Positions 1 through 64,000 of a stretch of DNA of 64,000 nucleotides are shown piece after piece (position 1 is the stretch's first letter; each line of letters begins with the position of its first letter). Origin of the DNA: Herpetosiphon aurantiacus DSM 785. GTDB taxonomy: Bacteria > Chloroflexota > Chloroflexia > Chloroflexales > Herpetosiphonaceae. The translations under genes and the position numbers were made by a program. Where the stretch lies: positions 1,689,199 to 1,753,198 of the forward strand of contig CP000875.1 in assembly GCA_000018565.1 (NCBI GenBank). Direction: 5' to 3'. The notes under the pieces are model-generated. The model had not been told where the DNA came from and searched no databases. It saw nothing but the letters and a program-made list of their open reading frames with translations.

Positions 1-104
1 CAACGATAGACAGTGCTATGTAAGCCCCGTCCAATTTCGCCCAAGATTCGCACCTTGGGGATAGCAGGTAATTCTGATGTTGCTGGCCATGTTGATTGTG
101 TCAT
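1..104 (-). CDS. Ser/Thr protein kinase, N-terminal fragment (runs off left edge)
   Basis: Only the first 34 codons lie in the window. Reading from an ATG at 104 down to the edge gives a short N-terminal tail and then RILGEIGRGLHSTVYR, which fits the glycine-rich nucleotide-binding loop (GxGxxxxVY) at the start of eukaryotic-type Ser/Thr kinases of the PknB/Hanks class. The absence of a strong ribosome binding site weakens the start choice. The catalytic loop, DFG motif and any sensor domain are outside the window, so the kinase call rests on one motif only. It is divergent from nothing visible and lies downstream of the icd remnant on the same strand. Confidence 0.5.
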   Translation of the reverse strand, partial: MTQSTWPATSELPAIPKVRILGEIGRGLHSTVYR

Positions 105-237
105 ATACGTTCTAGAATGCCAAACAGTGGATCATCCCACGGCACATCTACCTACCATTTCGTGTACAGTCGGCTGAGATGAAGTGTACCATGAAGCTGG
201 ATTAATTCTTGGGTATAGTCTCTAAATATGGGGATAG

Positions 238-265
238 CTGGCGATCAGGTAAGACTGATCGCCAG
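238..265 (-). terminator. Hairpin downstream of the icd 3' fragment
   Basis: A perfect 10-bp stem (CTGGCGATCA paired with TGATCGCCAG) with an 8-nt loop lies 12 bases beyond the icd stop codon. No U-run follows it on the minus strand, so it may be a weak terminator or a 3'-end-stabilising hairpin rather than a classical intrinsic terminator. Confidence 0.45.
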
Positions 266-276
266 TGATAGCCCAA

Positions 277-629
277 TTAGGCTTGTAATTTAGCAATAAT
301 GGCATCAGCCATTTCGGCAGTCCCAACCGCGCTTGGATCGTTGCGATCATCCTTTAGGTCGTAGGTTACATCCTTACCTTCAGCAATCACGGTTGCCACC
401 GCTGCATTGAGCCGATCAGCGGCTTCGATTTCGCCCAAGTGGCGCAACATCAACTCGCCTGAGAGGATCAAGGCAGTTGGGTTGACTTTGTTGAGATTTT
501 TGTATTTTGGAGCTGAGCCGTGGGTTGCTTCAAAAACTGCGCCATGTTCGCCGATGTTGCCACCTGGGGCAACCCCAAGGCCGCCAACCATGCCAGCGCA
601 CAAATCGCTCAAAATATCACCATACAAAT
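277..629 (-). pseudogene. icd: NAD-type isocitrate dehydrogenase, 3' fragment of IS-disrupted gene
   Basis: This piece encodes the last roughly 117 residues of an isocitrate/isopropylmalate dehydrogenase-family enzyme. It begins [11 protein letters not shown], the segment that supplies metal-binding aspartates, and continues with [24 protein letters not shown] and a C-terminal helical region ending AIIAKLQA. It is separated from its 5' half by an insertion sequence at 630-2502. Joining the two pieces at one copy of the target repeat restores an uninterrupted frame (VLPNL-YGDIL) of about 363 residues, the usual size of the family. A 169-codon open frame reads out of the element into this part, so a chimeric peptide is possible, but it would lack the Rossmann-like N-terminal half and cannot be active. 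Confidence 0.9.
624..629. repeat. Target-site duplication, left copy (ACAAAT)
   Basis: ACAAAT stands immediately outside the left inverted end of the insertion sequence and is repeated at 2503-2508 outside the right end. Because the base just outside each end is also complementary (T on the left, A on the right), the duplication can equally be read as 4 bp (CAAA) with 28-bp ends. Confidence 0.85.
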
Positions 630-656
630 GATAGTGCTGGCGAACCCTGTTTGTGC
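630..656 (+). repeat. Left terminal inverted repeat of the IS
   Basis: 27 bases beginning GATAGTGCTGGCGAACCC and ending TTTGTGC. They are an exact reverse complement of 2476-2502. Confidence 0.92.
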
Positions 657-682
657 AGCACTGGGCTGAAACGAACCAACGA

Positions 683-2383
683 TCATTGGTGGCTATGGAG
701 CCGTGTCTGTTCACGTATCTGAGACAGAGCAGGCGGTGGACGGAGGGCCACAAAGCGCGACGTTTGGGTTTGGTGACGCGACCCACCGGTCACCCATGCC
801 ACACTCCTCAGCAGATTCAGCGCACACGCGGTCAGCACATGCTGGAGTCGCGTTTTCGCCATCCCACCATAGCGACTCTGCCGCATCCCACAGACTCGGG
901 TTGCTTGCGACATTAGTCCCTCGACTCCCGCCCGTTTTGCATACTGCCGTTTGAAGGCATCGGTTGTTTGGGCGTGCCGCCGCTGCTGAAGGACTTCATG
1001 CTGTTCTCGGGGGCGGAGCGAAAGGCCTCGTGCTGCGGTTGCCGTATGCGTACACTGTGTTCGGACTGGACACGCTCGGCAGTCACGCGGTCGAAACGTC
1101 ACGCGAATGGCAGGATTCCCGTGTCGATCCTGATGCGAAATCCATTTGGTACTTGCGTGTCCTTGGGGACAAATGACCACCTTCGCGTCCCAATCGACCT
1201 GAAATCGCGTGATATCGAAGGCGGTCGGGTCTTTCGCTTGCCAGGCACTATCGCGAGCAATTGGCCCGCACAGTGTAATCCCATAGGTGGACTGGCTGGT
1301 GAGCATCGCTGCTGCATCGGTATAGCCCGTATCAACAAGATGGGTGCTGGGAAGGAGATCATGGCGAGCAAGGCCCTCATGAATCTGGTCTAAGACTTCA
1401 CCATCACGAATCGTGGATGGCGTGGTAAGCACATGCGTGATGAGGCAGGGCAGATCAGCATCGAAGGTTTCAGTCAGATGCACTTTGTATCCCGTCCATT
1501 CCATATTGCGTTTCGTGCTGTACTGCGCATCGCGATCATAGGGCGAATGAATGCGCATCCTGCTCGGTGGCATATCAGCCACTTCACGCCAGCGAACTGG
1601 TCCATTGGGGGCATGGTATTGTTGCCACCAAACGCGACGAAGGATGCATACGGCGGGATGAACGTGCAGTTCACGCGGGGCAGTCGGTGCCGCAAGGAGG
1701 GTGAGGAGTTCAAACCCATCGGCTCCAATCTGCTCGGCAAGACGTTGACGGTCGGCGGCTGCCTTCGGAAAGCGATATGCATCAGCACGTGGCCCATAGC
1801 GATCAAACCACGGCGGTGGAATCTGGCAGCGGACCCATGCGGGAGCCACGGTTGCGAGCGCATTGAGGGTGGCACGCATCGTTTCGCCAAGACATTCAAT
1901 GCGACTCAGGCCACGAACTGCCGCGAGGACATGGGTCGAATCGGTGCGTTGTTGCCCGCGTGTTCGCAGTAATCCGTAATCGCGAAGGCGCTCCAGCAGG
2001 GTTTCAAAGAGGATAGACGCACCATCTCCCGCCACAAGCCGGGCGCGGAACTCGCTGAGGACGGAGGCATCAAAGCCACGATCAGCAAGCGGAAGGCCCA
2101 AGACATATTTCCAATCAATGCGCATCCGCACGGCATCGGCGGCTTGGCGATCGGGGAGATCTTCCATGAACTGGAGGATGGTGACCATGGCGAGTCGTGC
2201 TGGCGCGAGGGCCGGTTGACCAGTATGGGAAAAGAGCGTGCTGAATTGCTGATTGTCAAACAGCATGCCAAAGTGATCACGGAGGTGCATGAGTCGGTTG
2301 CCATGTGGAGCAATGGCGTGTGCCAATTCAACGGTGTCCTCAGGAATGGGATAGTCACCAAACAACGCCGCACGCATGGTCAT
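683..2383 (-). CDS. IS1182-family DDE transposase
   Basis: A 566-residue transposase filling the insertion sequence. The N-terminal region ([16 protein letters not shown], then [20 protein letters not shown] and [14 protein letters not shown]) is the helical domain typical of IS1182/IS1380-like transposases. The catalytic core shows the first acidic residue in [15 protein letters not shown], the second in [10 protein letters not shown] and the glutamate in [11 protein letters not shown]. Between the second and third lies a cysteine cluster ([15 protein letters not shown]) seen in the family. The frame stays open upstream to 2479, but the ATG at 2383 has a GGGAG box at good spacing, so I chose it. 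No frameshift or internal stop is present, so the protein may be functional. Confidence 0.92.
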
Positions 2384-2475
2384 GGATTCGGCTCCCTTTC
2401 GCACCGGTGGTGCATCCATCAACAGAGCAGATTCCATGATAGCCGAAGATCGCGGGCAAGAGACCGTACTGCACC

Positions 2476-2502
2476 GCACAAACAGGGTTCGCCAGCACTA
2501 TC
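2476..2502 (-). repeat. Right terminal inverted repeat of the IS
   Basis: Exact 27-base inverted match to 630-656. The target copy ACAAAT follows directly at 2503-2508. Confidence 0.92.
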
Positions 2503-3241
2503 ACAAATTGGGCAATACCATCACATCATAGAGTTCTGGTTTTTGCACCAACTGCATACACATATTATCGACAATCCGATCATCGAACTCGATATCGGGA
2601 TACTCTTTGGCGACTTCACGGGCAACTTCTAAGAATAAGCCATCGCTGAACTTCATAATATTGGCTTTATGCACTGCCGTGACTTTTTTGCGTTTGTTGG
2701 CGCGGGCATATTCAAAGGCAAAGCGCACAATTCGCTCTGAGCCAGGCACCGACATGGGCTTGATTGAGATACCACCTGGCTCTTTGATCAAGGCATTTGG
2801 GCGTTTTTGCAGCAACCAGTTGCGCAATTCGGCTACTTCATCAGTGCCACGCTCAAACTCGATCCCAGCGTAGAGATCTTCGGTGTTTTCGCGCACAACC
2901 ACAAGATCGATGTTTTCAAAGCGCGAGCGCACGCCAGGGTAGGAACGACATGGCCGAACACAGGCATAGAGGTCGAGTTCTTTACGAATCGCCACATTGA
3001 CTGAGCGAAAACCTGTGCCAACGGGGGTGGTAATCGGCGCTTTTAACGCCACTTTGGTTGAACGAATTGATTCGAGCACGGAATCGGGCAATGGAGTCCC
3101 TAATTGCTCCATTACATCGACCCCTGCATCCTGAATATCCCAATCAAAAGCCACGCCTGTAGCTTCTAAGACCCGGCGTGTAGCTTCGGCAAGTTCTGGT
3201 CCTGTTCCGTCACCACGAATCAAGGTAACCCGATGAGCCAT
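2501..3241 (-). pseudogene. icd: NAD-type isocitrate dehydrogenase, 5' fragment (246 residues)
   Basis: The 5' half of the disrupted gene starts at an ATG (3241) with an AAAGGA ribosome binding site. It carries the N-terminal RGDGTGPE signature, the substrate/cofactor segment [15 protein letters not shown], and the [12 protein letters not shown] stretch that carries the conserved lysine of the family. Translation ends at a TGA formed exactly by target repeat plus IS end, after VLPNL. The [12 protein letters not shown] pattern resembles IDH3-like/NAD-type isocitrate dehydrogenases more than isopropylmalate dehydrogenase, though homoisocitrate or tartrate dehydrogenases cannot be excluded by eye. 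The enzyme would oxidatively decarboxylate isocitrate to 2-oxoglutarate in the TCA cycle; this fragment lacks the metal site and should be inactive. Confidence 0.9.
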
Positions 3242-3328
3242 TGATTGATCCTTTCGATTCAAAAGCCCCTGCATTTGTACGGTCGAACCGTAGCAGCATT
3301 ATAGCATCCTGCGGGCTGAAGCGACAAA

Positions 3329-3356
3329 AAAGGGATGAGCATTTGCTCATCCCTTT
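3329..3356 (-). terminator. Rho-independent terminator of the LGFP-repeat protein gene
   Basis: A 13-bp perfect stem (AAAGGGATGAGCA with TGCTCATCCCTTT) with a 2-nt loop, followed on the minus strand by a run of T. It lies about 20 bases beyond the stop of the gene at 3377-4756. Confidence 0.85.
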
Positions 3357-3376
3357 GATCAAGCTTGGTTTGTTAA

Positions 3377-4756
3377 CTATTTCTGGAAGAAATCGATATT
3401 GCCTTCGCTGGCTAGCCCATCGCCACGGCCTAATGAACCGCTGGTGGTTCGCGCTTGACGCATGCTTAAGGTCGAGACACTGGTCACACTATTGCTGCGC
3501 ATACGCAAGAAGGCATAGGCTTCACGGCCACTTTCACTGGTGGAATAGATTTCATAAATACCTGGATCGAAGGAATTGTTTGGCACAAAGCGAATATTGG
3601 CATAATCGATTGAGCCATTACCATCAGCATAAACGCCAATAACTTCGGTTACGAGTTCGTCATATTCGTTGAGTACACCAACCGCAACTACTTCGCCTGG
3701 AACAAACCCGCCTGCATAGAAGTTGTAAATCGTATCCTGCCGACCTTCACGAGGGTCAACCCGTGCATTATAGTCGGCGGGCAGTGGCTGCTCAGGTGCT
3801 CGGGTAACTTCAAAATAGCCAATGCTGGCATGGCCGCTGAGCCGACCTTGGGCGGTAATCGCCCAAACCCCAACTCCTTGGCTGATTGTGACATAAATAC
3901 CTGATGAGGTTAACGACCCATCGATATCAGCATAGGTTGTTGAATTGGCCGGGTAGACTGTACCATCAGGTGAGGTCAACCACAAAACCACTTCTTCACC
4001 GGCGACAAAGCCAAAACCATTGAAGCCAAAGGTTGTCCCTTCAGGCCCAGAGCTTGGCGTAACGATCGCATCTTTGCTTGGTGGCAACCCAGGTGCGCCA
4101 GGAGGGGTACTGCCTGGAGGGCTGCCTGGTGGCAATGGCGTGGTTAACTCGCGGGGAGCCAACCGCCGACCTAGATCGCTGACGACAACCCGTTGCCCCG
4201 CAGGGTAATCGGGCCAAAATTCAAAGCGAGCACGCTCGAAATATTGAACGATATGCCATTTGTTATCCGAAGCGAGAATTTCATCCATTTCTTCGCTAAT
4301 TGGATAGCCAAATACGCCTAAACCACCTTTGGTTTCCCAAATGGTTTTGAACCCCCACATAATCATATGGCTGGTTTCGGGGAAGTAGCGGTGGTTGGCA
4401 TCGTTTTCGCGGGGCGGGATTTGCGGAAACACCCGATTAACGGTTGCTTCACGCCCCAAAAGCCCTAACTCGACTGAGCCATTGCTGGCTAACTCAAAGC
4501 GAGCACGTTCAAACCATTGAATGGTTTTGCCCTGTGCGTTGCGATATTCTTCAGTGATGGGGTAGCCAAAAATTTGTAAGCCGCCGTTGGCATTCCAGTA
4601 ATCGCGGAAACCACCACCAAGGTAGTGACCGGTTTCAGCATAATAAGTTGGTGGGTCGGCAGCATTAGAAGCTTGGGGTCGGGCGACAACCAGCGTTAAA
4701 AGCATTACTAGAATGATTAATGCCATGCTGCGCCGCACGGTCGAACGTGGGAGCAT
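3377..4756 (-). CDS. Secreted protein with LGFP-type repeats and Ig-like domains
   Basis: A 459-residue exported protein. Residues 1-33 form a signal peptide (basic start, hydrophobic ALIILVMLLTLVV, then cleavage near SNA-A). Two repeats follow at about 40-95 and 120-175, each with the pattern ETGHYL or ETSHMI, a glycine-aromatic segment, GGLxxFGYPI(T/S)EE and FERARFE. This LGFP-like repeat is common in Chloroflexi surface proteins and is thought to bind cell wall material. A proline/glycine linker (PPGSPPGSTPPGAPG) leads to two beta-rich domains (about 230-320 and 335-425) resembling bacterial Ig-like folds. The start has a strong AAGGAGG box close to the ATG. It is a single-gene transcript with its own promoter and terminator. 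The biological role is unknown. Confidence 0.85.
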   Translation of the reverse strand: MLPRSTVRRSMALIILVMLLTLVVARPQASNAADPPTYYAETGHYLGGGFRDYWNANGGLQIFGYPITEEYRNAQGKTIQWFERARFELASNGSVELGLLGREATVNRVFPQIPPRENDANHRYFPETSHMIMWGFKTIWETKGGLGVFGYPISEEMDEILASDNKWHIVQYFERARFEFWPDYPAGQRVVVSDLGRRLAPRELTTPLPPGSPPGSTPPGAPGLPPSKDAIVTPSSGPEGTTFGFNGFGFVAGEEVVLWLTSPDGTVYPANSTTYADIDGSLTSSGIYVTISQGVGVWAITAQGRLSGHASIGYFEVTRAPEQPLPADYNARVDPREGRQDTIYNFYAGGFVPGEVVAVGVLNEYDELVTEVIGVYADGNGSIDYANIRFVPNNSFDPGIYEIYSTSESGREAYAFLRMRSNSVTSVSTLSMRQARTTSGSLGRGDGLASEGNIDFFQK

Positions 4757-4799
4757 ACCTCCTCCTTAGGATTAATCTAAAATGAGAAACTCAAATCTG

Positions 4800-4828
4800 A
4801 GTATACCGATAGTTAGGGCTTTTGGCAA
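4800..4828 (-). promoter_or_regulatory. Sigma70-type promoter for the LGFP-repeat protein
   Basis: On the minus strand TTGCCA (4823-4828) and TATACT (4800-4805) are separated by exactly 17 bases, about 45 bases upstream of the ATG at 4756. Confidence 0.7.
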
Positions 4829-4991
4829 GTCTCGATCCGACGGTTTAGTGCTTGGGTTGCGGGATTAACCCGCTTTTGCGATCTTCCTTTAATTGCTGCA
4901 AAATCGGGCTTAGCCAGATCTTGTATGATAAAGCTTGTTTTGCTGGCTAGCCTGCTTGTATGCGACCTAGCATAGTTGCCAAGGAGTTACC

Positions 4992-6251
4992 ATGACGGTC
5001 GATTTAGCGCCATTTCGTAGTCACTTTCCAGCGTTAACCCAGACTCACGCGGGGAAACCCTTAGTTTTTTTTGATAATCCTGGTGGAACCCAAGTGCCCC
5101 AACAAGTGATTGGCCAGATGACCGATTATTTGCGGCGTTCGGTTGCCAATACCCATGGTGCTTTTATCACCAGCCAGCGCACCGATGCCGTCATTGACGA
5201 ATGTCATGCAGGGTTGGCGGCCTTGCTTGGCGGTGAGCCAGATGAAATTGTGCTGGGAGCCAACATGACTTCGCTCACATTTGCACTCAGTCGTTCACTA
5301 GCTCGCGAATGGCAAGCTGGCGATGAGATTATTCTGACCACGCTTGACCACGATGCCAACGTTACGCCATGGCTGCTGGCTGCTGAAGAACGTGGGGTTA
5401 TCGTACACTTTGTGGATATTAATCCTGTTGATTGCACCCTGGTGATGAGTGACTTTGAGCGCTATCTTTCGCCGCGCACTAAATTGGTGGCCGTTGGTTG
5501 GGCCTCAAATGCCTTTGGCACAATTAATGATGTTCAAACGATTGTCAAACAAGCCCATGCTGTTGGTGCTTTGTGTTTTGTTGATGCGGTTCAGAGCGTG
5601 CCCCACATTCCATGCGATGTCAAAGCGCTTGATGCCGATTTTGTGGCATGTTCGGCCTATAAATTTTTTGGGCCGCATGTTGGGGTGCTCTGGGCCAAAC
5701 GCGAACATCTAGAGCGCCTGTTTGCTTATAAAGTGCGACCTGCCCCCGAAACTTTGCCTAGTCGCTGGGAAACTGGCACGCAAAATTTTGAAGGCCAAGC
5801 GGGCATCAACGGAGCCTTGGAATATCTCGGTGGCTTAGGTGTGGGTTATATGGAGCGCTACGATCAGCTGCTTGGCGAAACGGTTGGTCAACGGGCCGTC
5901 TTGTTGTCCGCAATGCATGCGATTGCTGAAGCCGAGCAGAGCCTTGGCCAATATTTGATTCAAGCGTTGCAAACGCTTAAAGGTGTGCAATTGTATGGCA
6001 TTTTGGAGCCTGAACGTGGCCATTTGCGCGTACCCACCGTGGCATTTCGCAAGGCTGGAGTTACGCCCCAAGCAATTGCCAAAACCTTTGGTAATGAGGG
6101 AATTTGTGTTTGGGATGGCCATTATTATGCCTTGCGAGCCGTCGAACGCTTAGGCTTGCTTGATCAAGGGGGGATGGTGCGGGTTGGTTTAGCCCATTAC
6201 AACACGCGCACTGAGATTGATCGTATGCTGAATGTGCTTGAATCAATTTAG
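4992..6251 (+). CDS. Cysteine desulfurase-like PLP enzyme (class V aminotransferase fold)
   Basis: A 419-residue protein of the SufS/NifS-like class V aminotransferase superfamily. It shows the N-terminal FDNPGGTQVP segment, TTLDHDANVTPW, the cofactor-contacting FVDAVQ (Asp198) and CSAYKFFGPH with the probable Schiff-base lysine at residue 224, then RWETGTQNFEG. The overall pattern fits the cysteine-desulfurase-like subfamily whose members are often not part of Fe-S assembly operons. No SufU, IscU or other Fe-S gene is adjacent, so a general PLP-dependent lyase or desulfurase role is inferred, not shown. The start has an AAGGAG box five bases upstream. Confidence 0.85.
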   Translation: MTVDLAPFRSHFPALTQTHAGKPLVFFDNPGGTQVPQQVIGQMTDYLRRSVANTHGAFITSQRTDAVIDECHAGLAALLGGEPDEIVLGANMTSLTFALSRSLAREWQAGDEIILTTLDHDANVTPWLLAAEERGVIVHFVDINPVDCTLVMSDFERYLSPRTKLVAVGWASNAFGTINDVQTIVKQAHAVGALCFVDAVQSVPHIPCDVKALDADFVACSAYKFFGPHVGVLWAKREHLERLFAYKVRPAPETLPSRWETGTQNFEGQAGINGALEYLGGLGVGYMERYDQLLGETVGQRAVLLSAMHAIAEAEQSLGQYLIQALQTLKGVQLYGILEPERGHLRVPTVAFRKAGVTPQAIAKTFGNEGICVWDGHYYALRAVERLGLLDQGGMVRVGLAHYNTRTEIDRMLNVLESI

Positions 6252-6278
6252 TGGTGAATGGGCCGCTCGCTAAAATCG

Positions 6279-6312
6279 CAGTCCCACACTTAATCAATGG
6301 AGTGTGGGACTG
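6279..6312. terminator. Bidirectional hairpin between convergent genes
   Basis: A perfect 12-bp stem (CAGTCCCACACT with AGTGTGGGACTG) and a 10-nt loop between convergent stop codons at 6251 and 6327. Flanking T-runs are weak on both strands. Confidence 0.65.
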
Positions 6313-6326
6313 TTGCAGATCGAAAG

Positions 6327-7067
6327 TTAAATATGTTTGGCTTTGGTTTGTTCTTGGCGGGCTAATTCGCTGCGAACGGCAATCAATTCGCGGAAGGCTC
6401 GCAAAATCACGCTCAATTTGGCTCCGGTCGGGTTGCCTGCTACCCGTGGGCGATGGCCATTGATCGCAACTTCTTCAAAGCGAAAGCCAGCCCGTTTGGC
6501 GCGAACCAAAAATTCGGCGCTAAACGTAGCCCCACGTGATTGAACCTCAGTTTTGAGCGTATCAACGACATGGCGTTGCATCAATTTAAAGGCGCAATCA
6601 ATATCGCGGGCGGTATAGCCAAACAACAAGGTGACCAGACGGCTCCAGCCCCAACCGTTTAAGCGGCGCATCAGCGGGTCGCGGCGTGGTGAGCGATAGC
6701 CAACCACCAAATCGGCTTGATCAATTTTGGCCAGCAATTTGGGTAACTCACCAAGGTCAAATTGACGATCAGCATCAGTAAAAAAGACCAAATCGGTTTT
6801 TGCGCTGGTCAAGCCTGTCCAGACCGCAGCGCCATAGCCTTGGTTCACCGCATGATCGACCAACCGAACATGCGGATAGCGGGCTTCTAGGTCACGCACA
6901 ACCGCCGCAGTATTATCGCGGCTCCCATCGTTGACGACAATAACTTCATAGGCGCGGCCAAGGCTTTCGAGGGTATTGACCACTTCCTCAACCATGGCCG
7001 GAATATTTTCAGCTTCGTTATAGGCGGGTAAGGCCACCGTGATGCTTTTCACGTTGAGAACTCCCAT
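6327..7067 (-). CDS. GT2-family glycosyltransferase, dolichol-phosphate mannose synthase-like
   Basis: A 246-residue family 2 glycosyltransferase. Motifs in order are PAYNEAENIP, VIVVNDGSRDNT, FTDADRQFDLGEL (the DxD-like metal site) and GYRSPRRDP, with an amphipathic tail but no clear membrane anchor. It most resembles polyprenyl-phosphate sugar transferases that load mannose or glucose onto a lipid carrier from a nucleotide sugar at the inner membrane face. The ATG at 7067 has little ribosome binding site; a GTG at 7052, preceded by GGGAG eight bases away, is an attractive alternative start. It is transcribed alone, so its acceptor pathway is unknown. Confidence 0.85.
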   Translation of the reverse strand: MGVLNVKSITVALPAYNEAENIPAMVEEVVNTLESLGRAYEVIVVNDGSRDNTAAVVRDLEARYPHVRLVDHAVNQGYGAAVWTGLTSAKTDLVFFTDADRQFDLGELPKLLAKIDQADLVVGYRSPRRDPLMRRLNGWGWSRLVTLLFGYTARDIDCAFKLMQRHVVDTLKTEVQSRGATFSAEFLVRAKRAGFRFEEVAINGHRPRVAGNPTGAKLSVILRAFRELIAVRSELARQEQTKAKHI

Positions 7068-7166
7068 TGTTCGCAGATAGGGTTAAGTGCAGCCCTCCAC
7101 GCATGGGCTTGCAAGCAACTATTGTAGCATAAAGCCTTTAACCGCAATAAAAACGAACATATGTGT

Positions 7167-7194
7167 TTGCTTTTAAGGTTTTTAAAGGTATACT
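7167..7194 (+). promoter_or_regulatory. Probable promoter of the SRAP/YedK gene
   Basis: TTGCTT (7167-7172) and TATACT (7189-7194) are separated by 16 bases, 54 bases upstream of the ATG. No convincing LexA-like palindrome was seen nearby. Confidence 0.5.
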
Positions 7195-7248
7195 TAAGTT
7201 TAGGGTAACTGATAGTAGCTTTTGGGCGATTACAAAGGAGTTAAAGCG

Positions 7249-7908
7249 ATGTGTGGACGCTATTCGATCACTGCGAATGGGCAGCAAATTGCCTTACGTT
7301 TTGGGGTGCAAGTGGCGGGCGATTGGCAAGCTCACTATAATGCAGCGCCAAGCCAGAATTTACCAGTTATTCTCAATCGTGATCCGCAAAGTGTGCAATG
7401 GTTACGTTGGGGTTTAGTGCCACATTGGGCCAAAGATCCCAGCATTGGGCATAAAATGATTAATGCTCGCGCCGAAACACTCCTAGAAAAACCTAGTTTT
7501 CGCGAGCCATTGCGCAAACGTCGCTGTTTGGTGCTAGCCGATGGCTATTATGAATGGCAGGCAACTTCCAATGGCAAGCAACCCATGCGCTTTGTGCTCG
7601 AAGATGCTCAACCATTTGCCATGGCAGGTCTGTGGGAAGAATGGAACGCTGGCACTACTCCCCTAGCCACGTTTACCGTGATTACAACCTCGGCTAATTC
7701 GATGGCGGCAGCGGTGCATAACCGCATGCCGGTGATTCTTGAGCCAGAAACCGAGCGTGATTGGCTCAATCCTAATGCTGATGTGGCTGATCTGCTGCCG
7801 TTACTAACGCCGTTTGCTGGTGAAAAAATGCAGGTTTACCCAGTTTCAACCCGCCTGAACTCGCCAAGTAACGATGACTCAAGCTTAATTGCGAGAGCTG
7901 CAATTTAA
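7249..7908 (+). CDS. yedK: SRAP domain abasic-site processing protein (YedK/HMCES)
   Basis: A 219-residue protein covering a complete SRAP domain. After methionine removal the catalytic cysteine is residue 2 (MCGRYSI), as the family requires. Other active-site residues are visible: Asn72 in INARAE, Glu102 in GYYEWQ and His157 in AVHNRMPV. Known members form a covalent thiazolidine link with abasic sites in single-stranded DNA and so shield them during replication. An upstream in-frame codon at 7222 would bury the essential cysteine, whereas the ATG at 7249 has an AAAGGAG box, so that start is firm. It stands alone with its own promoter. Confidence 0.93.
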   Translation: MCGRYSITANGQQIALRFGVQVAGDWQAHYNAAPSQNLPVILNRDPQSVQWLRWGLVPHWAKDPSIGHKMINARAETLLEKPSFREPLRKRRCLVLADGYYEWQATSNGKQPMRFVLEDAQPFAMAGLWEEWNAGTTPLATFTVITTSANSMAAAVHNRMPVILEPETERDWLNPNADVADLLPLLTPFAGEKMQVYPVSTRLNSPSNDDSSLIARAAI

Positions 7909-8030
7909 GTGGATTGAAGGCTGATTGGCGCTAAAATACTGGCCTCAGCATTTGCGTAGGACTATGGTACGGGCTATACTAGGAGCAAGCGTAATTCGCG
8001 CGATGATTTCACGGGCCTAGGAGTTGCTCC

Positions 8031-11000
8031 ATGCAAGCACGCTGGTTTGCTTATGTGCCGCCGTATCTTGTCCCACGATTGCTTGATCAACGGGCCTCTT
8101 CTGCAACCCAAACGACCAAACATGGCCAAGCTGTGGTGCTTTTCGCCGATATCGCGGGCTTTACGCCTCTCAGCGAGGCGCTTGGTCAACACGATTCGCA
8201 TGGAACTGAAACCCTAACCCGCTTATTAAATCGCTGTTTTGCCCCATTAATTGATGTGATCGAGCGCTTTGGCGGCATGATCAGCACATTTGGCGGCGAT
8301 GCCATTACGGCGTTGTTTCCGATTAATCAGCCGCAACGGACTCAACGGGTCGCTGCTCGCGCTGTTCGTTGTGCCCTCGAAATGCAAAGCCTGATGGAGC
8401 AATTGGGCGCAATCGAAATTCAAGCAACCAAATGGCGTTTGACCCTCAAAATTGGGATTGCCGCAGGCCATGTGCTCTATACCACGGTCGGCGATCCGAC
8501 GAAGCGCTGTGTTGCGGTGGTGGGTGGCTCGGCGTTGTTACGCTCTGCCGAGGCCGAAAATCAGGCTCGTTCTGGCGATGTGATTATTGATTATGCCTCG
8601 TTGGATTGCGAGCAGTTCAAGCGTGAAACGCTCGATCAGCGTTTTGCCAAGGTGCTTGGGCTTGAGCAAAGCGTGCGGGCGCAGCCAATTCGCTGGCCTG
8701 AACCAATCACCCCGCATCCACCTGCCCAATTCGATGCCTACTTGCACCCCACAATTGCCCAACAAGTGCGTGAAGGTCGTACCGCGTTTATCAACGAGCG
8801 CCGCTCAGTTACGCTATTGTTTGTCAATTTCGATGCCCCCGATTATGATCGTGATCCATTTGCCGCCGAACGGCTCAACCATTACTTTCGCGAAGTGCTG
8901 CGGATCGTCGAGCGCTATGATGGCTATCTGAATAAAGTTGAAATTGGCGATAAAGGTAGTAGCTTTTTGGTGCTGTTTGGTGCACCAGTTGCCCACGAAA
9001 ATGATAGTGATCGGGCGGCGCACTGTGCCTTAGAGCTTCGCGCCTTACCTGAGTTTGAGGCTCGTATCGGCATCAACACAGGATTTGTCTTTTGTGGCTT
9101 GATTGGCTCGGAGCGTCGCCAAGAATATACCGTGATTGGCGATACAGTCAATTTGGCGGCGCGATTGATGCAGCAAGCTGGTCAAGGCCAAATTTTGCTG
9201 ACCGAAGCTACCCAAGAAACCCTTAGCTCAACCTTTTTAACTGCGCCTTTGCCAGCCGTTCGAGTCAAAGGCCGCAGCGAATTGGTCGAGTTACACGAAT
9301 TAACCGATTTACGCCAGACGGCGATTCGTGGCCAAGAGCCAATTTATGCTTTGCCAATGGTCGGGCGCAGCCAAGAGTTACAATCTGTCGGCGAATTGCT
9401 GAGTCGCATCAAGCAGGGCCATGGCCAAGTGTTGGGGATTACGGGCGAAGCTGGCATGGGCAAATCGCGGCTGGTGGCCGAAATTCGCCGGATTGCGCGG
9501 GCGCAACGAGTGGCGGTGTATAGCGGCGAGTGCCTTTCGTATGGCACAACCATTAGCTATTTGTTGTGGCATAATTTGTGGCGCTCGTTTTTTAATGTTG
9601 ATCCTGAGTGGCCGCTCGATTTGCAAATGTTGCAGTTGCGGGCGCAATTAGCCCTGATCGATCAAGATTTATTAGATTGGATGCCGCTGCTGGCGAGCGC
9701 TCTACGCCTGCCGATTCCCGATCAATCCTTGACCAAATTGCTGGATATTAAGTCGCGCAAGATGCTACTAGAATCGCTGCTGGTGGATTGTTTGCGCTAC
9801 CGTGCCAATGAAACGCCGTTATTACTGGTGCTCGAAGATTGCCATTGGATCGATTCGCTCTCGAACGATTTGTTGGCGCGAATTACTAAGGCGATTCGCG
9901 ATGTGCCCGTGCTGATTGTGCTGGCCTATCGACCTTCCGCCGAGCGTGATCAAACGATGTGGCACGAGTTACGCCAGCTTGAACATTGGCACGAAATCGA
10001 ATTACAAGAATTTACGCTCGACGAAACTGCTGAATTAGTGCGACTCAAAATCAAACAACTGCTCGGCAATCGCCAAGCACCATCAGAGCAGTTGGTTAGC
10101 AAACTGACCGATCGGGCGCAGGGCAACCCATTTTATATTGAAGAATTGATTAATTTGGTGGTTGAACGCCAGCCCGATTTGAGCGATCCCAAGGCCGTGG
10201 CTCAACTGGAGTTGCCCGATAGCTTACACCGCTTGATTATCAGCCGGATCGACCAACTTGAAGAGGCGACCAAGCATACGCTCAAAGTTGCCAGCGTGAT
10301 TGGTCGTTTATTCAAAGCCAATTGGCTCTGGGGCGCGTACCCGCAATTGGGCAGTGCCGAGCAAGTTAAGCAGCAACTCAACACTCTGAGCCGCATGGAT
10401 CTTACGCCACTTGATCGCGATGAGCCTGAGCTTGAATATCTGTTTAAACATGTGGTTACCCAAGAAGTTGCCTACCAAAGCTTGCCATTGGCCACGCGTG
10501 CCGCGCTCCACGAGCAGGTTGGCGATTATTTGGTTGAAACCTATGGTGTGGAAGGTGCTGCCGATTTGTTGGCGCACCACTATGGCATGAGCAATAATCT
10601 TGATAAACAGCGCAACTATTTTCGCAAGGCTGGCGATGCGGCGGCGGCACGCTATGCCACCGATGTGGCCTTGAGCTATTACGAACGCTGTTTGCCCTTG
10701 CTCGCCGCCCATGAAACCATCGATATTTTCTTTGCAATGGGCGAAATCTACAAACATACTGGGCGTTGGCACGAGGCCGATGCAATTTATCGGCGTTTGC
10801 TGAACCAAGCCCAACAGCAACAGCAACTTTCAGCGTTGGCTCGCGTCTGGTGTGAAATTGCCGATGTCCAAAGCAGTCAAGGTTTGCATAACGATGCACT
10901 GCAAAGCATTCAACCAGCCTTGGAATATGCCAAACAAGCCCATGACCAGCCGACCCATTGCAAAATTTTGATGCGCATGAGTTGGATTGCCAGCTATCAA

Positions 11001-11846
11001 GGCCAATTGCAGCAGGCTTGGCAAACCAGCCATGCGGCGGTGGCGATTGCCCGTGAAGCCAATGATGCCCATAGTTTGGCTTTGGCACTGAAAACTCATG
11101 GCTATATGAATGTGCTGCAAGGCCAATTTGCTCTAGCCGAGCAGCTATTTTCCGAAGGCCTCGCCTTACACCGCCAACTCGGCCAGCGCGAAGATGAAGG
11201 GCGCATGTTGAATGTGATGGGCGAGGCTGCTCGTCATCGTGGCGATTTTCAGCATGCCGTCGAGCTATATCAACAAGCCTTGGTCATTGGCCGCGAGTTG
11301 CGCAATCCTGAACGGTTAATCATGTTTTTGAGTAATTTGGGCGGCGCATTGGTGGGGCTTGGCACGTATGAAACCGCGATTGCCACCTTGAACGAGGCTT
11401 TTGAACTCGCTCGTTCGACCACGTGGTATGGGATCGCGGAAACCTATCGTTTTCGGGCTGAGGCGGCGATTGGTTTGGGCTATCCTGATGAGGCAATTCG
11501 CCATATTATCCAAGCGCATCATGCTGCTCGCGAACGCCAACAAACCCTCGAATTATGCGCGGCACTGCGGGTTTTGGGCAGTGCCTTGAGCCAATTGAAT
11601 GTGCCAATCCTCTTGCCGCCAAGCTTGCCAACTACCCCACTAAACTGCTTTGAACAGGCCTTGAGCATGGCCGAAGCTAGTGGTTCGCAAGCTGAAGTTG
11701 CGGCGATTCAGCTGGCCTTGGCCGAGCATTGGCAGCGCCAACAACAACCAACCAAAGCCCAAGCGGCTTGGCAGCAAGCCTACACCATCTATGGTCAATT
11801 AGGCATGGATGCGCTGCAACAACGGGTAGCCCAGTGGTTGAGCTAG
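8031..11846 (+). CDS. Giant cyclase/AAA-ATPase/TPR signalling protein
   Basis: A 1271-residue soluble protein. Residues about 30-190 form a class III nucleotide cyclase domain with both metal aspartates (FADIAGFTPLSE and STFGGDAITALF). Residues about 255-410 form a second cyclase-like domain in which the first aspartate position reads LFVNFDAP, so it is probably degenerate, while VIGDTVNLAARL is kept. An AAA/NTPase region follows (GRSQELQSV, Walker A GEAGMGKS near 475, Walker B LLLVLEDCHW near 600), then roughly 500 residues of helical TPR repeats. Such proteins are frequent in Chloroflexi and are viewed as NTP-gated signalling hubs; product (cAMP or cGMP) and trigger are unknown. The ATG follows an AGGAG box. 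Confidence 0.88.
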   Translation: MQARWFAYVPPYLVPRLLDQRASSATQTTKHGQAVVLFADIAGFTPLSEALGQHDSHGTETLTRLLNRCFAPLIDVIERFGGMISTFGGDAITALFPINQPQRTQRVAARAVRCALEMQSLMEQLGAIEIQATKWRLTLKIGIAAGHVLYTTVGDPTKRCVAVVGGSALLRSAEAENQARSGDVIIDYASLDCEQFKRETLDQRFAKVLGLEQSVRAQPIRWPEPITPHPPAQFDAYLHPTIAQQVREGRTAFINERRSVTLLFVNFDAPDYDRDPFAAERLNHYFREVLRIVERYDGYLNKVEIGDKGSSFLVLFGAPVAHENDSDRAAHCALELRALPEFEARIGINTGFVFCGLIGSERRQEYTVIGDTVNLAARLMQQAGQGQILLTEATQETLSSTFLTAPLPAVRVKGRSELVELHELTDLRQTAIRGQEPIYALPMVGRSQELQSVGELLSRIKQGHGQVLGITGEAGMGKSRLVAEIRRIARAQRVAVYSGECLSYGTTISYLLWHNLWRSFFNVDPEWPLDLQMLQLRAQLALIDQDLLDWMPLLASALRLPIPDQSLTKLLDIKSRKMLLESLLVDCLRYRANETPLLLVLEDCHWIDSLSNDLLARITKAIRDVPVLIVLAYRPSAERDQTMWHELRQLEHWHEIELQEFTLDETAELVRLKIKQLLGNRQAPSEQLVSKLTDRAQGNPFYIEELINLVVERQPDLSDPKAVAQLELPDSLHRLIISRIDQLEEATKHTLKVASVIGRLFKANWLWGAYPQLGSAEQVKQQLNTLSRMDLTPLDRDEPELEYLFKHVVTQEVAYQSLPLATRAALHEQVGDYLVETYGVEGAADLLAHHYGMSNNLDKQRNYFRKAGDAAAARYATDVALSYYERCLPLLAAHETIDIFFAMGEIYKHTGRWHEADAIYRRLLNQAQQQQQLSALARVWCEIADVQSSQGLHNDALQSIQPALEYAKQAHDQPTHCKILMRMSWIASYQGQLQQAWQTSHAAVAIAREANDAHSLALALKTHGYMNVLQGQFALAEQLFSEGLALHRQLGQREDEGRMLNVMGEAARHRGDFQHAVELYQQALVIGRELRNPERLIMFLSNLGGALVGLGTYETAIATLNEAFELARSTTWYGIAETYRFRAEAAIGLGYPDEAIRHIIQAHHAARERQQTLELCAALRVLGSALSQLNVPILLPPSLPTTPLNCFEQALSMAEASGSQAEVAAIQLALAEHWQRQQQPTKAQAAWQQAYTIYGQLGMDALQQRVAQWLS

Positions 11847-11857
11847 CGCAAGCAGAT

Positions 11858-11921
11858 GTTAACTATAACAGCCGAGGTTTTGCCTCGGCTGTTGATTTTT
11901 AGCTCCAACATGCCTATTCAG
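11858..11921. repeat. 64-bp terminator module, copy 1
   Basis: Contains an 11-bp perfect stem (AACAGCCGAGG with CCTCGGCTGTT, 11867-11893) followed by a T-rich run on the plus strand, between the convergent cyclase and MFS genes. The whole 64 bases align without gaps, at about 55 identical positions, to 14207-14270. It probably ends transcription in both directions. Confidence 0.8.
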
Positions 11922-11926
11922 TGCCA

Positions 11927-13378
11927 TTAGTGAATAAATGTTGGCTCTCCGCTTGGTTCGCCCGTGCGACGCAGAAAAAGCGCTAACACCAAACCAACCA
12001 CGGCTATTCCAGCTGCCACCACGAAGGCATTTTGGATGCCAATGGTCAAATCAGCCAATGGATTAGGCGCGATGGTTTGCCCTGGCTGAGCTTGACCAGC
12101 ACTCATAATCGTGATTAATAAGGCCGTTCCAATTGCTCCGGCAACTTGCTGAAGTGTGTTGGAGATCGCTGTGCCATGGGAGTGCAAGGTTTGGGGCAAT
12201 TGATTAAGTCCAGTTGTGAGAATTGGCGTGAACAAACAGGCAAGGCCTAAACTGAAGATTACATGGAGACTGAGAAGCCAGATCACTGAGGTTGTGGCAT
12301 TCAAGAACGTCCACTGCCAAAGTGCCAAGACAACCAGTACCATGCCCCCGATCACGAGCATTCGTGGCCCCGATCGATCAAAGATCCGACCTACGAATAG
12401 CCCACTGAATCCCATCAATGCCCCGCCAGGCAGCAAAAAAAGCCCGGTTTGCAGGGTATTAAACTGGCGAATTTGCTGGAAATAGAAGGGCAATAGAATC
12501 GCTGAGGCAAATAATGTCACCATCACAACCATCATTAATACGACGCTCAGCGTGAACATGGGAAAGCGAAAAACGCGCAGGTCAAGCAATGGACTGGAAA
12601 GTCGGGTTTGTCGCCATGCAAACAATGCGATCCCAACTAAGCCCATTCCGATCGCTGCCAAAACAATTGGCTCGGTTAGGCTACTGCCAGGCTCGCCCGC
12701 CCGACTAAAGCCGTAGACTAGCCCGCCGAAGCCTATTGCTGCTAAGAGAATCGAGGTACGATCAAGGCTGGCTGCTTGAAGTTTGCCCACATTCACCAAC
12801 CGTAGGTAGCCATAGGCCAGCACCGCTAGGGCAATTGGGATCACGAAAATAAACATAAAACGCCACGAAAGCGCTTGGATGATTAACCCTGATAGGGCTG
12901 GGCCAATCGCGGGAGCCACCGAAATCACCATACTGGCCGTGCTCATCATAGCTCCGCGCCGCTCCATCGGCACTAGCACCAAAATAACTGTCATGAGCAA
13001 TGGCAGCATTAGCGCTGTGCCCGCTGCTTGGAATACCCGACCAACCAAGAGCACTTCAAATCCAGGCGCTGCTGCCGCTGCCACAGTCCCGAAGGTAAAT
13101 AAACCCATGGCCGTAAGAAACAGCGTTCGCGTGCTAAACCGTTGAATCAGAAAGCCGGTTGTGGGAATCAAGACCGCCATAACTAATAGATAGGCTGTGG
13201 TCAGCCATTGCACGGTGCTTGCTTCGACTTGGAATTCGTCCTTCAAGCGGGGTAAAGCCACACCCATAATCGTTTCGTTTAGAATCACGACAAAGGTCGC
13301 AATCAACAAGGTTAAAATAATGCCTTTTTCGCGGGTGCTGGTTGCAACGGCGCTGGCATGGGTTGTCTCTACGCGCAT
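11927..13378 (-). CDS. DHA2-family MFS multidrug efflux transporter
   Basis: A 483-residue membrane protein with about 14 hydrophobic segments, the size and layout of EmrB/QacA proton-drug antiporters. Visible signatures are FVVILNETIMGVALPRL in segment 1, WLTTAYLL in segment 2, the loop FSTRTLF, GRVFQAAGTALMLPL in segment 4 and the antiporter motif C region APAIGPALSGLI in segment 5. No EmrA-type membrane fusion partner is adjacent. The ATG has an AAAGGA box. It is followed 48 bases upstream on the same strand by a DHFR-like reductase gene, so the two could be cotranscribed. Substrate unknown. Confidence 0.88.
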   Translation of the reverse strand: MRVETTHASAVATSTREKGIILTLLIATFVVILNETIMGVALPRLKDEFQVEASTVQWLTTAYLLVMAVLIPTTGFLIQRFSTRTLFLTAMGLFTFGTVAAAAAPGFEVLLVGRVFQAAGTALMLPLLMTVILVLVPMERRGAMMSTASMVISVAPAIGPALSGLIIQALSWRFMFIFVIPIALAVLAYGYLRLVNVGKLQAASLDRTSILLAAIGFGGLVYGFSRAGEPGSSLTEPIVLAAIGMGLVGIALFAWRQTRLSSPLLDLRVFRFPMFTLSVVLMMVVMVTLFASAILLPFYFQQIRQFNTLQTGLFLLPGGALMGFSGLFVGRIFDRSGPRMLVIGGMVLVVLALWQWTFLNATTSVIWLLSLHVIFSLGLACLFTPILTTGLNQLPQTLHSHGTAISNTLQQVAGAIGTALLITIMSAGQAQPGQTIAPNPLADLTIGIQNAFVVAAGIAVVGLVLALFLRRTGEPSGEPTFIH

Positions 13379-13426
13379 AGAATTCCTTTTGATAACCCGC
13401 CGTAAAGCCTAGCGGATGAGCTGAAT

Positions 13427-14008
13427 TTAATCACGATGATGAGCTACGGCATAGCGATGCAGTGCAACGCCGCCATCAAAGGTTTGCTGTTCAAGCAATT
13501 CGAGCTGAACTGGAGCATCAAGCCGATCAAAAAGCCGAATCCCTTGACCAAGGATGACGGGATTAACTTTCAGAATCAGTTGATCGATCTCGCCGATTAA
13601 GGCGCTGGCTAACGAGCCGCCGCCACACAACCAGATATTCTGCCCAGGCTCTTGTTTGAGTCTGCGCACCAAGTCAACTGGGTCATTGGCAACTAAGGTT
13701 ACATCTGGGCTTGGGCTGGTGGTGATTGATTGTGACACTACATATTGCCGCAAATGGGCATACGGACTGGTAACGCCTTCGCTCAAACCAACTGCATAGG
13801 TGTGCCGACCCATCACGACGGTATCAAAATGGCGTGGCTCAGCTGTAATTCCTAGCAGCGCATGCAAATGGCTAGGGATAGTTTCAGGATATTCCTGCTG
13901 CAAATATTGCATGTGCCCACCCTGCATGGGAAAGAAATCGAAACTGCCATCCTCACGCGCAATAAATCCATCAGCCGTACAGGCGATGAAATAGATTAAC
14001 TGACGCAT
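13427..14008 (-). CDS. Dihydrofolate reductase family protein (RibD C-terminal-like)
   Basis: A 193-residue single-domain protein of the DHFR/RibD-C superfamily. It starts RQLIYFIACTADGFIARED, has the nucleotide-binding VVMGRHTY, the glycine stretch NIWLCGGGSLASALI and the ending VILGQGIRLFDRL, all typical of the YyaP/YwjB-like reductases. These bind NAD(P)H but their substrates are mostly unknown; the family is distinct from true FolA. A strong AAGGAG box precedes the ATG. The gene ends 48 bases before the start of the MFS efflux gene on the same strand. Confidence 0.85.
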   Translation of the reverse strand: MRQLIYFIACTADGFIAREDGSFDFFPMQGGHMQYLQQEYPETIPSHLHALLGITAEPRHFDTVVMGRHTYAVGLSEGVTSPYAHLRQYVVSQSITTSPSPDVTLVANDPVDLVRRLKQEPGQNIWLCGGGSLASALIGEIDQLILKVNPVILGQGIRLFDRLDAPVQLELLEQQTFDGGVALHRYAVAHHRD

Positions 14009-14077
14009 ATAGTTACGCTCCTTAGGCTATTCATCCGCTGGATAAGTAGCGTTATCTGCCACACGATGCAGACTCGC

Positions 14078-14185
14078 ATGCTACCATCAAGCAACTCGCA
14101 AGCCATCAGTCTCGGGGTCTATACTCGCCCAACAAACCAACAGATCGATGCTCAATTGGGCATGGACATGATCGAACAGCGCTAG
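14078..14185 (+). other. Possible gene remnant, unidentified
   Basis: A 35-codon open frame starting MLPSSNSQ and ending LGMDMIEQR reads like a natural protein C-terminus and stops at TAG 29 bases before the repeated terminator module. No ribosome binding site supports a start, and no family was recognised. It may be the decayed tail of a lost gene, or chance. Confidence 0.2.
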
Positions 14186-14206
14186 CTGAATTTTTGAGCT
14201 AACGCT

Positions 14207-14270
14207 GTTAACCACAACAGCCGAGGTTTTGCCTCGGCTGTTGGCTTTTAGCTTCAATATACTTATTCAG
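14207..14270. repeat. 64-bp terminator module, copy 2
   Basis: Same 11-bp stem and loop as copy 1 (stem 14216-14242) with matching flanks, from GTTAAC at the left to ATTCAG at the right. The right end overlaps the last codons of the secreted-protein gene at 14263, so the repeat extends into coding sequence. It can terminate that gene on the minus strand. Confidence 0.8.
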
Positions 14271-15594
14271 CTGAGCGAATTGCGATTGGCAAGAAGGTTC
14301 GCCATAGGCTTGGTGTGGGAGTATTGGTCGCTGTGCTGGTTGGAGTATTGGTTGGGCTACTCGTTGCGGTCGCGGTATTGGTCGGCGTGTTGGTTGCGGT
14401 ATTCGTTGGTGTGTTGGTCGGCGTGTTCGTTGCAGTAGAAGTATTCGTCGGGGTGTTGGTTGGGGTGTTACTGGGCGTTGGAGTATCGGCAACCAACGAA
14501 GTGATCGCTAAAATCAAGCCCCCAACGAAATACATATCGCTAGTGGAGCCAGTGGTTATGCTAGCTGTGGTTTGGCCTGGGCTAGTCCATGCTGAAACAT
14601 CAAAGGTATCAAGGTCAAACCCACCCATACTGTTGGCTGCTCCGGTTAGTTGTGGCAAATCGCCTGCGCTTGAAACTGGGTTGCCTAAATATGAACGAGT
14701 GCTATTCATCATATTATCGGTAGGGTTTTGCGCATTGCTAACGCTATTACCATTAAACAGCAATTGGTCACCGGCGCTTGAGTTATCTCCCTCGTAGCCC
14801 ACAATCGTAAGGTTGGTTGTGCTGCTGCTGGGAATATTGAATCCACTCAATGTATTGGTAATTGAGCTGCCAATTAATACTTGATCCAGCCCATCGTGGA
14901 GAATGATCGTTCGATTGGGTTGGCTTGCATCAGCATAGACCACTACCAACCACCAAGCGGCAAAGGCGTTAGTATCATTGGTGTTAATAAACGGATTAGC
15001 GAGAATGCCACTGGCACGATAGGCTCCGGAGCCATGCGTTTGAACATAGCTGGTAACATCTGCGACCGCTTGATAAAATGAATTTGGATTGATAACTGTA
15101 CTGATGGGTGTGACGTTCTGGCTATTGCCCCAATTAAATTCAAGCGTAGCACCAGTTGGTGTTACGCCACCCCAACGCGCTCCCCAATAGAGGTAGGCAT
15201 GGGTTACGCTGGCCCCGACCGGAATATTGAGCATTGCACTACTGCGAGCCTGGGCATTATTGAGGCTGGTATTCGCTTCAGCTTGGCTGACAGCAGGCGA
15301 ATCGGCTCGCCAATAAATGTCAACGCCTGAATCGCTCGTATTTGTACCACACGTACCAACTGCACCCACTATTGGAGCGGGAACGCCCGCCGCACAATCA
15401 TGGCCTAGCGTATTGCCAATCGTGATAACCCCGCCCCGTTGGGTCAGATTGAGCCGTGGATCAATTGCTGGCACTCCTTCCATTGCTGCCGAAGGCTTGA
15501 GTAAACTGCTCGTTAGCCCAAACGTACTAAGTAGTAACAAGCCGCCAATCAGCCGAATGAATCGATTTGATGAATATTGAGTTGCTTGCATCAA
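14263..15594 (-). CDS. Secreted adhesin-like protein with NTPT-rich stalk and LPI tail
   Basis: A 443-residue exported protein. A signal peptide covers about residues 1-37 (RLIGGLLLLSTFGLTSSLL, cleavage near SAAM). Residues 40-365 form a beta-rich globular domain with repeated aromatic/Gly motifs (HAYLYWGARWGG, AAWWLVVVYAD, GFDLDTFDVS) that resembles DUF3344-like or isopeptide-forming surface modules, though I cannot name the family firmly. Residues about 368-430 are a low-complexity NTPTNTPT stalk, followed by SLWRTFLPIAIRSAE at the extreme C-terminus. The stalk plus LPI-basic ending recurs in Chloroflexi exported proteins and may be a sorting or anchoring signal. Expressed alone, divergent from the FAD monooxygenase gene. 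Confidence 0.8.
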   Translation of the reverse strand: MMQATQYSSNRFIRLIGGLLLLSTFGLTSSLLKPSAAMEGVPAIDPRLNLTQRGGVITIGNTLGHDCAAGVPAPIVGAVGTCGTNTSDSGVDIYWRADSPAVSQAEANTSLNNAQARSSAMLNIPVGASVTHAYLYWGARWGGVTPTGATLEFNWGNSQNVTPISTVINPNSFYQAVADVTSYVQTHGSGAYRASGILANPFINTNDTNAFAAWWLVVVYADASQPNRTIILHDGLDQVLIGSSITNTLSGFNIPSSSTTNLTIVGYEGDNSSAGDQLLFNGNSVSNAQNPTDNMMNSTRSYLGNPVSSAGDLPQLTGAANSMGGFDLDTFDVSAWTSPGQTTASITTGSTSDMYFVGGLILAITSLVADTPTPSNTPTNTPTNTSTATNTPTNTPTNTATNTPTNTATATSSPTNTPTSTATNTPTPSLWRTFLPIAIRSAE

Positions 15595-15698
15595 CGAAAC
15601 TCCTATGTGCCCAATATCTGGATAGCTACTGCTAGATTATCAACGAATCGGTGATTAATTGCCATAGTGAAATCGTCGTGCTCCTGTCAATTTCACTC

Positions 15699-15751
15699 TT
15701 GACAGTCTCTAAAAGCGCTTTATACTCAATAATATACCGACTAGTCAGTCA
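15699..15751 (+). promoter_or_regulatory. Promoter and TetR-type operator of the FAD monooxygenase
   Basis: TTGACA (15699-15704) and TATACT (15721-15726) are spaced 16 bases. Just downstream, at the expected transcription start, lies an imperfect palindrome (15734-15751) with the core GACTAGTC, like TetR/AcrR-family operators. A 7-bp inverted repeat, CTGTCAA and TTGACAG (15684-15705), includes the -35 box. The cognate repressor gene is not adjacent. Confidence 0.65.
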
Positions 15752-15772
15752 ATTATTGATGAGGATAGAACG

Positions 15773-16945
15773 ATGCAGCACAAACGCCGAATTTTGATTG
15801 TAGGTGGGGGGATTGCGGGCTTGACGCTGGGTTATTGGCTGAAGCAACATGGTGAGCAACCCACGATTATCGAGCAAGCAGCCCAACGCCGCGACGAGGG
15901 CTATGGCATCGATTTTAGTGGCAGTGGCTGGGATGTGGCTCAACGTATGGGCATTTTGGCCGAACTCGAAGGCCGCCAAATTGCAGTTGAATCAATGGTG
16001 CTCAAAAATAGCCAAGGCCAAACGATTGTCAAACAACCCTTGGCTCCTTTGCGCGAAGCTTTGCCTCACCCAATGCTGCACCTGATGCGCCCTGAATTAG
16101 AGGCGGTTTTGGCCAATGCCTTGCCGAGCGATCTCCCAGTGCGTTATGCCACCACAATTGTGCGCTTAGAGCAGTATGCTGAGTATGTTGAAGTGCGCTT
16201 CAACGATGGTCGGGTTGAGCAATTTGATTTGGTGATCGGCGCTGATGGGATTCATTCGCAGGTGCGCCACATGCTGTTTGGCCCCGAAAGCCAGTTTGCC
16301 CACCCCTTGGGCTATACGTTTGCGACCTTCAAAGTGCCGCAACTTGAGAATTATGGCGCGAATGCCACGATGTTGATCGAGCCACAACGCCAAGCGACCA
16401 TTTACCCCGATCGGCGTGGCGGTTTTTTGATGATGCTGGCCTATCGGAGCCAGCAAACCCAATTGCCAGCGCCTGATCAACGCAAAGCCATGCTTCAAAC
16501 TGAATATCGTAATGCAGGCTGGCTCGTGCCCCAATTGATCGATTCGATCAATCAGCAAAGTGCTTTTTATTGCGATGTGATCAGCCAAATTCGCATGCCG
16601 CGTTGGTCGCAAGGGCGGGTGGCCTTGGTGGCCGATGCCGCGCATTGTTTGACATTGATTTCAGGTCAAGGCGCGGCCACAGCGATGGGCGGAGCGTATG
16701 TGCTAGCCGAAGAATTGGCCAAAACTGCTGATCATCAAGCCGCTTTCCAGGCCTATGAGCGACGCATGCGGCCTTTTGTCGAGCGCAAACAAGCTGGCGC
16801 ACGAAGAGTCGCCTTGACCTTCGTGCCACGGACGTGGTTGGGCGTGCAAGTCAGCCGCTTCGTGGTACGGGCGGCCTTTACTCCAACTTTGGCCCGCTCG
16901 ATTGGTAAACGGATTGGCTTTGATAGTGTTTTGGCGCTGGCTTAA
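15773..16945 (+). CDS. FAD-dependent monooxygenase (PHBH fold, TetX/MhpA-like)
   Basis: A 390-residue class A flavoprotein hydroxylase. It has the N-terminal dinucleotide site ILIVGGGIAGLTLGYWL, the DG motif region VIGADGIHSQVRHML near residue 160, and the second FAD motif VALVADAAHCLTLISGQGA near residue 285. The C-terminal part is helical and slightly basic. Family members hydroxylate aromatic or polyketide substrates using NAD(P)H and oxygen; some inactivate tetracyclines or rifamycins. The TetR-type operator over the promoter suggests inducible detoxification, which is inference. A GAGGA box precedes the ATG. Confidence 0.87.
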   Translation: MQHKRRILIVGGGIAGLTLGYWLKQHGEQPTIIEQAAQRRDEGYGIDFSGSGWDVAQRMGILAELEGRQIAVESMVLKNSQGQTIVKQPLAPLREALPHPMLHLMRPELEAVLANALPSDLPVRYATTIVRLEQYAEYVEVRFNDGRVEQFDLVIGADGIHSQVRHMLFGPESQFAHPLGYTFATFKVPQLENYGANATMLIEPQRQATIYPDRRGGFLMMLAYRSQQTQLPAPDQRKAMLQTEYRNAGWLVPQLIDSINQQSAFYCDVISQIRMPRWSQGRVALVADAAHCLTLISGQGAATAMGGAYVLAEELAKTADHQAAFQAYERRMRPFVERKQAGARRVALTFVPRTWLGVQVSRFVVRAAFTPTLARSIGKRIGFDSVLALA

Positions 16946-16957
16946 TCGTTCGTAGGG

Positions 16958-16983
16958 CTGAATCATTTTCAAAAACGTTTCAG
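16958..16983 (+). promoter_or_regulatory. Candidate LacI-type operator upstream of maltose acetyltransferase gene
   Basis: The arrangement CTGAATC ... CGTTTCAG, with AAAAACGTTTCAG in common, matches the site at 40014-40041 that sits on the promoter of the LacI-linked MFS transporter. The two half-sites are 2 bases closer here. Confidence 0.4.
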
Positions 16984-17026
16984 TATGCTAAAATTTAAAC
17001 AATGTCGTTATTGAGGATGAGCATCA

Positions 17027-17605
17027 ATGAGCAAAACTGAACGTGAGAAAATGTTGGCGGGTGAATTATATTCAGCCTTTGATCCTGAATTACAGGCGCT
17101 TTCGCTACGAAGCCGCCGCTTGAGTCGCCAATTTCATGCAATTGAGCCAGGTCAGCCAGAGCAATCGCGAGCGTTGCTGGGTGAATGGTTTGGGCACATT
17201 GGCGAAAATGTTTGGATCGAGCCACCATTTTTCTGTGATTACGGGGCGCACATTCGTTTGGGCAATAATGTCTTTTTCAACGCCAATTGTGTGATTCTCG
17301 ATTGTAACTACATTACGATTGGTGACAACACGATGTGTGGCCCAGCGGTGCAAATTTATGCTGCCAGTCATCCGCTGATCGCGAGTGAACGGATCAAAGG
17401 GCCGGAATTAGGCTTTCCGGTGACGATTGGCAAAAATGTTTGGATCGGCGGCGGCTCGATCATCTGCCCAGGCGTGACGATTGGCGATAACACCACGATT
17501 GGCGCTGGTAGTGTAGTGACCAAAGATATTCCGGCGAATGTCTTTGCGGCGGGCAATCCATGTCGGGTCATTCGCGAATTGACTGATCCTAGTCTTAGCG
17601 AATAG
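17027..17605 (+). CDS. maa: Maltose/galactoside O-acetyltransferase-like protein
   Basis: A 192-residue hexapeptide-repeat acetyltransferase of the Maa/LacA/NodL family. It opens with the family's N-terminal helix (TEREKMLAGELYSAFDPEL), then the left-handed beta-helix with repeats such as IRLGNNVFFNANCVIL and VTIGDNTTIGAGSVV. The catalytic histidine is in YAASHPL near residue 115, and the C-terminus AAGNPCRVIREL is characteristic. The enzyme transfers acetyl from acetyl-CoA to the 6-hydroxyl of sugars. A GAGGA box precedes the ATG, and a candidate LacI-type site lies upstream. Exact sugar unknown. Confidence 0.87.
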   Translation: MSKTEREKMLAGELYSAFDPELQALSLRSRRLSRQFHAIEPGQPEQSRALLGEWFGHIGENVWIEPPFFCDYGAHIRLGNNVFFNANCVILDCNYITIGDNTMCGPAVQIYAASHPLIASERIKGPELGFPVTIGKNVWIGGGSIICPGVTIGDNTTIGAGSVVTKDIPANVFAAGNPCRVIRELTDPSLSE

Positions 17606-17632
17606 GCGTATAATACAAAAAACGGCTTTTTC

Positions 17633-17661
17633 AATGCCAGCGTCAGGTTGATGCTGGCGTT
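17633..17661 (+). terminator. Terminator after maltose acetyltransferase gene
   Basis: A 13-bp stem with two wobble pairs (AATGCCAGCGTCA and TGATGCTGGCGTT) and a 3-nt loop, followed by GTTGTC. It separates this gene from dusB. A TATAAT-like box at 17609-17614 upstream of the hairpin has no good -35 partner. Confidence 0.55.
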
Positions 17662-17687
17662 GTTGTCATATTAACGAAATTACATGG

Positions 17688-18776
17688 ATGCAGCTTATGC
17701 CTGATACTCTGACCCAAGCATTGCCCGAATCATTTCAACTTGGCTCAATGCGCATTTTTCCAAACATGGTGCTGGCCCCGATGGCTGGCGTAACCGATTC
17801 AGTCTTTCGGCGGCTGGTGTTGTCGTTGGGTGGCTGTGGCTTGGTTGTTTCTGAGATGACCAATGCTGCCAGTGTTTCGCCCAAGGCCATGAAACGCCAT
17901 CGCTTGCTGGATTATCTGCCCGAAGAACGGCCAATTTCGATTCAACTTTCGGGCAACGACCCCGATTTGGTGGCAACCGCCGCCCGCTTTGTTGAAGAAC
18001 TTGGCCCCGATGTAATTGACATAAACTGTGGCTGCCCTTCGCCCAAAGTCACTGGTGGCGGCCATGGTTCGGCCTTGCTCAAAGATTTGCCCAAAATGCA
18101 GCAAATGCTCAAAGCCGTGTATGCAGCGATCAACATTCCGTTTACGCTCAAATTTCGGGCTGGCTGGGATGAGCAATCGCTAAATTATATTGATACCGCT
18201 AAAATTGCTGAAGATGCTGGTTGTGCCGCGATTACCTTGCATCCACGTACCAAAGTGCAAGGCTACAGCGGCGATGCCGATTGGTCGCGGGTTGCTGAAG
18301 TTGTGCAAGCAGTCTCGATTCCGGTGATTGGCTCAGGCGATGTGCGCACACCAGCCGATGCTTTGGCGCGTTTGGAGCAAACTGGGGTTGCAGCAGTGAT
18401 GATTGGTCGAGCTGCCATGGCCAATCCATGGATTTTTCGCCAAATTGCTCAATTGCGGGCAGGCGAACCCATATTTGTGCCAACACCAAGCGATAAACGT
18501 GATTTGCTGGTGCGCTATGTTGATATGTGTGCTGAAACTATGGTTGAGCGCCAAGCCCTTGGCAAGCTAAAACAACTGATTGGTCAATTCAGCATTGGTT
18601 TGTATGCTAGCAACCAATTGCGCCGCGATGTACAACGTGCCAACGAAATTGAAGCCGCCAAAGCGATTATTGCCAACTTTTTTGAGCCATTTATCAGCGG
18701 CGCGGTCGAGGCGGTCGAAGTGCCCGACGAAATCGCCGTGATCAAAGAAGGTTGCGAGAACGGCGCGAATAATTAG
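17688..18776 (+). CDS. dusB: tRNA-dihydrouridine synthase DusB
   Basis: A 362-residue FMN enzyme reducing uridine to dihydrouridine in tRNA. Diagnostic segments are LAPMAGVTDSVFRRL, the active-site cysteine in DINCGCPSPKVTGGGHGSALL near residue 110, the lysine in FTLKFRAGWD, the histidine pair region ITLHPRTKVQGYSG and the FMN phosphate site IGSGDV ... VMIGRAAMANPWIF. The GCG/CPSPKV pattern and length fit DusB. The ATG at 17688 lacks a strong ribosome binding site; an ATG at 17697 with GGA upstream is possible. The C-terminal helical domain is complete. No Fis gene follows, as expected outside enterobacteria. Confidence 0.93.
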   Translation: MQLMPDTLTQALPESFQLGSMRIFPNMVLAPMAGVTDSVFRRLVLSLGGCGLVVSEMTNAASVSPKAMKRHRLLDYLPEERPISIQLSGNDPDLVATAARFVEELGPDVIDINCGCPSPKVTGGGHGSALLKDLPKMQQMLKAVYAAINIPFTLKFRAGWDEQSLNYIDTAKIAEDAGCAAITLHPRTKVQGYSGDADWSRVAEVVQAVSIPVIGSGDVRTPADALARLEQTGVAAVMIGRAAMANPWIFRQIAQLRAGEPIFVPTPSDKRDLLVRYVDMCAETMVERQALGKLKQLIGQFSIGLYASNQLRRDVQRANEIEAAKAIIANFFEPFISGAVEAVEVPDEIAVIKEGCENGANN

Positions 18777-18935
18777 GCCGAGGGATCAGAGGCTAGCGGT
18801 TAGGGGTCAGCGTCGTGCGATGAAGTCAAAAGGCAAAAGTCAACAACCTGTTATTGTATTCGGGCAATTCGTGGCGAGAAACAGCCCTAGCGGTTCTAAA
18901 CTTCGTGGCCCTTCGTGTCCTTCGTGGATCATTGC
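18777..18935 (-). repeat. Dispersed CCACGAAG-type repeat, copy C
   Basis: Non-coding spacer carrying CTTCGTGGCCCTTCGTG and relatives (18901-18931) plus a fragment AATTCGTGGCGAGAAAC. In reverse orientation these match the CCACGAAG ... CACGAAGG and GTTTTTGGCTACGAATT parts of the repeats near 53.6-53.9 and 54.6-54.7 kb. The rest of the gap to 19070 shows no gene. Confidence 0.6.
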
Positions 18936-19070
18936 GACAGCCCCTGACACACCGATGAGCGATACTATCAGCAGAAAGACCAATGACATGGACAATCGGC
19001 TCAGGTATAATGTGCAAGAAACCGGTGTAGCACAGCGTTGCTGTGTGTTATGCTCAATGCGAGGTGGCTC

Positions 19071-19577
19071 ATGGAAGAACCAGAATACCGTCCTGAACTT
19101 GACCCAGAACATGAACAGGCCGCTGGCTGGCGTGGTTTCAGCACTTTAGGGCTGTTTCTTGAAGAAGATGGCTGGTTTCCGCAACGTGTCGAAGATCGTC
19201 CAGCCTATCGCATGCATTATCAAGGCGCAAATGTTGATATTCGTTGTTTGGCCCAAATTAAGCTTGAACAAGAACAATTATTAATTTATGCCTACGCTCC
19301 GATGAAAGTTCCTGAAGATAAGCGCCAGTTGGTGGCCGAATATTTGATTCGCGCTAACTATGGCTTGCATATTGGGAATTTCGAGCTTGATTTTAGCGAT
19401 GGTGAAGTTCGCTTCAAGAGTAGCCTCGATTTTGAAGATGAAACGCTGACCTTTATTTGGATTCGTAACGCGATTTATCCATCGGTTCACTTGATGAATC
19501 GCTATTTCCCGGGCTTGATGATGGTGATGTATGGCGAGAAAACGCCTGCCGAAGCGATTACCGTCATCGAACAATAG
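19071..19577 (+). CDS. YbjN-like domain protein
   Basis: A 168-residue soluble acidic protein with a pattern like the YbjN/type III chaperone-like fold: a first helix, then RVEDRPAYRMHYQGANVDIRC, QEQLLIYAYAPMKV, a helix KRQLVAEYLIRANYGLHIGNFELD and the closing DGEVRFKSSLDFEDETL. Family members are small, often involved in protein-protein interaction, and have no known catalytic activity. I chose the ATG at 19071 because GAGGTGG lies five bases upstream; an upstream codon at 19038 has no such signal. It ends at a bidirectional hairpin. Confidence 0.75.
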   Translation: MEEPEYRPELDPEHEQAAGWRGFSTLGLFLEEDGWFPQRVEDRPAYRMHYQGANVDIRCLAQIKLEQEQLLIYAYAPMKVPEDKRQLVAEYLIRANYGLHIGNFELDFSDGEVRFKSSLDFEDETLTFIWIRNAIYPSVHLMNRYFPGLMMVMYGEKTPAEAITVIEQ

Positions 19578-19583
19578 CCGATT

Positions 19584-19617
19584 TGACCCCTTGCCCACAT
19601 GGTTGAGCAAGGGGTCA
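19584..19617. terminator. Bidirectional terminator between YbjN-like and antiporter genes
   Basis: A perfect 11-bp stem (TGACCCCTTGC with GCAAGGGGTCA) and 12-nt loop between convergent stop codons. Confidence 0.7.
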
Positions 19618-19627
19618 GTGTTTGGCA

Positions 19628-21091
19628 TTATGCAGCTTGGTTGGCAATATTTAGGCGTTGGTTAATTACCTCAAGCGCCTGTTGATCGGCCAACATCAGA
19701 ATTTTGTCGTTGGCTTGAACCCGCGTGTTGCCGCTGGGCACAATCGTCTCACGCCCACGCCGAATTAGCACAACTAACGCGCCGCGTGGCAGTTGCAATT
19801 CCATAATGTTGCGCCCAGCTAAACGGGCATCATCAGGCACAACCACCTCGTAAACGGTACTCTCAGGGCTGATCTCAGGAATAAAATCCAAGGGCATGCT
19901 GTTGATTTGAATATCATGTGAATTGAGTTTTAGCCGATCAGCCACCCAACCAATGCTCATTCCCTGCACCGTAACTGAGGCCAGCACGACGAAGAAAATT
20001 AAATGAAACATATCGTTGGCTTGGGGAACTCCCGCTATCAATGGAAATGTTGCCAACACAATTGGCACAGCTCCGCGTAGGCCTGCCCAGCTAATCATCA
20101 AGCGTTCGCGCAACTTGAAGCGCGTCCAGCCGAGTGCCACAATCACGCTGATTGGTCGTGCAATAAACATCAAAAAGATTGCCAGCAACAGGCCTTTGCC
20201 AATTAATGGGACAAGTTGTGATGGGTAAACCAACAATCCCAAAGTTAAGAACATGGCAATTTGCATCAGCCAGGCAATCCCCTCGTGAAAGCGAATTAAA
20301 CTGCGGCGGTGAATAATTGGCCGATTGCCAACCACCAAACCTGCCACATACACCGCCAAGAAGCCATTGCCATGCACCAACATGGCCGCCCCATACACCA
20401 TAATCGTCATCGATAAGGTCAAGACTGGATAAAGCCCATCTTGCAGACGTAACCGATTGATCAGCCATGTGATTAGGTAGCCACCAAGCCCACCAATCAC
20501 CACCCCTAAAACCATTTCGAGCACAAACTCGATGGCCAACGCGCCCACCGAATGGCCGCTACTGGTTAGATAACTCGTCAGCCCAATCGTTAAAAACACG
20601 GCGATTGGATCATTGCTGCCCGATTCTAGCTCGATCAGCGATTCAACTGGCTCAGGCAGGCGTACTCCCCGCGTGCGAAGCACATTGAACACGGCTGCGG
20701 CATCAGTTGAGGAAATAATTGCCCCCAACAATAAGCCAACAACTGGTGGCAAATCAAACAGCCAAACTGCAATTGCTGCTACCATACTGGCGCTAATCAC
20801 CACTCCAATGTTGGCTAGCAATAAGCCTGGGCCAATGACTGCTCGAATTCGATGCCAATGGGTTTCAAGGCCACCCGAGAACAAAATATAAATCAGCGCG
20901 ACAATCCCGACTACTTGGGCAACTGCCGCATTATCGAAATTGATATCGCCAGGGCCGTCAGAGCCAGCGAGCATGCCAATGCCCATAAACAGCACCAAGG
21001 CCGGAATCCCCCAGCGATCCGATAAGGTGCTGACAATAATGCTAATTAGCACCAAACTTCCGGCGATGACAAAAATGCTTTCTGTGCTCAT
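19628..21091 (-). CDS. K+/H+ antiporter, CPA1 family (NhaP2/CvrA-like) with TrkA-C domain
   Basis: A 487-residue membrane protein. About 12-13 hydrophobic segments span residues 5-390, with the CPA1 signatures ILFSGGLETHW, the conserved SSTDAAAVFNVLR and ELESGSNDPIAVFLT (Asp-containing ion site) and SWAGLRGAVPIVLATFPL. The last 80 residues form a TrkA-C/RCK-C nucleotide or ligand-binding domain (VVPDDARLAGRNIMELQLPRGALVVLIRRG). Related proteins exchange cytoplasmic K+ or Na+ for protons in osmotic or pH adaptation. An ATG at 21091 with AAAGGAGG directly upstream was chosen over the GTG at 21109. It begins 33 bases after the ABC permease gene on the same strand, so it is likely cotranscribed. 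Confidence 0.88.
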   Translation of the reverse strand: MSTESIFVIAGSLVLISIIVSTLSDRWGIPALVLFMGIGMLAGSDGPGDINFDNAAVAQVVGIVALIYILFSGGLETHWHRIRAVIGPGLLLANIGVVISASMVAAIAVWLFDLPPVVGLLLGAIISSTDAAAVFNVLRTRGVRLPEPVESLIELESGSNDPIAVFLTIGLTSYLTSSGHSVGALAIEFVLEMVLGVVIGGLGGYLITWLINRLRLQDGLYPVLTLSMTIMVYGAAMLVHGNGFLAVYVAGLVVGNRPIIHRRSLIRFHEGIAWLMQIAMFLTLGLLVYPSQLVPLIGKGLLLAIFLMFIARPISVIVALGWTRFKLRERLMISWAGLRGAVPIVLATFPLIAGVPQANDMFHLIFFVVLASVTVQGMSIGWVADRLKLNSHDIQINSMPLDFIPEISPESTVYEVVVPDDARLAGRNIMELQLPRGALVVLIRRGRETIVPSGNTRVQANDKILMLADQQALEVINQRLNIANQAA

Positions 21092-21124
21092 TGGCCTCCT
21101 TTTGAGCACGCCTGTGCCCGAATG

Positions 21125-23674
21125 CTATTCTTCCCGCAACGCCAACGCTGGCGAGGTACGCCCCATTTTCCACGCTGGATACAAGCCTGCCAACAGCGCT
21201 GCCACAACTGCTACAATCAAGGCTTGCAGCAATAAGTTGGGGTCGAGAATCAGCTGCATCGTCCAGCCAAATGATCGTTTATTGATCACATAGACTAGTA
21301 CGACCGCTAAAATCAAGCCGACTGGCAAGGCCAATAATCCAGCAGTTAGCCCCATTAAACCAGTTTGGCTGAGCACGCTCAACCACAATTGGCGTGGGGT
21401 CATGCCATTGGCGCGTAAAACTCCAAGTTCGCGGCTTCGTTCTAATTGTAAGGCCATTAATGCGCTTAAAATGCCGATAAAGGCAACAATTGTGGCCAAT
21501 AACTGCAAAACTGCCGTGATTGCAAAGGTGCGGTCGAAAATTTCCAAGGTGCTTTGGCGCAAAGCTTGGTTCGATTGCACCTTCAAATCTTGAATTGGTG
21601 CAGCTAAAGCCTGAATTTGACTGATCGTCGTGGCACTATCAGCGTTCTCAGCCAGCCAAATCGTGATCGAATGCACCGTATCAACATCCCAATATTTGGC
21701 AAAATCACGCCGATTCATGGAGATGTAGCCTTGATCCGAGGCATAATCGTAGTACACTCCGGCGATCGTAAATTGTTGTGGGCCGCGTTCGGTTTGTAAG
21801 GTGATACTATCGCCAAGCCCTCGCCCATAACGATAGCTAAATGGCTCGGAAACCCAAACTTGGCCTTGTTCGGCAAAGCCTTGCCAAGCCTGCTCAGCAT
21901 CGGTGATAAAGCTCAATGCCCGCCGACTCAAACTTGAATCTTGATAATTGGCGACGGCTAATTGAACTGGCCCAAGCTCACTTTCGACCCGTAAGTTCAG
22001 CAGGGTCGTCATCGAGGCAACACTGGGTAATTGATCGATTTGTTCGACTAAGCGTAGATCAATCGCGGTGTCAGCACGATTAGCGCTCAAACTGGGAGCC
22101 GACACAAACACATCAGCCTGCAACGATTGATCAAGCCAGCGAACGACCGTTGTGCGAAACGAGCCAATCATCGTGCCAGCGCCAACCGTGACCGAAACCG
22201 CCACCATCAAGGCAGCAATTGCTACGCCAGTGCGGCTCAAGGCGGCAACCACATCACGAGCGGCCATCTTACCAAGCAGCCCAAACATGCGGTTGAGTGG
22301 AATTTGCAACAATCGCATCATCTGCAAGGTGACAAATGGCGTGAACAAGGCACAGCCAATGATCACCCCAAACATGGCTGAAAAACTGAGGAACAAGCTG
22401 CGCGATGGAATTTGCAGCAAAGCCACGCCCAAACCTGCTAAACCCAAGCCTGCCAAGGTCAAGCGTGGCACAATCCGTTGAATTCGTTCTTCGATTGAGG
22501 AACGTCGTAGCACCGTGCGTGGCGGTGAGAACATAGCTTCAAGTGCTGGAATGCTGGCGGCAATCAAGGTTGCGCCCAAGCCCAGCCCAAAACCTTTAAT
22601 TAATTGGATGTTGTCAATCGCAATGTTTTGTACATTGACGCTGAAATAGAGGTCGTTGATCGTTTGGGTGACCAGTCGCACCAAACCACGGCCAAGCACG
22701 ATGCCCAATAGCACCCCGAGGATTGCCCCGATGGTGCCAATCACGGCGGCCTCGATCAGAATTTGGCTGAATAGTTCGCGCCGTGTCACGCCCAACGAGC
22801 GCAAAATGCCAAACAAACCACGCCGCTGCACCACCGAAAAAGTCATGGTGTTGTAAATCAGGAAAACCCCGACGATCAAGGCCAATAAACTGAGTGCTTG
22901 TAAATTGAGTTCAAAGGCGCGGGTCATCTGTTGCAGGGTTTCGCTGCGGGCGGCGGGGGTCGTCAGGGTCGCATCAGCAGGCAACAACGGCTTGATTTGC
23001 TCAAGGATTGCGCTGCGTTGCTCCTCAGGCAAAATCAAATCGATGCGACTAATCCGATCTGGTTGACCAACTAACTCCTGCGCGGTCGCAATATCAACTA
23101 AAATCAAATCGGCCAAAGCTTCTTGACTTAATTGATCGCCTCCAGCGATCAACCCAATAATCGTAATGTTGCGGCGCTGGCCGTCGATCCGCGTTTCAAG
23201 GGTTTGGCCGACGGTCAAAGCAAGAGTTTGGGCAGTTTGCGCCGAAATCAAGCCAGTATTTGGCTCAGTCAATAGCGCTTGCAGATCGGTTTGGTTATTG
23301 AAGAGAGTTGCCAAATATGGTCGAAACGGCTGTTCGGCAAATGGGTCGATGCCAAATAAACGAAATGAACGGCCTGGCTGATTGGGCAGACTGATTGTGC
23401 GATCAACGACTGGCGCGACCGCTGATAAGCCTAATTCAGTGCGCAACTGAGCGTATAAATCGCTGGACAAGCCATTTTGCCCCGCCAGAATTTGATCGGT
23501 GGTTTTGCCAGTGACGCTCTCGGTGGAGAGCATAAAGGCCCGTTGGGCACTGCCATTGGCTAAATCAATCGCGATCACCACCGCCACGCCCAAGGCCACG
23601 CCTAAAATTGCCAGCAAAACCTGGGCGGGGTGGCGGAGTAAATAGCGCAAACTACTGCGATAGAGCAACTTCAT
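21125..23674 (-). CDS. ABC transporter permease with two FtsX/MacB domains
   Basis: An 849-residue membrane protein with a first transmembrane helix ([18 protein letters not shown]), a large extracytoplasmic domain (about 45-255), three helices of the first FtsX domain ([13 protein letters not shown] onward), a fourth helix pair, a second extracytoplasmic region (about 510-700) and a terminal three-helix FtsX domain ending [15 protein letters not shown]. This duplicated layout is that of type VII (MacB/LolCE/YtrF-like) mechanotransmission exporters. Its ATG overlaps the stop of the ATPase gene (ATGA, 23671-23674), indicating translational coupling. Cargo unknown: lipoprotein, peptide or lipid are all possible. 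Confidence 0.88.
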
Positions 23675-24372
23675 AGTTCAACCTCAGCCAAGCTATGTTC
23701 GACCAACTGCCCATCGACCATGCTCAACAACCGATCGGCGCGGCGAGCGACTTCGAGCGAGTGGGTGACCATCAACAGGGTTTTGCCAGCTTGGCGGCTC
23801 ATCTCATCGAGCAAATTGAGCACCTCTTGGCCGGTCGTGGCATCCAAATTACCAGTTGGTTCGTCGGCAAGAATCAGCAGTGGGTCGTGAGCCAAAGCAC
23901 GGGCGATCGCAATTCGTTGTTGTTCGCCGCCCGAAAGCTTATCGGGGTAAACATGGCGACGATCAAAGAGATGCACGCGGCGCAGCAATTCATAGGCGCG
24001 TTCACGTTGAGCGGCAGTTAATCGACCTGCTAATTCCAGCGGCAACAGCACATTTTCTTCGACGCTGAGGGTTGGAATCAAATTGAAAAATTGGAACACA
24101 AAGCCAATGTTTTGCCGTCGAAATAGCGTGCGTTGATGCTCGTTGAGCTGGCCCAGCTCAATGTCGTTAATTGTAATTCGGCCTGAGCTGGGCGCATCGA
24201 TGCCACTTAAAATATTCAGCAAGGTCGATTTGCCCGAACCAGAACGCCCAAGCAAGGCAATCACTTCGCCCTGCTGAATTCGAGCATTGATATCGCGCAG
24301 CACCAGCCGCGCTTGGCCCGCTTCTTGAAACGATTTTGTAACATGGTCAAGATTAATTAATATTTCTGGCAT
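23671..24372 (-). CDS. ABC transporter ATPase, MacB/LolD type
   Basis: A 233-residue nucleotide-binding subunit. Motifs are complete: Walker [14 protein letters not shown]-loop [10 protein letters not shown], signature [17 protein letters not shown], Walker [14 protein letters not shown] and switch histidine in MVTHSLEVA. The [16 protein letters not shown] stretch and length are typical of the LolD/MacB/FtsE-like group that pairs with FtsX-fold permeases. It is the first gene of a minus-strand run with the permease (4-base overlap) and the antiporter. The ATG follows TAGGAA. Confidence 0.93.
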
Positions 24373-24539
24373 ATATTCCTACTTAATCAGCACCAGATGT
24401 GCTATGCTAGGGCTTAGGGAATTGAGGCATTGCGCTTAAACTGTAACACTGATTTGCGTTCATTGCCCAAATTTTCACAATGATCTTGATCGGCATGGTA
24501 TAATCGCCGAGAACCACCAGCGAACAGAGGATAGTGCTC

Positions 24540-25877
24540 GTGTACGATTTTGAACAGCTTGACTCCTATGAACTGCTTGGCGTGACGCGAAGCGCTCCGC
24601 CAGAGGAAATCAAACGGGCGTATCGCCAAGAAATTGCCAAATATCACCCTGATCGTTGGAGCAGTGCTAGCCCCAACGAACAAGAATATGCCCGCAAACG
24701 AGCTTCAGCGATTACCGAAGCCTATAGTTTGACCCAAAAAGACAAGCCTGTTCGGCGGGCAACTCCGAGCGCAGCGGCAACTCCTGAGCCAGTTGGTAAT
24801 CCTGAGCGGTTGGCTCAGCTTTACGAGCATGGCCGTAGTTTGCTCGCTGCCAATGATTTTGCTGGTGCTGCCAATATTTTTCGCCAAATTCAAAATGCTG
24901 ATCCTTTTTATCGTGATAGCGCCGATTTGCTCTATCGCGCTGAATTTGCATTAAAACGCAACCAACCTGCCAAAGCCAAACGCCCAGTCAACAAAAAGGC
25001 TGTGGCGATTATTGGCGGTAGTGTTGGCGTTGCGGCCTTGATTGGTGCTGTTTGGGTTTTTGGTGGTTCAAATACCAACGCAACCAATCCAAATGTGACG
25101 GCAACTGCATTAATCGCTGTTGAGCTACCAACCGTCACGGTTGAAGGCGAGGTTGCTAGCAACCCAACTGCAACAAGTGATGAAGGGGTTGTGGTTGAAC
25201 CAACGCTTGAGCCAACGCTTGAGGCGACCAGCGAACCAACAGCTGAGCCAACGCTCGAACCCAGCCCGACCAGCGAGCCGACTGTTGAGCCAACGCTCGA
25301 ACCCAGCCCGACCAGCGAACCAACTGCTGCCCCAAGCAATACACCTGCTCCCTTACCAGACGATCTGAGTGGACCAATTCTTGTCACTGATAATTTGGAC
25401 GGCGGGACATGGCCGGTTGGTAATGGTGGCAACTGGAATTTTGAGTTTATCAATGGTCGCTATCATATGACCATGGTCGCTGGGGTTGGCTCGGTTTGGT
25501 CGTTTGGCCCAGCTTTGCCTGCCCAAAATGTCGTTTTGGCAGTGGATGTTGAGGCGGTCAGTGGTAGTGGTGGCTTGATGATGGGCTTTATTGATGGCAA
25601 TAATTACTATCGCTTTATTATTGCCGCCGATGGAACATGGGCTTTTCAACAACGCTTTGCGGCTCAGACCACGCTCTTGGCTTCTGGTTCAGGCCTCGGC
25701 CCAGGTCGCTTGGTGATTGCCCAGCGTGGTGCAGTAACCCATCTCTATTGGAATGATACCTATCTTGGAGAAGTTGTTTTGCCTGCGTTCCCGGGTGGAG
25801 CGTATGGTTTTGTGTTAGCTGGCAACAGTAGTGCCGATGTCTACTTTGATAACTTACGACTTCGTGCTTTGCCCTAG
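24540..25877 (+). CDS. Membrane-anchored J-domain protein with extracytoplasmic C-terminal domain
   Basis: About 445 residues. The first 65 are a J-domain (DSYELLGVTRSAPPEEIKRAY, HPD triad in KYHPDRW). A short TPR-like helical part follows (RSLLAANDFAGAANIFRQIQ), then basic residues and one transmembrane helix (AVAIIGGSVGVAALIGAVWV, about 158-180). Next comes a low-complexity stalk of PTLEPSPTSEPT repeats (about 215-270) and a beta-rich C-terminal domain of about 170 residues resembling 3-keto-disaccharide hydrolase/LamG-like lectin folds (DNLDGGTWPVGNGGNW ... DVYFDNLRLRALP). The J-domain would face the cytoplasm and could recruit DnaK; the lectin-like part would face outside. I chose the GTG at 24540 for its spacing from GAGGA; GTG at 24534 is the alternative. 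It begins a two-gene run with plsC. Confidence 0.82.
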   Translation: MYDFEQLDSYELLGVTRSAPPEEIKRAYRQEIAKYHPDRWSSASPNEQEYARKRASAITEAYSLTQKDKPVRRATPSAAATPEPVGNPERLAQLYEHGRSLLAANDFAGAANIFRQIQNADPFYRDSADLLYRAEFALKRNQPAKAKRPVNKKAVAIIGGSVGVAALIGAVWVFGGSNTNATNPNVTATALIAVELPTVTVEGEVASNPTATSDEGVVVEPTLEPTLEATSEPTAEPTLEPSPTSEPTVEPTLEPSPTSEPTAAPSNTPAPLPDDLSGPILVTDNLDGGTWPVGNGGNWNFEFINGRYHMTMVAGVGSVWSFGPALPAQNVVLAVDVEAVSGSGGLMMGFIDGNNYYRFIIAADGTWAFQQRFAAQTTLLASGSGLGPGRLVIAQRGAVTHLYWNDTYLGEVVLPAFPGGAYGFVLAGNSSADVYFDNLRLRALP

Positions 25878-25896
25878 CTGCTAGAAGGTTTGCGCC

Positions 25897-26532
25897 GTGG
25901 TGCCATTAATTTATCAAATTGTACGGTTTGTTTGCCGTGTGCTGTTGGGGATGCGTGCTCGTCTCGTTGTCGAAGGTCAAGAGCATCTTCCGGCGACTGG
26001 TGGCTATATTTTGGCCTCGAATCATGTGAGCAATTGGGACCCTGTGGCGCTTTCCTTAGGTTCGCCTGGCCATCTGATTGGAGCGCTCGGTAAGCAAGAA
26101 TTGTTTGAATTGCCGATTCTTGGGCGAATTGCCACGGCGGTTGGCGGCATTCCCGTGCGGCGGGGTGAGGCTGATCGCGAGGCTTTAGCCCGTTGTAAAG
26201 CCGTCTTGCAATCGGGTCAGCCATTAATTATTTTGCCTGAAGGCACGCGTTCGCGTTCTGGCGAGCTTTTAGAAGGCAAACATGGCATTATCGCCATGGC
26301 CCAACTGGCGAATGTGCCGATTGTGCCAGCCGCCGTGATTGGCACTAAAACGCTGGGTTGGCCATGGCGACGCTCAACGGTGATTGTGCGTTATGCTGCG
26401 CCAATTGTGGTTGATCGTAAAATTAAGGGCCACGAAGGCCGCCAACTCGCCTTGGACACGACCATGCATCAAATTGCCTCGATGCTGCCGCCAACCATGC
26501 AAGGCTTCTATAAACAAGCTTTGAGCGTCTAA
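25897..26532 (+). CDS. plsC: 1-acyl-sn-glycerol-3-phosphate acyltransferase (PlsC family)
   Basis: A 211-residue membrane-associated acyltransferase. It has the catalytic NHVSNWD (NHx4D) near residue 42, GGIPVRRGEADR, the substrate-binding PEGTRSRSGELL near residue 115 and the fourth block NVPIVPAAVIGT. It would acylate the sn-2 position of lysophosphatidic acid in phospholipid synthesis. The start is a GTG (25897) with AGAAGG upstream, 19 bases after the J-domain gene, so the two are probably one transcript that ends at the following terminator. Confidence 0.9.
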   Translation: MVPLIYQIVRFVCRVLLGMRARLVVEGQEHLPATGGYILASNHVSNWDPVALSLGSPGHLIGALGKQELFELPILGRIATAVGGIPVRRGEADREALARCKAVLQSGQPLIILPEGTRSRSGELLEGKHGIIAMAQLANVPIVPAAVIGTKTLGWPWRRSTVIVRYAAPIVVDRKIKGHEGRQLALDTTMHQIASMLPPTMQGFYKQALSV

Positions 26533-26535
26533 ATC

Positions 26536-26566
26536 AAACCCTCTCGCAGCATTTGCGAGAGGGTTT
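26536..26566 (+). terminator. Rho-independent terminator after plsC
   Basis: A perfect 13-bp stem (AAACCCTCTCGCA with TGCGAGAGGGTTT), 5-nt loop and a T-run, starting 4 bases after the stop. Confidence 0.92.
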
Positions 26567-26643
26567 TTGTTGCCCTGCATTAATTATTAACTCATGTGAT
26601 TCTGGTAGGCTTAGCTTAATTAATCACGTTGTGAGGATTAACG

Positions 26644-27102
26644 ATGCGCTGGCGTTTTGGATTATTGAGCTGTTTGAGCATTATCTTGCTGAGTTGTGCC
26701 TCCCAAACCCCTGATCAACCAACCCCAACTGCCTTTGGTGATTTATCGGCAATTACCGCTGGCACAGGCTATATTCAAATATTTTCAGGCATGCCTAATC
26801 CAAGTTGGCTTTTGAATGCGAATGCTGTTGATGCGATTCAACAGGTACTCCAAACCGCTACGCCAGCTACCACCCGCCCCGAACCACCAGGTTTAGGCTA
26901 TAGCGGTATGTATCTAGAGCTTATGAGCACTGGCATGCCGCTGCGATTGACGGTTTTTGGCGAAGTCATTGCCGTAGAACAAGGCGCTTCAACCCACTAT
27001 TTGAACGATCCGAATCACGTTTTTGAGCGCTGGCTGCTCGAACAAGCTCGCCCACAGCTCCAACCTGCAATCTATGCCATGATCAAAAAGAACTTGCCAT
27101 AA
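26644..27102 (+). CDS. Hypothetical lipoprotein
   Basis: A 152-residue protein with a clear lipoprotein signal: basic start, hydrophobic LSCLSIILLSC, and a lipobox cysteine at residue 18 (LLSCAS). The mature part has a proline-rich start (PDQPTPTAFG) and a small mixed alpha/beta domain (GTGYIQIFSG, LGYSGMYLELMSTG, LRLTVFGEVIAVEQG) with no family I recognise. The ATG has a GAGGA box. Its TAA stop abuts the stop codon of the converging gene with no gap, and no hairpin lies between. Confidence 0.75.
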   Translation: MRWRFGLLSCLSIILLSCASQTPDQPTPTAFGDLSAITAGTGYIQIFSGMPNPSWLLNANAVDAIQQVLQTATPATTRPEPPGLGYSGMYLELMSTGMPLRLTVFGEVIAVEQGASTHYLNDPNHVFERWLLEQARPQLQPAIYAMIKKNLP

Positions 27103-29187
27103 TTATTTAGTGCTGATCAGTTGCAGATTGCTCAATTGCAGGCTGATTAGCCGTTGATCGCCGTTGTTGGCAATTGCGTCGCCGGTTGTCGCTGGTTCAA
27201 GTGTTTGTAATTGCACGATGGTTTGGCCCGCAGGCAGCTCAATCAGCACTTCGTATTGGCGTGGCTCAAGGCTGATCGGGATGCTTAATTGATTATGGTG
27301 CCAAGAAAGTTGTAAGCTTCGGGCAATTGCAGCCGGGGTTGCCTGCCAACGCAAACGATAAAAACCAGCCTCAGGCACGATCAAGCCCAAACTGGCTGCC
27401 TGGCCCATCCAGCGATAATTGCCAGTTGCGCTTGGCTCTAACTTGCCCCAACCATCACGTAGATTGATAATTGGCACGCCTTGAGCCTGTGGCACTTGAT
27501 AGATCACCACAAAATTATCTTCGGCCAGCGGTTGCGTCACCCCTAAATTAGCCTCGACAAATTGTTTAAACTCGGCAATTTGTGCGGGGCTATAGTTGCG
27601 TGGCCCGTTTGCCTGTTGCTTGTAGCCCACGATATAGCCAAAATTCAATGTTGCTAATTGTTGTTGCCAATTGCCTGCGGTTTGTACAATTTCTGGGTGC
27701 TGGCTCAGCGTGGCTAAATCGCGGAGCACTGGCAATTGATATTGTGGCTGTGGATACAGCCGCGAGTGATAGCCACCGCTGATTGGGCGGCCATGCACGG
27801 TTTGAAACAACATGCGCTCTGCATCACGATAGGGCAAATCCTCATGAAACGGCAATTCGAGCAGGGCAGCATCGTCGGTTTTGGGCAATTGGGCTAAGCT
27901 TTGGGGCATTGGTGGTTGGCGCATGTCAAAGGGCGTTGGCAGATATTCAATCCCAATCATAACGACGATCACCAGCGCCAATGTGCGTTGCCAGATTAAT
28001 TTGCTGCTGAGCCAAACCAAGCCATAGCTGCTAGCGATTGCCAAGGTTAGCATTCCTAGCACCATAAAGCGATCAGGTTGGCGAGCCAAACTAATAAATG
28101 GTAGTTGCTGAATTAAACGGTAGGGCAGCGGAATCGTCGTGGTTGTGCCCGCAAGTTTAAGCGTTGGCCCCAAGGCTAAAATTGCCAGAATTAACGTCAT
28201 AATCAGCCAAGGCCGGGCTTTGGCTGTTTTCCACGTTGCTATGAGTGCCAAGCTAAGTGGCACAACCCCCAAATATAAGCGTCGATTGATTGCGCTCGGC
28301 AAGTCGCTGAAGAAGCGGCCCCAAAGGCTATGTAAGCGAGCTGGAACCACAAACGCCGCCAAATCTGCTGAAAGCCGCACCGGATCATTTTCAGGGTAGA
28401 GTTGCATATAATCGGCGCGGCTGGCCTCGATTAACATTGGCACTAATAACGGCAGAGCTGTGAGCATCCCAATTATTCCCAGCAGGCCAAATTGTATGAA
28501 TAAGCGTTTGCGTTGTGGCCATTCGCTGCGCCAAAACTGCCAAAGCCCAAAGCCCAGTGTCCAAAGCAACAAAAACAAACTAAAATACCAATCAGTCCAA
28601 ATGGTTAGGCCGAGAAAAAGCCCCGCCAAGCCTAACGAACGGCGATCGCCACGTTCGGCCAATCGCCAAGCATACAAAAGATAAAATGGTATCCATTGCA
28701 AACAGAAAATTTGCAGCTGGCCGTCTTCAACCACCGAGGCTACATGAAAAGGGTTCCAAGCAAAGATCACCCCTGCTGGGAGGGCGATCCAAGCAGAACC
28801 AACCCGATCATAGGCCAACTTCCAAGCGCCAAATGCTCCAACGATGAACGATAGTAGTACTAAACTGTTAAACCCAGCAATTGGCCCCCAGATCGCCGTG
28901 ATCGGGGTGGCTAAGATGGTATTGATCGGTGAGAGGGTGTGATAGTACAAATTAGGAGTTTCAGGGTGAAAAAATCGATCGGTTATTAATGGATTCGTGG
29001 GCTGACTGATCGCCTGACGCATCCACCACAGGTTCCAAATATTCTGATAGGCATCTTCTAAGCCGTCTTTATGGGCTTGGCCTGGAATCTGGCTATCCCA
29101 AACTGTGATCAACGGCCAGGTTAAACCGATCGCTAAAATGCTATACAGCCCTAAAACCCAGACCCAACTTGCAACACGCCGCCCCAT
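27103..29187 (-). CDS. Large polytopic membrane protein (GT-C-like or YfhO-like)
   Basis: A 694-residue protein. Residues 1-455 contain about 10-11 transmembrane helices with an early loop holding acidic residues (SQIPGQAHKDGLEDAYQNIW) and conserved aromatic segments, the layout of GT-C glycosyltransferases that use polyprenyl-phosphate sugars. Residues about 470-694 form an extracytoplasmic domain ending in a beta-sandwich-like region (YRLRWQATPAAIARSLQLSW). No exact family was recognised. The frame is open to 29274, but the ATG at 29187 starts a membrane-protein-like N-terminus and has GAGGC upstream, so I use it. It ends back to back with the lipoprotein gene. Confidence 0.75.
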   Translation of the reverse strand: MGRRVASWVWVLGLYSILAIGLTWPLITVWDSQIPGQAHKDGLEDAYQNIWNLWWMRQAISQPTNPLITDRFFHPETPNLYYHTLSPINTILATPITAIWGPIAGFNSLVLLSFIVGAFGAWKLAYDRVGSAWIALPAGVIFAWNPFHVASVVEDGQLQIFCLQWIPFYLLYAWRLAERGDRRSLGLAGLFLGLTIWTDWYFSLFLLLWTLGFGLWQFWRSEWPQRKRLFIQFGLLGIIGMLTALPLLVPMLIEASRADYMQLYPENDPVRLSADLAAFVVPARLHSLWGRFFSDLPSAINRRLYLGVVPLSLALIATWKTAKARPWLIMTLILAILALGPTLKLAGTTTTIPLPYRLIQQLPFISLARQPDRFMVLGMLTLAIASSYGLVWLSSKLIWQRTLALVIVVMIGIEYLPTPFDMRQPPMPQSLAQLPKTDDAALLELPFHEDLPYRDAERMLFQTVHGRPISGGYHSRLYPQPQYQLPVLRDLATLSQHPEIVQTAGNWQQQLATLNFGYIVGYKQQANGPRNYSPAQIAEFKQFVEANLGVTQPLAEDNFVVIYQVPQAQGVPIINLRDGWGKLEPSATGNYRWMGQAASLGLIVPEAGFYRLRWQATPAAIARSLQLSWHHNQLSIPISLEPRQYEVLIELPAGQTIVQLQTLEPATTGDAIANNGDQRLISLQLSNLQLISTK

Positions 29188-29441
29188 GTAGTGTGCCTCG
29201 ATTTCCAAAATAACTGCGCGATTATACCAGAGCCAAGCTGAATTGGCATTGAACGTCACCCATGGTTGTACCATGTTCTACCCATTTAGCACTAGCTATA
29301 ATAGGACTGAAATCGTTTTCATCAATGTGTATTCGTAAGGTTCTCCGTTGGTTTACAAACGTACTCTAGCGATAGAAATGGAAGTTTGCTTGATTGTGGC
29401 CTGAGAAACTGACATCAAGAGCTTGTAGAGGAATTGCTGTC

Positions 29442-32400
29442 ATGACCTGTTATGCCAATGAATCGCTGCTGGAACTCCAATTAAAGCAACAAGTCAGCCT
29501 GCTTGAAACCGAACTTCAGCATGTTCGCAGCCATACTGCCAAACTCCAAGCCTTGATTGACCATACTGAGAGCCTGATTTGGTCGATTGATAGTAGTCAG
29601 CATTTAATTATGAGCAACCGCACCTTTCATGATTATTTGCATCAATGGTACGACCAACATATTGAGCTGGGCCAGCCAATGAGCATGTTGCATCTGCCTA
29701 AACCAATTGCTAAGCCGTGGAATGAAGCCTATCGCCGCGCGTTGCAAGGTGAGGCGTTTGCTCAAGAATTCGTGCATCACTATGCTGGGGCCACTCGTTA
29801 CTATGAATTTCACTTTGCGCCAATTCTCGATGAACAGCGAGTGGTGCAAGGGGTTAATATTTCGGGCCGCGATATTAGCAGCCGCCGTTTGGCCGAAGTG
29901 ATGTTGCGCAGCAGCGAGGCTCGCTATCGGGCAATTAACGAGGCCGCTCCGTATGGGGTCTTTTTCTGCGATACCCAAGGCCAATGTGTCTATGCCAACA
30001 CTGCGCTCTTGCATATGCTTGAAGTTAAGCTCGAAGATGTACTGGGTGATGCTTGGATGGAATTTTTACACCCTAAAGATGCCTCAGATAGCGAGAGTTT
30101 TTGGCACAATTTGGCGCTTTCAGTCAATCAACAGCCGATTCCTAGCGTTTTGTTTGATCAAACGGTGCGTTTGCATACCAAGCTGAATCAATTAATTTGG
30201 CTGCGGTTGCGCATTTCGCCAGTAATTGAAGCTGGCGTGCTCTGTGGCTTTGTTGGCATCACTGATGATCTGAGTGCCTTGAAAAAAGCTGAAACGGCGG
30301 CCCAAGCCAAGCAGCATTTTATTCAAAAAATTGCCGATACCTTGCCATCGCAACTGTTTATTTACGATCGTGCTTCGGCCTCGTTGATCTATACCAACGA
30401 AGTGAGCCGCCAATGGTTCAAAAGCTTCAACATTGATCCTAGTGATATGAACACCATTCGGCCCCTATTCCACCCTGACGATCATGCTATCATCCGCAAA
30501 GTCCTACAAGGACGTACAGTTACTAGCAGCGATCCCCAATTAATTGTTGATTTTGAATGTCGCTTACGCTCACCAGAAGGCATCTATCGCTATTTTGCTC
30601 TACGTATGACCCCTTTTGTAATCGATGCTGATGGTACAGTTTCACAATTATTGGGCGTGGCAAGCGATATTACTGAACGTAAATTACAAGAGCAGCAAAT
30701 TCGGCAATTGAACGAGCAGCTTGAACAACGTGTTATCGAACGAACCCAAGAGTTAGCTCAATCGTATCGGTTTCAGCGCACTATGATTCAACATGCACCT
30801 TCAATTATTATTTCGCTTGATGCTGGAGGCGTGGTGCGCGGCTTTAATCGCGCGGCTGAATTTGAGTTTGGCTATCAAGAAACTGAATTATTAGGCCGTC
30901 CCTTCCCGACTAAATTATTTGATCGCTCCGATTTGAGGTATCGCTGGGAGACCGAGCAACATCGTAATCGTGGCTTGTTCTATTCCGATTTGGATATTTT
31001 GCTGGCCGAGGCGCGGCGTGGTGTGGCTGAGCCTCACGAATGGCAAGCTATCCACCGTTCTGGCTCACGCTTTCCGCTTGAATTAACCATCACGCCACTG
31101 TTGCATGCCGATGTGCTCGAAGGCTTTTTGCTGATTGGCAATAATATCGCTGCCCGCAAACGCACCGAAGAAGAATTTCATTTGCTCTATCGTACAACCC
31201 GCTCGGTCAGTGAGGCCGCTGATTTTAATAGTGCGCTTGAAGTGGTGTTGCGCAACATCTGTGCAGCAATTGGCTGGGATTTGAGTGTAGCCTGGGTTCC
31301 AGATGCCAACCAAGATTTCTTGGCGCTTGCCCCGATTCGCTGGAGCAGCAACGAACGTTTTCAACATTTTTATACGTATCTTCAAAGCTTGGAATTACCG
31401 CAAGGTGCTGGTTTGGCTGGGCGGGTCTGGCAAACCAAACACTCAGCCAATTATGCGATTGAGCACGATCATTGGACTGAAGGCAATCTTAATCAACGTG
31501 GCTACGAATTAGCCCAGCAAGTTGGGCTTCAATCGGCGGTTGCTGTGCCAATTTTGGCTAATGATCAAGTTGTGGCAATTTTGGAATTTTTTCGCAGTAG
31601 TCGTGGGGTTGATCACGAACGCACCACTAATTTGATTTCAGTGATTGCCACCCAATTGGGCACGTTATTTCAACGCAAGCATGCCGAAATGCAACTGCGC
31701 CAGAGCGAAGCCAAAAATCGAGCGTTGCTAGCAGCCATGCCCGATTTGATGATTCGATTTACGCTCAAGGGCGAGATTTTAGATTATCACACCAACGATC
31801 CCTCGGATCTCTTTTTGCCCCAAGATGCCATGATTGGGGCGAATGCCCATAATCATCAGCCGCAACCGCAAATTCTGAATATTATGAGCGCTACTCAACG
31901 GGCGATTGAGACCAATAGCACCCAAAATGTTGAGTATGAACTGACCTTGCCCAAGGGGAATACCGTATTTGAGGCGCGGATTGCGCCAAGTGCTAATGAT
32001 GAGGTCGTGATGGTGATTCGCAATATTACCGAGCGCAAGCGGATTGAACAAACCTTGCAGCAACAAACCGATGAATTGAGCATTGCCAATGCTGAACTAG
32101 CCAAAGCAGCACGGCTTAAAGATGAATTTTTGGCTAGTATGAGCCATGAACTGCGTACACCCTTAACTGGAATCTTAGCCTTTACTGAAGCCTTGCGCTA
32201 CGACCAATATGGAGCATTAAACCAAGCTCAAGCACAAGCATTGCAACAAATTGATGAAAATAGCCGCCATTTACTCGATTTGATCAACGATATTCTTGAT
32301 CTTTCCAAAATTGAAGCTGGCAAACTTACAATTAATCATCAATCAATGCTGATTGATGAAATTTGCCAAGCCAGCATTCGCATGGTGCAAAAATTAGCTC

Positions 32401-33584
32401 AGAATAAACAACTTGAATTATTGTATGAACCATGTGCCGCCGATGCGATGCTTTGCGCCGATTCACGTCGTTTGAAACAAATGTTGGTCAATTTATTAAG
32501 CAATGCGGTGAAGTTTACACCTGCTGGTGGCCGAATTGGTTTATCAGTCAAGTTGGATAGCCAATTCCATCAGGTTGAATTAACCGTTTGGGATACTGGG
32601 ATTGGCATCAATACTCAGGATATCCCAAAATTATTTCGGCCATTTTCACAGCTTGATAGCAAACTTTCACGCCAATATGCAGGAACTGGCTTAGGTTTGG
32701 CCTTAGTGTACCATATGGCCAATTTGCATGGTGGACGAGTTGAATTACAAAGTGAAGTTGGGGTTGGTAGTCAGTTTCGCCTAGTGCTGCCATGGTATGG
32801 CAATGCTGAAATTGTTGAGCCAACCGAGCAACCGATGCTACTGGCGGTGACCGAAGATCGCACCCTGAATATGCAATTGGCGGCCTATGCCGAACAATTG
32901 GGTTTAGCGCTACGTTTTTGCAAACCATATTTCGATGTACAAGCTTACTTACAACAACCCAATCAAACGCTCATTTATGATTTACGCCAAACAAGCTTAT
33001 CACAACAGCTTTTTGAGCAACTTCGCCATCAAACTGCCGCTCATCCAGTCATTTTATTCTGTGATCAAGATTTCAAGCTTGATCTGACGATTCCTGCGCA
33101 TTGGCATTGCATGTATCAGCCGTTAAATCAGGCTCGTTTGTTGAATGCATTGCAATATATCGATTCGCGCTATCAGCTGCCGCAAAAATTGCCGATTAAT
33201 CAAGCCAAGCAGATTCTGTTTGCTGCCGATAATTTGGCTAATAGCTTATTGATTCGCGATTTCTTGAGTGAATTTGGCTGGAATGTCAACTTAGTCTACA
33301 ACCAACACGATATCTATGAAGCAATTGCCAATCAGCCAATTGATTTATTGATGCTCGATTTACAATTAGCTGGCGGTGATGCACTCCAGATGGTTAATAC
33401 AATTCGACGACATAAGCGTTATTATGATCTGCCGATTATAGCTTTAAGCGCTTTAGCAATTCTTGATCAACCACAGCTTGCCGAGCAAGCCGATACAGTT
33501 TTATATAAACCACTTAATTTAGTTGAACTTGAACAATTAATTAATACCTTGTGCAACCAACAAAGGAGTCTTGATCGTGAATAA
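29442..33584 (+). CDS. Hybrid sensor histidine kinase with multiple PAS, GAF and receiver domains
   Basis: A 1380-residue soluble kinase. After a coiled-coil start, PAS domains occupy about 25-145, 150-265, 280-410 and 440-575 (PAC-type ends such as GVASDITERKLQEQQ and LIGNNIAARKRTEEE), then a GAF domain (about 585-750), another PAS (about 755-865), a HisKA helix with phospho-acceptor His902 in ASMSHELRTP, and an HATPase domain with N box LSNAVKF, WDTGIGI and GTGLGLALV. The C-terminus holds a degenerate receiver-like segment and then a receiver with acceptor Asp1306 in LLMLDLQLAGG. No membrane helix is present, so it senses cytoplasmic signals. Start chosen at ATG 29442 (GAGGA upstream). Its last 8 bases overlap the next gene. 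Confidence 0.9.
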   Translation: MTCYANESLLELQLKQQVSLLETELQHVRSHTAKLQALIDHTESLIWSIDSSQHLIMSNRTFHDYLHQWYDQHIELGQPMSMLHLPKPIAKPWNEAYRRALQGEAFAQEFVHHYAGATRYYEFHFAPILDEQRVVQGVNISGRDISSRRLAEVMLRSSEARYRAINEAAPYGVFFCDTQGQCVYANTALLHMLEVKLEDVLGDAWMEFLHPKDASDSESFWHNLALSVNQQPIPSVLFDQTVRLHTKLNQLIWLRLRISPVIEAGVLCGFVGITDDLSALKKAETAAQAKQHFIQKIADTLPSQLFIYDRASASLIYTNEVSRQWFKSFNIDPSDMNTIRPLFHPDDHAIIRKVLQGRTVTSSDPQLIVDFECRLRSPEGIYRYFALRMTPFVIDADGTVSQLLGVASDITERKLQEQQIRQLNEQLEQRVIERTQELAQSYRFQRTMIQHAPSIIISLDAGGVVRGFNRAAEFEFGYQETELLGRPFPTKLFDRSDLRYRWETEQHRNRGLFYSDLDILLAEARRGVAEPHEWQAIHRSGSRFPLELTITPLLHADVLEGFLLIGNNIAARKRTEEEFHLLYRTTRSVSEAADFNSALEVVLRNICAAIGWDLSVAWVPDANQDFLALAPIRWSSNERFQHFYTYLQSLELPQGAGLAGRVWQTKHSANYAIEHDHWTEGNLNQRGYELAQQVGLQSAVAVPILANDQVVAILEFFRSSRGVDHERTTNLISVIATQLGTLFQRKHAEMQLRQSEAKNRALLAAMPDLMIRFTLKGEILDYHTNDPSDLFLPQDAMIGANAHNHQPQPQILNIMSATQRAIETNSTQNVEYELTLPKGNTVFEARIAPSANDEVVMVIRNITERKRIEQTLQQQTDELSIANAELAKAARLKDEFLASMSHELRTPLTGILAFTEALRYDQYGALNQAQAQALQQIDENSRHLLDLINDILDLSKIEAGKLTINHQSMLIDEICQASIRMVQKLAQNKQLELLYEPCAADAMLCADSRRLKQMLVNLLSNAVKFTPAGGRIGLSVKLDSQFHQVELTVWDTGIGINTQDIPKLFRPFSQLDSKLSRQYAGTGLGLALVYHMANLHGGRVELQSEVGVGSQFRLVLPWYGNAEIVEPTEQPMLLAVTEDRTLNMQLAAYAEQLGLALRFCKPYFDVQAYLQQPNQTLIYDLRQTSLSQQLFEQLRHQTAAHPVILFCDQDFKLDLTIPAHWHCMYQPLNQARLLNALQYIDSRYQLPQKLPINQAKQILFAADNLANSLLIRDFLSEFGWNVNLVYNQHDIYEAIANQPIDLLMLDLQLAGGDALQMVNTIRRHKRYYDLPIIALSALAILDQPQLAEQADTVLYKPLNLVELEQLINTLCNQQRSLDRE

Positions 33585-34614
33585 TCCTGCAACAATCCTC
33601 ATCATTGACGATCTCGCAGTTGCACGCGCTAGTATGAATGCTGTGCTTCAAGGTGAGGGTTATCACTTAGTTTTTGCTGAAAATGGCCTATCGGGGATTG
33701 CCCAAGCCCTCGAATTATTGCCAGATACTATTTTGCTTGACGTAATGATGCCGGATATGGATGGATTTGAAGTTTGCCGCCAAATTCGGGCTAACCCATT
33801 GCTCGCCGAAATTCCGGTGGTTATGGTGACCGCCTTGGATGATCGTGAATCGCGTTTGCAAGGCTTACGCGCTGGAGCCGACGATTTTCTGAGCAAACCA
33901 ATTGATAGCCTTGAACTAAAAACCCGTTTGCAAACGATTACGCGTTTGAATCGTTATCGACGTTTGCAAGATGAGCGCCGCCAAGTCGAGCGGCTGAATC
34001 AAGAAATTATCGATGCCTATAATGCGGGCATTGAGGCTTGGTCGCGGGCTTTAGATTTGCGTGATAAAGAAACCGAGGGCCATAGCAAGCGCGTGACTGA
34101 AATGACGGTGCGCATTGCTGAGGCCTTGGGAATTACTGGCGACGATCTGACCCAAATTTGGCGTGGGGCGTTGCTACACGACATCGGTAAAATGGGTATT
34201 CCCGATGCGATTTTACATAAGCCTGGCCCATTGACTGCCGAAGAGTGGGTTATTATGCAAAAACACCCAACCTATGCCTATGAGCTGTTGCGGCCAATCC
34301 ATTATTTAGAGCCAGCCTTAGATATTCCCTATTGTCACCACGAAAAATGGGATGGTAGCGGCTACCCGCGTGGGTTGCAAGGTGAGGAAATTCCTTTAGC
34401 GGCGCGAATTTTTGCCTTGGCTGATGTGTGGGATGCTTTGCGGTCCGACCGACCATACCGTGCAGGCTGGCCGGTCGAACAAATTCGTGAACATATTGCT
34501 GGTTTGGCGGGCAGCCATTTTGACCCAGCCTTAGTGCCACTGTTTCTACAATTAGTTGAAGAAGCTCCACAGCCCGTATTATTGCAACACTATGCCCCAG
34601 CTACGCTTCGCTAG
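33577..34614 (+). CDS. Response regulator with HD-GYP c-di-GMP phosphodiesterase output
   Basis: A 345-residue RpfG-like protein. The receiver (about 5-120) has paired acidic residues in ILIIDDL, acceptor Asp55 in ILLDVMMPDMDGFE, and lysine in FLSKPID. After a coiled-coil linker the HD-GYP domain shows His201-Asp202 in LLHDIGKMGIPD, the KPGPLTAEEW block and HHEKWDGSGYPRGL, the complete signature of active cyclic di-GMP phosphodiesterases. The GTG at 33577 has AAAGGAG upstream and lies inside the kinase gene's last codons, so the two are translationally coupled and surely partners: kinase activity would tune c-di-GMP breakdown. Confidence 0.92.
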   Translation: MNNPATILIIDDLAVARASMNAVLQGEGYHLVFAENGLSGIAQALELLPDTILLDVMMPDMDGFEVCRQIRANPLLAEIPVVMVTALDDRESRLQGLRAGADDFLSKPIDSLELKTRLQTITRLNRYRRLQDERRQVERLNQEIIDAYNAGIEAWSRALDLRDKETEGHSKRVTEMTVRIAEALGITGDDLTQIWRGALLHDIGKMGIPDAILHKPGPLTAEEWVIMQKHPTYAYELLRPIHYLEPALDIPYCHHEKWDGSGYPRGLQGEEIPLAARIFALADVWDALRSDRPYRAGWPVEQIREHIAGLAGSHFDPALVPLFLQLVEEAPQPVLLQHYAPATLR

Positions 34615-34834
34615 GTTGGGGCTTGTGAGCTTCGTACTCGCGGTGGGCCAACTCGGAAATGAGCATATAGCGCTGAATAATGCTGGCAATCGGGGCAAGC
34701 ACAGCAATTCGGCGGCTAGCTTCTTGGCTAACGCGAATAAATTCATCAACATCGGTTGCTTGCTCAAAACGGCGTTGCAAGCGTTCGGCTTCAACCTTCA
34801 ACTGTTCAATGTAAAGCGGTTCTGTTCCAATCAT
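34601..34834 (-). CDS. Small helical protein, unknown function
   Basis: 77 residues, strongly helical and charged (YIEQLKVEAERLQRRFEQA, SQEASRRIAVLAPIASIIQRY, LISELAHREYEAHKPQP). The frame is open upstream to 35083, but that part overlaps the beta-lactamase-fold gene out of frame; the ATG at 34834 has GAAAGGG upstream. It follows that gene by 25 bases on the same strand and its 3' end overlaps the HD-GYP gene by 14 bases in convergent orientation. No family recognised; possibly a small accessory or structural protein. Confidence 0.55.
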   Translation of the reverse strand: MIGTEPLYIEQLKVEAERLQRRFEQATDVDEFIRVSQEASRRIAVLAPIASIIQRYMLISELAHREYEAHKPQPSEA

Positions 34835-34859
34835 CCCAGTAGCCCTTTCCAAACGACGA

Positions 34860-36350
34860 CTAGCGAATTTGTGGATGGCGTGCAGTATAGATGATCCGCG
34901 AAAGATCGGCGAGTAGTGGATCAGAAACTGGTGTATCAATATAGTCGGTGTCTTGCCAAATCCACATGGCCACAATATATTCATCACCGTTGGGATCGCG
35001 CACATAGCCTGCATCGGCACGAGCATCATCGATCCAGCCGCTTTTATGGGCCACAAAACTACCTTCAGCGACACCCGCCACAATTTTGTTGGTATCTTTA
35101 TTCCGACTTAAGATCTCCAACATTTCAGCGCAGCGTTCAGGGCTGAGCAAACTATCTTTGATTGCTAGCAAAACCCCTTGGCCTTGGCTACACTCGACAA
35201 TCGCCAAAACGACTTGGGCCATCTCGCGTGGCGATGAACGGACATAGGGATCTGCGTCGGTGTAGGGCCGAGCACCCTCTTGACCTCGTTGGGGAATTTC
35301 TACGCCCTGGACATTTGAAAGATAATCGATCGACTCAAATGGGGCGGCCAAGGTTGTATATTCTAGGCCTAGAATATCAGTTAATGTTTGATCAAGGATG
35401 TATGCGCCTTCTAAGCTATCGCCATCGCCGATCATGGCTAGCAGATCGTTGGAAGCTTCGTTATCGCTATCACCAATCATCAGATCGATCATGGCATATT
35501 GATTTTTGGTGAAGCTTTCGCGACTAAGAAATGATTGCAGCAAAATTGGAATTTTCAGCACGCTCATGCCCGAAAAAACCGTATTGGCTTGATAATCGAA
35601 CCATTGCTTGGTTTCCATATCGTAAACTGAGATGCCAACCACGCCATCCCACTCAGCCTCGCGATCGGCCAAGGCTGCCGTTAGTTGTTCGGTGCTCGCT
35701 TGCAAATTCGCCGTGACTGGACTCGTTGGAATCAACAGTGGATCAGTTTGACTCAGTTGCAAGGTTTGGGTAATTTCGGCTACCAAGGCTGTTCGATCAA
35801 GCGTCAAGCCAGGAGTCAGCACAAAGGCATAGACCACCCGATCATAGCCAACCGTGGGCGAGATAGCTAGCGCCTGCTCAATTTCGCCAAGCGTCTGATT
35901 GAGCAATTGCTGATCGAACGAGGCATTGACTGCTAAGCGAATTGGAATTTGCTTTTCAGCTAGGTCGTGAGCATCGCGTAAGGCTTGGGCAAAATCGAGC
36001 TGATAGCCAAGTTGTTGACCATCGAGTTTGATTGGCTCAAGCAAAACTGGGTTGGTCAAAGTCAAGGTGGGGTTGGGATAGGCTGCTTGCAAGGCGGCTA
36101 AGGCTTCATCCTCGCTCATACCGCCAATTTCAACACTACCAATTTTGGCGCGTTCAGGAAAAAACCATACGCTTGGTGGCATCGAGGAAACCAACGGTGG
36201 AACATCAGCCTCGGAAGTAACAGCAGCAGTGCGTTCAAGATATGAATTGGAGGGAGTGACTGCCGCGCTTGCTGGGAGATAGTAAATCGCTATTCCACAG
36301 GCAAGAACTGCCAGCATCATCACCCAAAAGAGCAAAAAAGCTTTTTTCAT
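34860..36350 (-). CDS. Class A beta-lactamase-fold serine hydrolase, membrane anchored
   Basis: A 496-residue exported protein with an N-terminal hydrophobic anchor (LLFWVMMLAVLACGIAIYYL). Residues about 65-220 resemble the tandem 'putative peptidoglycan binding' domain (GSVEIGGMSEDEALAAL) found before L,D-transpeptidases and wall enzymes. Residues about 225-490 are a penicilloyl-serine-transferase fold with the three class A motifs: Ser263-V-L-Lys266, Ser295-Asp-Asn297 and Lys436-Ser-Gly438. The omega-loop glutamate region is not obvious. The wall-binding domain makes a peptidoglycan-related role at least as likely as antibiotic resistance. AAA-rich start without a strong box; followed by a small helical-protein gene. 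Confidence 0.82.
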   Translation of the reverse strand: MKKAFLLFWVMMLAVLACGIAIYYLPASAAVTPSNSYLERTAAVTSEADVPPLVSSMPPSVWFFPERAKIGSVEIGGMSEDEALAALQAAYPNPTLTLTNPVLLEPIKLDGQQLGYQLDFAQALRDAHDLAEKQIPIRLAVNASFDQQLLNQTLGEIEQALAISPTVGYDRVVYAFVLTPGLTLDRTALVAEITQTLQLSQTDPLLIPTSPVTANLQASTEQLTAALADREAEWDGVVGISVYDMETKQWFDYQANTVFSGMSVLKIPILLQSFLSRESFTKNQYAMIDLMIGDSDNEASNDLLAMIGDGDSLEGAYILDQTLTDILGLEYTTLAAPFESIDYLSNVQGVEIPQRGQEGARPYTDADPYVRSSPREMAQVVLAIVECSQGQGVLLAIKDSLLSPERCAEMLEILSRNKDTNKIVAGVAEGSFVAHKSGWIDDARADAGYVRDPNGDEYIVAMWIWQDTDYIDTPVSDPLLADLSRIIYTARHPQIR

Positions 36351-36614
36351 TGATGCATGTAGCTTGATAATATGATTTGAACGATTCGGCTAACCAGCAC
36401 ACAGAGAACCCACTAAGTATACCGCAGGTTCAGGTTTCGCGGATAGCGAGAGTTCGCTGTTTAAAATGAACATTTTGTGAGAATTCTTAAATCGAGTTAA
36501 TCTCGCTTGGGGTGGCCTAGCCCTTGCGAAGCCTGCTACAATAGGATTAAGCAATGTTGCATCATTTTGAATGTTGCCCCGTATAGGCTGTATGGCATCG
36601 CCAAGGGAGGTACG

Positions 36615-37925
36615 ATGAGACAGCTGCGAATCCTAGCTTTAATTGTTTGGCTAAGTTTGGTAACCCTACCAAGCTTGAGTTATGCTGCGACTGACGATGC
36701 TATGTGTGTGGCTTCGGTCAGTGGCATTATCAATCCAGCGGTTGCCGATTATCTGCAACGGAGCGTGATCCAAGCTGAACAGCAAGCATGTCAAGGTTTA
36801 GTGATTAAATTAAACACGCCTGGTGGGCTAACAACCTCAACTTGGCAAATTGGCGAGACTGTACTCAATGCCAAATTGCCAGTGATTGTCTATGTTACGC
36901 CCCAAGGTGCGAATGCTGGTTCGGCTGGAGTTTTTATTACCTATGCTGCCCATATTGCCGCAATGTCGCCCAATACCAACATTGGTGCGGCCCATCCAGT
37001 CGATGGGAGCGGCGTAGATATGGAAGGTGATCTGCGCGATAAAATTACCAACGATGCCGTTGCGCGAATCACCACTTGGGCCGAATCGAATGATCGGGAT
37101 GCTGAATGGGCTGAGCAAGCAGTGCGCCAAAGTGTTTCGATTGGTAGCAACGAGGCACTTGAACTCGGTGTGATTAATCTGATTGCCCAAGATGATGCTG
37201 ATTTATTGCGTCAGCTTGATGGCCGCGAAGTAACCTTGGCCAATGGTAATCAGGTGACGCTGCAAACCCAAACCAGTGCTTTCCAACCAATTGAAATGAC
37301 GTGGCTCGAACGGCTTTTGCACTTCTTGGGCGACCCCACGATTGCCACAATGTTGATTAGCCTCGGTAGCTTGGGCATTTATTTCGAGGCGGCCAACCCA
37401 GGTTTAGGCGTGGGTGGTTTCTTGGGCGTAATCGCGATTTGCTTGGGCTTGTATGGCCTCAGTGTACTGCCGCTCAACACGGTTGGGGTGGTGCTGCTGA
37501 TTCTGGCTTTTGTGCTATTTGGGATTGATATTTTTGCGACCGCACACGGAGCTTTGACGGTTGGTGGCCTAGCTTCATTTGTGATTGGTGCCTTGTTGCT
37601 GGTTGATCCAGCCGAAGCACCTGGGATTATCGTCTCACGCGCCTTGATTACAGGCCTTGGCCTTGGGCTGGCAAGCGTGATTGGGCTAAGCATTTGGATT
37701 ATTCGCCGCAGCAAGCGCGTTGGTCGTGGAGCCAGCGGCGATCGTTTGGTTGGCACAATTGCTAAAGTTCGTTCGTCAGTTGCGCCTGAAGGCACGGTAT
37801 TTGTTGAAGGAGCCTTGTGGCAAGCCCGTTCCGATGATGTATTGACCGTAGGCGATCAGGCTGAAATTGTTGGTTTAGATGGTTTAACCTTGATTGTGCG
37901 TCGAGTGGCGCATAGTGGGCGCTAA
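36615..37925 (+). CDS. nfeD: NfeD-family membrane-bound serine protease (ClpP class)
   Basis: A 436-residue protein with signal peptide (about 1-26), a ClpP/SppA-like protease domain (about 30-210) with LNTPGGL, nucleophile Ser103 in GANAGSAGVFI and general-base Lys143 in LRDKITNDAV, then four to five transmembrane helices (about 235-375) and a C-terminal OB-fold NfeD domain (VGTIAKVRSSVAPEGTVFVEG). This is the full-length NfeD1b type. Such proteins work with a partner stomatin/slipin, here encoded immediately downstream, in membrane protein quality control. ATG 36615 has AAGGGAGG; the longer frame to 36507 has none. Confidence 0.92.
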   Translation: MRQLRILALIVWLSLVTLPSLSYAATDDAMCVASVSGIINPAVADYLQRSVIQAEQQACQGLVIKLNTPGGLTTSTWQIGETVLNAKLPVIVYVTPQGANAGSAGVFITYAAHIAAMSPNTNIGAAHPVDGSGVDMEGDLRDKITNDAVARITTWAESNDRDAEWAEQAVRQSVSIGSNEALELGVINLIAQDDADLLRQLDGREVTLANGNQVTLQTQTSAFQPIEMTWLERLLHFLGDPTIATMLISLGSLGIYFEAANPGLGVGGFLGVIAICLGLYGLSVLPLNTVGVVLLILAFVLFGIDIFATAHGALTVGGLASFVIGALLLVDPAEAPGIIVSRALITGLGLGLASVIGLSIWIIRRSKRVGRGASGDRLVGTIAKVRSSVAPEGTVFVEGALWQARSDDVLTVGDQAEIVGLDGLTLIVRRVAHSGR

Positions 37926-37943
37926 TGCGCGGAGGTGATTACA

Positions 37944-38816
37944 ATGGGTGAGTTTGGCGGAATTGCCTTAATTTTCATTGCGGTGATCTTATTTTTCTTT
38001 TTGATCTCGGCAATCAAAATTATCCCAGAATATGAAAAAGGCGTGATTTTTCGCTTAGGACGGTTGGTTGGCGTGCGCGGGCCTGGCTTATTCTTTGTGA
38101 TTCCCATGCTTGAGCGTATGTTTCGGATCGACACCCGCGTGATTACGATGGACGTGCCAGCCCAAGAAGTTATTACCCGTGATAATGTGACCATTCGGGT
38201 GAATGCGGTGTTGTACTTCTTGGTGATTGATCCAGGCAAGGCGGTAGTGAATGTGATGGATTACATTCGCGCAACCATGCAAATTGCCCAAACGACCCTG
38301 CGTTCAGTTGTTGGTCAGTTTGAGCTTGATGAAATGCTTTCGCAACGTGAGCAAATCAACCATCGTTTGCAGCAAATTATCGACGAACAAACTGAGCCTT
38401 GGGGCATCAAAGTTAATATCGTTGAAATTAAAGACGTTGAATTGCCTCAATCAATGCAACGGGCGATGGCAAAACAAGCCGAAGCCGAGCGCGAAAAACG
38501 CGCCAAGATCATTCACGCCGACGGTGAATTCCAAGCTTCCAAGCGTTTGGCTGAAGCTGCCGATGTGATTTCACGCGAGCCAGTGACTTTGCAATTGCGC
38601 TATTTGCAAACCTTGACCGAAATCGCGGTCGAAAAGAATTCGACCTTGGTCTTCCCATTGCCAATTGACTTAATTCGCCCATTTATTGATCGGGCCTACA
38701 GTGGTGTTCAGAATGATCACTATTCTGAAGGTGGTAAAAAGCCAAACGAACCCCGCACGGCTGCTGAGCCACGCCGTGGCTTGTTCGACCCAATGACCGG
38801 TTTACCGCTCGAATAA
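37944..38816 (+). CDS. Slipin / SPFH-band 7 protein, NfeD partner
   Basis: A 290-residue protein with one N-terminal membrane helix ([18 protein letters not shown]) and a band 7 domain ([59 protein letters not shown]) followed by a coiled coil rich in Glu/Lys/Ala ([20 protein letters not shown]). This is the eukaryotic-stomatin-like slipin that oligomerises on the membrane and in other organisms is a substrate or regulator of the adjacent NfeD protease. A near-perfect GGAGGTGA box lies 5 bases before ATG 37944, 18 bases after nfeD stops. Confidence 0.93.
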
Positions 38817-38829
38817 ATTTGACATAGTG

Positions 38830-38872
38830 CAGAAAACCCTGATCCTAATTGCTTTAGGATCAGGGTTTTCTG
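38830..38872. terminator. Bidirectional terminator between slipin and LacI genes
   Basis: A perfect 19-bp stem starting CAGAAAACCCTGATCC with a 5-nt loop. It presents T-rich 3' arms on both strands and begins 13 bases after the slipin stop and just before the lacI-type stop. Confidence 0.9.
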
Positions 38873-38873
38873 T

Positions 38874-39962
38874 TTAAATTGCTGCGGTCGAATCGCGGAC
38901 TACCAACTCGACTGCCAGCCGTTGATAGCTGGTTGGGCTTTGGCCAGCCAGCAGTTCAATCAAGGCTTGGCCTGCTGATAAGCCTTTTTGGCGATGATCT
39001 TGGCGAATGGTGGTTAAGCTCGGCACGCTTTGACTGGCTTGAGGAATATCATCAAAGCCCACGATTGAAAGCTGTTGCGGAACCTGATAGCCCGCTTGTT
39101 GCGCTCCAGCGATTGCCCCCAACGCCAAACGATCGGTTAAACAGAGAATGGCAGTTGGACGTGGGTTGTGGGCGAGTAAAATTTGGATGGCTGCTGCACC
39201 ATCGGCTTCGTTGTTATCGTTGCAATCGTAAATTGGCACGCTGCGCCAATCGATGCCTGCTGCTTCAAGTGGCTGGCGATAGCCTTGCAAGCGTAATTGG
39301 GTGACGAAAAAGGTTGGTTTGCTCTGATCATGAACGTTTATTGGCGCACTCGATGGTCGTAGATTGGTTTCGACCAAGCGATCGGTGATAATTGCAAATT
39401 GGCGATGGCCGAGGCTTAATAGATGCTCGGTGGCCATACGTGCGCCAGCCTCATCATCAACGATAATCGACGGTACATCAGGGCGGGGCGGTTGGTCAAG
39501 CAGCACTGTCGGTAGCCGACGTTTCAGAGCAGCCTGAACCAAGGGATCAGTTTCCATCATCGAATAGACAATAAAGCCATCGACCAAGGCTTGTTGAACG
39601 GTGGTGGTGTCGTCGTCGCGACCTGGCACGAGTAATAAGCCGAGACCAGCCTGTTCGAGCGTGGTAGCAATCCCTTCAAGCACCATCAACACCGCCGGAT
39701 CGCGAAAGGCATAGGGCAGGCGCTCGGCAAACAGCACCCCGACCGCGCCAGCCCGTTGTTGGCGTAAACTGCGAGCAACTGGGTTTGGCCCAGGGTAACC
39801 AAGCTCGGTAGCGACTGCCAGCACTCGTTCACGCAGCTCTGCTGAAAGTTGGTCGGGTCGATTGTAGGCGTTAGAAACGGTCGAGACAGCGACCCCTAAA
39901 GCAGCGGCAACGGTGCTAATGGTGATCCGATGGGGCTTTGCGGGTTCGTGATCATGTGCCAC
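38874..39962 (-). CDS. LacI/GalR-family transcriptional regulator
   Basis: A 362-residue repressor. The helix-turn-helix is ISTVAAALGVAVSTVSNAYNRPDQLS with hinge NPVARSLRQQRAG, followed by a periplasmic-binding-protein-like effector domain (GVLFAERLPYAF, DGFIVYSMMETD, LCLTDRLALGAI, LSIVGFDDIPQA, LTTIRQDHRQKG). It is divergent from an MFS transporter gene, with a promoter and operator-like inverted repeat in the 98-base gap. The effector is likely a sugar or nucleoside imported by that transporter, which is inference. Confidence 0.9.
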   Translation of the reverse strand: MAHDHEPAKPHRITISTVAAALGVAVSTVSNAYNRPDQLSAELRERVLAVATELGYPGPNPVARSLRQQRAGAVGVLFAERLPYAFRDPAVLMVLEGIATTLEQAGLGLLLVPGRDDDTTTVQQALVDGFIVYSMMETDPLVQAALKRRLPTVLLDQPPRPDVPSIIVDDEAGARMATEHLLSLGHRQFAIITDRLVETNLRPSSAPINVHDQSKPTFFVTQLRLQGYRQPLEAAGIDWRSVPIYDCNDNNEADGAAAIQILLAHNPRPTAILCLTDRLALGAIAGAQQAGYQVPQQLSIVGFDDIPQASQSVPSLTTIRQDHRQKGLSAGQALIELLAGQSPTSYQRLAVELVVRDSTAAI

Positions 39963-39983
39963 AGATCTGCTCCTTTGGACTGA

Positions 39984-40041
39984 TTGTCAGCCTTTATTAT
40001 ACATGCTATACTTCTGAATCGTTACAGAAAAAACGTTTCAG
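39984..40041 (+). promoter_or_regulatory. Promoter with LacI-type operator for the MFS gene
   Basis: TTGTCA (39984-39989) and TATACT (40007-40012) are exactly 17 bases apart. Starting two bases after the -10 box, 40014-40041 contains inverted half-sites CTGAATCG and CGTTTCAG and the palindromic core AAACGTTT with central CG typical of LacI-family sites. The operator would cover the transcription start. Confidence 0.7.
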
Positions 40042-40060
40042 AAAGGTAATGGGTTGAATC

Positions 40061-41248
40061 GTGGCGCATTCTACACCTTCGCTTCGGCGGCATTCGACGC
40101 TTTTAGTTGGCTTGGCCTATGCAGCATTTATCAGTTTAGGGTTGCCCGATGGCCTAACTGGGGTTGCATGGCCATCGGTTCGCGCAGAGTTTGGTTTATC
40201 GCTTGATGCCTTGGGTGCGTTAGTTACGAGCGGCACGATTGGCTATTTGATTTCCAGTTTTAGCAGTGGGCGAGTATTGACCAAAATTGGCGTTGGTTGG
40301 CTGTTGGTCTTGAGTTGTCTGGCGACCGCTGTGAGTTTGCTGGGCTATGGTTATGCCCCAACTTGGATTTTTATGGCGAGTTTGGGTATTTTAGCAGGTT
40401 TGGGCGCAGGCGCGATTGATGCGGGCTTGAATACCTACGCTGCTGATAATTTCAACCCACGCACACTCAACTGGTTACATGCTTCGTTTGGCTTGGGCGC
40501 TGCTAGCGGCCCAGTCATTATGAGTAGCATTATTAGCGCCAATCAATCGTGGCGGGTTGGCTATGTGGTGGTCGGGATTGCACAACTATTACTAGCCAGT
40601 GCCTTTGCAATTACCCGCAAACAATGGCAAACCCAACATTCTGAGGCTGCTGTGGAACCGGTTGCAAGCGCCACAATGCTGCAAACCTTGGGTTTACCAG
40701 CGACATGGCTGAGCATTCTGCTGTTTTTCCTGTACACGGGCTTGGAATTTTGTGCAGGCCAATGGTTGTATACCCTACTCACAACCTCGCGTGGTATGCC
40801 GCCAGGCATTGCTGGGGTTTGGGTGAGTGTCTATTGGGGCAGCTTGACGGTTGGGCGGTTGCTTTCGGGCGTGATCGTTGGTCGGATCAGTGTTTTGAGT
40901 TTGTTACGTTTGAGCATGCTGGCGGCGATTATCGGCGTGGTGTTATTCTGGTTGAATGTTGCTCCTTGGCTGACCTTGATTGGGATTGCCTTGCTAGGTT
41001 TGGCACTAGCCCCAATGTTCCCTTCGTTTATTGCCTTAACGCCAGCTCGCATGGGGCCAAGCCACTCGGCTAATACGATTGGTTTTCAAATTGCTGCGGC
41101 AACCTTGGGCGGCGCTTCGATTACCAGTAGCTTTGGTTTATTGGCCGATGGCTTGGGCCTCGAAATGCTGGGAACTTATCTGTTTGTGGTGGCTTTGGCG
41201 ATGGCCTTGATTTTTGAGGGCTTGAATCGACTTAAACCAGCAGAATAA
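40061..41248 (+). CDS. MFS transporter, probably sugar-related
   Basis: A 395-residue 12-helix major facilitator. Helix 1 carries AAFISLGLPDGLTGVAWPSV and the following helices GALVTSGTIGYLISSFSSGRVLTKIGVG (motif A region), GLGAGAIDAGLNTYAADNF and HASFGLGAASGP, a pattern seen in FucP-like and related sugar or peptidoglycan-fragment transporters. It begins with GTG at 40061, only moderately supported by AAAGG 13 bases upstream. Control by the divergent LacI-type regulator is strongly suggested by the operator over its promoter. Confidence 0.85.
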   Translation: MAHSTPSLRRHSTLLVGLAYAAFISLGLPDGLTGVAWPSVRAEFGLSLDALGALVTSGTIGYLISSFSSGRVLTKIGVGWLLVLSCLATAVSLLGYGYAPTWIFMASLGILAGLGAGAIDAGLNTYAADNFNPRTLNWLHASFGLGAASGPVIMSSIISANQSWRVGYVVVGIAQLLLASAFAITRKQWQTQHSEAAVEPVASATMLQTLGLPATWLSILLFFLYTGLEFCAGQWLYTLLTTSRGMPPGIAGVWVSVYWGSLTVGRLLSGVIVGRISVLSLLRLSMLAAIIGVVLFWLNVAPWLTLIGIALLGLALAPMFPSFIALTPARMGPSHSANTIGFQIAAATLGGASITSSFGLLADGLGLEMLGTYLFVVALAMALIFEGLNRLKPAE

Positions 41249-41264
41249 ACCTTTGTTGTTTTTC

Positions 41265-41296
41265 AATCACCAAGTATCAGCTGCTGCTTGGTGATT
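41265..41296 (+). terminator. Terminator after MFS gene
   Basis: A perfect 10-bp stem (AATCACCAAG with CTTGGTGATT), 12-nt loop, followed by TTGTTGG. Confidence 0.7.
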
Positions 41297-41405
41297 TTGT
41301 TGGCCGCCAAATGCACCTTAATCTGTATCGAATGATGCATTGCGGCAAGCCTTCAGCCTGCTAGAATGAGCCTATCTCGCTTGATTGCTGCGCTGGAGGT
41401 TTGCC

Positions 41406-42185
41406 ATGATTACTGCTCAACGCCCAAGTTTTAGCCGCTTTTTGTTGATGAGCAGCCTGCTAACAGGTTTGTTGATTGTGCTCTTTGCTATGACTCGCTG
41501 GTTTGATATTCCGGCTGGCGACGTGACCGATTGGTTGGTGGGCATTGTTAGCGTTTGGTGGCTCTTGGCAATTACGGTCATTCCTTGGAATATCTATTTT
41601 GATGCTCGCACGGTGATGGCCGATGCTGAAATTTCGCAGCAACGCGGTATTGTCGTTCAAGCCAGCCAACAGCACTATGCCAAGTCGATTGCCAAAAAAT
41701 CATTAGTTGGGGCAGTGTTGTTGCATCTGGTTTCGGCGGTGGCCTTATATGGCGTTGCCGCCAGCGATATTAGCAGCGTTGGCTATATTGCAGCTGGCGC
41801 TGCGATTTTGCTAACTGGGTTGCGGCCAGCCTTACGAGGCTATGAATATGTGGCCCAACGGCTAGCCACGATTCATGAGGAAGTGCGTTTTCCCCGCGAT
41901 GATATTATGTTGCTCAAAGATAAAGTAGCAACACTCGAATACAAAATTGAGCAATTGAACCTTGAAGAAGCCGATTCATGGGCCAGCGAGCAGGTCAAAC
42001 AGGCTGAACGTTTAGAGCGCCGCATCGAGCAATTAAACGTCGAATTGCAAAGCTTGAGCACCAATAACGAGGTAGCACATCGCCAAATTAGCCGCGAAAT
42101 TGAACATGCTGTCGCCCAAATCTCGACCGATGGCCAATTTTTGGAGCATGCCCGCGAGCTAATTCGTTTCTTCAAGCAGGCCTAA
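41406..42185 (+). CDS. Four-helix membrane protein with C-terminal coiled coil
   Basis: A 259-residue protein. Hydrophobic helices lie at about 12-30, 44-62, 98-118 and 122-140, with a cytoplasmic loop between helices 2 and 3 containing YFDARTVMADAEISQQRG. The C-terminal 95 residues are a long coiled coil (LLKDKVATLEYKIEQLN, ERLERRIEQLNVELQSL). No family recognised; the form suggests a membrane scaffold or mechanosensing protein but this is speculation. ATG 41406 follows TGGAGG. Single-gene transcript ending at a strong terminator. Confidence 0.75.
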   Translation: MITAQRPSFSRFLLMSSLLTGLLIVLFAMTRWFDIPAGDVTDWLVGIVSVWWLLAITVIPWNIYFDARTVMADAEISQQRGIVVQASQQHYAKSIAKKSLVGAVLLHLVSAVALYGVAASDISSVGYIAAGAAILLTGLRPALRGYEYVAQRLATIHEEVRFPRDDIMLLKDKVATLEYKIEQLNLEEADSWASEQVKQAERLERRIEQLNVELQSLSTNNEVAHRQISREIEHAVAQISTDGQFLEHARELIRFFKQA

Positions 42186-42191
42186 AATATT

Positions 42192-42224
42192 GGCGAGCGA
42201 TCCAACATGCTTGGATCGCTCGCC
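42192..42224. terminator. Terminator between convergent genes
   Basis: A perfect 14-bp stem (GGCGAGCGATCCAA and its complement), 5-nt loop and T-run on the plus strand. Confidence 0.92.
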
Positions 42225-42231
42225 TTTTTAA

Positions 42232-42984
42232 TTAATTGCTGCTATTGGCTGGCAATTTAGCATCGACCGCTGCCATCAAGGTTTTGGCAAAGTCGGTTTC
42301 GAAGTTAACTTGTTGACCATCGACAAATACCGTGGGCGTTTGTTGTAGTTGACGTTCTAGTGCTGCATCGTAAGCAGTGTTGATCACATCAGTATAGGTT
42401 CCGGCATCGACGCAACTTTCAATTTTTTGGCGGTCAGCGCCTGCTTGTTCGACGGCGGCCATAATTTGAGTTTTTGGCCCAAGGCTTTGCGCCCATTGAG
42501 TTTGGCTATCGAACAAGGCGTTGTGAATTGGCCAAAATAGATTTTGATCGCCAGCACAGCGGGCGATTTCAGCGGTTAGTTGGGCCGATTTGTGGATTGT
42601 TTTCAGCGGAAACTCACGGAAGATCACTTGAGCTTTGCCAGTTTCGACATACAACCCATCGAAATCGGCTTGAGCTAATTCGAGTTCCAGCGTGCGGCAG
42701 GCTGGGCATTCATAATCGGCGTAAATTTCGACTTTGACTGGGGCATCGGACTGGCCTTTGTACCAATAGTTATCAGCAGTTTTGCCAACGGGCGCGTTTA
42801 AACCAGCTTGGTTGGGCATTGGCCCAGTATTGCTGACGCTGGCGGGCTTGCTCAGCGATTGAACGAGCACAAAGCCAATTCCAAGAATGCCAATGACCCC
42901 AAGGGCGAGATAAAACATTTTGAACGAACGGGCTGGCTGGTTGCGGCGGTGGCCTTTGGCTGAACGGGTTGAGTTACTCATCAT
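42232..42984 (-). CDS. DsbA-like thiol oxidoreductase, membrane anchored
   Basis: About 250 residues with an N-terminal basic segment, one transmembrane anchor (MFYLALGVIGILGIGFVLV) and an extracytoplasmic thioredoxin fold of the DsbA/BdbD type. The active site is CPAC in IYADYECPACRTLE, a helical insertion contains a second cysteine pair (ARCAGDQ, ESCVDAG), and the cis-proline loop is QQTPTVFVDG. It likely forms or isomerises disulfides in exported proteins. Start: GAGGATGTGC precedes adjacent ATGs at 42984 and 42981; the ATG at 42990 is too close to the box. A cysteine-rich secreted protein gene lies upstream on the same strand. Confidence 0.87.
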   Translation of the reverse strand: MMSNSTRSAKGHRRNQPARSFKMFYLALGVIGILGIGFVLVQSLSKPASVSNTGPMPNQAGLNAPVGKTADNYWYKGQSDAPVKVEIYADYECPACRTLELELAQADFDGLYVETGKAQVIFREFPLKTIHKSAQLTAEIARCAGDQNLFWPIHNALFDSQTQWAQSLGPKTQIMAAVEQAGADRQKIESCVDAGTYTDVINTAYDAALERQLQQTPTVFVDGQQVNFETDFAKTLMAAVDAKLPANSSN

Positions 42985-43045
42985 GCACATCCTCGAAAAA
43001 GCTGTAGATCTACAGCATCAACAAAATCTGAATCGAACGATGGAC

Positions 43046-43435
43046 TCAGCTTGTTGGACGAGGAGGCGGTGCGGTGGGCAGCACAATATACGAGCAAGCC
43101 TGTTGCAGCGGAATCAGCCATTGCTGGCGTTGGCTGGCTAGGTTGCGGCTAAAGGAGGGCAGAATTAACACCATTGGAAACCAAGCGACCAACTGCACAA
43201 CGGTGTTGGCAGGACTACTTGGCTCAACCGCATAGCTTGGGATCACCGAGTGTTCAGTGGTACATTCTAAGACGATTGGTTGTTCAATGACTGGAGTTTT
43301 AAGCTGTGCTTGGGCTTCGCAATTAACCACACAGCCGACTGGGCAGCCCACGCCAAGATGCAGCACCATCGCCCAACAGAGCAATTGCTGCCATAAAATG
43401 CCCAGTACACTGGTTATTTGGCGCAACTTAACCAC
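43046..43435 (-). CDS. Small secreted/membrane protein with cysteine cluster
   Basis: About 129 residues beginning at a GTG (43435) with AGGG seven bases upstream. A hydrophobic N-terminal helix (ITSVLGILWQQLLCWAMVL) is followed by a cluster CPVGCVVNCEAQAQ and, at about residue 85-98, a second hydrophobic stretch (NTVVQLVAWFPMVLILP). The cluster could bind metal or form disulfides. It ends 61 bases before the DsbA-like gene on the same strand, so the latter may act on it. No family recognised. Confidence 0.5.
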   Translation of the reverse strand: MVKLRQITSVLGILWQQLLCWAMVLHLGVGCPVGCVVNCEAQAQLKTPVIEQPIVLECTTEHSVIPSYAVEPSSPANTVVQLVAWFPMVLILPSFSRNLASQRQQWLIPLQQACSYIVLPTAPPPRPTS

Positions 43436-43544
43436 AAGCAAACCCTAAAATCGATCAACTTACGCCGATCATACCATAGTTTGAGAATGAAAGATCAGGT
43501 TAAGCGCTGATTTTTAAGGCGATTAATTGAACGTTTAATCCCCA

Positions 43545-43931
43545 TTAATCAAGCGTTTCATAATAACTAATTTTGCGTTTAACCGCCTCAAGATGTTGTT
43601 GCACCTCGGTTAGTTGCTGCTCAACCCGTAGTCGATGTGCTTTTAACAAGTTCAAACGATCGCGCACGGTATGGTCGCCTTGATGCAGCAATTCGGTGTA
43701 ACGCCGAATATCACGAATTGGCATGCCCGTGGCTCGTAGGCATTTGATGAAATGAATCCAATTGATATGGCGTTGGGTATAGGAGCGATAGCCATTTTGC
43801 TGATTACGATCAACCAAATCGTGCAGCAAGCCTGCACGTTCGTAATATCGCAAGGTGTGGGCACTGAGGCCAGTAATTTCGGCCATCTGTTGGATGGTTA
43901 AGCTTTGTTCAACGACCTGTTGCATCACCAT
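43545..43931 (-). CDS. MerR-family transcriptional regulator
   Basis: A 128-residue regulator with the MerR winged helix (LTIQQMAEITGLSAHTLRYYERAGLL, then RNQQNGYRSYTQRHINWIHFIKCLRATGMPI) and a C-terminal antiparallel coiled coil (EQQLTEVQQHLEAVKRKISYYE). No cysteine suitable for metal sensing stands at the usual positions, so it resembles the AdhR/NmlR/YyaN subgroup that senses electrophiles or other stress. ATG 43931 has GGAG eight bases upstream. The gene has its own MerR-type promoter, indicating autoregulation. Confidence 0.88.
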   Translation of the reverse strand: MVMQQVVEQSLTIQQMAEITGLSAHTLRYYERAGLLHDLVDRNQQNGYRSYTQRHINWIHFIKCLRATGMPIRDIRRYTELLHQGDHTVRDRLNLLKAHRLRVEQQLTEVQQHLEAVKRKISYYETLD

Positions 43932-43971
43932 ACATTCAACTCCTGCACAAATATCAACATCTACTGATTGT

Positions 43972-44002
43972 ATGATATAGCTTAGAGTATGCTCTAAAGC
44001 AA
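43972..44002 (-). promoter_or_regulatory. MerR-type promoter with 19-bp spacer and operator
   Basis: On the minus strand TTGCTT (43997-44002) and TATCAT (43972-43977) are separated by 19 bases rather than 17, the hallmark of MerR-activated promoters. The spacer contains the dyad CTTAGAG-TATG-CTCTAAAG (43981-43999), like AdhR/NmlR operators. It points towards the merR gene itself. Confidence 0.75.
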
Positions 44003-44032
44003 GTGGCAATTGATTATGTTTATGTACAAGTC

Positions 44033-44524
44033 CTAATCGACCCACTGGGCCAAACATTTTTGCTCCTGCCAAAACTGCTCAAGCGTGGTGTCGGGGTCGT
44101 TGATCACCTGAATGTGCAATGGGCTAAGCCGAATGCTCAGGGGATGGCTAGCTTGGCCTTGCCATGAACCAATTGCTAAGCGCTCGTGGCCTTGGAACTG
44201 CAAGTTTTGACGTTTGAGATAGGCCAGAATTGCTGGCACTTGCAGATCGACATTATTGGTTGCTTGGGCGTGTGGGTTGTAAATCGTTTTGGCGAGTGCC
44301 AGTAGTTCAGCCAAGTCAGCGGGATTTTGCTCAAAATGAGCGGCATAACTAGCATTATAAATCGATTCGATGGCATGTTCTTGAAGCACAAATTCGCCAG
44401 CAATCTGGTAGCCAATTGCCCACTGATCGACTCCATAGCGTTGATCCCAACGGCGTTGGCGCTGCTGACGTTGTTGCGGTGTGCCCGCTCGTCCGATCCT
44501 CCGTTCAACAATCTGCCATGGCAT
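44033..44524 (-). CDS. Hypothetical protein
   Basis: A 163-residue soluble protein. The first 45 residues are basic and glutamine/arginine-rich (RRIGRAGTPQQRQQRQRRWD), followed by DQWAIGYQIAGEFVLQEHAI and a helical/mixed domain (PADLAELLALAKTIYNPHA, DLQVPAILAYLKRQN). No family recognised. The ATG at 44524 has AAGGA ten bases upstream. It stops 31 bases before the MerR promoter on the same strand and may be read through into merR. Confidence 0.6.
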   Translation of the reverse strand: MPWQIVERRIGRAGTPQQRQQRQRRWDQRYGVDQWAIGYQIAGEFVLQEHAIESIYNASYAAHFEQNPADLAELLALAKTIYNPHAQATNNVDLQVPAILAYLKRQNLQFQGHERLAIGSWQGQASHPLSIRLSPLHIQVINDPDTTLEQFWQEQKCLAQWVD

Positions 44525-44759
44525 AGGTTTGTATCCTTGAACTATGAAGCTGCTTTGCTTGGCTCGATTGTAGGGTTGGTGGGCCAATTTGGCTTCGTTC
44601 GCAGGGCCGATTAAGCTTAAATAACCGCATTTAACAAAATAATTGCTGTACGCTGTATAAACATGTTATGAATTAATCATAAAAATATTGCCGCTAGATA
44701 AATCTGACAGATTTCATTTAGGATATTACTTCTATACCATGCTTGGATAAAAAACCACC
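44525..44759. other. Intergenic region without recognisable gene
   Basis: A-T-rich spacer upstream of both the hypothetical gene on the minus strand and the promoter at 44760. Nothing else could be supported here. Confidence 0.5.
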
Positions 44760-44788
44760 TTGCAGGAAAAGTTAAAAATTGGTATAAT
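44760..44788 (+). promoter_or_regulatory. Strong sigma70-type promoter with long leader
   Basis: TTGCAG (44760-44765) and TATAAT (44783-44788) are exactly 17 bases apart. The next coding start on this strand is at 45076, leaving a leader of about 280 bases (from about 44795). The leader contains a small stem TACGC/GCGTA near 44940-44955 and three GCCAAT repeats, but no recognised riboswitch. A 71-codon open frame on the opposite strand (44837-45049) has no ribosome binding site and is not called. Confidence 0.75.
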
Positions 44789-45075
44789 TCGCCACGCGAT
44801 CATAGCCTACATCCCAGCTTCTGAATTAAGAGCATACTAGGGCAGAGAGAACAGCCATCCACGCCGATAACTGCTTTCAAGCGCCAATACTTGCCAATTG
44901 TGCCAGTAGCTGGCCTGCCAATGCTTACGATAGCCGATCATACGCAGAGCGGCGTAGCTAGTACAAGATTGTTGGGCTAAGGGTTCCACGCTGAATCTCC
45001 CATGCACAATATTTAAGGTGAGCAAGCCAACAGTTGGGATGTTGCTCATCGTAGCGCGAAATTGTAGGAGGAAGC

Positions 45076-46338
45076 ATGACCTCACGAACCTCGGAGAATA
45101 GCCTATTTCGACCCTTACAACAACGCTTGTTTGCTTTGCTCTGGACGGGCCAGACGATTTCGCGTTTGGGCGATACGATGTATCAAGTGGCGCTCTCGCT
45201 TTGGGTTTTGGAAAAAACTGGCTCGGCAACGGCCATGGGCTTGGTTTTGATCTGCTCATTTGCGCCGATGATCGTGTTTTTGCTACTTGGCGGCGCAGCG
45301 GTTGATCGCTTTTCACGTGGTTGGCTGATGTTTAGCTCGGATATGTTGCGAGCCTTGATTGTGGGTGGGGTTGGAATTCTGGCCCTAACGAATACGCTGC
45401 AACTCTGGCATATTTATGCGGCGAGTATCTCCTTTGGGTTTTTTGATTCGTTCTTCCAACCAGCCTATAGCGCCTTAGTGCCCGATGTTGTGCCGGCTGA
45501 ATCGCTGCCTGGAGCTAATTCACTGACAGCTCTGAGCGCCCAAATGACCTTGATTTTGGGGCCATTGATTGCCGCTTTGGTTGTTGGTTTCGGTGGATCG
45601 GCAACCGCCTTTTTATTCAACAGTGTTTCATTTTTGGTTTCGGGCTTGTGTCTGATTCCGCTGTTATCGACTGATGCCAGCCGAGCCAAGGCCAAACGCT
45701 CGAGTGGCATTTTAAAGGATGTTGGGGCTGGCTTGAAAACCGTCAGCACTAATCCATGGCTCTGGATGACGATTATTCTTTCGTCGTTAGCTAACTTGCT
45801 GCTGGCTGCTCCTGCTCAAACCGCCCTGCCAATTTTGATTAATAAATTTTTGAATTTACCCAGCGAACGATTAGGTTGGGCGCATGCCAGCATTGCGTTG
45901 GGTGCGGTTTCGGCCTCGATCTGGCTGAGCAAAGGTAATCGCTTGCGCCGCCGTGGCTTGATGGGCTATGGAGCTTTATTTCTTGCTGGTTTGGCTACGC
46001 TCTTGGTCGGGATTATTGGTTTCAATGTGAGTATGCTTGGGGGAACCATGGCCTTGGCAGCTTTGCTGGGCGTATTGGTCTTCCGCGGGATCGGGATTGC
46101 AACCTTTGGCTTGATTTGGACGCATACCATGCAAGAAATGGTTGAGCGCGAACAACTTGGGCGGGTTGCCAGCATCGACTTGCTTGGCTCAATCGCCTTA
46201 TTGCCAGTTGGCTATGGGGTGGCTGGGTTAGTCGCTGACAAATTTGGTGCACCAGCCTTGTTTGCAACCTGTGGCGTGATTATGCTGGTGATGACGGTTC
46301 TGTTTAGCTTCCATCCAGTAGTCCGCAAATTAAATTAA
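45076..46338 (+). CDS. MFS exporter (macrolide-efflux / EntS-like family)
   Basis: A 420-residue 12-helix major facilitator of the MFS_3 type. It begins RLFALLWTGQTISRLGDTMYQVALSLWVLEKTGSA, which is typical of MefA-like macrolide efflux and EntS-like siderophore exporters, and has FFDSFFQPAYSALVPDVV in helix 4-5, the family's PAxxALVPD motif. The ATG has a strong GGAGGA box. The long leader upstream could provide attenuation control, as known for some antibiotic exporters. Substrate unknown. Confidence 0.87.
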   Translation: MTSRTSENSLFRPLQQRLFALLWTGQTISRLGDTMYQVALSLWVLEKTGSATAMGLVLICSFAPMIVFLLLGGAAVDRFSRGWLMFSSDMLRALIVGGVGILALTNTLQLWHIYAASISFGFFDSFFQPAYSALVPDVVPAESLPGANSLTALSAQMTLILGPLIAALVVGFGGSATAFLFNSVSFLVSGLCLIPLLSTDASRAKAKRSSGILKDVGAGLKTVSTNPWLWMTIILSSLANLLLAAPAQTALPILINKFLNLPSERLGWAHASIALGAVSASIWLSKGNRLRRRGLMGYGALFLAGLATLLVGIIGFNVSMLGGTMALAALLGVLVFRGIGIATFGLIWTHTMQEMVEREQLGRVASIDLLGSIALLPVGYGVAGLVADKFGAPALFATCGVIMLVMTVLFSFHPVVRKLN

Positions 46339-46361
46339 GCCTAAATCTACAGATAAACAGC

Positions 46362-46393
46362 AACCACGGCTCACCGCGAGTCGTGGTTTTTTT
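46362..46393 (+). terminator. Rho-independent terminator after MFS exporter
   Basis: An 11-bp stem with one wobble pair (AACCACGGCTC with GAGTCGTGGTT), 5-nt loop, then a run of nine T. Confidence 0.88.
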
Positions 46394-46429
46394 GCGCTAT
46401 AATCGCCTATATTTGCAAAAGGAGCATTC

Positions 46430-46870
46430 ATGAATCGCCAATTAGATTCACAGGCATGTTTTGTCTGTGGCAAAAATAACCCCAGTGGCTTGCAATTGGA
46501 TTTCTTTGAGGAAGAGAAAACGGTGATCACGCGATTTGTCTCAACCGCACTTCATCAAGGTTGGCCCGGTTTTGTGCATGGCGGCATTATCGCGACAATT
46601 CTTGATGAAACGCTCGGTCGAGTGGGATTTTTGATCGATGCTTGGACGATGACTGGGCGTTTTGAGGTTCGCTATCGCCAGCCAGCCCCGATTGATCAAG
46701 AAATTACCTTTACTGCCAGCATGGTGCGTGATCGCGGGCGAGCGCTTGAGGTCGAAGGTTTTGCCCAATTGCCTGATGGTACGATTGTGGCTGAGGCAAC
46801 TGGTTTGTATATGCGGGTTTCGCCCGAACTGCGGGCAACGCTCTCCGAGCAAATTGCTGAAGGTTATTAA
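46430..46870 (+). CDS. Hotdog-fold thioesterase (PaaI/YiiD-like)
   Basis: A 146-residue single hotdog domain. It has the N-terminal CFVCGKNNPSGLQL seen in one PaaI-type subgroup, the catalytic-helix motif GFVHGGIIATILDETLGR and the RYRQPAPIDQEI strand. These enzymes hydrolyse acyl-CoA thioesters. The two N-terminal cysteines (CxxC) may form a small metal or structural site. AAAAGGAG precedes the ATG; a TATAAT box lies at 46398-46403. Confidence 0.87.
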   Translation: MNRQLDSQACFVCGKNNPSGLQLDFFEEEKTVITRFVSTALHQGWPGFVHGGIIATILDETLGRVGFLIDAWTMTGRFEVRYRQPAPIDQEITFTASMVRDRGRALEVEGFAQLPDGTIVAEATGLYMRVSPELRATLSEQIAEGY

Positions 46871-46959
46871 TTTCGCCATATTCCCTTTTTGCTGATCAAG
46901 GGTAGGTTTTACCCACATCATCGATCAATCACCATGAATTGTTGATCACCACCCTTCCG

Positions 46960-47003
46960 TCCCGCCTCAAGGCGGGAGACGCAGGGGGCTTTAATCCCCC
47001 TGC
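46960..47003. repeat. Double-hairpin intergenic element
   Basis: Two consecutive perfect hairpins in the 367-base gap 46871-47237: TCCCGCC-TCAA-GGCGGGA (46960-46977, outer pairs included) and GCAGGGGG-7 nt-CCCCCTGC (46981-47003). The G/C-rich palindromes contrast with the surrounding sequence and resemble REP-type mobile intergenic elements. Only one copy is present here. The rest of the gap shows no gene. Confidence 0.6.
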
Positions 47004-47237
47004 AACCCCCTAAAGTACAATTTAAGAAGGGCACGAATCTAACGATCAAACTAGCATCACTTGGTTTGTAGCGGAGTGTCTTTTTAACTACCTACCCTTG
47101 GAAGGTTGAGGTGAGGGCATGCTCACGCTATAAACCGCAAAATTCCCCTCCGATCCTCACAATTTCTCCATAATTGGCTGCTATGCTAGCGCTTACTGCG
47201 GCTGTTTTGGGCTGGTTAGCGAATGGAGATTTGGCTG

Positions 47238-47924
47238 ATGGACTATACCATTTTATTAATTGATGATGAAGCTAAACTGCGCCAAGTGATTCGGCTCTCG
47301 CTTGAGCAAGAGGGCTATCGCGTGGTTGAGGCTAGTAATGGGCGGGAAGCGCTGTATCGGGCACGGATTGAAAAGCCCGATTTGGTGGTGCTTGACCTGA
47401 TGATGCCTGAGATGAATGGAACTGAATTTTTGCTGGCCTTTAGCAAAGAATCCAACACGCCAGTGATTATGCTCACAGCGCGGGTCGAAGACCACGATAA
47501 AATTATTGGCTTGGAATTGGGCGCTGACGATTACATAACCAAGCCGTTTAATATGCGTGAATTAATTGCGCGGATTCGCGCTGTGCTGCGTCGCACCCAT
47601 AAACCAACGCTTGAGCCAGATCTGATTCGGGCTGGCGATTTGGTGCTCGATCGCGGGTCGGCAACGGTCTTGGTCGGTGAGCAACAACTAAGCCTAACTC
47701 GCTCCGAGCTTGAAATTTTGGCCACCTTTATGACTGCGCCTGGCCTGATTTTCTCGCGGCTCGATTTGCTTGATCGCTTATCGCTTGGCGATGCCTACGA
47801 AGGCTATGAGCGCTCAATCGATGTGCATATTCGCAATCTGCGCACTAAAATTGAGCCAGATTCACGTCAGCCACGCTATATCGAGACGGTGTATGGCATG
47901 GGCTATCGCTTTAAAAAACAATGA
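47238..47924 (+). CDS. OmpR/PhoB-family response regulator
   Basis: A 228-residue two-component regulator. The receiver has LLIDDEAKLRQ, acceptor Asp53 in VVLDLMMPEMNG, TAR in MLTARVEDHD and Lys in YITKPFNMREL. A winged-helix DNA-binding domain follows (LTRSELEILATFMTAPG, ERSIDVHIRNLRTKIEPDS, YIETVYGMGYRF). ATG 47238 is preceded by GGAG; an in-frame ATG at 47223 is less likely. It is 8 bases upstream of its kinase gene, and lies ahead of the VTC-DUF4956-CotH cluster. Confidence 0.93.
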   Translation: MDYTILLIDDEAKLRQVIRLSLEQEGYRVVEASNGREALYRARIEKPDLVVLDLMMPEMNGTEFLLAFSKESNTPVIMLTARVEDHDKIIGLELGADDYITKPFNMRELIARIRAVLRRTHKPTLEPDLIRAGDLVLDRGSATVLVGEQQLSLTRSELEILATFMTAPGLIFSRLDLLDRLSLGDAYEGYERSIDVHIRNLRTKIEPDSRQPRYIETVYGMGYRFKKQ

Positions 47925-47932
47925 GGTGAGCT

Positions 47933-49330
47933 ATGCGCCGAATCTGGCAGCTGCGCCACTCGTTGGCAACCAAGCTGATCTTGGCTTTTTTGTTGGTCGG
48001 CTTAATTGGAATTTCCTTAGTGGCGCTATTGGTGGTTGTGCGTACCCGCTCAGAGTTCAGTCGCTTTCTCTCAGAACGTGATCGCACGGCTTTGGCGAAT
48101 GCGCTCGCTGAGCATTATGCAGCAACTGGCAGTTGGCAAGGCTTGAGCCAAGCGCTTGATGCCCAACCTGGATTAATTGAATTGCGCCAAAATGTGGTGT
48201 TGGTCGATGCCAACGGTGCGATCATCAATAGCCTGCAAGAATCAACCGCAACCCAAACCATGCAAGATATTTTGCGTTTTGCCGGCGAGCCAATTGTAGT
48301 CAATCAACAGACGGTTGGCTATATGCTGCCGCATCCGATGACTGTGCCAAACCCTGAATTGCCACCACCCTCGCCTGAACAAGATTTTTTGGCGCGAGTG
48401 ACGTGGGCGGCAACCGCCAGCGCCAGCGCAGCAATTCTTTTGGCCTTGTTGATTGGTGCATTGCTAGCCCAAACCTTGACGCGGCCAATTCGGGCTCTGA
48501 TTACTGCTACCCACAAATTGGCTGATGGGACATTTGATCATCGGGTGACGGTGCAATCGCACGATGAAGTTGGTCAATTAGCCCAATCATTTAACCAGAT
48601 GAGTGCCAAATTGGCCCGTGCTAGTCAACAGCGCCAACAAATGACCGCCGATCTTGCCCACGACATTCGCACACCGTTGAGTATTTTACGCAGCTACACC
48701 GAAGGCCTGAAAGATCAACGTTTTGTTGGTTCGCCAACTATTTATAACGTGCTGCACGAAGAAGTTGAGCATTTACAACGGTTGGTCGAAGATCTGCGGG
48801 TGCTTTCGTTGGCTGATGCAGGCGAGTTAGTGCTCAATCGGCGGATGATCGATCCGCGTGCTATTTTAGAGCGGGTTGGTCTCGCTCATATTATGCAGGC
48901 TGAGGCTCAAGGCATTGCGCTAACGGTCGAAGCATCCGAGCAATTACCTTCAATTGATGTCGATACTGATCGCATGACCCAAGTGCTGAACAATTTGGTC
49001 TCGAATGCCTTGCGTTATGCCAGCGCTGGCGCGATTAGCTTGGGAGCACAGCTGCGTGGAGATCAGGTGGTGATCACGGTGCAGGATACGGGCAGTGGAA
49101 TTGATGCCGCCGATCTGCCGTTTATTTTTGATCGGCTGTATCGTGCCGATAAAGCGCGGCAGCGCAACGCGAGTAGCACTTCGGGCTTGGGGTTGGCGAT
49201 TGCCAAGGCGATTGTTGAAGCTCATGCAGGCACAATCAGCGTCGATTCTTGGGTGGGCAGCGGCACGACTTTTACGATTAGCCTACCAGTTGCAAACCCT
49301 CACGCGCAAATTCGCCCCAAAACTACATAG
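47933..49330 (+). CDS. Sensor histidine kinase (BaeS/ResE-like)
   Basis: A 465-residue membrane kinase. Transmembrane helices at about 15-37 and 160-182 flank an extracytoplasmic sensor region of about 120 residues, then HAMP (LTRPIRALITATHKLADG), HisKA with His243 in ADLAHDIRTPLSIL and HATPase with LNNLVSNALRY, DTGSGI and TSGLGLAIAKAIVEAHAG. It pairs with the response regulator 8 bases upstream. The sensed signal is not known. Confidence 0.93.
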   Translation: MRRIWQLRHSLATKLILAFLLVGLIGISLVALLVVVRTRSEFSRFLSERDRTALANALAEHYAATGSWQGLSQALDAQPGLIELRQNVVLVDANGAIINSLQESTATQTMQDILRFAGEPIVVNQQTVGYMLPHPMTVPNPELPPPSPEQDFLARVTWAATASASAAILLALLIGALLAQTLTRPIRALITATHKLADGTFDHRVTVQSHDEVGQLAQSFNQMSAKLARASQQRQQMTADLAHDIRTPLSILRSYTEGLKDQRFVGSPTIYNVLHEEVEHLQRLVEDLRVLSLADAGELVLNRRMIDPRAILERVGLAHIMQAEAQGIALTVEASEQLPSIDVDTDRMTQVLNNLVSNALRYASAGAISLGAQLRGDQVVITVQDTGSGIDAADLPFIFDRLYRADKARQRNASSTSGLGLAIAKAIVEAHAGTISVDSWVGSGTTFTISLPVANPHAQIRPKTT

Positions 49331-49443
49331 CAAATGCGAGATCTCCTAACAGTTTTATAACAATTCTTGGATAAACTCTTAATCAGAAGCTAACACTGAT
49401 GGCCGACCGCTCTGGCGTTGCGGCTTGCGAAGGAACAACGATT

Positions 49444-50286
49444 ATGCTGCAACAATTGCGTTATCAACCAACTTTAATCTGGCCAAATGAGCTAACTCTG
49501 GCCTATGAACCAGATTGCACCGAGCCACAAGCCTTGATTCAGCCAAGGTTGGCTGGCTTTCGCTCGATTAGTCTCCAACAGATGGATTCGGTGGCCTTGC
49601 TCAATCGTACCGATAGCAAATATGTATGTTCGATTCAGCAATTGGCTGCAATCTTACCCGATTTGGCAGCAGATTATCGGGTGTTGGAGATCGCTGGGCG
49701 GCGCATGCATCGCTATCATACGCTCTATTTCGATACTGCCGATTTTGCCTTGTACCGTCGGCATCACGCTGGTGGCCGCAATCGCTACAAAGTGCGTAGC
49801 CGAACCTATCTCGATACGCAGAACTATTTTCTCGAAGTTAAACATAAAGTGAATAAATATCGCACGATCAAGCATCGGCTTGCAACACCCTATGCCGTGG
49901 AAACGTTTACAGCTGCCAGTTCCAGCTTTTTACAACGCATTGTGCCATTTGAAGTGAGCTTATTGCAACCAACCTTGACCAACAATTTCAGCCGCATCAC
50001 CTTGGTCAATATCGCTGAGCAAGAGCGTGTAACCTTGGATATTGGGATTGGCTTTCAAGCTGATTCGCATTCAGTTGAACTGACGGGTGTGGTGATTGCC
50101 GAAGTCAAACAAGCTGGGATAAATCGTGGTTCGCCGTTTATCCAAGGCATTCGCGGACAACATTTGCACACGATTGGCATGAGTAAATATTGCAGTGGGG
50201 CGGCGTTGCTCTATCCCGATTTACCACGCAATAGCTTTAAACCAACCCTGCGCTATCTGAATACATTGATGGAGTATGCCCAATGA
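49444..50286 (+). CDS. VTC-domain protein (polyphosphate polymerase-like)
   Basis: A 280-residue protein with a VTC/CYTH-like tunnel fold. Characteristic residues are NRTDSKYVCS, HRYHTLYFDTADFALYRRHH, NRYKVRSRTY, FLEVKHKVNKYRTIKHR and VIAEVKQAG, which supply the basic and acidic tunnel residues that in yeast Vtc4 make polyphosphate from ATP. The first 45 residues are less conserved. Its stop overlaps the next gene's start by 4 bases (50283-50286), so it is coupled to the DUF4956 gene, a known partner. ATG 49444 has AAGGAA. Catalysis is inferred from the family. Confidence 0.88.
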   Translation: MLQQLRYQPTLIWPNELTLAYEPDCTEPQALIQPRLAGFRSISLQQMDSVALLNRTDSKYVCSIQQLAAILPDLAADYRVLEIAGRRMHRYHTLYFDTADFALYRRHHAGGRNRYKVRSRTYLDTQNYFLEVKHKVNKYRTIKHRLATPYAVETFTAASSSFLQRIVPFEVSLLQPTLTNNFSRITLVNIAEQERVTLDIGIGFQADSHSVELTGVVIAEVKQAGINRGSPFIQGIRGQHLHTIGMSKYCSGAALLYPDLPRNSFKPTLRYLNTLMEYAQ

Positions 50287-50921
50287 CAACTGATTTAACG
50301 CAATTTTTGCTGGGAGCGGGCTTTAATTTATTGGTAACGCTGCTGATTGTGCGCGGCGTATACTATCCCGTGACCCAAGATAAAAACTTTGTTTTTACCT
50401 TTATTGGCTTCAATATGATCATCTACTTTGTGCTGGGCTTTCTGACTAGCGTCGAGGTAGGCGTAGGCGTGGGCTTCGGACTATTTGCAATTTTCTCGTT
50501 GCTGCGCTATCGCACCGACGAGATTCCGATTCGCGAAATGACCTATTTGTTTATTTTGATTGCGCTGGGCGTGATGAATTCGCTGATGCATAGTGGCAGT
50601 TTGCTGCAAATTGGCATCGCTAACGCTGTGATTTTGGTGATTTTGTTTGTGCTCGAAAAAGGTTGGGGCTTTCAATTTGAAGCCAACAAGCGCGTAGCCT
50701 ACGACAAAATTGAACTGATTGGGCCTGCACGTAGCGAAGAATTGTTAGCCGATTTGCGCGAACGCACCGGAATTGCCGTCAAGCGGGTTGAAATTGGCCG
50801 CATCGATTTACTGCACGATATGGCCGATTTGAAAATTTTCTACGATGAAATGCCTCGTCTGAGTGCGAAACGCCAATCAACCACCACCCGCGTGCTGCGC
50901 GATCAGCATCAACTGCCCTAA
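50283..50921 (+). CDS. DUF4956 membrane protein
   Basis: A 212-residue protein with three to four hydrophobic helices in the first 130 residues, including the glycine-rich VEVGVGVGFGLFAIFSLLRYRTDEIPIREMTYLF that marks DUF4956, and a cytoplasmic C-terminal domain of about 80 residues (KIELIGPARSEELLADLRER). It overlaps the VTC gene by four bases and precedes a CotH gene by 84 bases. The family's function is unknown; its constant association with VTC proteins suggests it forms a membrane platform or channel for the product. Confidence 0.88.
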   Translation: MTTDLTQFLLGAGFNLLVTLLIVRGVYYPVTQDKNFVFTFIGFNMIIYFVLGFLTSVEVGVGVGFGLFAIFSLLRYRTDEIPIREMTYLFILIALGVMNSLMHSGSLLQIGIANAVILVILFVLEKGWGFQFEANKRVAYDKIELIGPARSEELLADLRERTGIAVKRVEIGRIDLLHDMADLKIFYDEMPRLSAKRQSTTTRVLRDQHQLP

Positions 50922-51005
50922 GCGATTTTTGAAACTTGGAATGTGTCACAGAGCGTCGTCACACGGCGGCGCTCTGCTTGATGTTGTAACGTTTGTGAGG
51001 TTCCC

Positions 51006-52700
51006 ATGAAATTTTGGCGTTGGCTTTGCTTATTGGCTATTGGATTAAATTTGGCCGCTTGTGCGACTTCGACTCCCACGACCGTTGTGACTGCTGAACC
51101 GACCGCCGAGGATGCGGCAGTCACTCGGCCAGTGGGCTGGAACGAGGCATCGCATGGTGATAGCGCTGAGCCAAATTATGCAGTGGTTTTTGCCCAAAAT
51201 AAGGTCAATCAATTAACCATCACGATCGATTCAGCCTCGTGGCAAGCAATGCAGGATAATATGACCGAGCTGTTGGGCGAGCCAGGCAGCCGTCAGATGG
51301 GCGGTGGTTTTCCTGGTGGCGTATTTACCGACACGGCAGGTTTGCCAATGCGGCCAGGCGGTGCGTTTACTGATACATTGGGCATGCCGATGCGACCAAA
51401 TGGTGCGTTTACTGATACTGCTGGAATGCCAATGCTACCAGGTGGTGCTTTTACTGATACAAACAGAATGCCTGGTGGTTTTGGCGGCGGAATGCCCAAT
51501 ATGGGCAATTTTTCAATCGAAAACCCAATGTGGGTCACGGCAACATTGACCTTCGAAGGCCAAACCTGGACAAATGTGGGCGTGCGCTACAAAGGCAATT
51601 CGTCGTTGATGAGCGCTTGGAACAGCCAACAAGCCAATTTGCCCTTTAAAATTGATTTTGATGAATTTGAAAAAAGCTATCCTGAGATTGAGAACCAACG
51701 TTTTTATGGCTTCAAACAATTGGCGCTCTCGAACAATTTAGGCGATGCGACGGCCATGCGCGAAACGCTGGCCTACGATGTGTTTGAGCAAATGGGCTTG
51801 CCTGCTGCTGAAACTGCCACCTATGAAGTGTTGATTAATCATGGCGATGGGGTTGAAAGTCTGGGTTTGTATACGGCGGTTGAGGTGATCGACGATACGG
51901 CGATTGCCCGCGTATTTGGCGATGATAGCGGCAATATTTACGAGGGTGATGGCAGCGCCGCCAGCTTCGCCGCAGGCACAAAGGATGCAATCGAGGAAAG
52001 TTTTCAGAAAGAAAATAACGATACCACCGATTGGGCTGATGTTGAAGCCTTGTACGATGTATTGCATTCCAGCGAACGCACCAGTGATCCGGCGGCTTGG
52101 CGAGCCAAGTTGGAAGCGATTTTCGATGTGCCAAGTTTTCTCAAATGGCTGGGGGTTAGTACGCTGCTGGAGCATTGGGATACCTATGGAGCCATGACCC
52201 ATAATTATTATCTTTACAACAACCCAGCGACTGGCAAACTAACCTGGATTTCGTGGGATCACAACTTTGTTTTGGGTGCGATGGGCGGCGGTGGTATGCG
52301 TGGCAATCAAGCCATACCAAATGTAGCGAATCCAGCTGTTGGTGCTGGTAACCAAATGCCGAATAATGCCAATGCCGGTGGCATGCGTGGGCCAGGAGGC
52401 GGCTTTGGGGGCCAAAATAATACCTTTGATAAAGCTAGCATTACCAGCGATTGGCCATTAATTCGCTATTTGCTTGATGATCCGACTTACTATGCGGCCT
52501 ATATTGCGGCGTTGCGCGAAACCAGCAACCAATTTGATGCTGAAGCCTTGGTCCAAAAATATACAGCCTTGGCAGCAACGATCAGCCCAAGCGCCGCCCA
52601 AACAATCAGCCTCGACGACTATAACAGCGCAGTGACCACGTTGATGGAGCGCATTAAGACCCGTAGCGCTGATTTGAAAACCTTCCTAGCAACCCAATAG
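51006..52700 (+). CDS. CotH-kinase family lipoprotein
   Basis: A 564-residue exported lipoprotein with lipobox LAACAT (Cys19). The CotH kinase-like domain begins near residue 65 (KVNQLTITIDSASWQAM) and shows VGVRYKGNSSLMS, LPFKIDFDEFEKSYP, GFKQLALSNNLGDATAMRETLAYDVF, SLGLYTAVEVID and LTWISWDHNFVLGAMG, covering the conserved basic, Asn and Asp positions of the atypical kinase fold. A tandem repeat insertion lies at residues 105-157, and a Gly/Asn/Met-rich loop at 425-475. CotH proteins phosphorylate secreted proteins in Bacillus spores; this one would act outside the cell membrane. A good GTGAGG box precedes the ATG. Confidence 0.87.
   Translation: MKFWRWLCLLAIGLNLAACATSTPTTVVTAEPTAEDAAVTRPVGWNEASHGDSAEPNYAVVFAQNKVNQLTITIDSASWQAMQDNMTELLGEPGSRQMGGGFPGGVFTDTAGLPMRPGGAFTDTLGMPMRPNGAFTDTAGMPMLPGGAFTDTNRMPGGFGGGMPNMGNFSIENPMWVTATLTFEGQTWTNVGVRYKGNSSLMSAWNSQQANLPFKIDFDEFEKSYPEIENQRFYGFKQLALSNNLGDATAMRETLAYDVFEQMGLPAAETATYEVLINHGDGVESLGLYTAVEVIDDTAIARVFGDDSGNIYEGDGSAASFAAGTKDAIEESFQKENNDTTDWADVEALYDVLHSSERTSDPAAWRAKLEAIFDVPSFLKWLGVSTLLEHWDTYGAMTHNYYLYNNPATGKLTWISWDHNFVLGAMGGGGMRGNQAIPNVANPAVGAGNQMPNNANAGGMRGPGGGFGGQNNTFDKASITSDWPLIRYLLDDPTYYAAYIAALRETSNQFDAEALVQKYTALAATISPSAAQTISLDDYNSAVTTLMERIKTRSADLKTFLATQ
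51318..51476 (+). repeat. 42-bp coding tandem repeat in the CotH gene
   Basis: About 3.7 units of 42 bases (units begin at 51318, 51360, 51402 and 51444), encoding GVFTDTAGLPMRPG, GAFTDTLGMPMRPN, GAFTDTAGMPMLPG and a partial GAFTDTNRMPGG. It sits inside the kinase domain between two conserved strands, so it forms an extended surface loop. The near-identity of units suggests recent or unstable expansion. Confidence 0.9.
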
Positions 52701-52710
52701 TTAAATGGAT

Positions 52711-52740
52711 GGCCTGTGAGTTGGGATTAACTCACAGGCC
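52711..52740. terminator. Terminator between CotH and SDR genes
   Basis: A perfect 12-bp stem (GGCCTGTGAGTT and AACTCACAGGCC), 6-nt loop, followed by TTTATTG on the plus strand. Confidence 0.85.
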
Positions 52741-52749
52741 TTTATTGAT

Positions 52750-53499
52750 TTAGGCCAACAATCCGCCATCAACATTAATCGTCGCGCCAGTGATAAAAGC
52801 TGCGCCAGGACTGGCCAAAAATGCCACGGTTGCTCCAACTTCTTCAGCCTTGCCAAGCCGTTTGAGCGCAATTGCTTGAGTGATCATATCGAGCATTGGG
52901 CCATCGCCTGGTCCCATATCGGTGTCGATTGGGCCTGGCTGAATATTATTAACCGTGATGCCACGTCGTCCTAGCTCATTGGCCCATGCGCGGGTATAGC
53001 CTGCGACCGCTGCTTTGGTCGCTGAATAGTCGCCAAAACCAGGAATTGGAGCGGTATCTGCCGAGACTGAGCCAATCGAAATGATTCGTCCGCCATCTTG
53101 CAAAAGTGGGGTTGCTGCCCGCACTGCGCTGGCGACACCCTTCACATTCACGGCAAACATATGCTCAACGGCTTCCAAATCGGCGTTAGCATCATTCAAT
53201 GGAGCTAATTGAATCACTCCAGCGTTATTGACCAAAATATCGAGCTTGCCAAAATGTGACACAACCTTATTGACCAAGGCGGCTACTTGGTCGCTATCGG
53301 CTTGGTCGGCTTGGAAGGCCACAGCTTTAACCCCAAGGGCTTGCAATTGCTCAACCACGGCTTCGGCTTTGCTGGCTGAGGCGACATAACTAATGGCGAC
53401 ATCTGCGCCTTGTTCAGCCAAGGCAACCGCGCTGGCTGCGCCAATTCCGCGTGAACCACCAGTGACCAAGGCAACTTTTCCGGCTAATGGCTTGCTCAT
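52750..53499 (-). CDS. Short-chain dehydrogenase/reductase (FabG-like)
   Basis: A 249-residue SDR with the cofactor site VTGGSRGIG, NNAG motif, catalytic Ser in ISIGSVSADT, and Tyr/Lys in GDYSATKAAVAG, ending FITGATINVDGGLLA. Size and ending fit 3-oxoacyl-ACP reductase-like enzymes; many such stand-alone copies act on xenobiotic carbonyls. AGAAGG precedes the ATG. The gene lies behind a strong promoter covered by a large TetR-type palindrome, so it is likely induced by a small molecule. The TetR gene 1.5 kb away is a candidate regulator. Confidence 0.88.
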   Translation of the reverse strand: MSKPLAGKVALVTGGSRGIGAASAVALAEQGADVAISYVASASKAEAVVEQLQALGVKAVAFQADQADSDQVAALVNKVVSHFGKLDILVNNAGVIQLAPLNDANADLEAVEHMFAVNVKGVASAVRAATPLLQDGGRIISIGSVSADTAPIPGFGDYSATKAAVAGYTRAWANELGRRGITVNNIQPGPIDTDMGPGDGPMLDMITQAIALKRLGKAEEVGATVAFLASPGAAFITGATINVDGGLLA

Positions 53500-53530
53500 C
53501 GAACATCCTTCTAAATTTCAATTAGAATAA

Positions 53531-53598
53531 TATAGTACCGATTAGTACATATATTTTGTACTGATCGGTACTATATAGAGAATTCGCTGGTTTGTCAA
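53531..53598 (-). promoter_or_regulatory. Promoter with double TetR-type operator for the SDR gene
   Basis: On the minus strand TTGACA (53593-53598) and TATAGT (53570-53575) are 17 bases apart. Overlapping the -10 box is an inverted repeat with 19-base arms (53531-53549 and 53557-53575, 18 of 19 matching, core GTACCGAT/ATCGGTAC) and a 7-base centre. Each arm is itself a near-palindrome (GTAC-6-GTAC), so it may hold two repressor dimers. Confidence 0.8.
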
Positions 53599-53605
53599 GC
53601 CTGAT

Positions 53606-53862
53606 TTTGATCCACGAAGAGCACGAAGGGCAGGCATGTGGCTCTAGGCTAGCGGAACGTTGTACTGAAACCACGAAGAACGAGAAGGTCACGAAGGTTA
53701 AGTTTTTTGGCTACGAATTACAGAACGGCTATAGGCTAGCGGAATACAGGTTGGCATGCCAATCAATCTCCGATAGTCAATAGCCTATAGCCGTTAATCG
53801 CTCTGCGCCTCTGGGTTAAAACCCGATCCTCGTTCCCCAACGACCAATCCCCACATGCAACC
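53606..53862 (+). repeat. Dispersed CCACGAAG-type repeat, copy A
   Basis: Non-coding. It contains two GA-rich CCACGAAG blocks (53611-53630, 53669-53698), GGCTACGAATT, a perfect 15-bp inverted repeat AACGGCTATAGGCTA (53724-53738 with 53781-53795), and a block ACGACCAATCCCCA near 53839-53853. The first and last blocks recur in copy B on the other side of the 53907-54461 gene. No reading frame here is credible. Confidence 0.75.
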
Positions 53863-53906
53863 ATGAATGACTATGCTGGGATACAAAGGCTAATGCAGGT
53901 AGGATT

Positions 53907-54461
53907 TTAGCGAACAGCTTGGCGCAGTGACTGACGGTGTTGTACGAGACAAATAATCGCAAAGACCATTTCGGTTGCGGCTCCGGCGCTTGCTGCGATA
54001 GCAGGAGCTGCTGCTAGAAATGCCAGTGCGATTGCTACTGCCGCAAGGACAAGGCCTAAAACCCAGTAGAGCCGCATGCCATAAAGCGTTGCGAATACAA
54101 GATAGCGTCCCCCGATGACCAACAGCATTGCCATAAAGAACCAGCTTGGTTTTTGCTGACCTAAACCATAGGCAAGCGGCATAGAAAAGACCAGCCAGAA
54201 AGTGCTAGCGCCCGCGAGTTGCCCAAGCGGATTGCCTTTGGTGTGCGTTCCTCGTGCGCCAAGCGCCTTGCTGATCAGAATCGATACTGGGAAGATCAGC
54301 ATACCACCCAGTAGTAGTGCCCAGATTGATCGTTCGGCTGAGCCAGTAAGTGCCACACCTGCCGCAATTGACCATGCCAGTGCTGAAGCCAAAATTCCAG
54401 CAGCCCCACTATAATAGCCATCACGCATGTCTGCTTGGGCTTCAGAAATTGATTGGTCCAT
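53907..54461 (-). CDS. Six-helix membrane protein (DUF7010-like, tentative)
   Basis: A 184-residue protein with about six hydrophobic helices following an amphipathic start (EAQADMRDGYYSGAAGILASALAW), which resembles the DUF7010 pattern of small transmembrane proteins of unknown role. Helices include LLLGGMLIFPVSILIS, STFWLVFSMPLAYGLG, FMAMLLVIGGRYLVFATLYGM and VLAAVAIALAFLAAAPAI. AAGGGGA lies ten bases before the ATG. The gene is flanked on both sides by copies of the same non-coding repeat, so it may sit in a rearranged or imported segment. Confidence 0.65.
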   Translation of the reverse strand: MDQSISEAQADMRDGYYSGAAGILASALAWSIAAGVALTGSAERSIWALLLGGMLIFPVSILISKALGARGTHTKGNPLGQLAGASTFWLVFSMPLAYGLGQQKPSWFFMAMLLVIGGRYLVFATLYGMRLYWVLGLVLAAVAIALAFLAAAPAIAASAGAATEMVFAIICLVQHRQSLRQAVR

Positions 54462-54623
54462 GCGTCCAGATCCCCTTGTGCATCATGTGCACTATAACGA
54501 CCAATGCCTCGGTCGCAGGCTTCATTAAATTCTGAGCAGGTTACTCAGTCTGAATAGAATAGCAAACATTAGGCGCTAGCGTTACAATTTTAAAGATGGT
54601 ATGAGTCGTTGATTGCGCTATAT

Positions 54624-54720
54624 CTCTGCGTTTAAAACCCGATCCCCAACGACCAATCCCCATATGCAACCACGAAGAACGCGAAGGGCACGAAAGGTTA
54701 AGTTTTTGGCTACGAATTGC
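54624..54720 (+). repeat. Dispersed CCACGAAG-type repeat, copy B
   Basis: Non-coding. It carries AAAACCCGATCC, CCAACGACCAATCCCCA, AACCACGAAGAACGCG and AAGTTTTTGGCTACGAATT in one run, matching copy A in the same orientation but with the two blocks in a different order. Confidence 0.75.
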
Positions 54721-54784
54721 ACGCATTGTGGTAAGGCTATCGGCTATATGTAATGATTCATTGGGTTAACAACCAATTGTAACG

Positions 54785-54882
54785 TGCCCTCACCCCCTAA
54801 CCCGCACGCGAGGCGAGAGGGAACCGCTCTAGCAGCGCTCCCCTCGCCCGCCGCCGTGGGAGAGGGGCTGGGGGTGAGGGCA
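54785..54882. repeat. 98-bp palindromic element with CCCTCACCCCC arms
   Basis: Perfect 13-base arms (TGCCCTCACCCCC at 54785-54797, complement at 54870-54882) enclose nested G/C-rich stems (AGGCGAGAGGG with CCCCTCGCC). This type of long hairpin is spread through many bacterial genomes between genes and is probably a mobile MITE-like or REP-like element. It lies 90 bases upstream of the TetR gene. Confidence 0.75.
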
Positions 54883-54972
54883 TTCTGGTCGTTATCCTTT
54901 ATCTGCGCTTGTGTTAAGCACCTGTTTAGCGTATGATCATTATGGTCAATAAAGATAGATTGGTTAGCGACG

Positions 54973-55587
54973 ATGAAAGCAGTAAATGAACCAAAAGTTG
55001 GGCGGCCTCGGGCCTTTGATCGTGATGTGGCCTTGAACCAGGCCTTAGAAGTTTTTTGGAATTTGGGCTATGAGGGCGCTTCGTTGAGCGATTTGACCGA
55101 GGCGATGGGGATTAATCGCCCTAGCTTGTATGCAGCTTTTGGTAATAAAGAGAGCCTCTTTCGCGAAGTGCTGAATCGCTACTATGAATTGAGCTTGCCT
55201 TCAATTCTGGCAGCCTTAGATCACCCCCAAATTGCTATTGCGCTTGAGCAATTGCTGCGGACTAATGTGGCCCAAATTACCAACCCATTAGTGCCTGCTG
55301 GCTGTTTATTAATTCGTGGTGTGCCGGTCTGCAATTCGCAAACCGAGCCAATTCATCACGATGTAATTGAGCGGCGTTTGGGCCAAGAGCACGTTTTGAG
55401 CGAACGTTTGCAACGTGCCCAACGTGAAGGCCAGCTGCACGAATCGGTTGATCCGTTGGCGCTGGCCCGCTGCATTATGACCTTTTCCAATGGCTTATCG
55501 ATTCAAAGTATCAATGGGGTAACCCAAGCTGAGCTTGATCAAGCGGCTGATTTGTTTTTGCAAGGGCTACGGGGATTGTTGGTATAA
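54973..55587 (+). CDS. TetR/AcrR-family transcriptional repressor
   Basis: A 204-residue regulator. The N-terminal helix-turn-helix (RPRAFDRDVALNQALEVFWNLGYEGASLSDLTEAMGINRPSLYAAFGNKESLFREVLNRYY, shown in part) is classic: it includes DLTEAMGINRPSLYAAFGNK. The ligand domain is of the TetR_C_16-like type with LVPAGCLLIRGVPVCNS. The start lacks a clear ribosome binding site. It is on the same side of a repeat-rich region as the SDR gene whose promoter carries TetR-type palindromes, and is the only TetR gene in the window. Confidence 0.9.
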   Translation: MKAVNEPKVGRPRAFDRDVALNQALEVFWNLGYEGASLSDLTEAMGINRPSLYAAFGNKESLFREVLNRYYELSLPSILAALDHPQIAIALEQLLRTNVAQITNPLVPAGCLLIRGVPVCNSQTEPIHHDVIERRLGQEHVLSERLQRAQREGQLHESVDPLALARCIMTFSNGLSIQSINGVTQAELDQAADLFLQGLRGLLV

Positions 55588-55595
55588 CATCCTAA

Positions 55596-55895
55596 ATGAT
55601 AAAAAAATTACGTTTAGCAGCTGAGTATGCTTGCTTTCCGCTCTGGTGGGACGATGGTGTTCAGTTTGGTGAGCTTGATCCCAGCGAATTACCAATTAGC
55701 CCACAATTATAGCAAGCGTTAATCGATTGGTCTGAGCAATTTGATGCAATCTACAATCTTGATGATCCGGCTACGGCCAGCTTTGTAAGCCTTGCAGCGG
55801 AGCGGCTATTTGCCGAACAAGGCTTAGTTTTAGCCCAACAACTCCAAACTGAATTAGGCTGCGAATATCATATTTGTTATAGCTATCGCGTGTAA
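55596..55895 (+). pseudogene. Small conserved protein gene with in-frame amber stop
   Basis: A 100-codon frame starting ATG 55596 and ending TAA 55893-55895 is interrupted only by TAG at codon 39 (55710-55712). The halves read MIKKLRLAAEYACFPLWW ... SPQL and QALIDWSEQFDAIYNLDD ... GCEYHICYSYRV. Together they look like a known small protein type of unknown function common in actinobacteria and Chloroflexi (LRLAADYxxxPLWW ... DPxxLPLSxxL ... LxxW). A single base change (for example TTG or CAG to TAG) explains the stop. It starts 8 bases after the TetR stop, so it was probably cotranscribed. Confidence 0.75.
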
Positions 55896-55920
55896 CGTCT
55901 AAGTTGCTAACCACTTAGTA

Positions 55921-56643
55921 TTAGGTAGCTTGTAGACCTTTAACGCCAGCGCTATTGGTATAACGATCGCCTGTTTGTAGTTTCCTGATCAATGTAGCTA
56001 ATTCGGTTTGGCGTGATTCATCAACAACTAAACCTTGTAATAAAACTAACGCCTCATGTTTATCAATTTGTCCATAAAGTGCATAATAGCTGGCATATAA
56101 GCTCTGATAAATTGCTGGATGCCAATGAGGATCTGCAATTAATTGAGCATAGATTGGTGCTTTTAAATACCAAGCCGCCGTTGCTGAACTATTGAGGATA
56201 CTTGCTAATAGCGCTGAATTTGGATTGTGGGTTAATCTATTCCAGATATCCTGGCAGTTATCACATAATTCGAACCAATCTGTAGTGAGATGATATTCGA
56301 GTGGGCCTGACCATGCTAGCTTGCCCTGTAACAAAATTCGGCGAACTTCGGACCAATAGAGTTCTTGGGTCGCGCCATCAAACTGTTGATACCGACTCCA
56401 ATTGAGGGAAAGTAGCGTATAGCAAGGGAGATCTTCGTAGATTGAAAACAAAAGCTGTACTTTTTGGAGATTGGTTAATCCATTCGATTCATCCCAAATC
56501 AAGTCGTCAATCGTATGCGCTAGATCCGAGCTATACCAGAGTTGATTGGGGTTATTTGCCTCAGATCCAAACCAGTGAGCATCCTCAGATTCGAGGGTAT
56601 ACAGTTCTAGGCTAATCTGTTCGATGATCTGTTGTTTATCCAT
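55921..56643 (-). CDS. Hypothetical helical protein
   Basis: A 240-residue acidic, tryptophan-rich protein with no signal peptide. It reads as a series of helices (QQIIEQISLELYTLESEDAHW, NLQKVQLLFSIYEDLPCYTLL, HEALVLLQGLVVDESRQTEL), possibly HEAT-like. I recognise no family. GGAGAAGG lies directly before the ATG. It converges on the amber-interrupted gene. Such unclassified, A-T-richer genes next to decayed small genes are often accessory, but nothing shows a toxin or immunity role. Confidence 0.6.
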   Translation of the reverse strand: MDKQQIIEQISLELYTLESEDAHWFGSEANNPNQLWYSSDLAHTIDDLIWDESNGLTNLQKVQLLFSIYEDLPCYTLLSLNWSRYQQFDGATQELYWSEVRRILLQGKLAWSGPLEYHLTTDWFELCDNCQDIWNRLTHNPNSALLASILNSSATAAWYLKAPIYAQLIADPHWHPAIYQSLYASYYALYGQIDKHEALVLLQGLVVDESRQTELATLIRKLQTGDRYTNSAGVKGLQAT

Positions 56644-56727
56644 ACCTTCTCCGCAAAACTCATTGAATAGCTGAAGTCTGGAGTGTTAGCCTAAAACCTC
56701 AGCTATTCAATTACTTGACTATGTTGG

Positions 56728-56943
56728 TTATTCCTCAGTTGCTTGATCAGCGCTTGGCCGTTCGAAAATTTGCTCAATTGCTAGCTCAAACAAGTCGGCA
56801 ATTTTGAAGGCTAGCGGCAAACTTGGATCGTATTTGCCAGTTTCTAGCGCATTGATCGTTTGGCGCGATACTCCCAAGGCTTGAGCCAAATCGGCTTGCG
56901 ACCATTCACGCTCGGCTCGTAACACCCGCAAACGGTTTTTCAT
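56728..56943 (-). CDS. XRE-family HTH regulator (short, YvaO/Cro-like)
   Basis: A 71-residue protein consisting almost only of a Cro/CI-type helix-turn-helix (KNRLRVLRAEREWSQADLAQ, then LGVSRQTINALETGKYDPSL and a C-terminal helix). Its ATG overlaps the stop of the preceding membrane-protein gene (TCAT at 56940-56943, reading ATGA on the minus strand), with GGAGC upstream inside that gene. Pairs of a four-helix membrane protein and such a short regulator are common and probably autoregulated. Confidence 0.9.
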   Translation of the reverse strand: MKNRLRVLRAEREWSQADLAQALGVSRQTINALETGKYDPSLPLAFKIADLFELAIEQIFERPSADQATEE

Positions 56944-57320
56944 TGGTAGCTCCGGTTGGCGAAGGCTAAACCAAAACTCCAGCAGGTTGTCAATAATGGC
57001 AGAATCCACAGCCACGAAAGTTGTGGCAAATCAACCAACACTTGGAGCAATCCATAGCCACAGGTTAGAAAGCTAGTCGCGCCTACGGCAAACGCTAGGG
57101 CTAACAACTGAATGTGGCGTTGAAATTCATCTAGGCCACTGATTGCCCGATACATTGCCTGAATGCCCAAGCCAACTGGAACCAAGGGCACGATTGCCAA
57201 CAGCGCTCGCCATGGCGATTCAGGCAAGTTTGGCAACGCTAACATCACGCCCATCAGCAAGATTGGGAACAACACGAAGGCGATAATAAGTTGACGTAAT
57301 GCCGATGATTTGGTGTTCAT
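56940..57320 (-). CDS. Four-helix membrane protein paired with XRE regulator
   Basis: A 126-residue protein with four transmembrane helices (LIIAFVLFPILLMGVMLAL, WRALLAIVPLVPVGLGIQAM, LLALAFAVGATSFLTCGYGLL and WLWILPLLTTCWSFGLAFA) and a conserved loop GLDEFQRHIQL between helices 2 and 3. It belongs to the family of small integral proteins encoded immediately before XRE-type regulators, whose role is unknown (possibly sequestering the regulator at the membrane). Its strong promoter and symmetric operator lie just upstream. Confidence 0.82.
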   Translation of the reverse strand: MNTKSSALRQLIIAFVLFPILLMGVMLALPNLPESPWRALLAIVPLVPVGLGIQAMYRAISGLDEFQRHIQLLALAFAVGATSFLTCGYGLLQVLVDLPQLSWLWILPLLTTCWSFGLAFANRSYQ

Positions 57321-57327
57321 TGAAAGC

Positions 57328-57387
57328 TCCTTGACTTAATCACTTGACTAACCTGAGTATAGATCAGTATGTTGATTAAGTCAAGGA
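57328..57387 (-). promoter_or_regulatory. Promoter with symmetric operator for the membrane-protein/XRE pair
   Basis: On the minus strand TTGACT (57379-57384) and TATACT (57356-57361) are 17 bases apart. Two perfect 15-base inverted arms (TCCTTGACTTAATCA at 57328-57342, its complement at 57373-57387) bracket the promoter: one covers the -35 box, the other the leader and ribosome binding site AAGGAG. This suggests autorepression by the XRE protein through both sites. Confidence 0.85.
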
Positions 57388-57443
57388 TGCTTTACAAAAA
57401 GAAATGCTTGTTTTACAAAAAGACATTGAACATTGACATGTAG

Positions 57444-59156
57444 CTAGAATAAGCCAACTGTATTGCCATGTTCATCGATATCAATTTGTTGGGCAGCAGG
57501 GTTAGCGCTAAGCCCTGGCATGGTCATCATATCGCCAGCAATGGGGTAGATAAAGCCTGCTCCAATGCTGGCCCGCACTTCACGAATTGGGAAGCTATAG
57601 CCCGTTGGCGCACCTTTGAGCGCCGGATCATGGCTGATGCTCAAGTGAGTTTTGGCCATACAAATCGGCAAATTGCCAAAGCCATTGGCCTCAAGTTTGG
57701 CTAATTGTTCGCTGGCTGCTTCGCTATAACTAACTTCCGCTGCTCCGTAGATTTTGGTGGCAATTGTGGCAATCTTAGCGGTCAACGGCTGCTCAAGTTC
57801 GTATAAAAATTGGGCTTGGCCTGCTTGGTCAATTGCGGCTAGCACTTTTTCTGCCAATTCTTCGCCGCCAACCCCGCCTTGGCTAAATACCTTGCTCACC
57901 GCTACATCAAAGGCTCCGGCACTCATCGCGATTTCGCGTACCGCCTCGATTTCCGAGGGATGATCATCAGGGAACGAATTAAGCGCAACGACAACTGGCA
58001 GGCCAAATAATTGGGCATTGCGAATATGCTTTTGCAGATTGGCCCCGCCTGCATAAACCGCATCAGGATTTTCTTGCAACAAATCGGTGGGCAAATCGCG
58101 ACCTGGTTTGATATTCCAGCGCCCGCTGTGAGCTTTGAGCGCACGAATTGTAGCGACCAACACCACGACCGCAGGTTTGGCATCAAAGGCGCGACATTTG
58201 ATATCGAAAAACTTCTCGCCGCCCATATCCATGGCAAAACCAGCCTCGGTCACCACATAATCGGCGATCCGCAGGCCAACTTGATCGGCGACGACGCTGG
58301 CGTTGCCGTGAGCGATATTGGCAAATGGCCCGCCATGCATCAACACAGGCGTATTTTCAATTGTCTGCATCAAGGTTGGATGAATGGCATTGCGCATAAT
58401 CACCGTGGCTGCACCCGCCGCCTGAATATCATCGGCAGTAATTGGTTGGCCTTGACGAGTGAACGCCACCACCATGCGCCCGATGCGTTGGCGGAGATCG
58501 CGCATCACATCGGCATGGTTTTCGCCACTGACCAAGGCTAAAATAGCCATTAATTCGCTAGCAGCAGTAATATCGAAGCCCGTTTGGCGTGGAATGCCAT
58601 GTTGCGAACCGCCTTGGCCGATTGTGATCGAGCGCAAAAAGCGATCATTGACATCTAGCACTCGCCGAATCTGAATTTGCTCAGGGTCGATGCCCAGCCG
58701 ATTTTTTTGATACCAACTATTGTCGGTCATGGCGGCGATTTGGTTGTGGGCTTGGGTCACGGCGTGAATATCACCAGTTAAGTGCATCAAGCTATCTTCT
58801 AAGGGGATAACTTGCGAATAGCCGCCACCTGAGCCACCACCTTTAATCCCAAAAACTGGGCCAAGCGAGCTTTGGCGCAGCGTGCAGATGGCGCGTTTGC
58901 CCAAGCGACTTAAGGCCATTCCAAGGCCGATCGTCGTGGCAGTTTTGCCCTCGCCAAGTGGTGTTGGAGTCATGGCGGTCACTAAAATCTGCTTGCCGCG
59001 AGGCCGATCATGGCTCGCATCAAGCAGATCAAGGTTAATTTTGGCACGGTAGCGGCCATACGGTTCGACAAATTGCTCAGCAATCGCTAATTCTTCGGCA
59101 ATTTGGGTGATGGGGCGTGGCGTAGCCTCGGCAGCGATTTGTAAACTAGTTTTCAT
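57444..59156 (-). CDS. fhs: Formate-tetrahydrofolate ligase
   Basis: A 570-residue enzyme that joins formate to tetrahydrofolate using ATP, giving 10-formyl-THF for purine and one-carbon metabolism. It has the P-loop TPTPLGEGKTATTIGLGMAL, the formate/folate region RQSSLGPVFGIKGGGSGGGYSQV, VRRVLDVNDRFLR-like segment, GPFANIAHGNAS, EAGFAMDMGGEKFFDIKCR and the C-terminal GFIYPIAGDMMTMPGL. Length is close to the family norm of about 555. AAGGAC stands 11 bases before the ATG. The 197-base upstream spacer holds a small dyad CCGTACC/GGTACGG but no recognised riboswitch. Confidence 0.95.
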   Translation of the reverse strand: MKTSLQIAAEATPRPITQIAEELAIAEQFVEPYGRYRAKINLDLLDASHDRPRGKQILVTAMTPTPLGEGKTATTIGLGMALSRLGKRAICTLRQSSLGPVFGIKGGGSGGGYSQVIPLEDSLMHLTGDIHAVTQAHNQIAAMTDNSWYQKNRLGIDPEQIQIRRVLDVNDRFLRSITIGQGGSQHGIPRQTGFDITAASELMAILALVSGENHADVMRDLRQRIGRMVVAFTRQGQPITADDIQAAGAATVIMRNAIHPTLMQTIENTPVLMHGGPFANIAHGNASVVADQVGLRIADYVVTEAGFAMDMGGEKFFDIKCRAFDAKPAVVVLVATIRALKAHSGRWNIKPGRDLPTDLLQENPDAVYAGGANLQKHIRNAQLFGLPVVVALNSFPDDHPSEIEAVREIAMSAGAFDVAVSKVFSQGGVGGEELAEKVLAAIDQAGQAQFLYELEQPLTAKIATIATKIYGAAEVSYSEAASEQLAKLEANGFGNLPICMAKTHLSISHDPALKGAPTGYSFPIREVRASIGAGFIYPIAGDMMTMPGLSANPAAQQIDIDEHGNTVGLF

Positions 59157-59233
59157 GAACGCTGTGTCCTTGTATGAATTGTCCGTACCGCCGTTGGTAC
59201 GGTTGCTACTGCATGCAATAGCAGGCGATTAAA

Positions 59234-59271
59234 GCAAAGCCACCGCTTATCCCGCTGATTGGTGGCTTTGC
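59234..59271 (-). terminator. Terminator of the FAD oxidoreductase gene
   Basis: A perfect 11-bp stem (GCAAAGCCACC and GGTGGCTTTGC) with a 16-nt loop, followed on the minus strand by TTTAATC. It lies between the FAD oxidoreductase stop (59354) and fhs start. Confidence 0.65.
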
Positions 59272-59353
59272 CCTAATCATGGGTATTGTAGCGGTGTTTT
59301 GCTGGATAAATTATAGTTATTTTTATCAACAGAGGTTGACAAATCGCAACGAT

Positions 59354-60679
59354 TTAGGCGCGACCAAACATCCGCCCGAGCACGCCGCGCACGACTTTGG
59401 GTCGTAACAAAGCTTCTGGCCCTGCCAAAAGATGCATCACATCCAAAAAGGCTTGGTAAATTTCGGTCGATTGGGCACTCAGCCAAAAAACATGATCGGT
59501 ATACCATTGCAAAAAGCGAATTTTAGGGTTGCGCGAGCCTGGCATACCTTTGAAGCGCAAGGCTTCTGATTGGGTAATCAGCCATGGTACATCAATAATT
59601 TTCTGCGCTTGTTTGAAAAAGGCTTGTGCCAACGTTGCTGCTTGTTGGCCTTGGGCCGAAGCCAGCACTTGATCGAGCGTATGGGCCTCTTTACAGGCGA
59701 TCGTCATCCCTTGACCAAAAACTGGATCAAGGCTGCATAAAGCATCGCCAAGCACCAAAAACCCTTGGGGAAAACGCTTTAATTTGTCATAACGTTGAAA
59801 TGCTTGCTGTGGGTAGCCGAAACGCATAGCTTCGCCGGCAGGAGTTGCCTCGGCCAACGTGGTATAAATATCGGGCACTGGCAAGGTTTTGACAAACTCC
59901 AATACACCTTCGCTGGTAGGGGTTGGGTGCTGCCCAAGATAGCCAAACAACGTTACAATCCAATGTTCATCGTCGATCGGGGCAATAATTGCCCCACGTG
60001 GCGAATCGGCTGAAGGATGGCAAGCCAAACATTGCCAATTGCGCGGCGAATTGGTTTTTTTGAAGATTTGGCTGACATAGACCAAATCGATCGGCATAAC
60101 TTCTTTGGGCGGGGCTGGATAGCCAGCGGCTTCGAGCCATTGGTTGGTGCGTGAACCACGGCCAGTCGTATCAACCACCAAATCGGCTGCAAGTTCGCTG
60201 GTTTGATCAGCATGCTTCAACAGCACACCTGTTACGCTGGTTTTGCTGGGATCAAACAGCAATTGCTCAACATTGGTTTGGCTGCGAAACTCAATTTTAG
60301 GATGCTGGTGGACATAGCCCCGAATGCGGCTTTCTAAGGTTACCCGCGCTTGCGGATAAAAACTAATCTTGCAGGGTTGGCGCGTTTTCCATGAACCGCC
60401 CTGAAACCATTGCACGTCACGCGACCAATTCAACTCTGGCACGCCTGCGCTATGTAAATCGTTGGTAAAGTTCGGGAAATAATGTTGCAAGACATTAAAT
60501 CCGCCAGTTAATAAAATATGAACATGATTGGCTTGCGGCACGCCCTTGCGTGGTTGGGTTTCATCGCTCATGGCATCGCGCTCAACGATGGTTACCGTTT
60601 GAAAATGATTGGCTAAGGCGCGTGCTGCGACTAAGCCTGCCATACTTGCGCCGATCACGACAGCTCGTTGTCGTTGCAT
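59354..60679 (-). CDS. FAD-dependent oxidoreductase (geranylgeranyl-reductase / halogenase-like)
   Basis: A 441-residue flavoprotein. The dinucleotide-binding motif is VVIGASMAGLVAARAL, the middle region shows VVDTTGRGSRTNQWLEAAGY (DG-like motif) and the C-terminal FAD motif is FLVLGDALCSLDPVFGQGMTIA. The early HVHILLTGG after KGVPQ is characteristic of the FAD-oxidoreductase group related to squalene/geranylgeranyl reductases and some halogenases. The tryptophan-flanked halogenase motif is not seen. It may act on a lipid or polyketide. A strong TAGGAGGG precedes the ATG. Confidence 0.85.
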   Translation of the reverse strand: MQRQRAVVIGASMAGLVAARALANHFQTVTIVERDAMSDETQPRKGVPQANHVHILLTGGFNVLQHYFPNFTNDLHSAGVPELNWSRDVQWFQGGSWKTRQPCKISFYPQARVTLESRIRGYVHQHPKIEFRSQTNVEQLLFDPSKTSVTGVLLKHADQTSELAADLVVDTTGRGSRTNQWLEAAGYPAPPKEVMPIDLVYVSQIFKKTNSPRNWQCLACHPSADSPRGAIIAPIDDEHWIVTLFGYLGQHPTPTSEGVLEFVKTLPVPDIYTTLAEATPAGEAMRFGYPQQAFQRYDKLKRFPQGFLVLGDALCSLDPVFGQGMTIACKEAHTLDQVLASAQGQQAATLAQAFFKQAQKIIDVPWLITQSEALRFKGMPGSRNPKIRFLQWYTDHVFWLSAQSTEIYQAFLDVMHLLAGPEALLRPKVVRGVLGRMFGRA

Positions 60680-60732
60680 AACACCCTCCTAAATCGCTTG
60701 ATGCTTGCTAATGCTGTTAGTTGACGAAAAAA

Positions 60733-61203
60733 CTAACAGTTTCTTTCTTCATGCAATTCATAGAGGGCATCAATAGATCGGGAGTTAACACTGTAGGAGC
60801 GATACAAGATTTGATTTGTCGGATTGAGCATGGTCATCAACCGCGCATGGATTGATGGCCGTTGAACTAAATCAAGCGCTTGCTCAGGTACTATCTACTG
60901 AACTGCTAAACTTTCGGCGCTAGTGGTTAATTGTCCAGATTGATAGCTACAACGAAAATCGAGATTAACGCTACCCAAGGCTAGATTGGAAGATACGCCG
61001 ACTAAGTGCTCAATTTTAGCCTGCACGCCAGTTTCTTCAAAAATCTCGCGAGTCAGCGCTTGGGTCAGGCTCTCACCAATTTCAACCTGCCCACCAGGAA
61101 ATTCCCAACCGCCTCGCGGGCTTTGCAAAAGCAAAATTTCACCATTATGGTTAACAACACAACCAGCAACGGTTACGATATGGCGTGGTGGAATCTGGTT
61201 CAT
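60733..61203 (-). pseudogene. NUDIX hydrolase gene interrupted by in-frame amber stop
   Basis: A 157-codon frame that begins at ATG 61203 with GAGGAG upstream and ends at TAG 60733-60735. It is interrupted only by TAG at 60895-60897 (codon 103), after ESLAVQ. Before it lies the complete NUDIX box (GGQVEIGESLTQALTREIFEETGV region), and after it the frame continues IVPEQALDLVQRPSIHARLM and so on, like other NUDIX C-termini. In most relatives the stop position is a conserved tryptophan (TGG to TAG is one change). The 102-residue truncated product contains the catalytic box and could still fold partly, but lacks the last helices. Confidence 0.85.
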
Positions 61204-61369
61204 GACAACTCCTCAATTAAATCTTGTTGCATGGAGTTTGCCTGAGAGCACTGCTTCGTTCAATCGTAGCCAACTGATACCTTGCTTAGCTGTGTCTTTT
61301 ATCCCCCAAGCCTGCAACCCAGATAGATGGTATACTCCCTCTATTGCTGGCTTTACGGAGATTGGCTGC

Positions 61370-63055
61370 ATGGCTCGCTCGTTTCAAGCTCTGATTCCCC
61401 GCTTGCGGCTGCATGCTGGTTTGACGCTGCTGCTCTATGTTACAACTCACCTGCTGAACCATGCGTGGGGCATCTTTGGCCTAGCTGCCTTGGAATCGTC
61501 GCGGCGGGTCTTTTTAAGTTTTTGGCGGCATCCAGCGGTCTTTTGGGTTGTGCCAGCTAGTTTATTGATCCATGTTCTGTTGGTCAGCTATAAATTATTG
61601 ACAATTACCAGTTGGCGACGCTTGCACTGGAACGAATGGCTGCAAATTGGCTTGGGCTTGATCATGCCGTTGCTGATTACCTCGCACATTTATGCCACTC
61701 GTTTTGCCACAATCTTGTATGGAATTCGCGATACCTATAGCTATGTATTGCTCAGCCAAGCGACGATTGCCGTTGATCTCTATTTGATGTTGGTGGTGGT
61801 TTGGCTGCATGGCAACCTTGGCTTAATGGCGTATCTTTGGCATAAACCATGGTTTGCCCGCATCAAACAGCCCTTGCTGATTGCCCAAATTGTGATTCCA
61901 TTGTTGGCCTTGGTGGGGATTGTGGTGGCTCATCGCGAGGTGAATCAGCTTAAACAAGACCCACAATGGCTGGAGCAAGTGTGGCAATTTGCCAATCCAC
62001 AGAATATTGATGTAGCAGCCGCGACTGCGGAATTTATGGGTTGGTTTGGCTCAGGCTATTTAGCTTTGCTGCTTGGCTTGGGTGGTGGGCGGGCAATCAT
62101 CTTGCGTTTGCGCCGTAAGCATTATTTAATTTCGGTGGAATATAAGGGCATTGCCACAGTGACAATTGCCCCTGGAACGAGTTTGCTTGAAGCCAGCCTT
62201 GCCAATGGAATTCCCCATGCCCATAGTTGTGGTGGGCGCGGGCGTTGCTCAACCTGCCGGATCGAAATTATCGAAGGTGTGAAAGCGCTGAATCCGCCGA
62301 CTGAAACCGAGTTGCGTTTGCTCAAGCGTTTTGGGGCAAGTGGCGATATTCGCTTAGCATGCCAAACCATCCCAACTGCTGCCTGCGTGGTGCGGCCATT
62401 GCTCCACCATCATGATCGTTCGCTACCAGGCGCACCAACCATGATTAGCCATGGTGCCGATAAGCAAATTGTGATTATGTTTGCCGATTTGCGCGGCTTT
62501 ACGACCCTTTCCGAGGGCAAGTTGCCCTACGATACGGTCTTTATTCTGAATCAATATTTTCAATCGATGGGCCAAGTCATCGAGGCCAACGGTGGTTATC
62601 TCGATAAATTTATTGGCGATGGGATTATGGCGCTGTTTGGTTTGGATGGTACGCTCGAACAAGCTTGTCATAATGCGTTAGCTGCCGCCCAAGCTATGGC
62701 CTATCAACTTGATGTGCTCAATCAGCGCCTTGAACATGATGTCAACGAGCCATTGCGCATGGGCATTGGCATTCATTGTGGCCATGTAATTGTTGGTGAT
62801 TTGGGCTATAAACGCGCTAAACATCTGACAGCGATCGGCGATGCAGTCAATATTGCCGCCCGTTTGGAAGAAGCCACCAAAACTTTGCAAACCCAATTGG
62901 TCGTTTCGCGGGCGGTGATGCAACATAGTGCCTTAGATTTACACAATTTAGCTTTGAGCGAAATTCCGATTCGTGGCCGCACCCAGCCCTTGGAAATTTA
63001 CTCAATCGAGAGTGCCAAGAGCTTGGTGCTTGTGCCACTAACCTTGAATACCTAA
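61370..63055 (+). CDS. Membrane-bound redox-linked adenylate cyclase (2Fe-2S ferredoxin fusion)
   Basis: A 561-residue fusion protein. Residues about 10-255 contain six or so transmembrane helices with several histidines (THLLNHAWGIF, LLIHVLLVSYKLL, LITSHIYATR), like cytochrome b-type subunits. Residues about 265-345 are a plant-type ferredoxin domain with the 2Fe-2S cysteines in HSCGGRGRCSTCRIEI and RLACQT. Residues about 365-545 are a class III cyclase with metal aspartates in FADLRGFTTLSEG and FIGDGIMALFG, plus YLDKF and IGDAVNIAARLEE. The design suggests cyclase output controlled by membrane redox state. ATG 61370 has GGAG at 9 bases; a much longer frame to 60986 overlaps the NUDIX remnant antisense and lacks a start signal. 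Confidence 0.87.
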   Translation: MARSFQALIPRLRLHAGLTLLLYVTTHLLNHAWGIFGLAALESSRRVFLSFWRHPAVFWVVPASLLIHVLLVSYKLLTITSWRRLHWNEWLQIGLGLIMPLLITSHIYATRFATILYGIRDTYSYVLLSQATIAVDLYLMLVVVWLHGNLGLMAYLWHKPWFARIKQPLLIAQIVIPLLALVGIVVAHREVNQLKQDPQWLEQVWQFANPQNIDVAAATAEFMGWFGSGYLALLLGLGGGRAIILRLRRKHYLISVEYKGIATVTIAPGTSLLEASLANGIPHAHSCGGRGRCSTCRIEIIEGVKALNPPTETELRLLKRFGASGDIRLACQTIPTAACVVRPLLHHHDRSLPGAPTMISHGADKQIVIMFADLRGFTTLSEGKLPYDTVFILNQYFQSMGQVIEANGGYLDKFIGDGIMALFGLDGTLEQACHNALAAAQAMAYQLDVLNQRLEHDVNEPLRMGIGIHCGHVIVGDLGYKRAKHLTAIGDAVNIAARLEEATKTLQTQLVVSRAVMQHSALDLHNLALSEIPIRGRTQPLEIYSIESAKSLVLVPLTLNT

Positions 63056-64000
63056 ACCTCAATCACCACGTTGCCTTTTTTGCGGCCAGTCTCAACATAG
63101 CGATGGGCCTCGACTAAATCGGCCAAGTGATAACGTCGATCGATCACGGCTTTGAGCTGGCCCGCGCCAATTAATTCGGCCAAAAATTCGATGTTGCTTG
63201 GTTTTTGATTTAGGCCAGTTGCCGCAAATTTGGCTTTTTTACCGTTGCCAAAGCTGGTCCAAAGCATATTCAGCATAATTCCCAAGGTTGGCACAGTCAT
63301 AAGATAAATGCCGTTGGGCGTAAGCAACTGTTTACAACGGCCATACGAACTTTTGCCAATTGCATCGAAGACCACATCGTAGCGTTGTTGGCTTTGGGTA
63401 AAATCGCTGCTGGTGTAGTCGATCACGTAATCAGCACCGTAGTGCTTGACTAGCTCATGGTTGGCGGCGCTACACACGGCGGTAACCGTCGCGCCATAGT
63501 ATTTAGCCAATTGCACTGCGTAAATGCCAACTGCCCCCGAAGCACCATTGATCAATATCTGTTGGCCTGCTTGCAGTTTGGCTGCATCACGCAGAAAAAG
63601 TAACGAGGTGCTTGCTCCATCGCAAATGGCCACAGCTTCGGCGGCGCTCACGTTGCTTGGTTGCTTGGCGATCGGCTTATCTTCGGCTAAACATAGATAT
63701 TCGCCGTAGCTGCCAAAACTATTGGGACTCATGCCGAAGACTTGATCGCCAACCTTGAAGCGCTGGACTGCTGGGCCAATCGCCTCGACCGTGCCAGCAA
63801 ATTCAACACCCAGAATTTGAAATTTTGGTCGGCGCAGGCCATACATCAACTTGACTACAAATGGATCGCCCTTGCGAAAGGCACAATCGGACGGTGTAAC
63901 GCAAGCGGCTTGCACTCGAATTAATAATTCATTGGCTTTGGGGGCTGGTTTGCTAGCTTCGCCAAATTGTAAGACATCGGGCGAGCCATAACCTGTGCAG
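63052..64000 (-). CDS. MDR-family quinone/zinc-type oxidoreductase (N-terminus beyond right edge)
   Basis: The 3' 949 bases of an NAD(P)-dependent medium-chain reductase. The frame remains open to the window edge, reading TGYGSPDVLQFGE ... ELLIRVQAACVTPSDCAFRKG, then GVEFAGTVEAIG, KVGDQVFG, Rossmann motif INGASGAVGIYAVQLAKYYGA and GKKKGNVVIEV-like ending. The 'S/D' and 'P' at the substrate site fit quinone oxidoreductase/enoyl reductase-like members without catalytic zinc. Its stop overlaps the stop of the cyclase gene by four bases in convergent orientation, with no terminator between. Confidence 0.9.
   Translation of the reverse strand, partial: CTGYGSPDVLQFGEASKPAPKANELLIRVQAACVTPSDCAFRKGDPFVVKLMYGLRRPKFQILGVEFAGTVEAIGPAVQRFKVGDQVFGMSPNSFGSYGEYLCLAEDKPIAKQPSNVSAAEAVAICDGASTSLLFLRDAAKLQAGQQILINGASGAVGIYAVQLAKYYGATVTAVCSAANHELVKHYGADYVIDYTSSDFTQSQQRYDVVFDAIGKSSYGRCKQLLTPNGIYLMTVPTLGIMLNMLWTSFGNGKKAKFAATGLNQKPSNIEFLAELIGAGQLKAVIDRRYHLADLVEAHRYVETGRKKGNVVIEV

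Follow-up and report, generated by a model that had tools for sequence, protein, structure and literature searches.

No function has been agreed on for the protein families VTC, DUF4956 and CotH, which recur together in bacteria and archaea and have chiefly been interpreted as Pel accessories. Earlier work on the Pel operon of Gram-positive bacteria lists the trio among its accessory genes, a set comprising cotH, a poly-phosphate polymerase gene, DUF4956 and DUF4832 (PMC7112168, PMC12345266); operons of this kind are known from streptococci, clostridia and bifidobacteria (PMC7112168). In a 2025 paper, the trio was found nowhere outside Pel loci; in S. intermedius, deletion of the DUF4956 gene increased Pel and deletion of the CotH gene decreased it (PMC12345266). 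Further points of comparison are provided by the eukaryotic VTC complex (Vtc1/Vtc3/Vtc4), in which a cytosolic TTM polymerase domain is combined with a membrane partner (PMC9911596), by the Bacillus spore coat kinase CotH (PMC7821199), and by regulons of the PhoB/PhoP type.

The window, a stretch of 64,000 nucleotides analysed from the chromosome of the soil bacterium Herpetosiphon aurantiacus DSM 785, contains an OmpR/PhoB-type two-component pair followed by genes for VTC, DUF4956 and a CotH-kinase lipoprotein, all on the + strand. The response regulator (RR; 47238..47924) matches Response_reg (E 2.1e-31) and Trans_reg_C (E 1.4e-22) in Pfam, and the sensor histidine kinase (HK; 47933..49330) carries two membrane helices with an extracytoplasmic loop of ~115 aa according to hydropathy, followed by the HAMP, HisKA and HATPase_c domains (Pfam). 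The VTC-domain polyphosphate polymerase-like protein (49444..50286), which has a triphosphate tunnel fold and is cytosolic, is encoded immediately before the DUF4956 membrane protein (50283..50921), the two genes overlapping by 4 bases (ATGA, 50283-50286), and the predicted exported CotH-kinase-fold lipoprotein follows at 51006..52700. The Pfam domains thus lie where an earlier note, made from the sequence alone, had placed this one-strand arrangement. Its proposed starts at 47238 and 49444 are likewise preferred over the longest ORFs (47223, 49399) because relatives conserve them better: the ATG at 49444 is kept in relatives and that at 49399 is missing from three, and in one relative the ATG at 47223 lies in another frame. 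A hairpin in the DUF4956-CotH gap (50949..50976, + strand) occurs only in the three Herpetosiphon species with the two-component pair; it lacks a proper T run and is absent from three species, which makes its role as a terminator doubtful. The operon is closed by a terminator-like hairpin (52711..52740, + strand) that matches the consensus, such sites being no more numerous than in shuffles.

The locus resembles the Pel accessory genes in that the same three families are adjacent and contiguous, with a secreted CotH, a membrane DUF4956 and a VTC-type polymerase. Unlike in those operons, no PelG was found in the whole genome and no pel genes accompany the locus, and both a Pel system here and a role of the locus as a Pel accessory module were therefore rejected. 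Further differences are the two-component control, the additional exported partner Cthe_2159, and the form of the Herpetosiphon CotH, a lipoprotein with GAFTDT repeats. On a Deinococcus plasmid the trio likewise has no pel gene annotated nearby. The restriction to Pel loci reported in PMC12345266 does not extend to the present genome. An alternative, which we regard as rather unlikely, is that the trio modifies or regulates a secreted non-Pel polysaccharide, polyphosphate serving as an intermediate or cofactor and not as an exported product. The Pel operons and the S. intermedius deletions would fit such a role, as would the name of the Cthe_2159 family, which denotes carbohydrate binding, and a glycosyltransferase 2 gene that precedes one locus (L025). 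However, PelG is absent from this genome, most Chloroflexota loci have no glycosyltransferase among their identified neighbours, and the strict partner is CotH or Cthe_2159, with no constant sugar polymerase among the identified neighbours.

The VTC protein matches PF09359 in Pfam with an E value of 8e-26 (91.5 bits versus a cut-off of 23), and nearly all mapped tunnel residues of yeast Vtc4 are kept. In the alignment, R70, K74, R133, R135, E146 and K148 correspond to Vtc4 R196, K200, R264, R266, E279 and K281, and K158, R199, R210, E235, S262 and K263 to K294, R361, R373, E426, S457 and K458; Vtc4 K455 is unmatched, G260 taking its place. The equivalents of Vtc4 K200, R264, R266, K281, R361, E426, S457 and K458 are all present and do not vary among 19 homologues; the structure of the VTC complex was obtained with the Vtc4 variant R264A/R266A/E426N (PMC9911596). 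The AlphaFold model (pLDDT 86) forms a TTM beta-barrel whose fold is nearest to Vtc4: it superimposes on yeast Vtc4 (3g3r) with a Z score of 17.8 over 212 residues at 3.0 A, and its best matches are Vtc4, Vtc3 and Vtc2, with non-VTC TTM proteins at Z 14.6 and below. The alignment and the fold together uphold the earlier description of a polymerase-like protein; the tunnel residues, whose lack had been named beforehand as evidence against the proposed model, are in place. Unlike the eukaryotic complex, with which it shares the cytosolic TTM polymerase domain, the same tunnel residues and a membrane partner (PMC9911596), the Herpetosiphon protein has neither an SPX domain nor a Vtc1-type membrane domain (only PF09359), and the membrane component is encoded separately, as a DUF4956 protein (only PF16316) with no shown relation to Vtc1. 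A single-sequence search of the PDB gave just chance methyltransferase matches, so that a 19-member profile was needed; with this profile, the PDB yielded no bacterial VTC-family structure, and the literature yielded no paper testing the activity of a bacterial member of the family. PPK1 is also encoded in the same genome; VTC was therefore rejected as the sole polyphosphate synthase and would be dispensable for bulk polyphosphate, which counts against the model favoured below.

The DUF4956 protein (PF16316, E 1.5e-54, 184.7 bits versus a cut-off of 30.6) is a multi-pass membrane protein predicted to have five helices, with an alpha/beta domain at its C terminus, in a model of moderate confidence (pLDDT 76), and S72, R75 and R77 are invariant. 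Neither profile searches nor Foldseek nor VIA-align gave a confident structural match, a result that likewise weighs against the favoured model; the best Z score, 7.9, was to designed helical proteins and says little for a helical bundle. Its streptococcal relative has been interpreted as combining an MgtC-type membrane domain and an ACT domain (PMC12345266), and searches of the present protein against Pfam and the PDB gave no MgtC match. That interpretation would fit a quite unlikely alternative, in which VTC and DUF4956, as a TTM domain joined by an MgtC/ACT-like membrane protein, sense phosphate or nucleotides in the cytosol and steer envelope enzymes without any polymer export. The layout of the modelled C-terminal domain is compatible with such a device, and TTM proteins include triphosphatases and cyclases; yet the residues of the polymerase tunnel, S457/K458 among them, are conserved, and Vtc4, Vtc3 and Vtc2 outrank the other TTM enzymes as fold matches.

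CotH matches PF08757 (E 7e-57) and, by profile, B. cereus CotH 5jd9 (E 2.8e-31). The export proposed earlier agrees with a lipobox (LAAC, residues 16-19), and both catalytic aspartates are in place: D392 and D418, which do not vary among 12 homologues, correspond to B. subtilis D228 and D251, an indirect assignment because the numbering was transferred through B. cereus CotH with its spacing of 23 residues. The protein thus shares family and aspartates with the Bacillus spore coat kinase, from which it differs in being a lipoprotein encoded beside VTC and DUF4956 and not in a spore-coat cluster, in a Gly/Met/Asn-rich insert after the active site, and in the WDYD motif, which reads WDHN here (PMC7821199); this change of the second Asp to Asn counts against the favoured model. 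N-terminal to the kinase domain, a 42-bp repeat (51343..51472, + strand; 3.1 copies) encodes 14-aa GAFTDTxGMPMxP repeats, with four FTDT motifs in CotH. On plasmids, only two weak CotH matches were found.

The co-occurrence of the families was surveyed in 301 Chloroflexota genomes and 14 named controls from several phyla. All 21 Chloroflexota genomes with VTC and DUF4956 also encode CotH, the Cthe_2159 beta-helix protein, or both, and outside this group a single genome carries either protein (P about 2e-31); the link holds in 15/15 genera, and none of the six VTC-only genomes has CotH or Cthe_2159. Conversely, every CotH genome (15/15) has VTC and DUF4956 (P about 2e-20). Among the controls, three genomes matched both VTC and DUF4956; of these, two also matched CotH, as did B. 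subtilis, and the third matched Cthe_2159. Corynebacterium glutamicum gave matches to VTC, DUF4956 and CotH alike. The co-occurrence asserted in the earlier note is accordingly far above chance, and the VTC-DUF4956-CotH neighbourhood, whose absence was to speak against the proposed model, proved to be conserved. Because all 21 core genomes have CotH and/or Cthe_2159, VTC-DUF4956 appears to be a core whose exported client can vary; in the present genome the Cthe_2159 lipoprotein gene is unlinked to the VTC locus.

The HK-VTC gap holds a conserved promoter-like block belonging to the VTC operon itself (49348..49377, + strand), in which AACAGTT-N4-AACAATT (49348-49365) is followed after 6 nt by a -10-like TAAACT (49372-49377). 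The two-component pair is preceded by a similar site (47158..47187, + strand), with CACAATT-N4-CATAATT at 47158-47175, 6 nt, and a -10-like TATGCT at 47182-47187, which is identical in the two relatives having the pair. The genome of 6.79 Mb contains just 9 matches to the box, of which this is one, and 3 exact matches when the -10 is required, this one again included; the VTC box is also rare genome-wide in scans with and without the -10. The layout is a direct repeat of 7-nt half-sites with an 11-bp period, 6 nt before the -10. The VTC box does not vary among the six Herpetosiphon genomes, three of which lack the adjacent pair; since the pair adjoins the VTC operon in only 3/6 of these genomes, the idea that it belongs constantly to the locus was rejected. 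Similar boxes precede VTC in loci L007, L009, L010 and L018, and none was found in the more distant L019, L024, L026, L030 and L049, which tells against the favoured model.

A profile trained on the VTC and RR promoters placed its top match in the target promoter at 4/4 loci (the Cthe_2159 promoters of this genome, at L046 5754, and of G110, the promoter of the paralogous operon, at L047 10046, and the RR promoter in G007), and 0/2000 column permutations reached 3 loci. The box thus links two unlinked loci and two two-component systems, local and paralogous; RR in the G110 VTC locus is closer to the Herpetosiphon paralogue than to the local RR. A genome-wide composite scan allowing one mismatch gave 13 sites versus 12 in a reversed control, no excess, and therefore defines no wider regulon. 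A tandem-repeat box common to several unlinked operons is the pattern by which a candidate OmpR-type system may be recognised, and it backs the two-component control that had been proposed: judged from promoter sequence, two-component regulation of the VTC-DUF4956-CotH operon looks real. Separate regulation, named earlier as an objection, is borne out in part, as the pair and the VTC operon look like separate transcription units, but one box is common to them.

The arrangement resembles PhoB/PhoP-type regulons in its 7-nt direct repeat with an 11-bp period before the -10. Unlike in those regulons, the genes found are surface and polymer genes, no classical Pho gene has been shown with the box, and RR lies below the NCBIfam cut-off for PhoB, its best-scoring family (214.4 versus 296.2 bits). 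These features bear on a very unlikely alternative, in which the genes have no joint function and are neighbours through a loosely shared envelope or phosphate-starvation regulon. The PhoB score points that way, as do PhoD, which adjoins a third gene with an exact box, and the TAACA-like core of the box, which resembles known Pho boxes. Such loose co-regulation is disfavoured because the nearly one-to-one co-occurrence over 15 genera, with gene order and client changing, is too strict.

To the favoured reading, a regulated VTC-DUF4956 machine acting as a surface-polymer module for exported CotH/Cthe_2159 lipoproteins, we give roughly even chances. The local and paralogous OmpR/PhoB-type systems, for which the earlier note supposed an envelope signal, would act on the tandem boxes before their own genes, before the VTC-DUF4956-CotH operon and before the unlinked gene for the Cthe_2159 beta-helix lipoprotein. 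At the inner face of the membrane, VTC would convert ATP into polyphosphate or a closely related phosphate polymer; DUF4956, with its invariant arginines at the cytosolic mouth, would hold VTC at the membrane and probably let the nascent chain through. Outside, CotH and/or Cthe_2159 would act with the exported polymer, CotH transferring phosphate and Cthe_2159 holding the polyanion. The computations show the gene content, the preserved active-site residues, the almost one-to-one association of the core with an exported client and the common promoter box, while product, export, client chemistry, signal and binding by the regulators are inferred. Deletion of the S. intermedius VTC gene had no reported aggregation phenotype (PMC12345266), which counts against this reading.

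A further proposal, to which we give a low probability, is that bacterial VTC-DUF4956 may be a signal-controlled counterpart of the eukaryotic VTC complex, exporting newly made polyphosphate both as a phosphate donor for CotH, which would have no ATP outside, and as a polyanion bound by surface Cthe_2159. The occurrence of the trio without PelG, together with the near one-to-one client link and the common box, recasts a vague association as a defined regulon whose parts can be tested, and prompts the question of where an extracytoplasmic kinase obtains its phosphate.

The five genes recognised in the earlier note, namely a response regulator (RR, 47238-47924), a histidine kinase (HK, 47933-49330), a VTC polyphosphate-polymerase-like gene (49444-50286), a DUF4956 membrane gene (50283-50921) and a kinase-fold CotH lipoprotein gene (51006-52700), were all confirmed by Pfam matches above cut-offs. 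The window (1,689,199-1,753,198) lies on a chromosome of 6,346,587 bases within a three-contig genome of 6,785,430 bases, whose close relatives belong to Herpetosiphon. Conservation favours start codons at 47238 (RR) and 49444 (VTC), the VTC and DUF4956 genes overlap by ATGA, and VTC, DUF4956 and CotH are each present in a single copy.

Among 301 Chloroflexota genomes, DUF4956 was found in 22, VTC in 27 and CotH in 15. The previously asserted co-occurrence of the three was borne out, with both VTC and DUF4956 present in every CotH genome, and the proposed neighbourhood survey revealed a preserved adjacency, VTC and DUF4956 overlapping or lying a few tens of bases apart in nearly all loci examined. 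At several CotH-less loci (one of those in G168, and those of G012, G176, G007 and G121), VTC or DUF4956 is adjoined by a gene of the Cthe_2159 family (PF14262). The most telling result is that, when the whole phylum was searched for PF14262, all 21 genomes with VTC and DUF4956 carried CotH, Cthe_2159 or both; neither occurs in the six VTC-only genomes, and Cthe_2159 without VTC and DUF4956 was seen in one genome only (G089, a partial match). This association has a P value of 2e-31 by genome and 6e-21 by genus (15/15), both of which ignore kinship, removed only partly by the genus count. Herpetosiphon holds both clients, with CotH inside the operon and a distant Cthe_2159 gene at 2,874,226, the product of which is also lipoprotein-like. 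Cthe_2159 itself is a beta-helix protein that takes up calcium and has affinity for cellulose and polygalacturonate, which would suit a polyanion.

Control genomes held VTC and DUF4956 with Cthe_2159 (Bacteroides) or with CotH (Corynebacterium glutamicum and Methanosarcina), while B. subtilis held CotH alone. Several other arrangements were observed. On a Deinococcus plasmid, VTC-DUF4956 adjoin acid phosphatase and phosphonate transport genes (L042:5178-11210), with no CotH annotated within the stretch viewed. On two alphaproteobacterial plasmids (L044:5983-8235 and L045:5959-9999), a phytase-like esterase gene comes after DUF4956-VTC, with a sigma/anti-sigma factor pair nearby, and one of these loci also has an inorganic phosphate transporter. 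In two Chloroflexota genomes, a distinct DUF4956 branch with no adjoining VTC gene lies beside a thymidylate-kinase-like gene (L052:6809-8678 and L054:7409-9141). A VTC gene without DUF4956 amid a histidine kinase and response regulator cluster (L056:7472-8233) points to another role for VTC domains.

With a profile built from 19 VTC sequences of Chloroflexota, the best solved relative was yeast Vtc4 (E 5e-21). The tunnel residues, whose presence the earlier note had made a check on its model, align at twelve positions, most of them invariant across the 19 proteins: R70, K74, R133, R135, E146 and K148 correspond to Vtc4 R196, K200, R264, R266, E279 and K281, and K158, R199, R210, E235, S262 and K263 to K294, R361, R373, E426, S457 and K458; in this alignment, Vtc4 K455 has no counterpart. 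Apart from R264, R266 and E426, these are positions that we take to be tunnel residues from the Vtc4 structure. The AlphaFold model of VTC is judged good (pLDDT 86, pTM 0.83), and its superposition on Vtc4 covers 212 residues (Z 17.8). R264, R266 and E426 are given in PMC9911596.

The CotH protein, which matches B. cereus CotH, has a lipoprotein signal at its N-terminus. Its D392 and D418 are equivalent to B. subtilis D228 and D251, substitution of which inactivates the kinase (PMC7821199), and N400 is likewise invariant. GAFTDT repeats of 14 residues precede the kinase domain (51343-51472), and a Gly/Met/Asn-rich insert follows the active site (52290-52430); the Cthe_2159 protein of the same genome (P0001) has a comparable loop, GGGMGRPNRND. 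The predicted DUF4956 structure combines five helices with an alpha/beta domain at the C-terminus, and S72, R75 and R77 are invariant among 20 diverse members. Should that terminal domain be cytosolic, R75 and R77 would sit at the cytosolic mouth.

The gap upstream of VTC contains a block conserved in all six Herpetosiphon species, including those without the two-component pair. Tandem boxes precede VTC (AACAGTT-N4-AACAATT, inside this block) and RR (CACAATT-N4-CATAATT), each with a -10-like hexamer exactly 6 nt downstream. The derived pattern MAYARTT-N4-MAYARTT, which these two match by construction, has 9 sites in the 6.79 Mb genome versus 4 for a reversed control. Similar tandem half-sites with equal 6-nt spacing occur in VTC promoters of L007, L009, L010 and L018; these, the scarcity of sites and the shared -10 spacing are the informative points. 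Across seven promoters, counting the ill-fitting L020, the mean -10 match was 3.86/6 at spacing 6 versus at most 2.43 elsewhere, unequalled in 5000 random sets, and 5/9 non-Herpetosiphon VTC promoters exceeded the 95th percentile of other promoters. A third exact composite site (L080:1974-2002; chromosome 5,175,974) lies ~35 bases before a gene (2037-5441) whose 1134-aa product has Rax2-type beta-propeller repeats, DUF11 domains and an N-terminus resembling a leader, followed on the opposite strand by a PhoD-like phosphatase gene.

A profile trained on seven promoters (the two in the window and VTC of L004, L007, L009, L010 and L018) gave its top match at the target promoter in four of the seven outside loci first examined: Cthe_2159 of this genome (L046) and of G110 (L048), the operon of a paralogous pair (L047) and RR of G007 (L028, with its second match at the start of Cthe_2159). 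In L017, L020 and L080 the top match lay elsewhere. None of 2000 permuted profiles placed more than two of the four successful loci, a result to be read in light of their selection after the first scan. In all six Herpetosiphon genomes, the top match is again found immediately upstream of Cthe_2159 (10.7-14.0 bits) and in front of the paralogous operon (23.4-24.5 bits); no box was found at the more distant loci scanned. Since their promoters share these boxes, it is very likely that a single regulon comprises VTC-DUF4956-CotH, Cthe_2159 and the two two-component pairs.

Of the six Herpetosiphon genomes, three have the local pair, placed between VTC and a thioesterase-like gene. The remaining three lack it at this site, and for them the natural candidate regulator is the paralogous pair, found at another site in all six (RR 66% identical). 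The operon of this paralogous pair (L047:6994-10075; chromosome 3,006,385) begins with a DUF4405 membrane gene in all six and is preceded by the box that scores highest among those not used for training (23-24 bits). Two-component pairs lie within ~3 kb of 7/19 other loci, versus ~10% expected by a rough estimate from RR density (P 0.002); the order in G110 is VTC-DUF4956-RR-HK, with RR overlapping DUF4956.

The VTC-type/DUF4956/CotH trio, with DUF4832, is already known as an accessory set in the Pel operons of Gram-positive bacteria (PMC7112168), and a 2025 S. intermedius study did not find it outside the Pel locus in its analyses (PMC12345266). The Herpetosiphon locus contradicts such a restriction, as a whole-genome search found no PelG; a Deinococcus plasmid locus with the order CotH-VTC-DUF4956, showing no annotated pel gene in the 12.5 kb viewed, probably does so too. 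Among the open-access journal articles searched, no paper linking Cthe_2159 with VTC or DUF4956 was found. The main rival explanation is that the trio helps to make some other exopolysaccharide, given that S. intermedius mutants deleted for DUF4956 or CotH are altered in Pel amount and aggregation, while VTC deletion had no reported effect (PMC12345266). The latter finding weighs most heavily against a polyphosphate-centred model, at least in the conditions used there. We favour a regulated membrane machine, likened to the eukaryotic VTC complex, in which synthesis is coupled to translocation (PMC9911596), that would make polyphosphate or a like polymer, probably exported, for surface lipoproteins.
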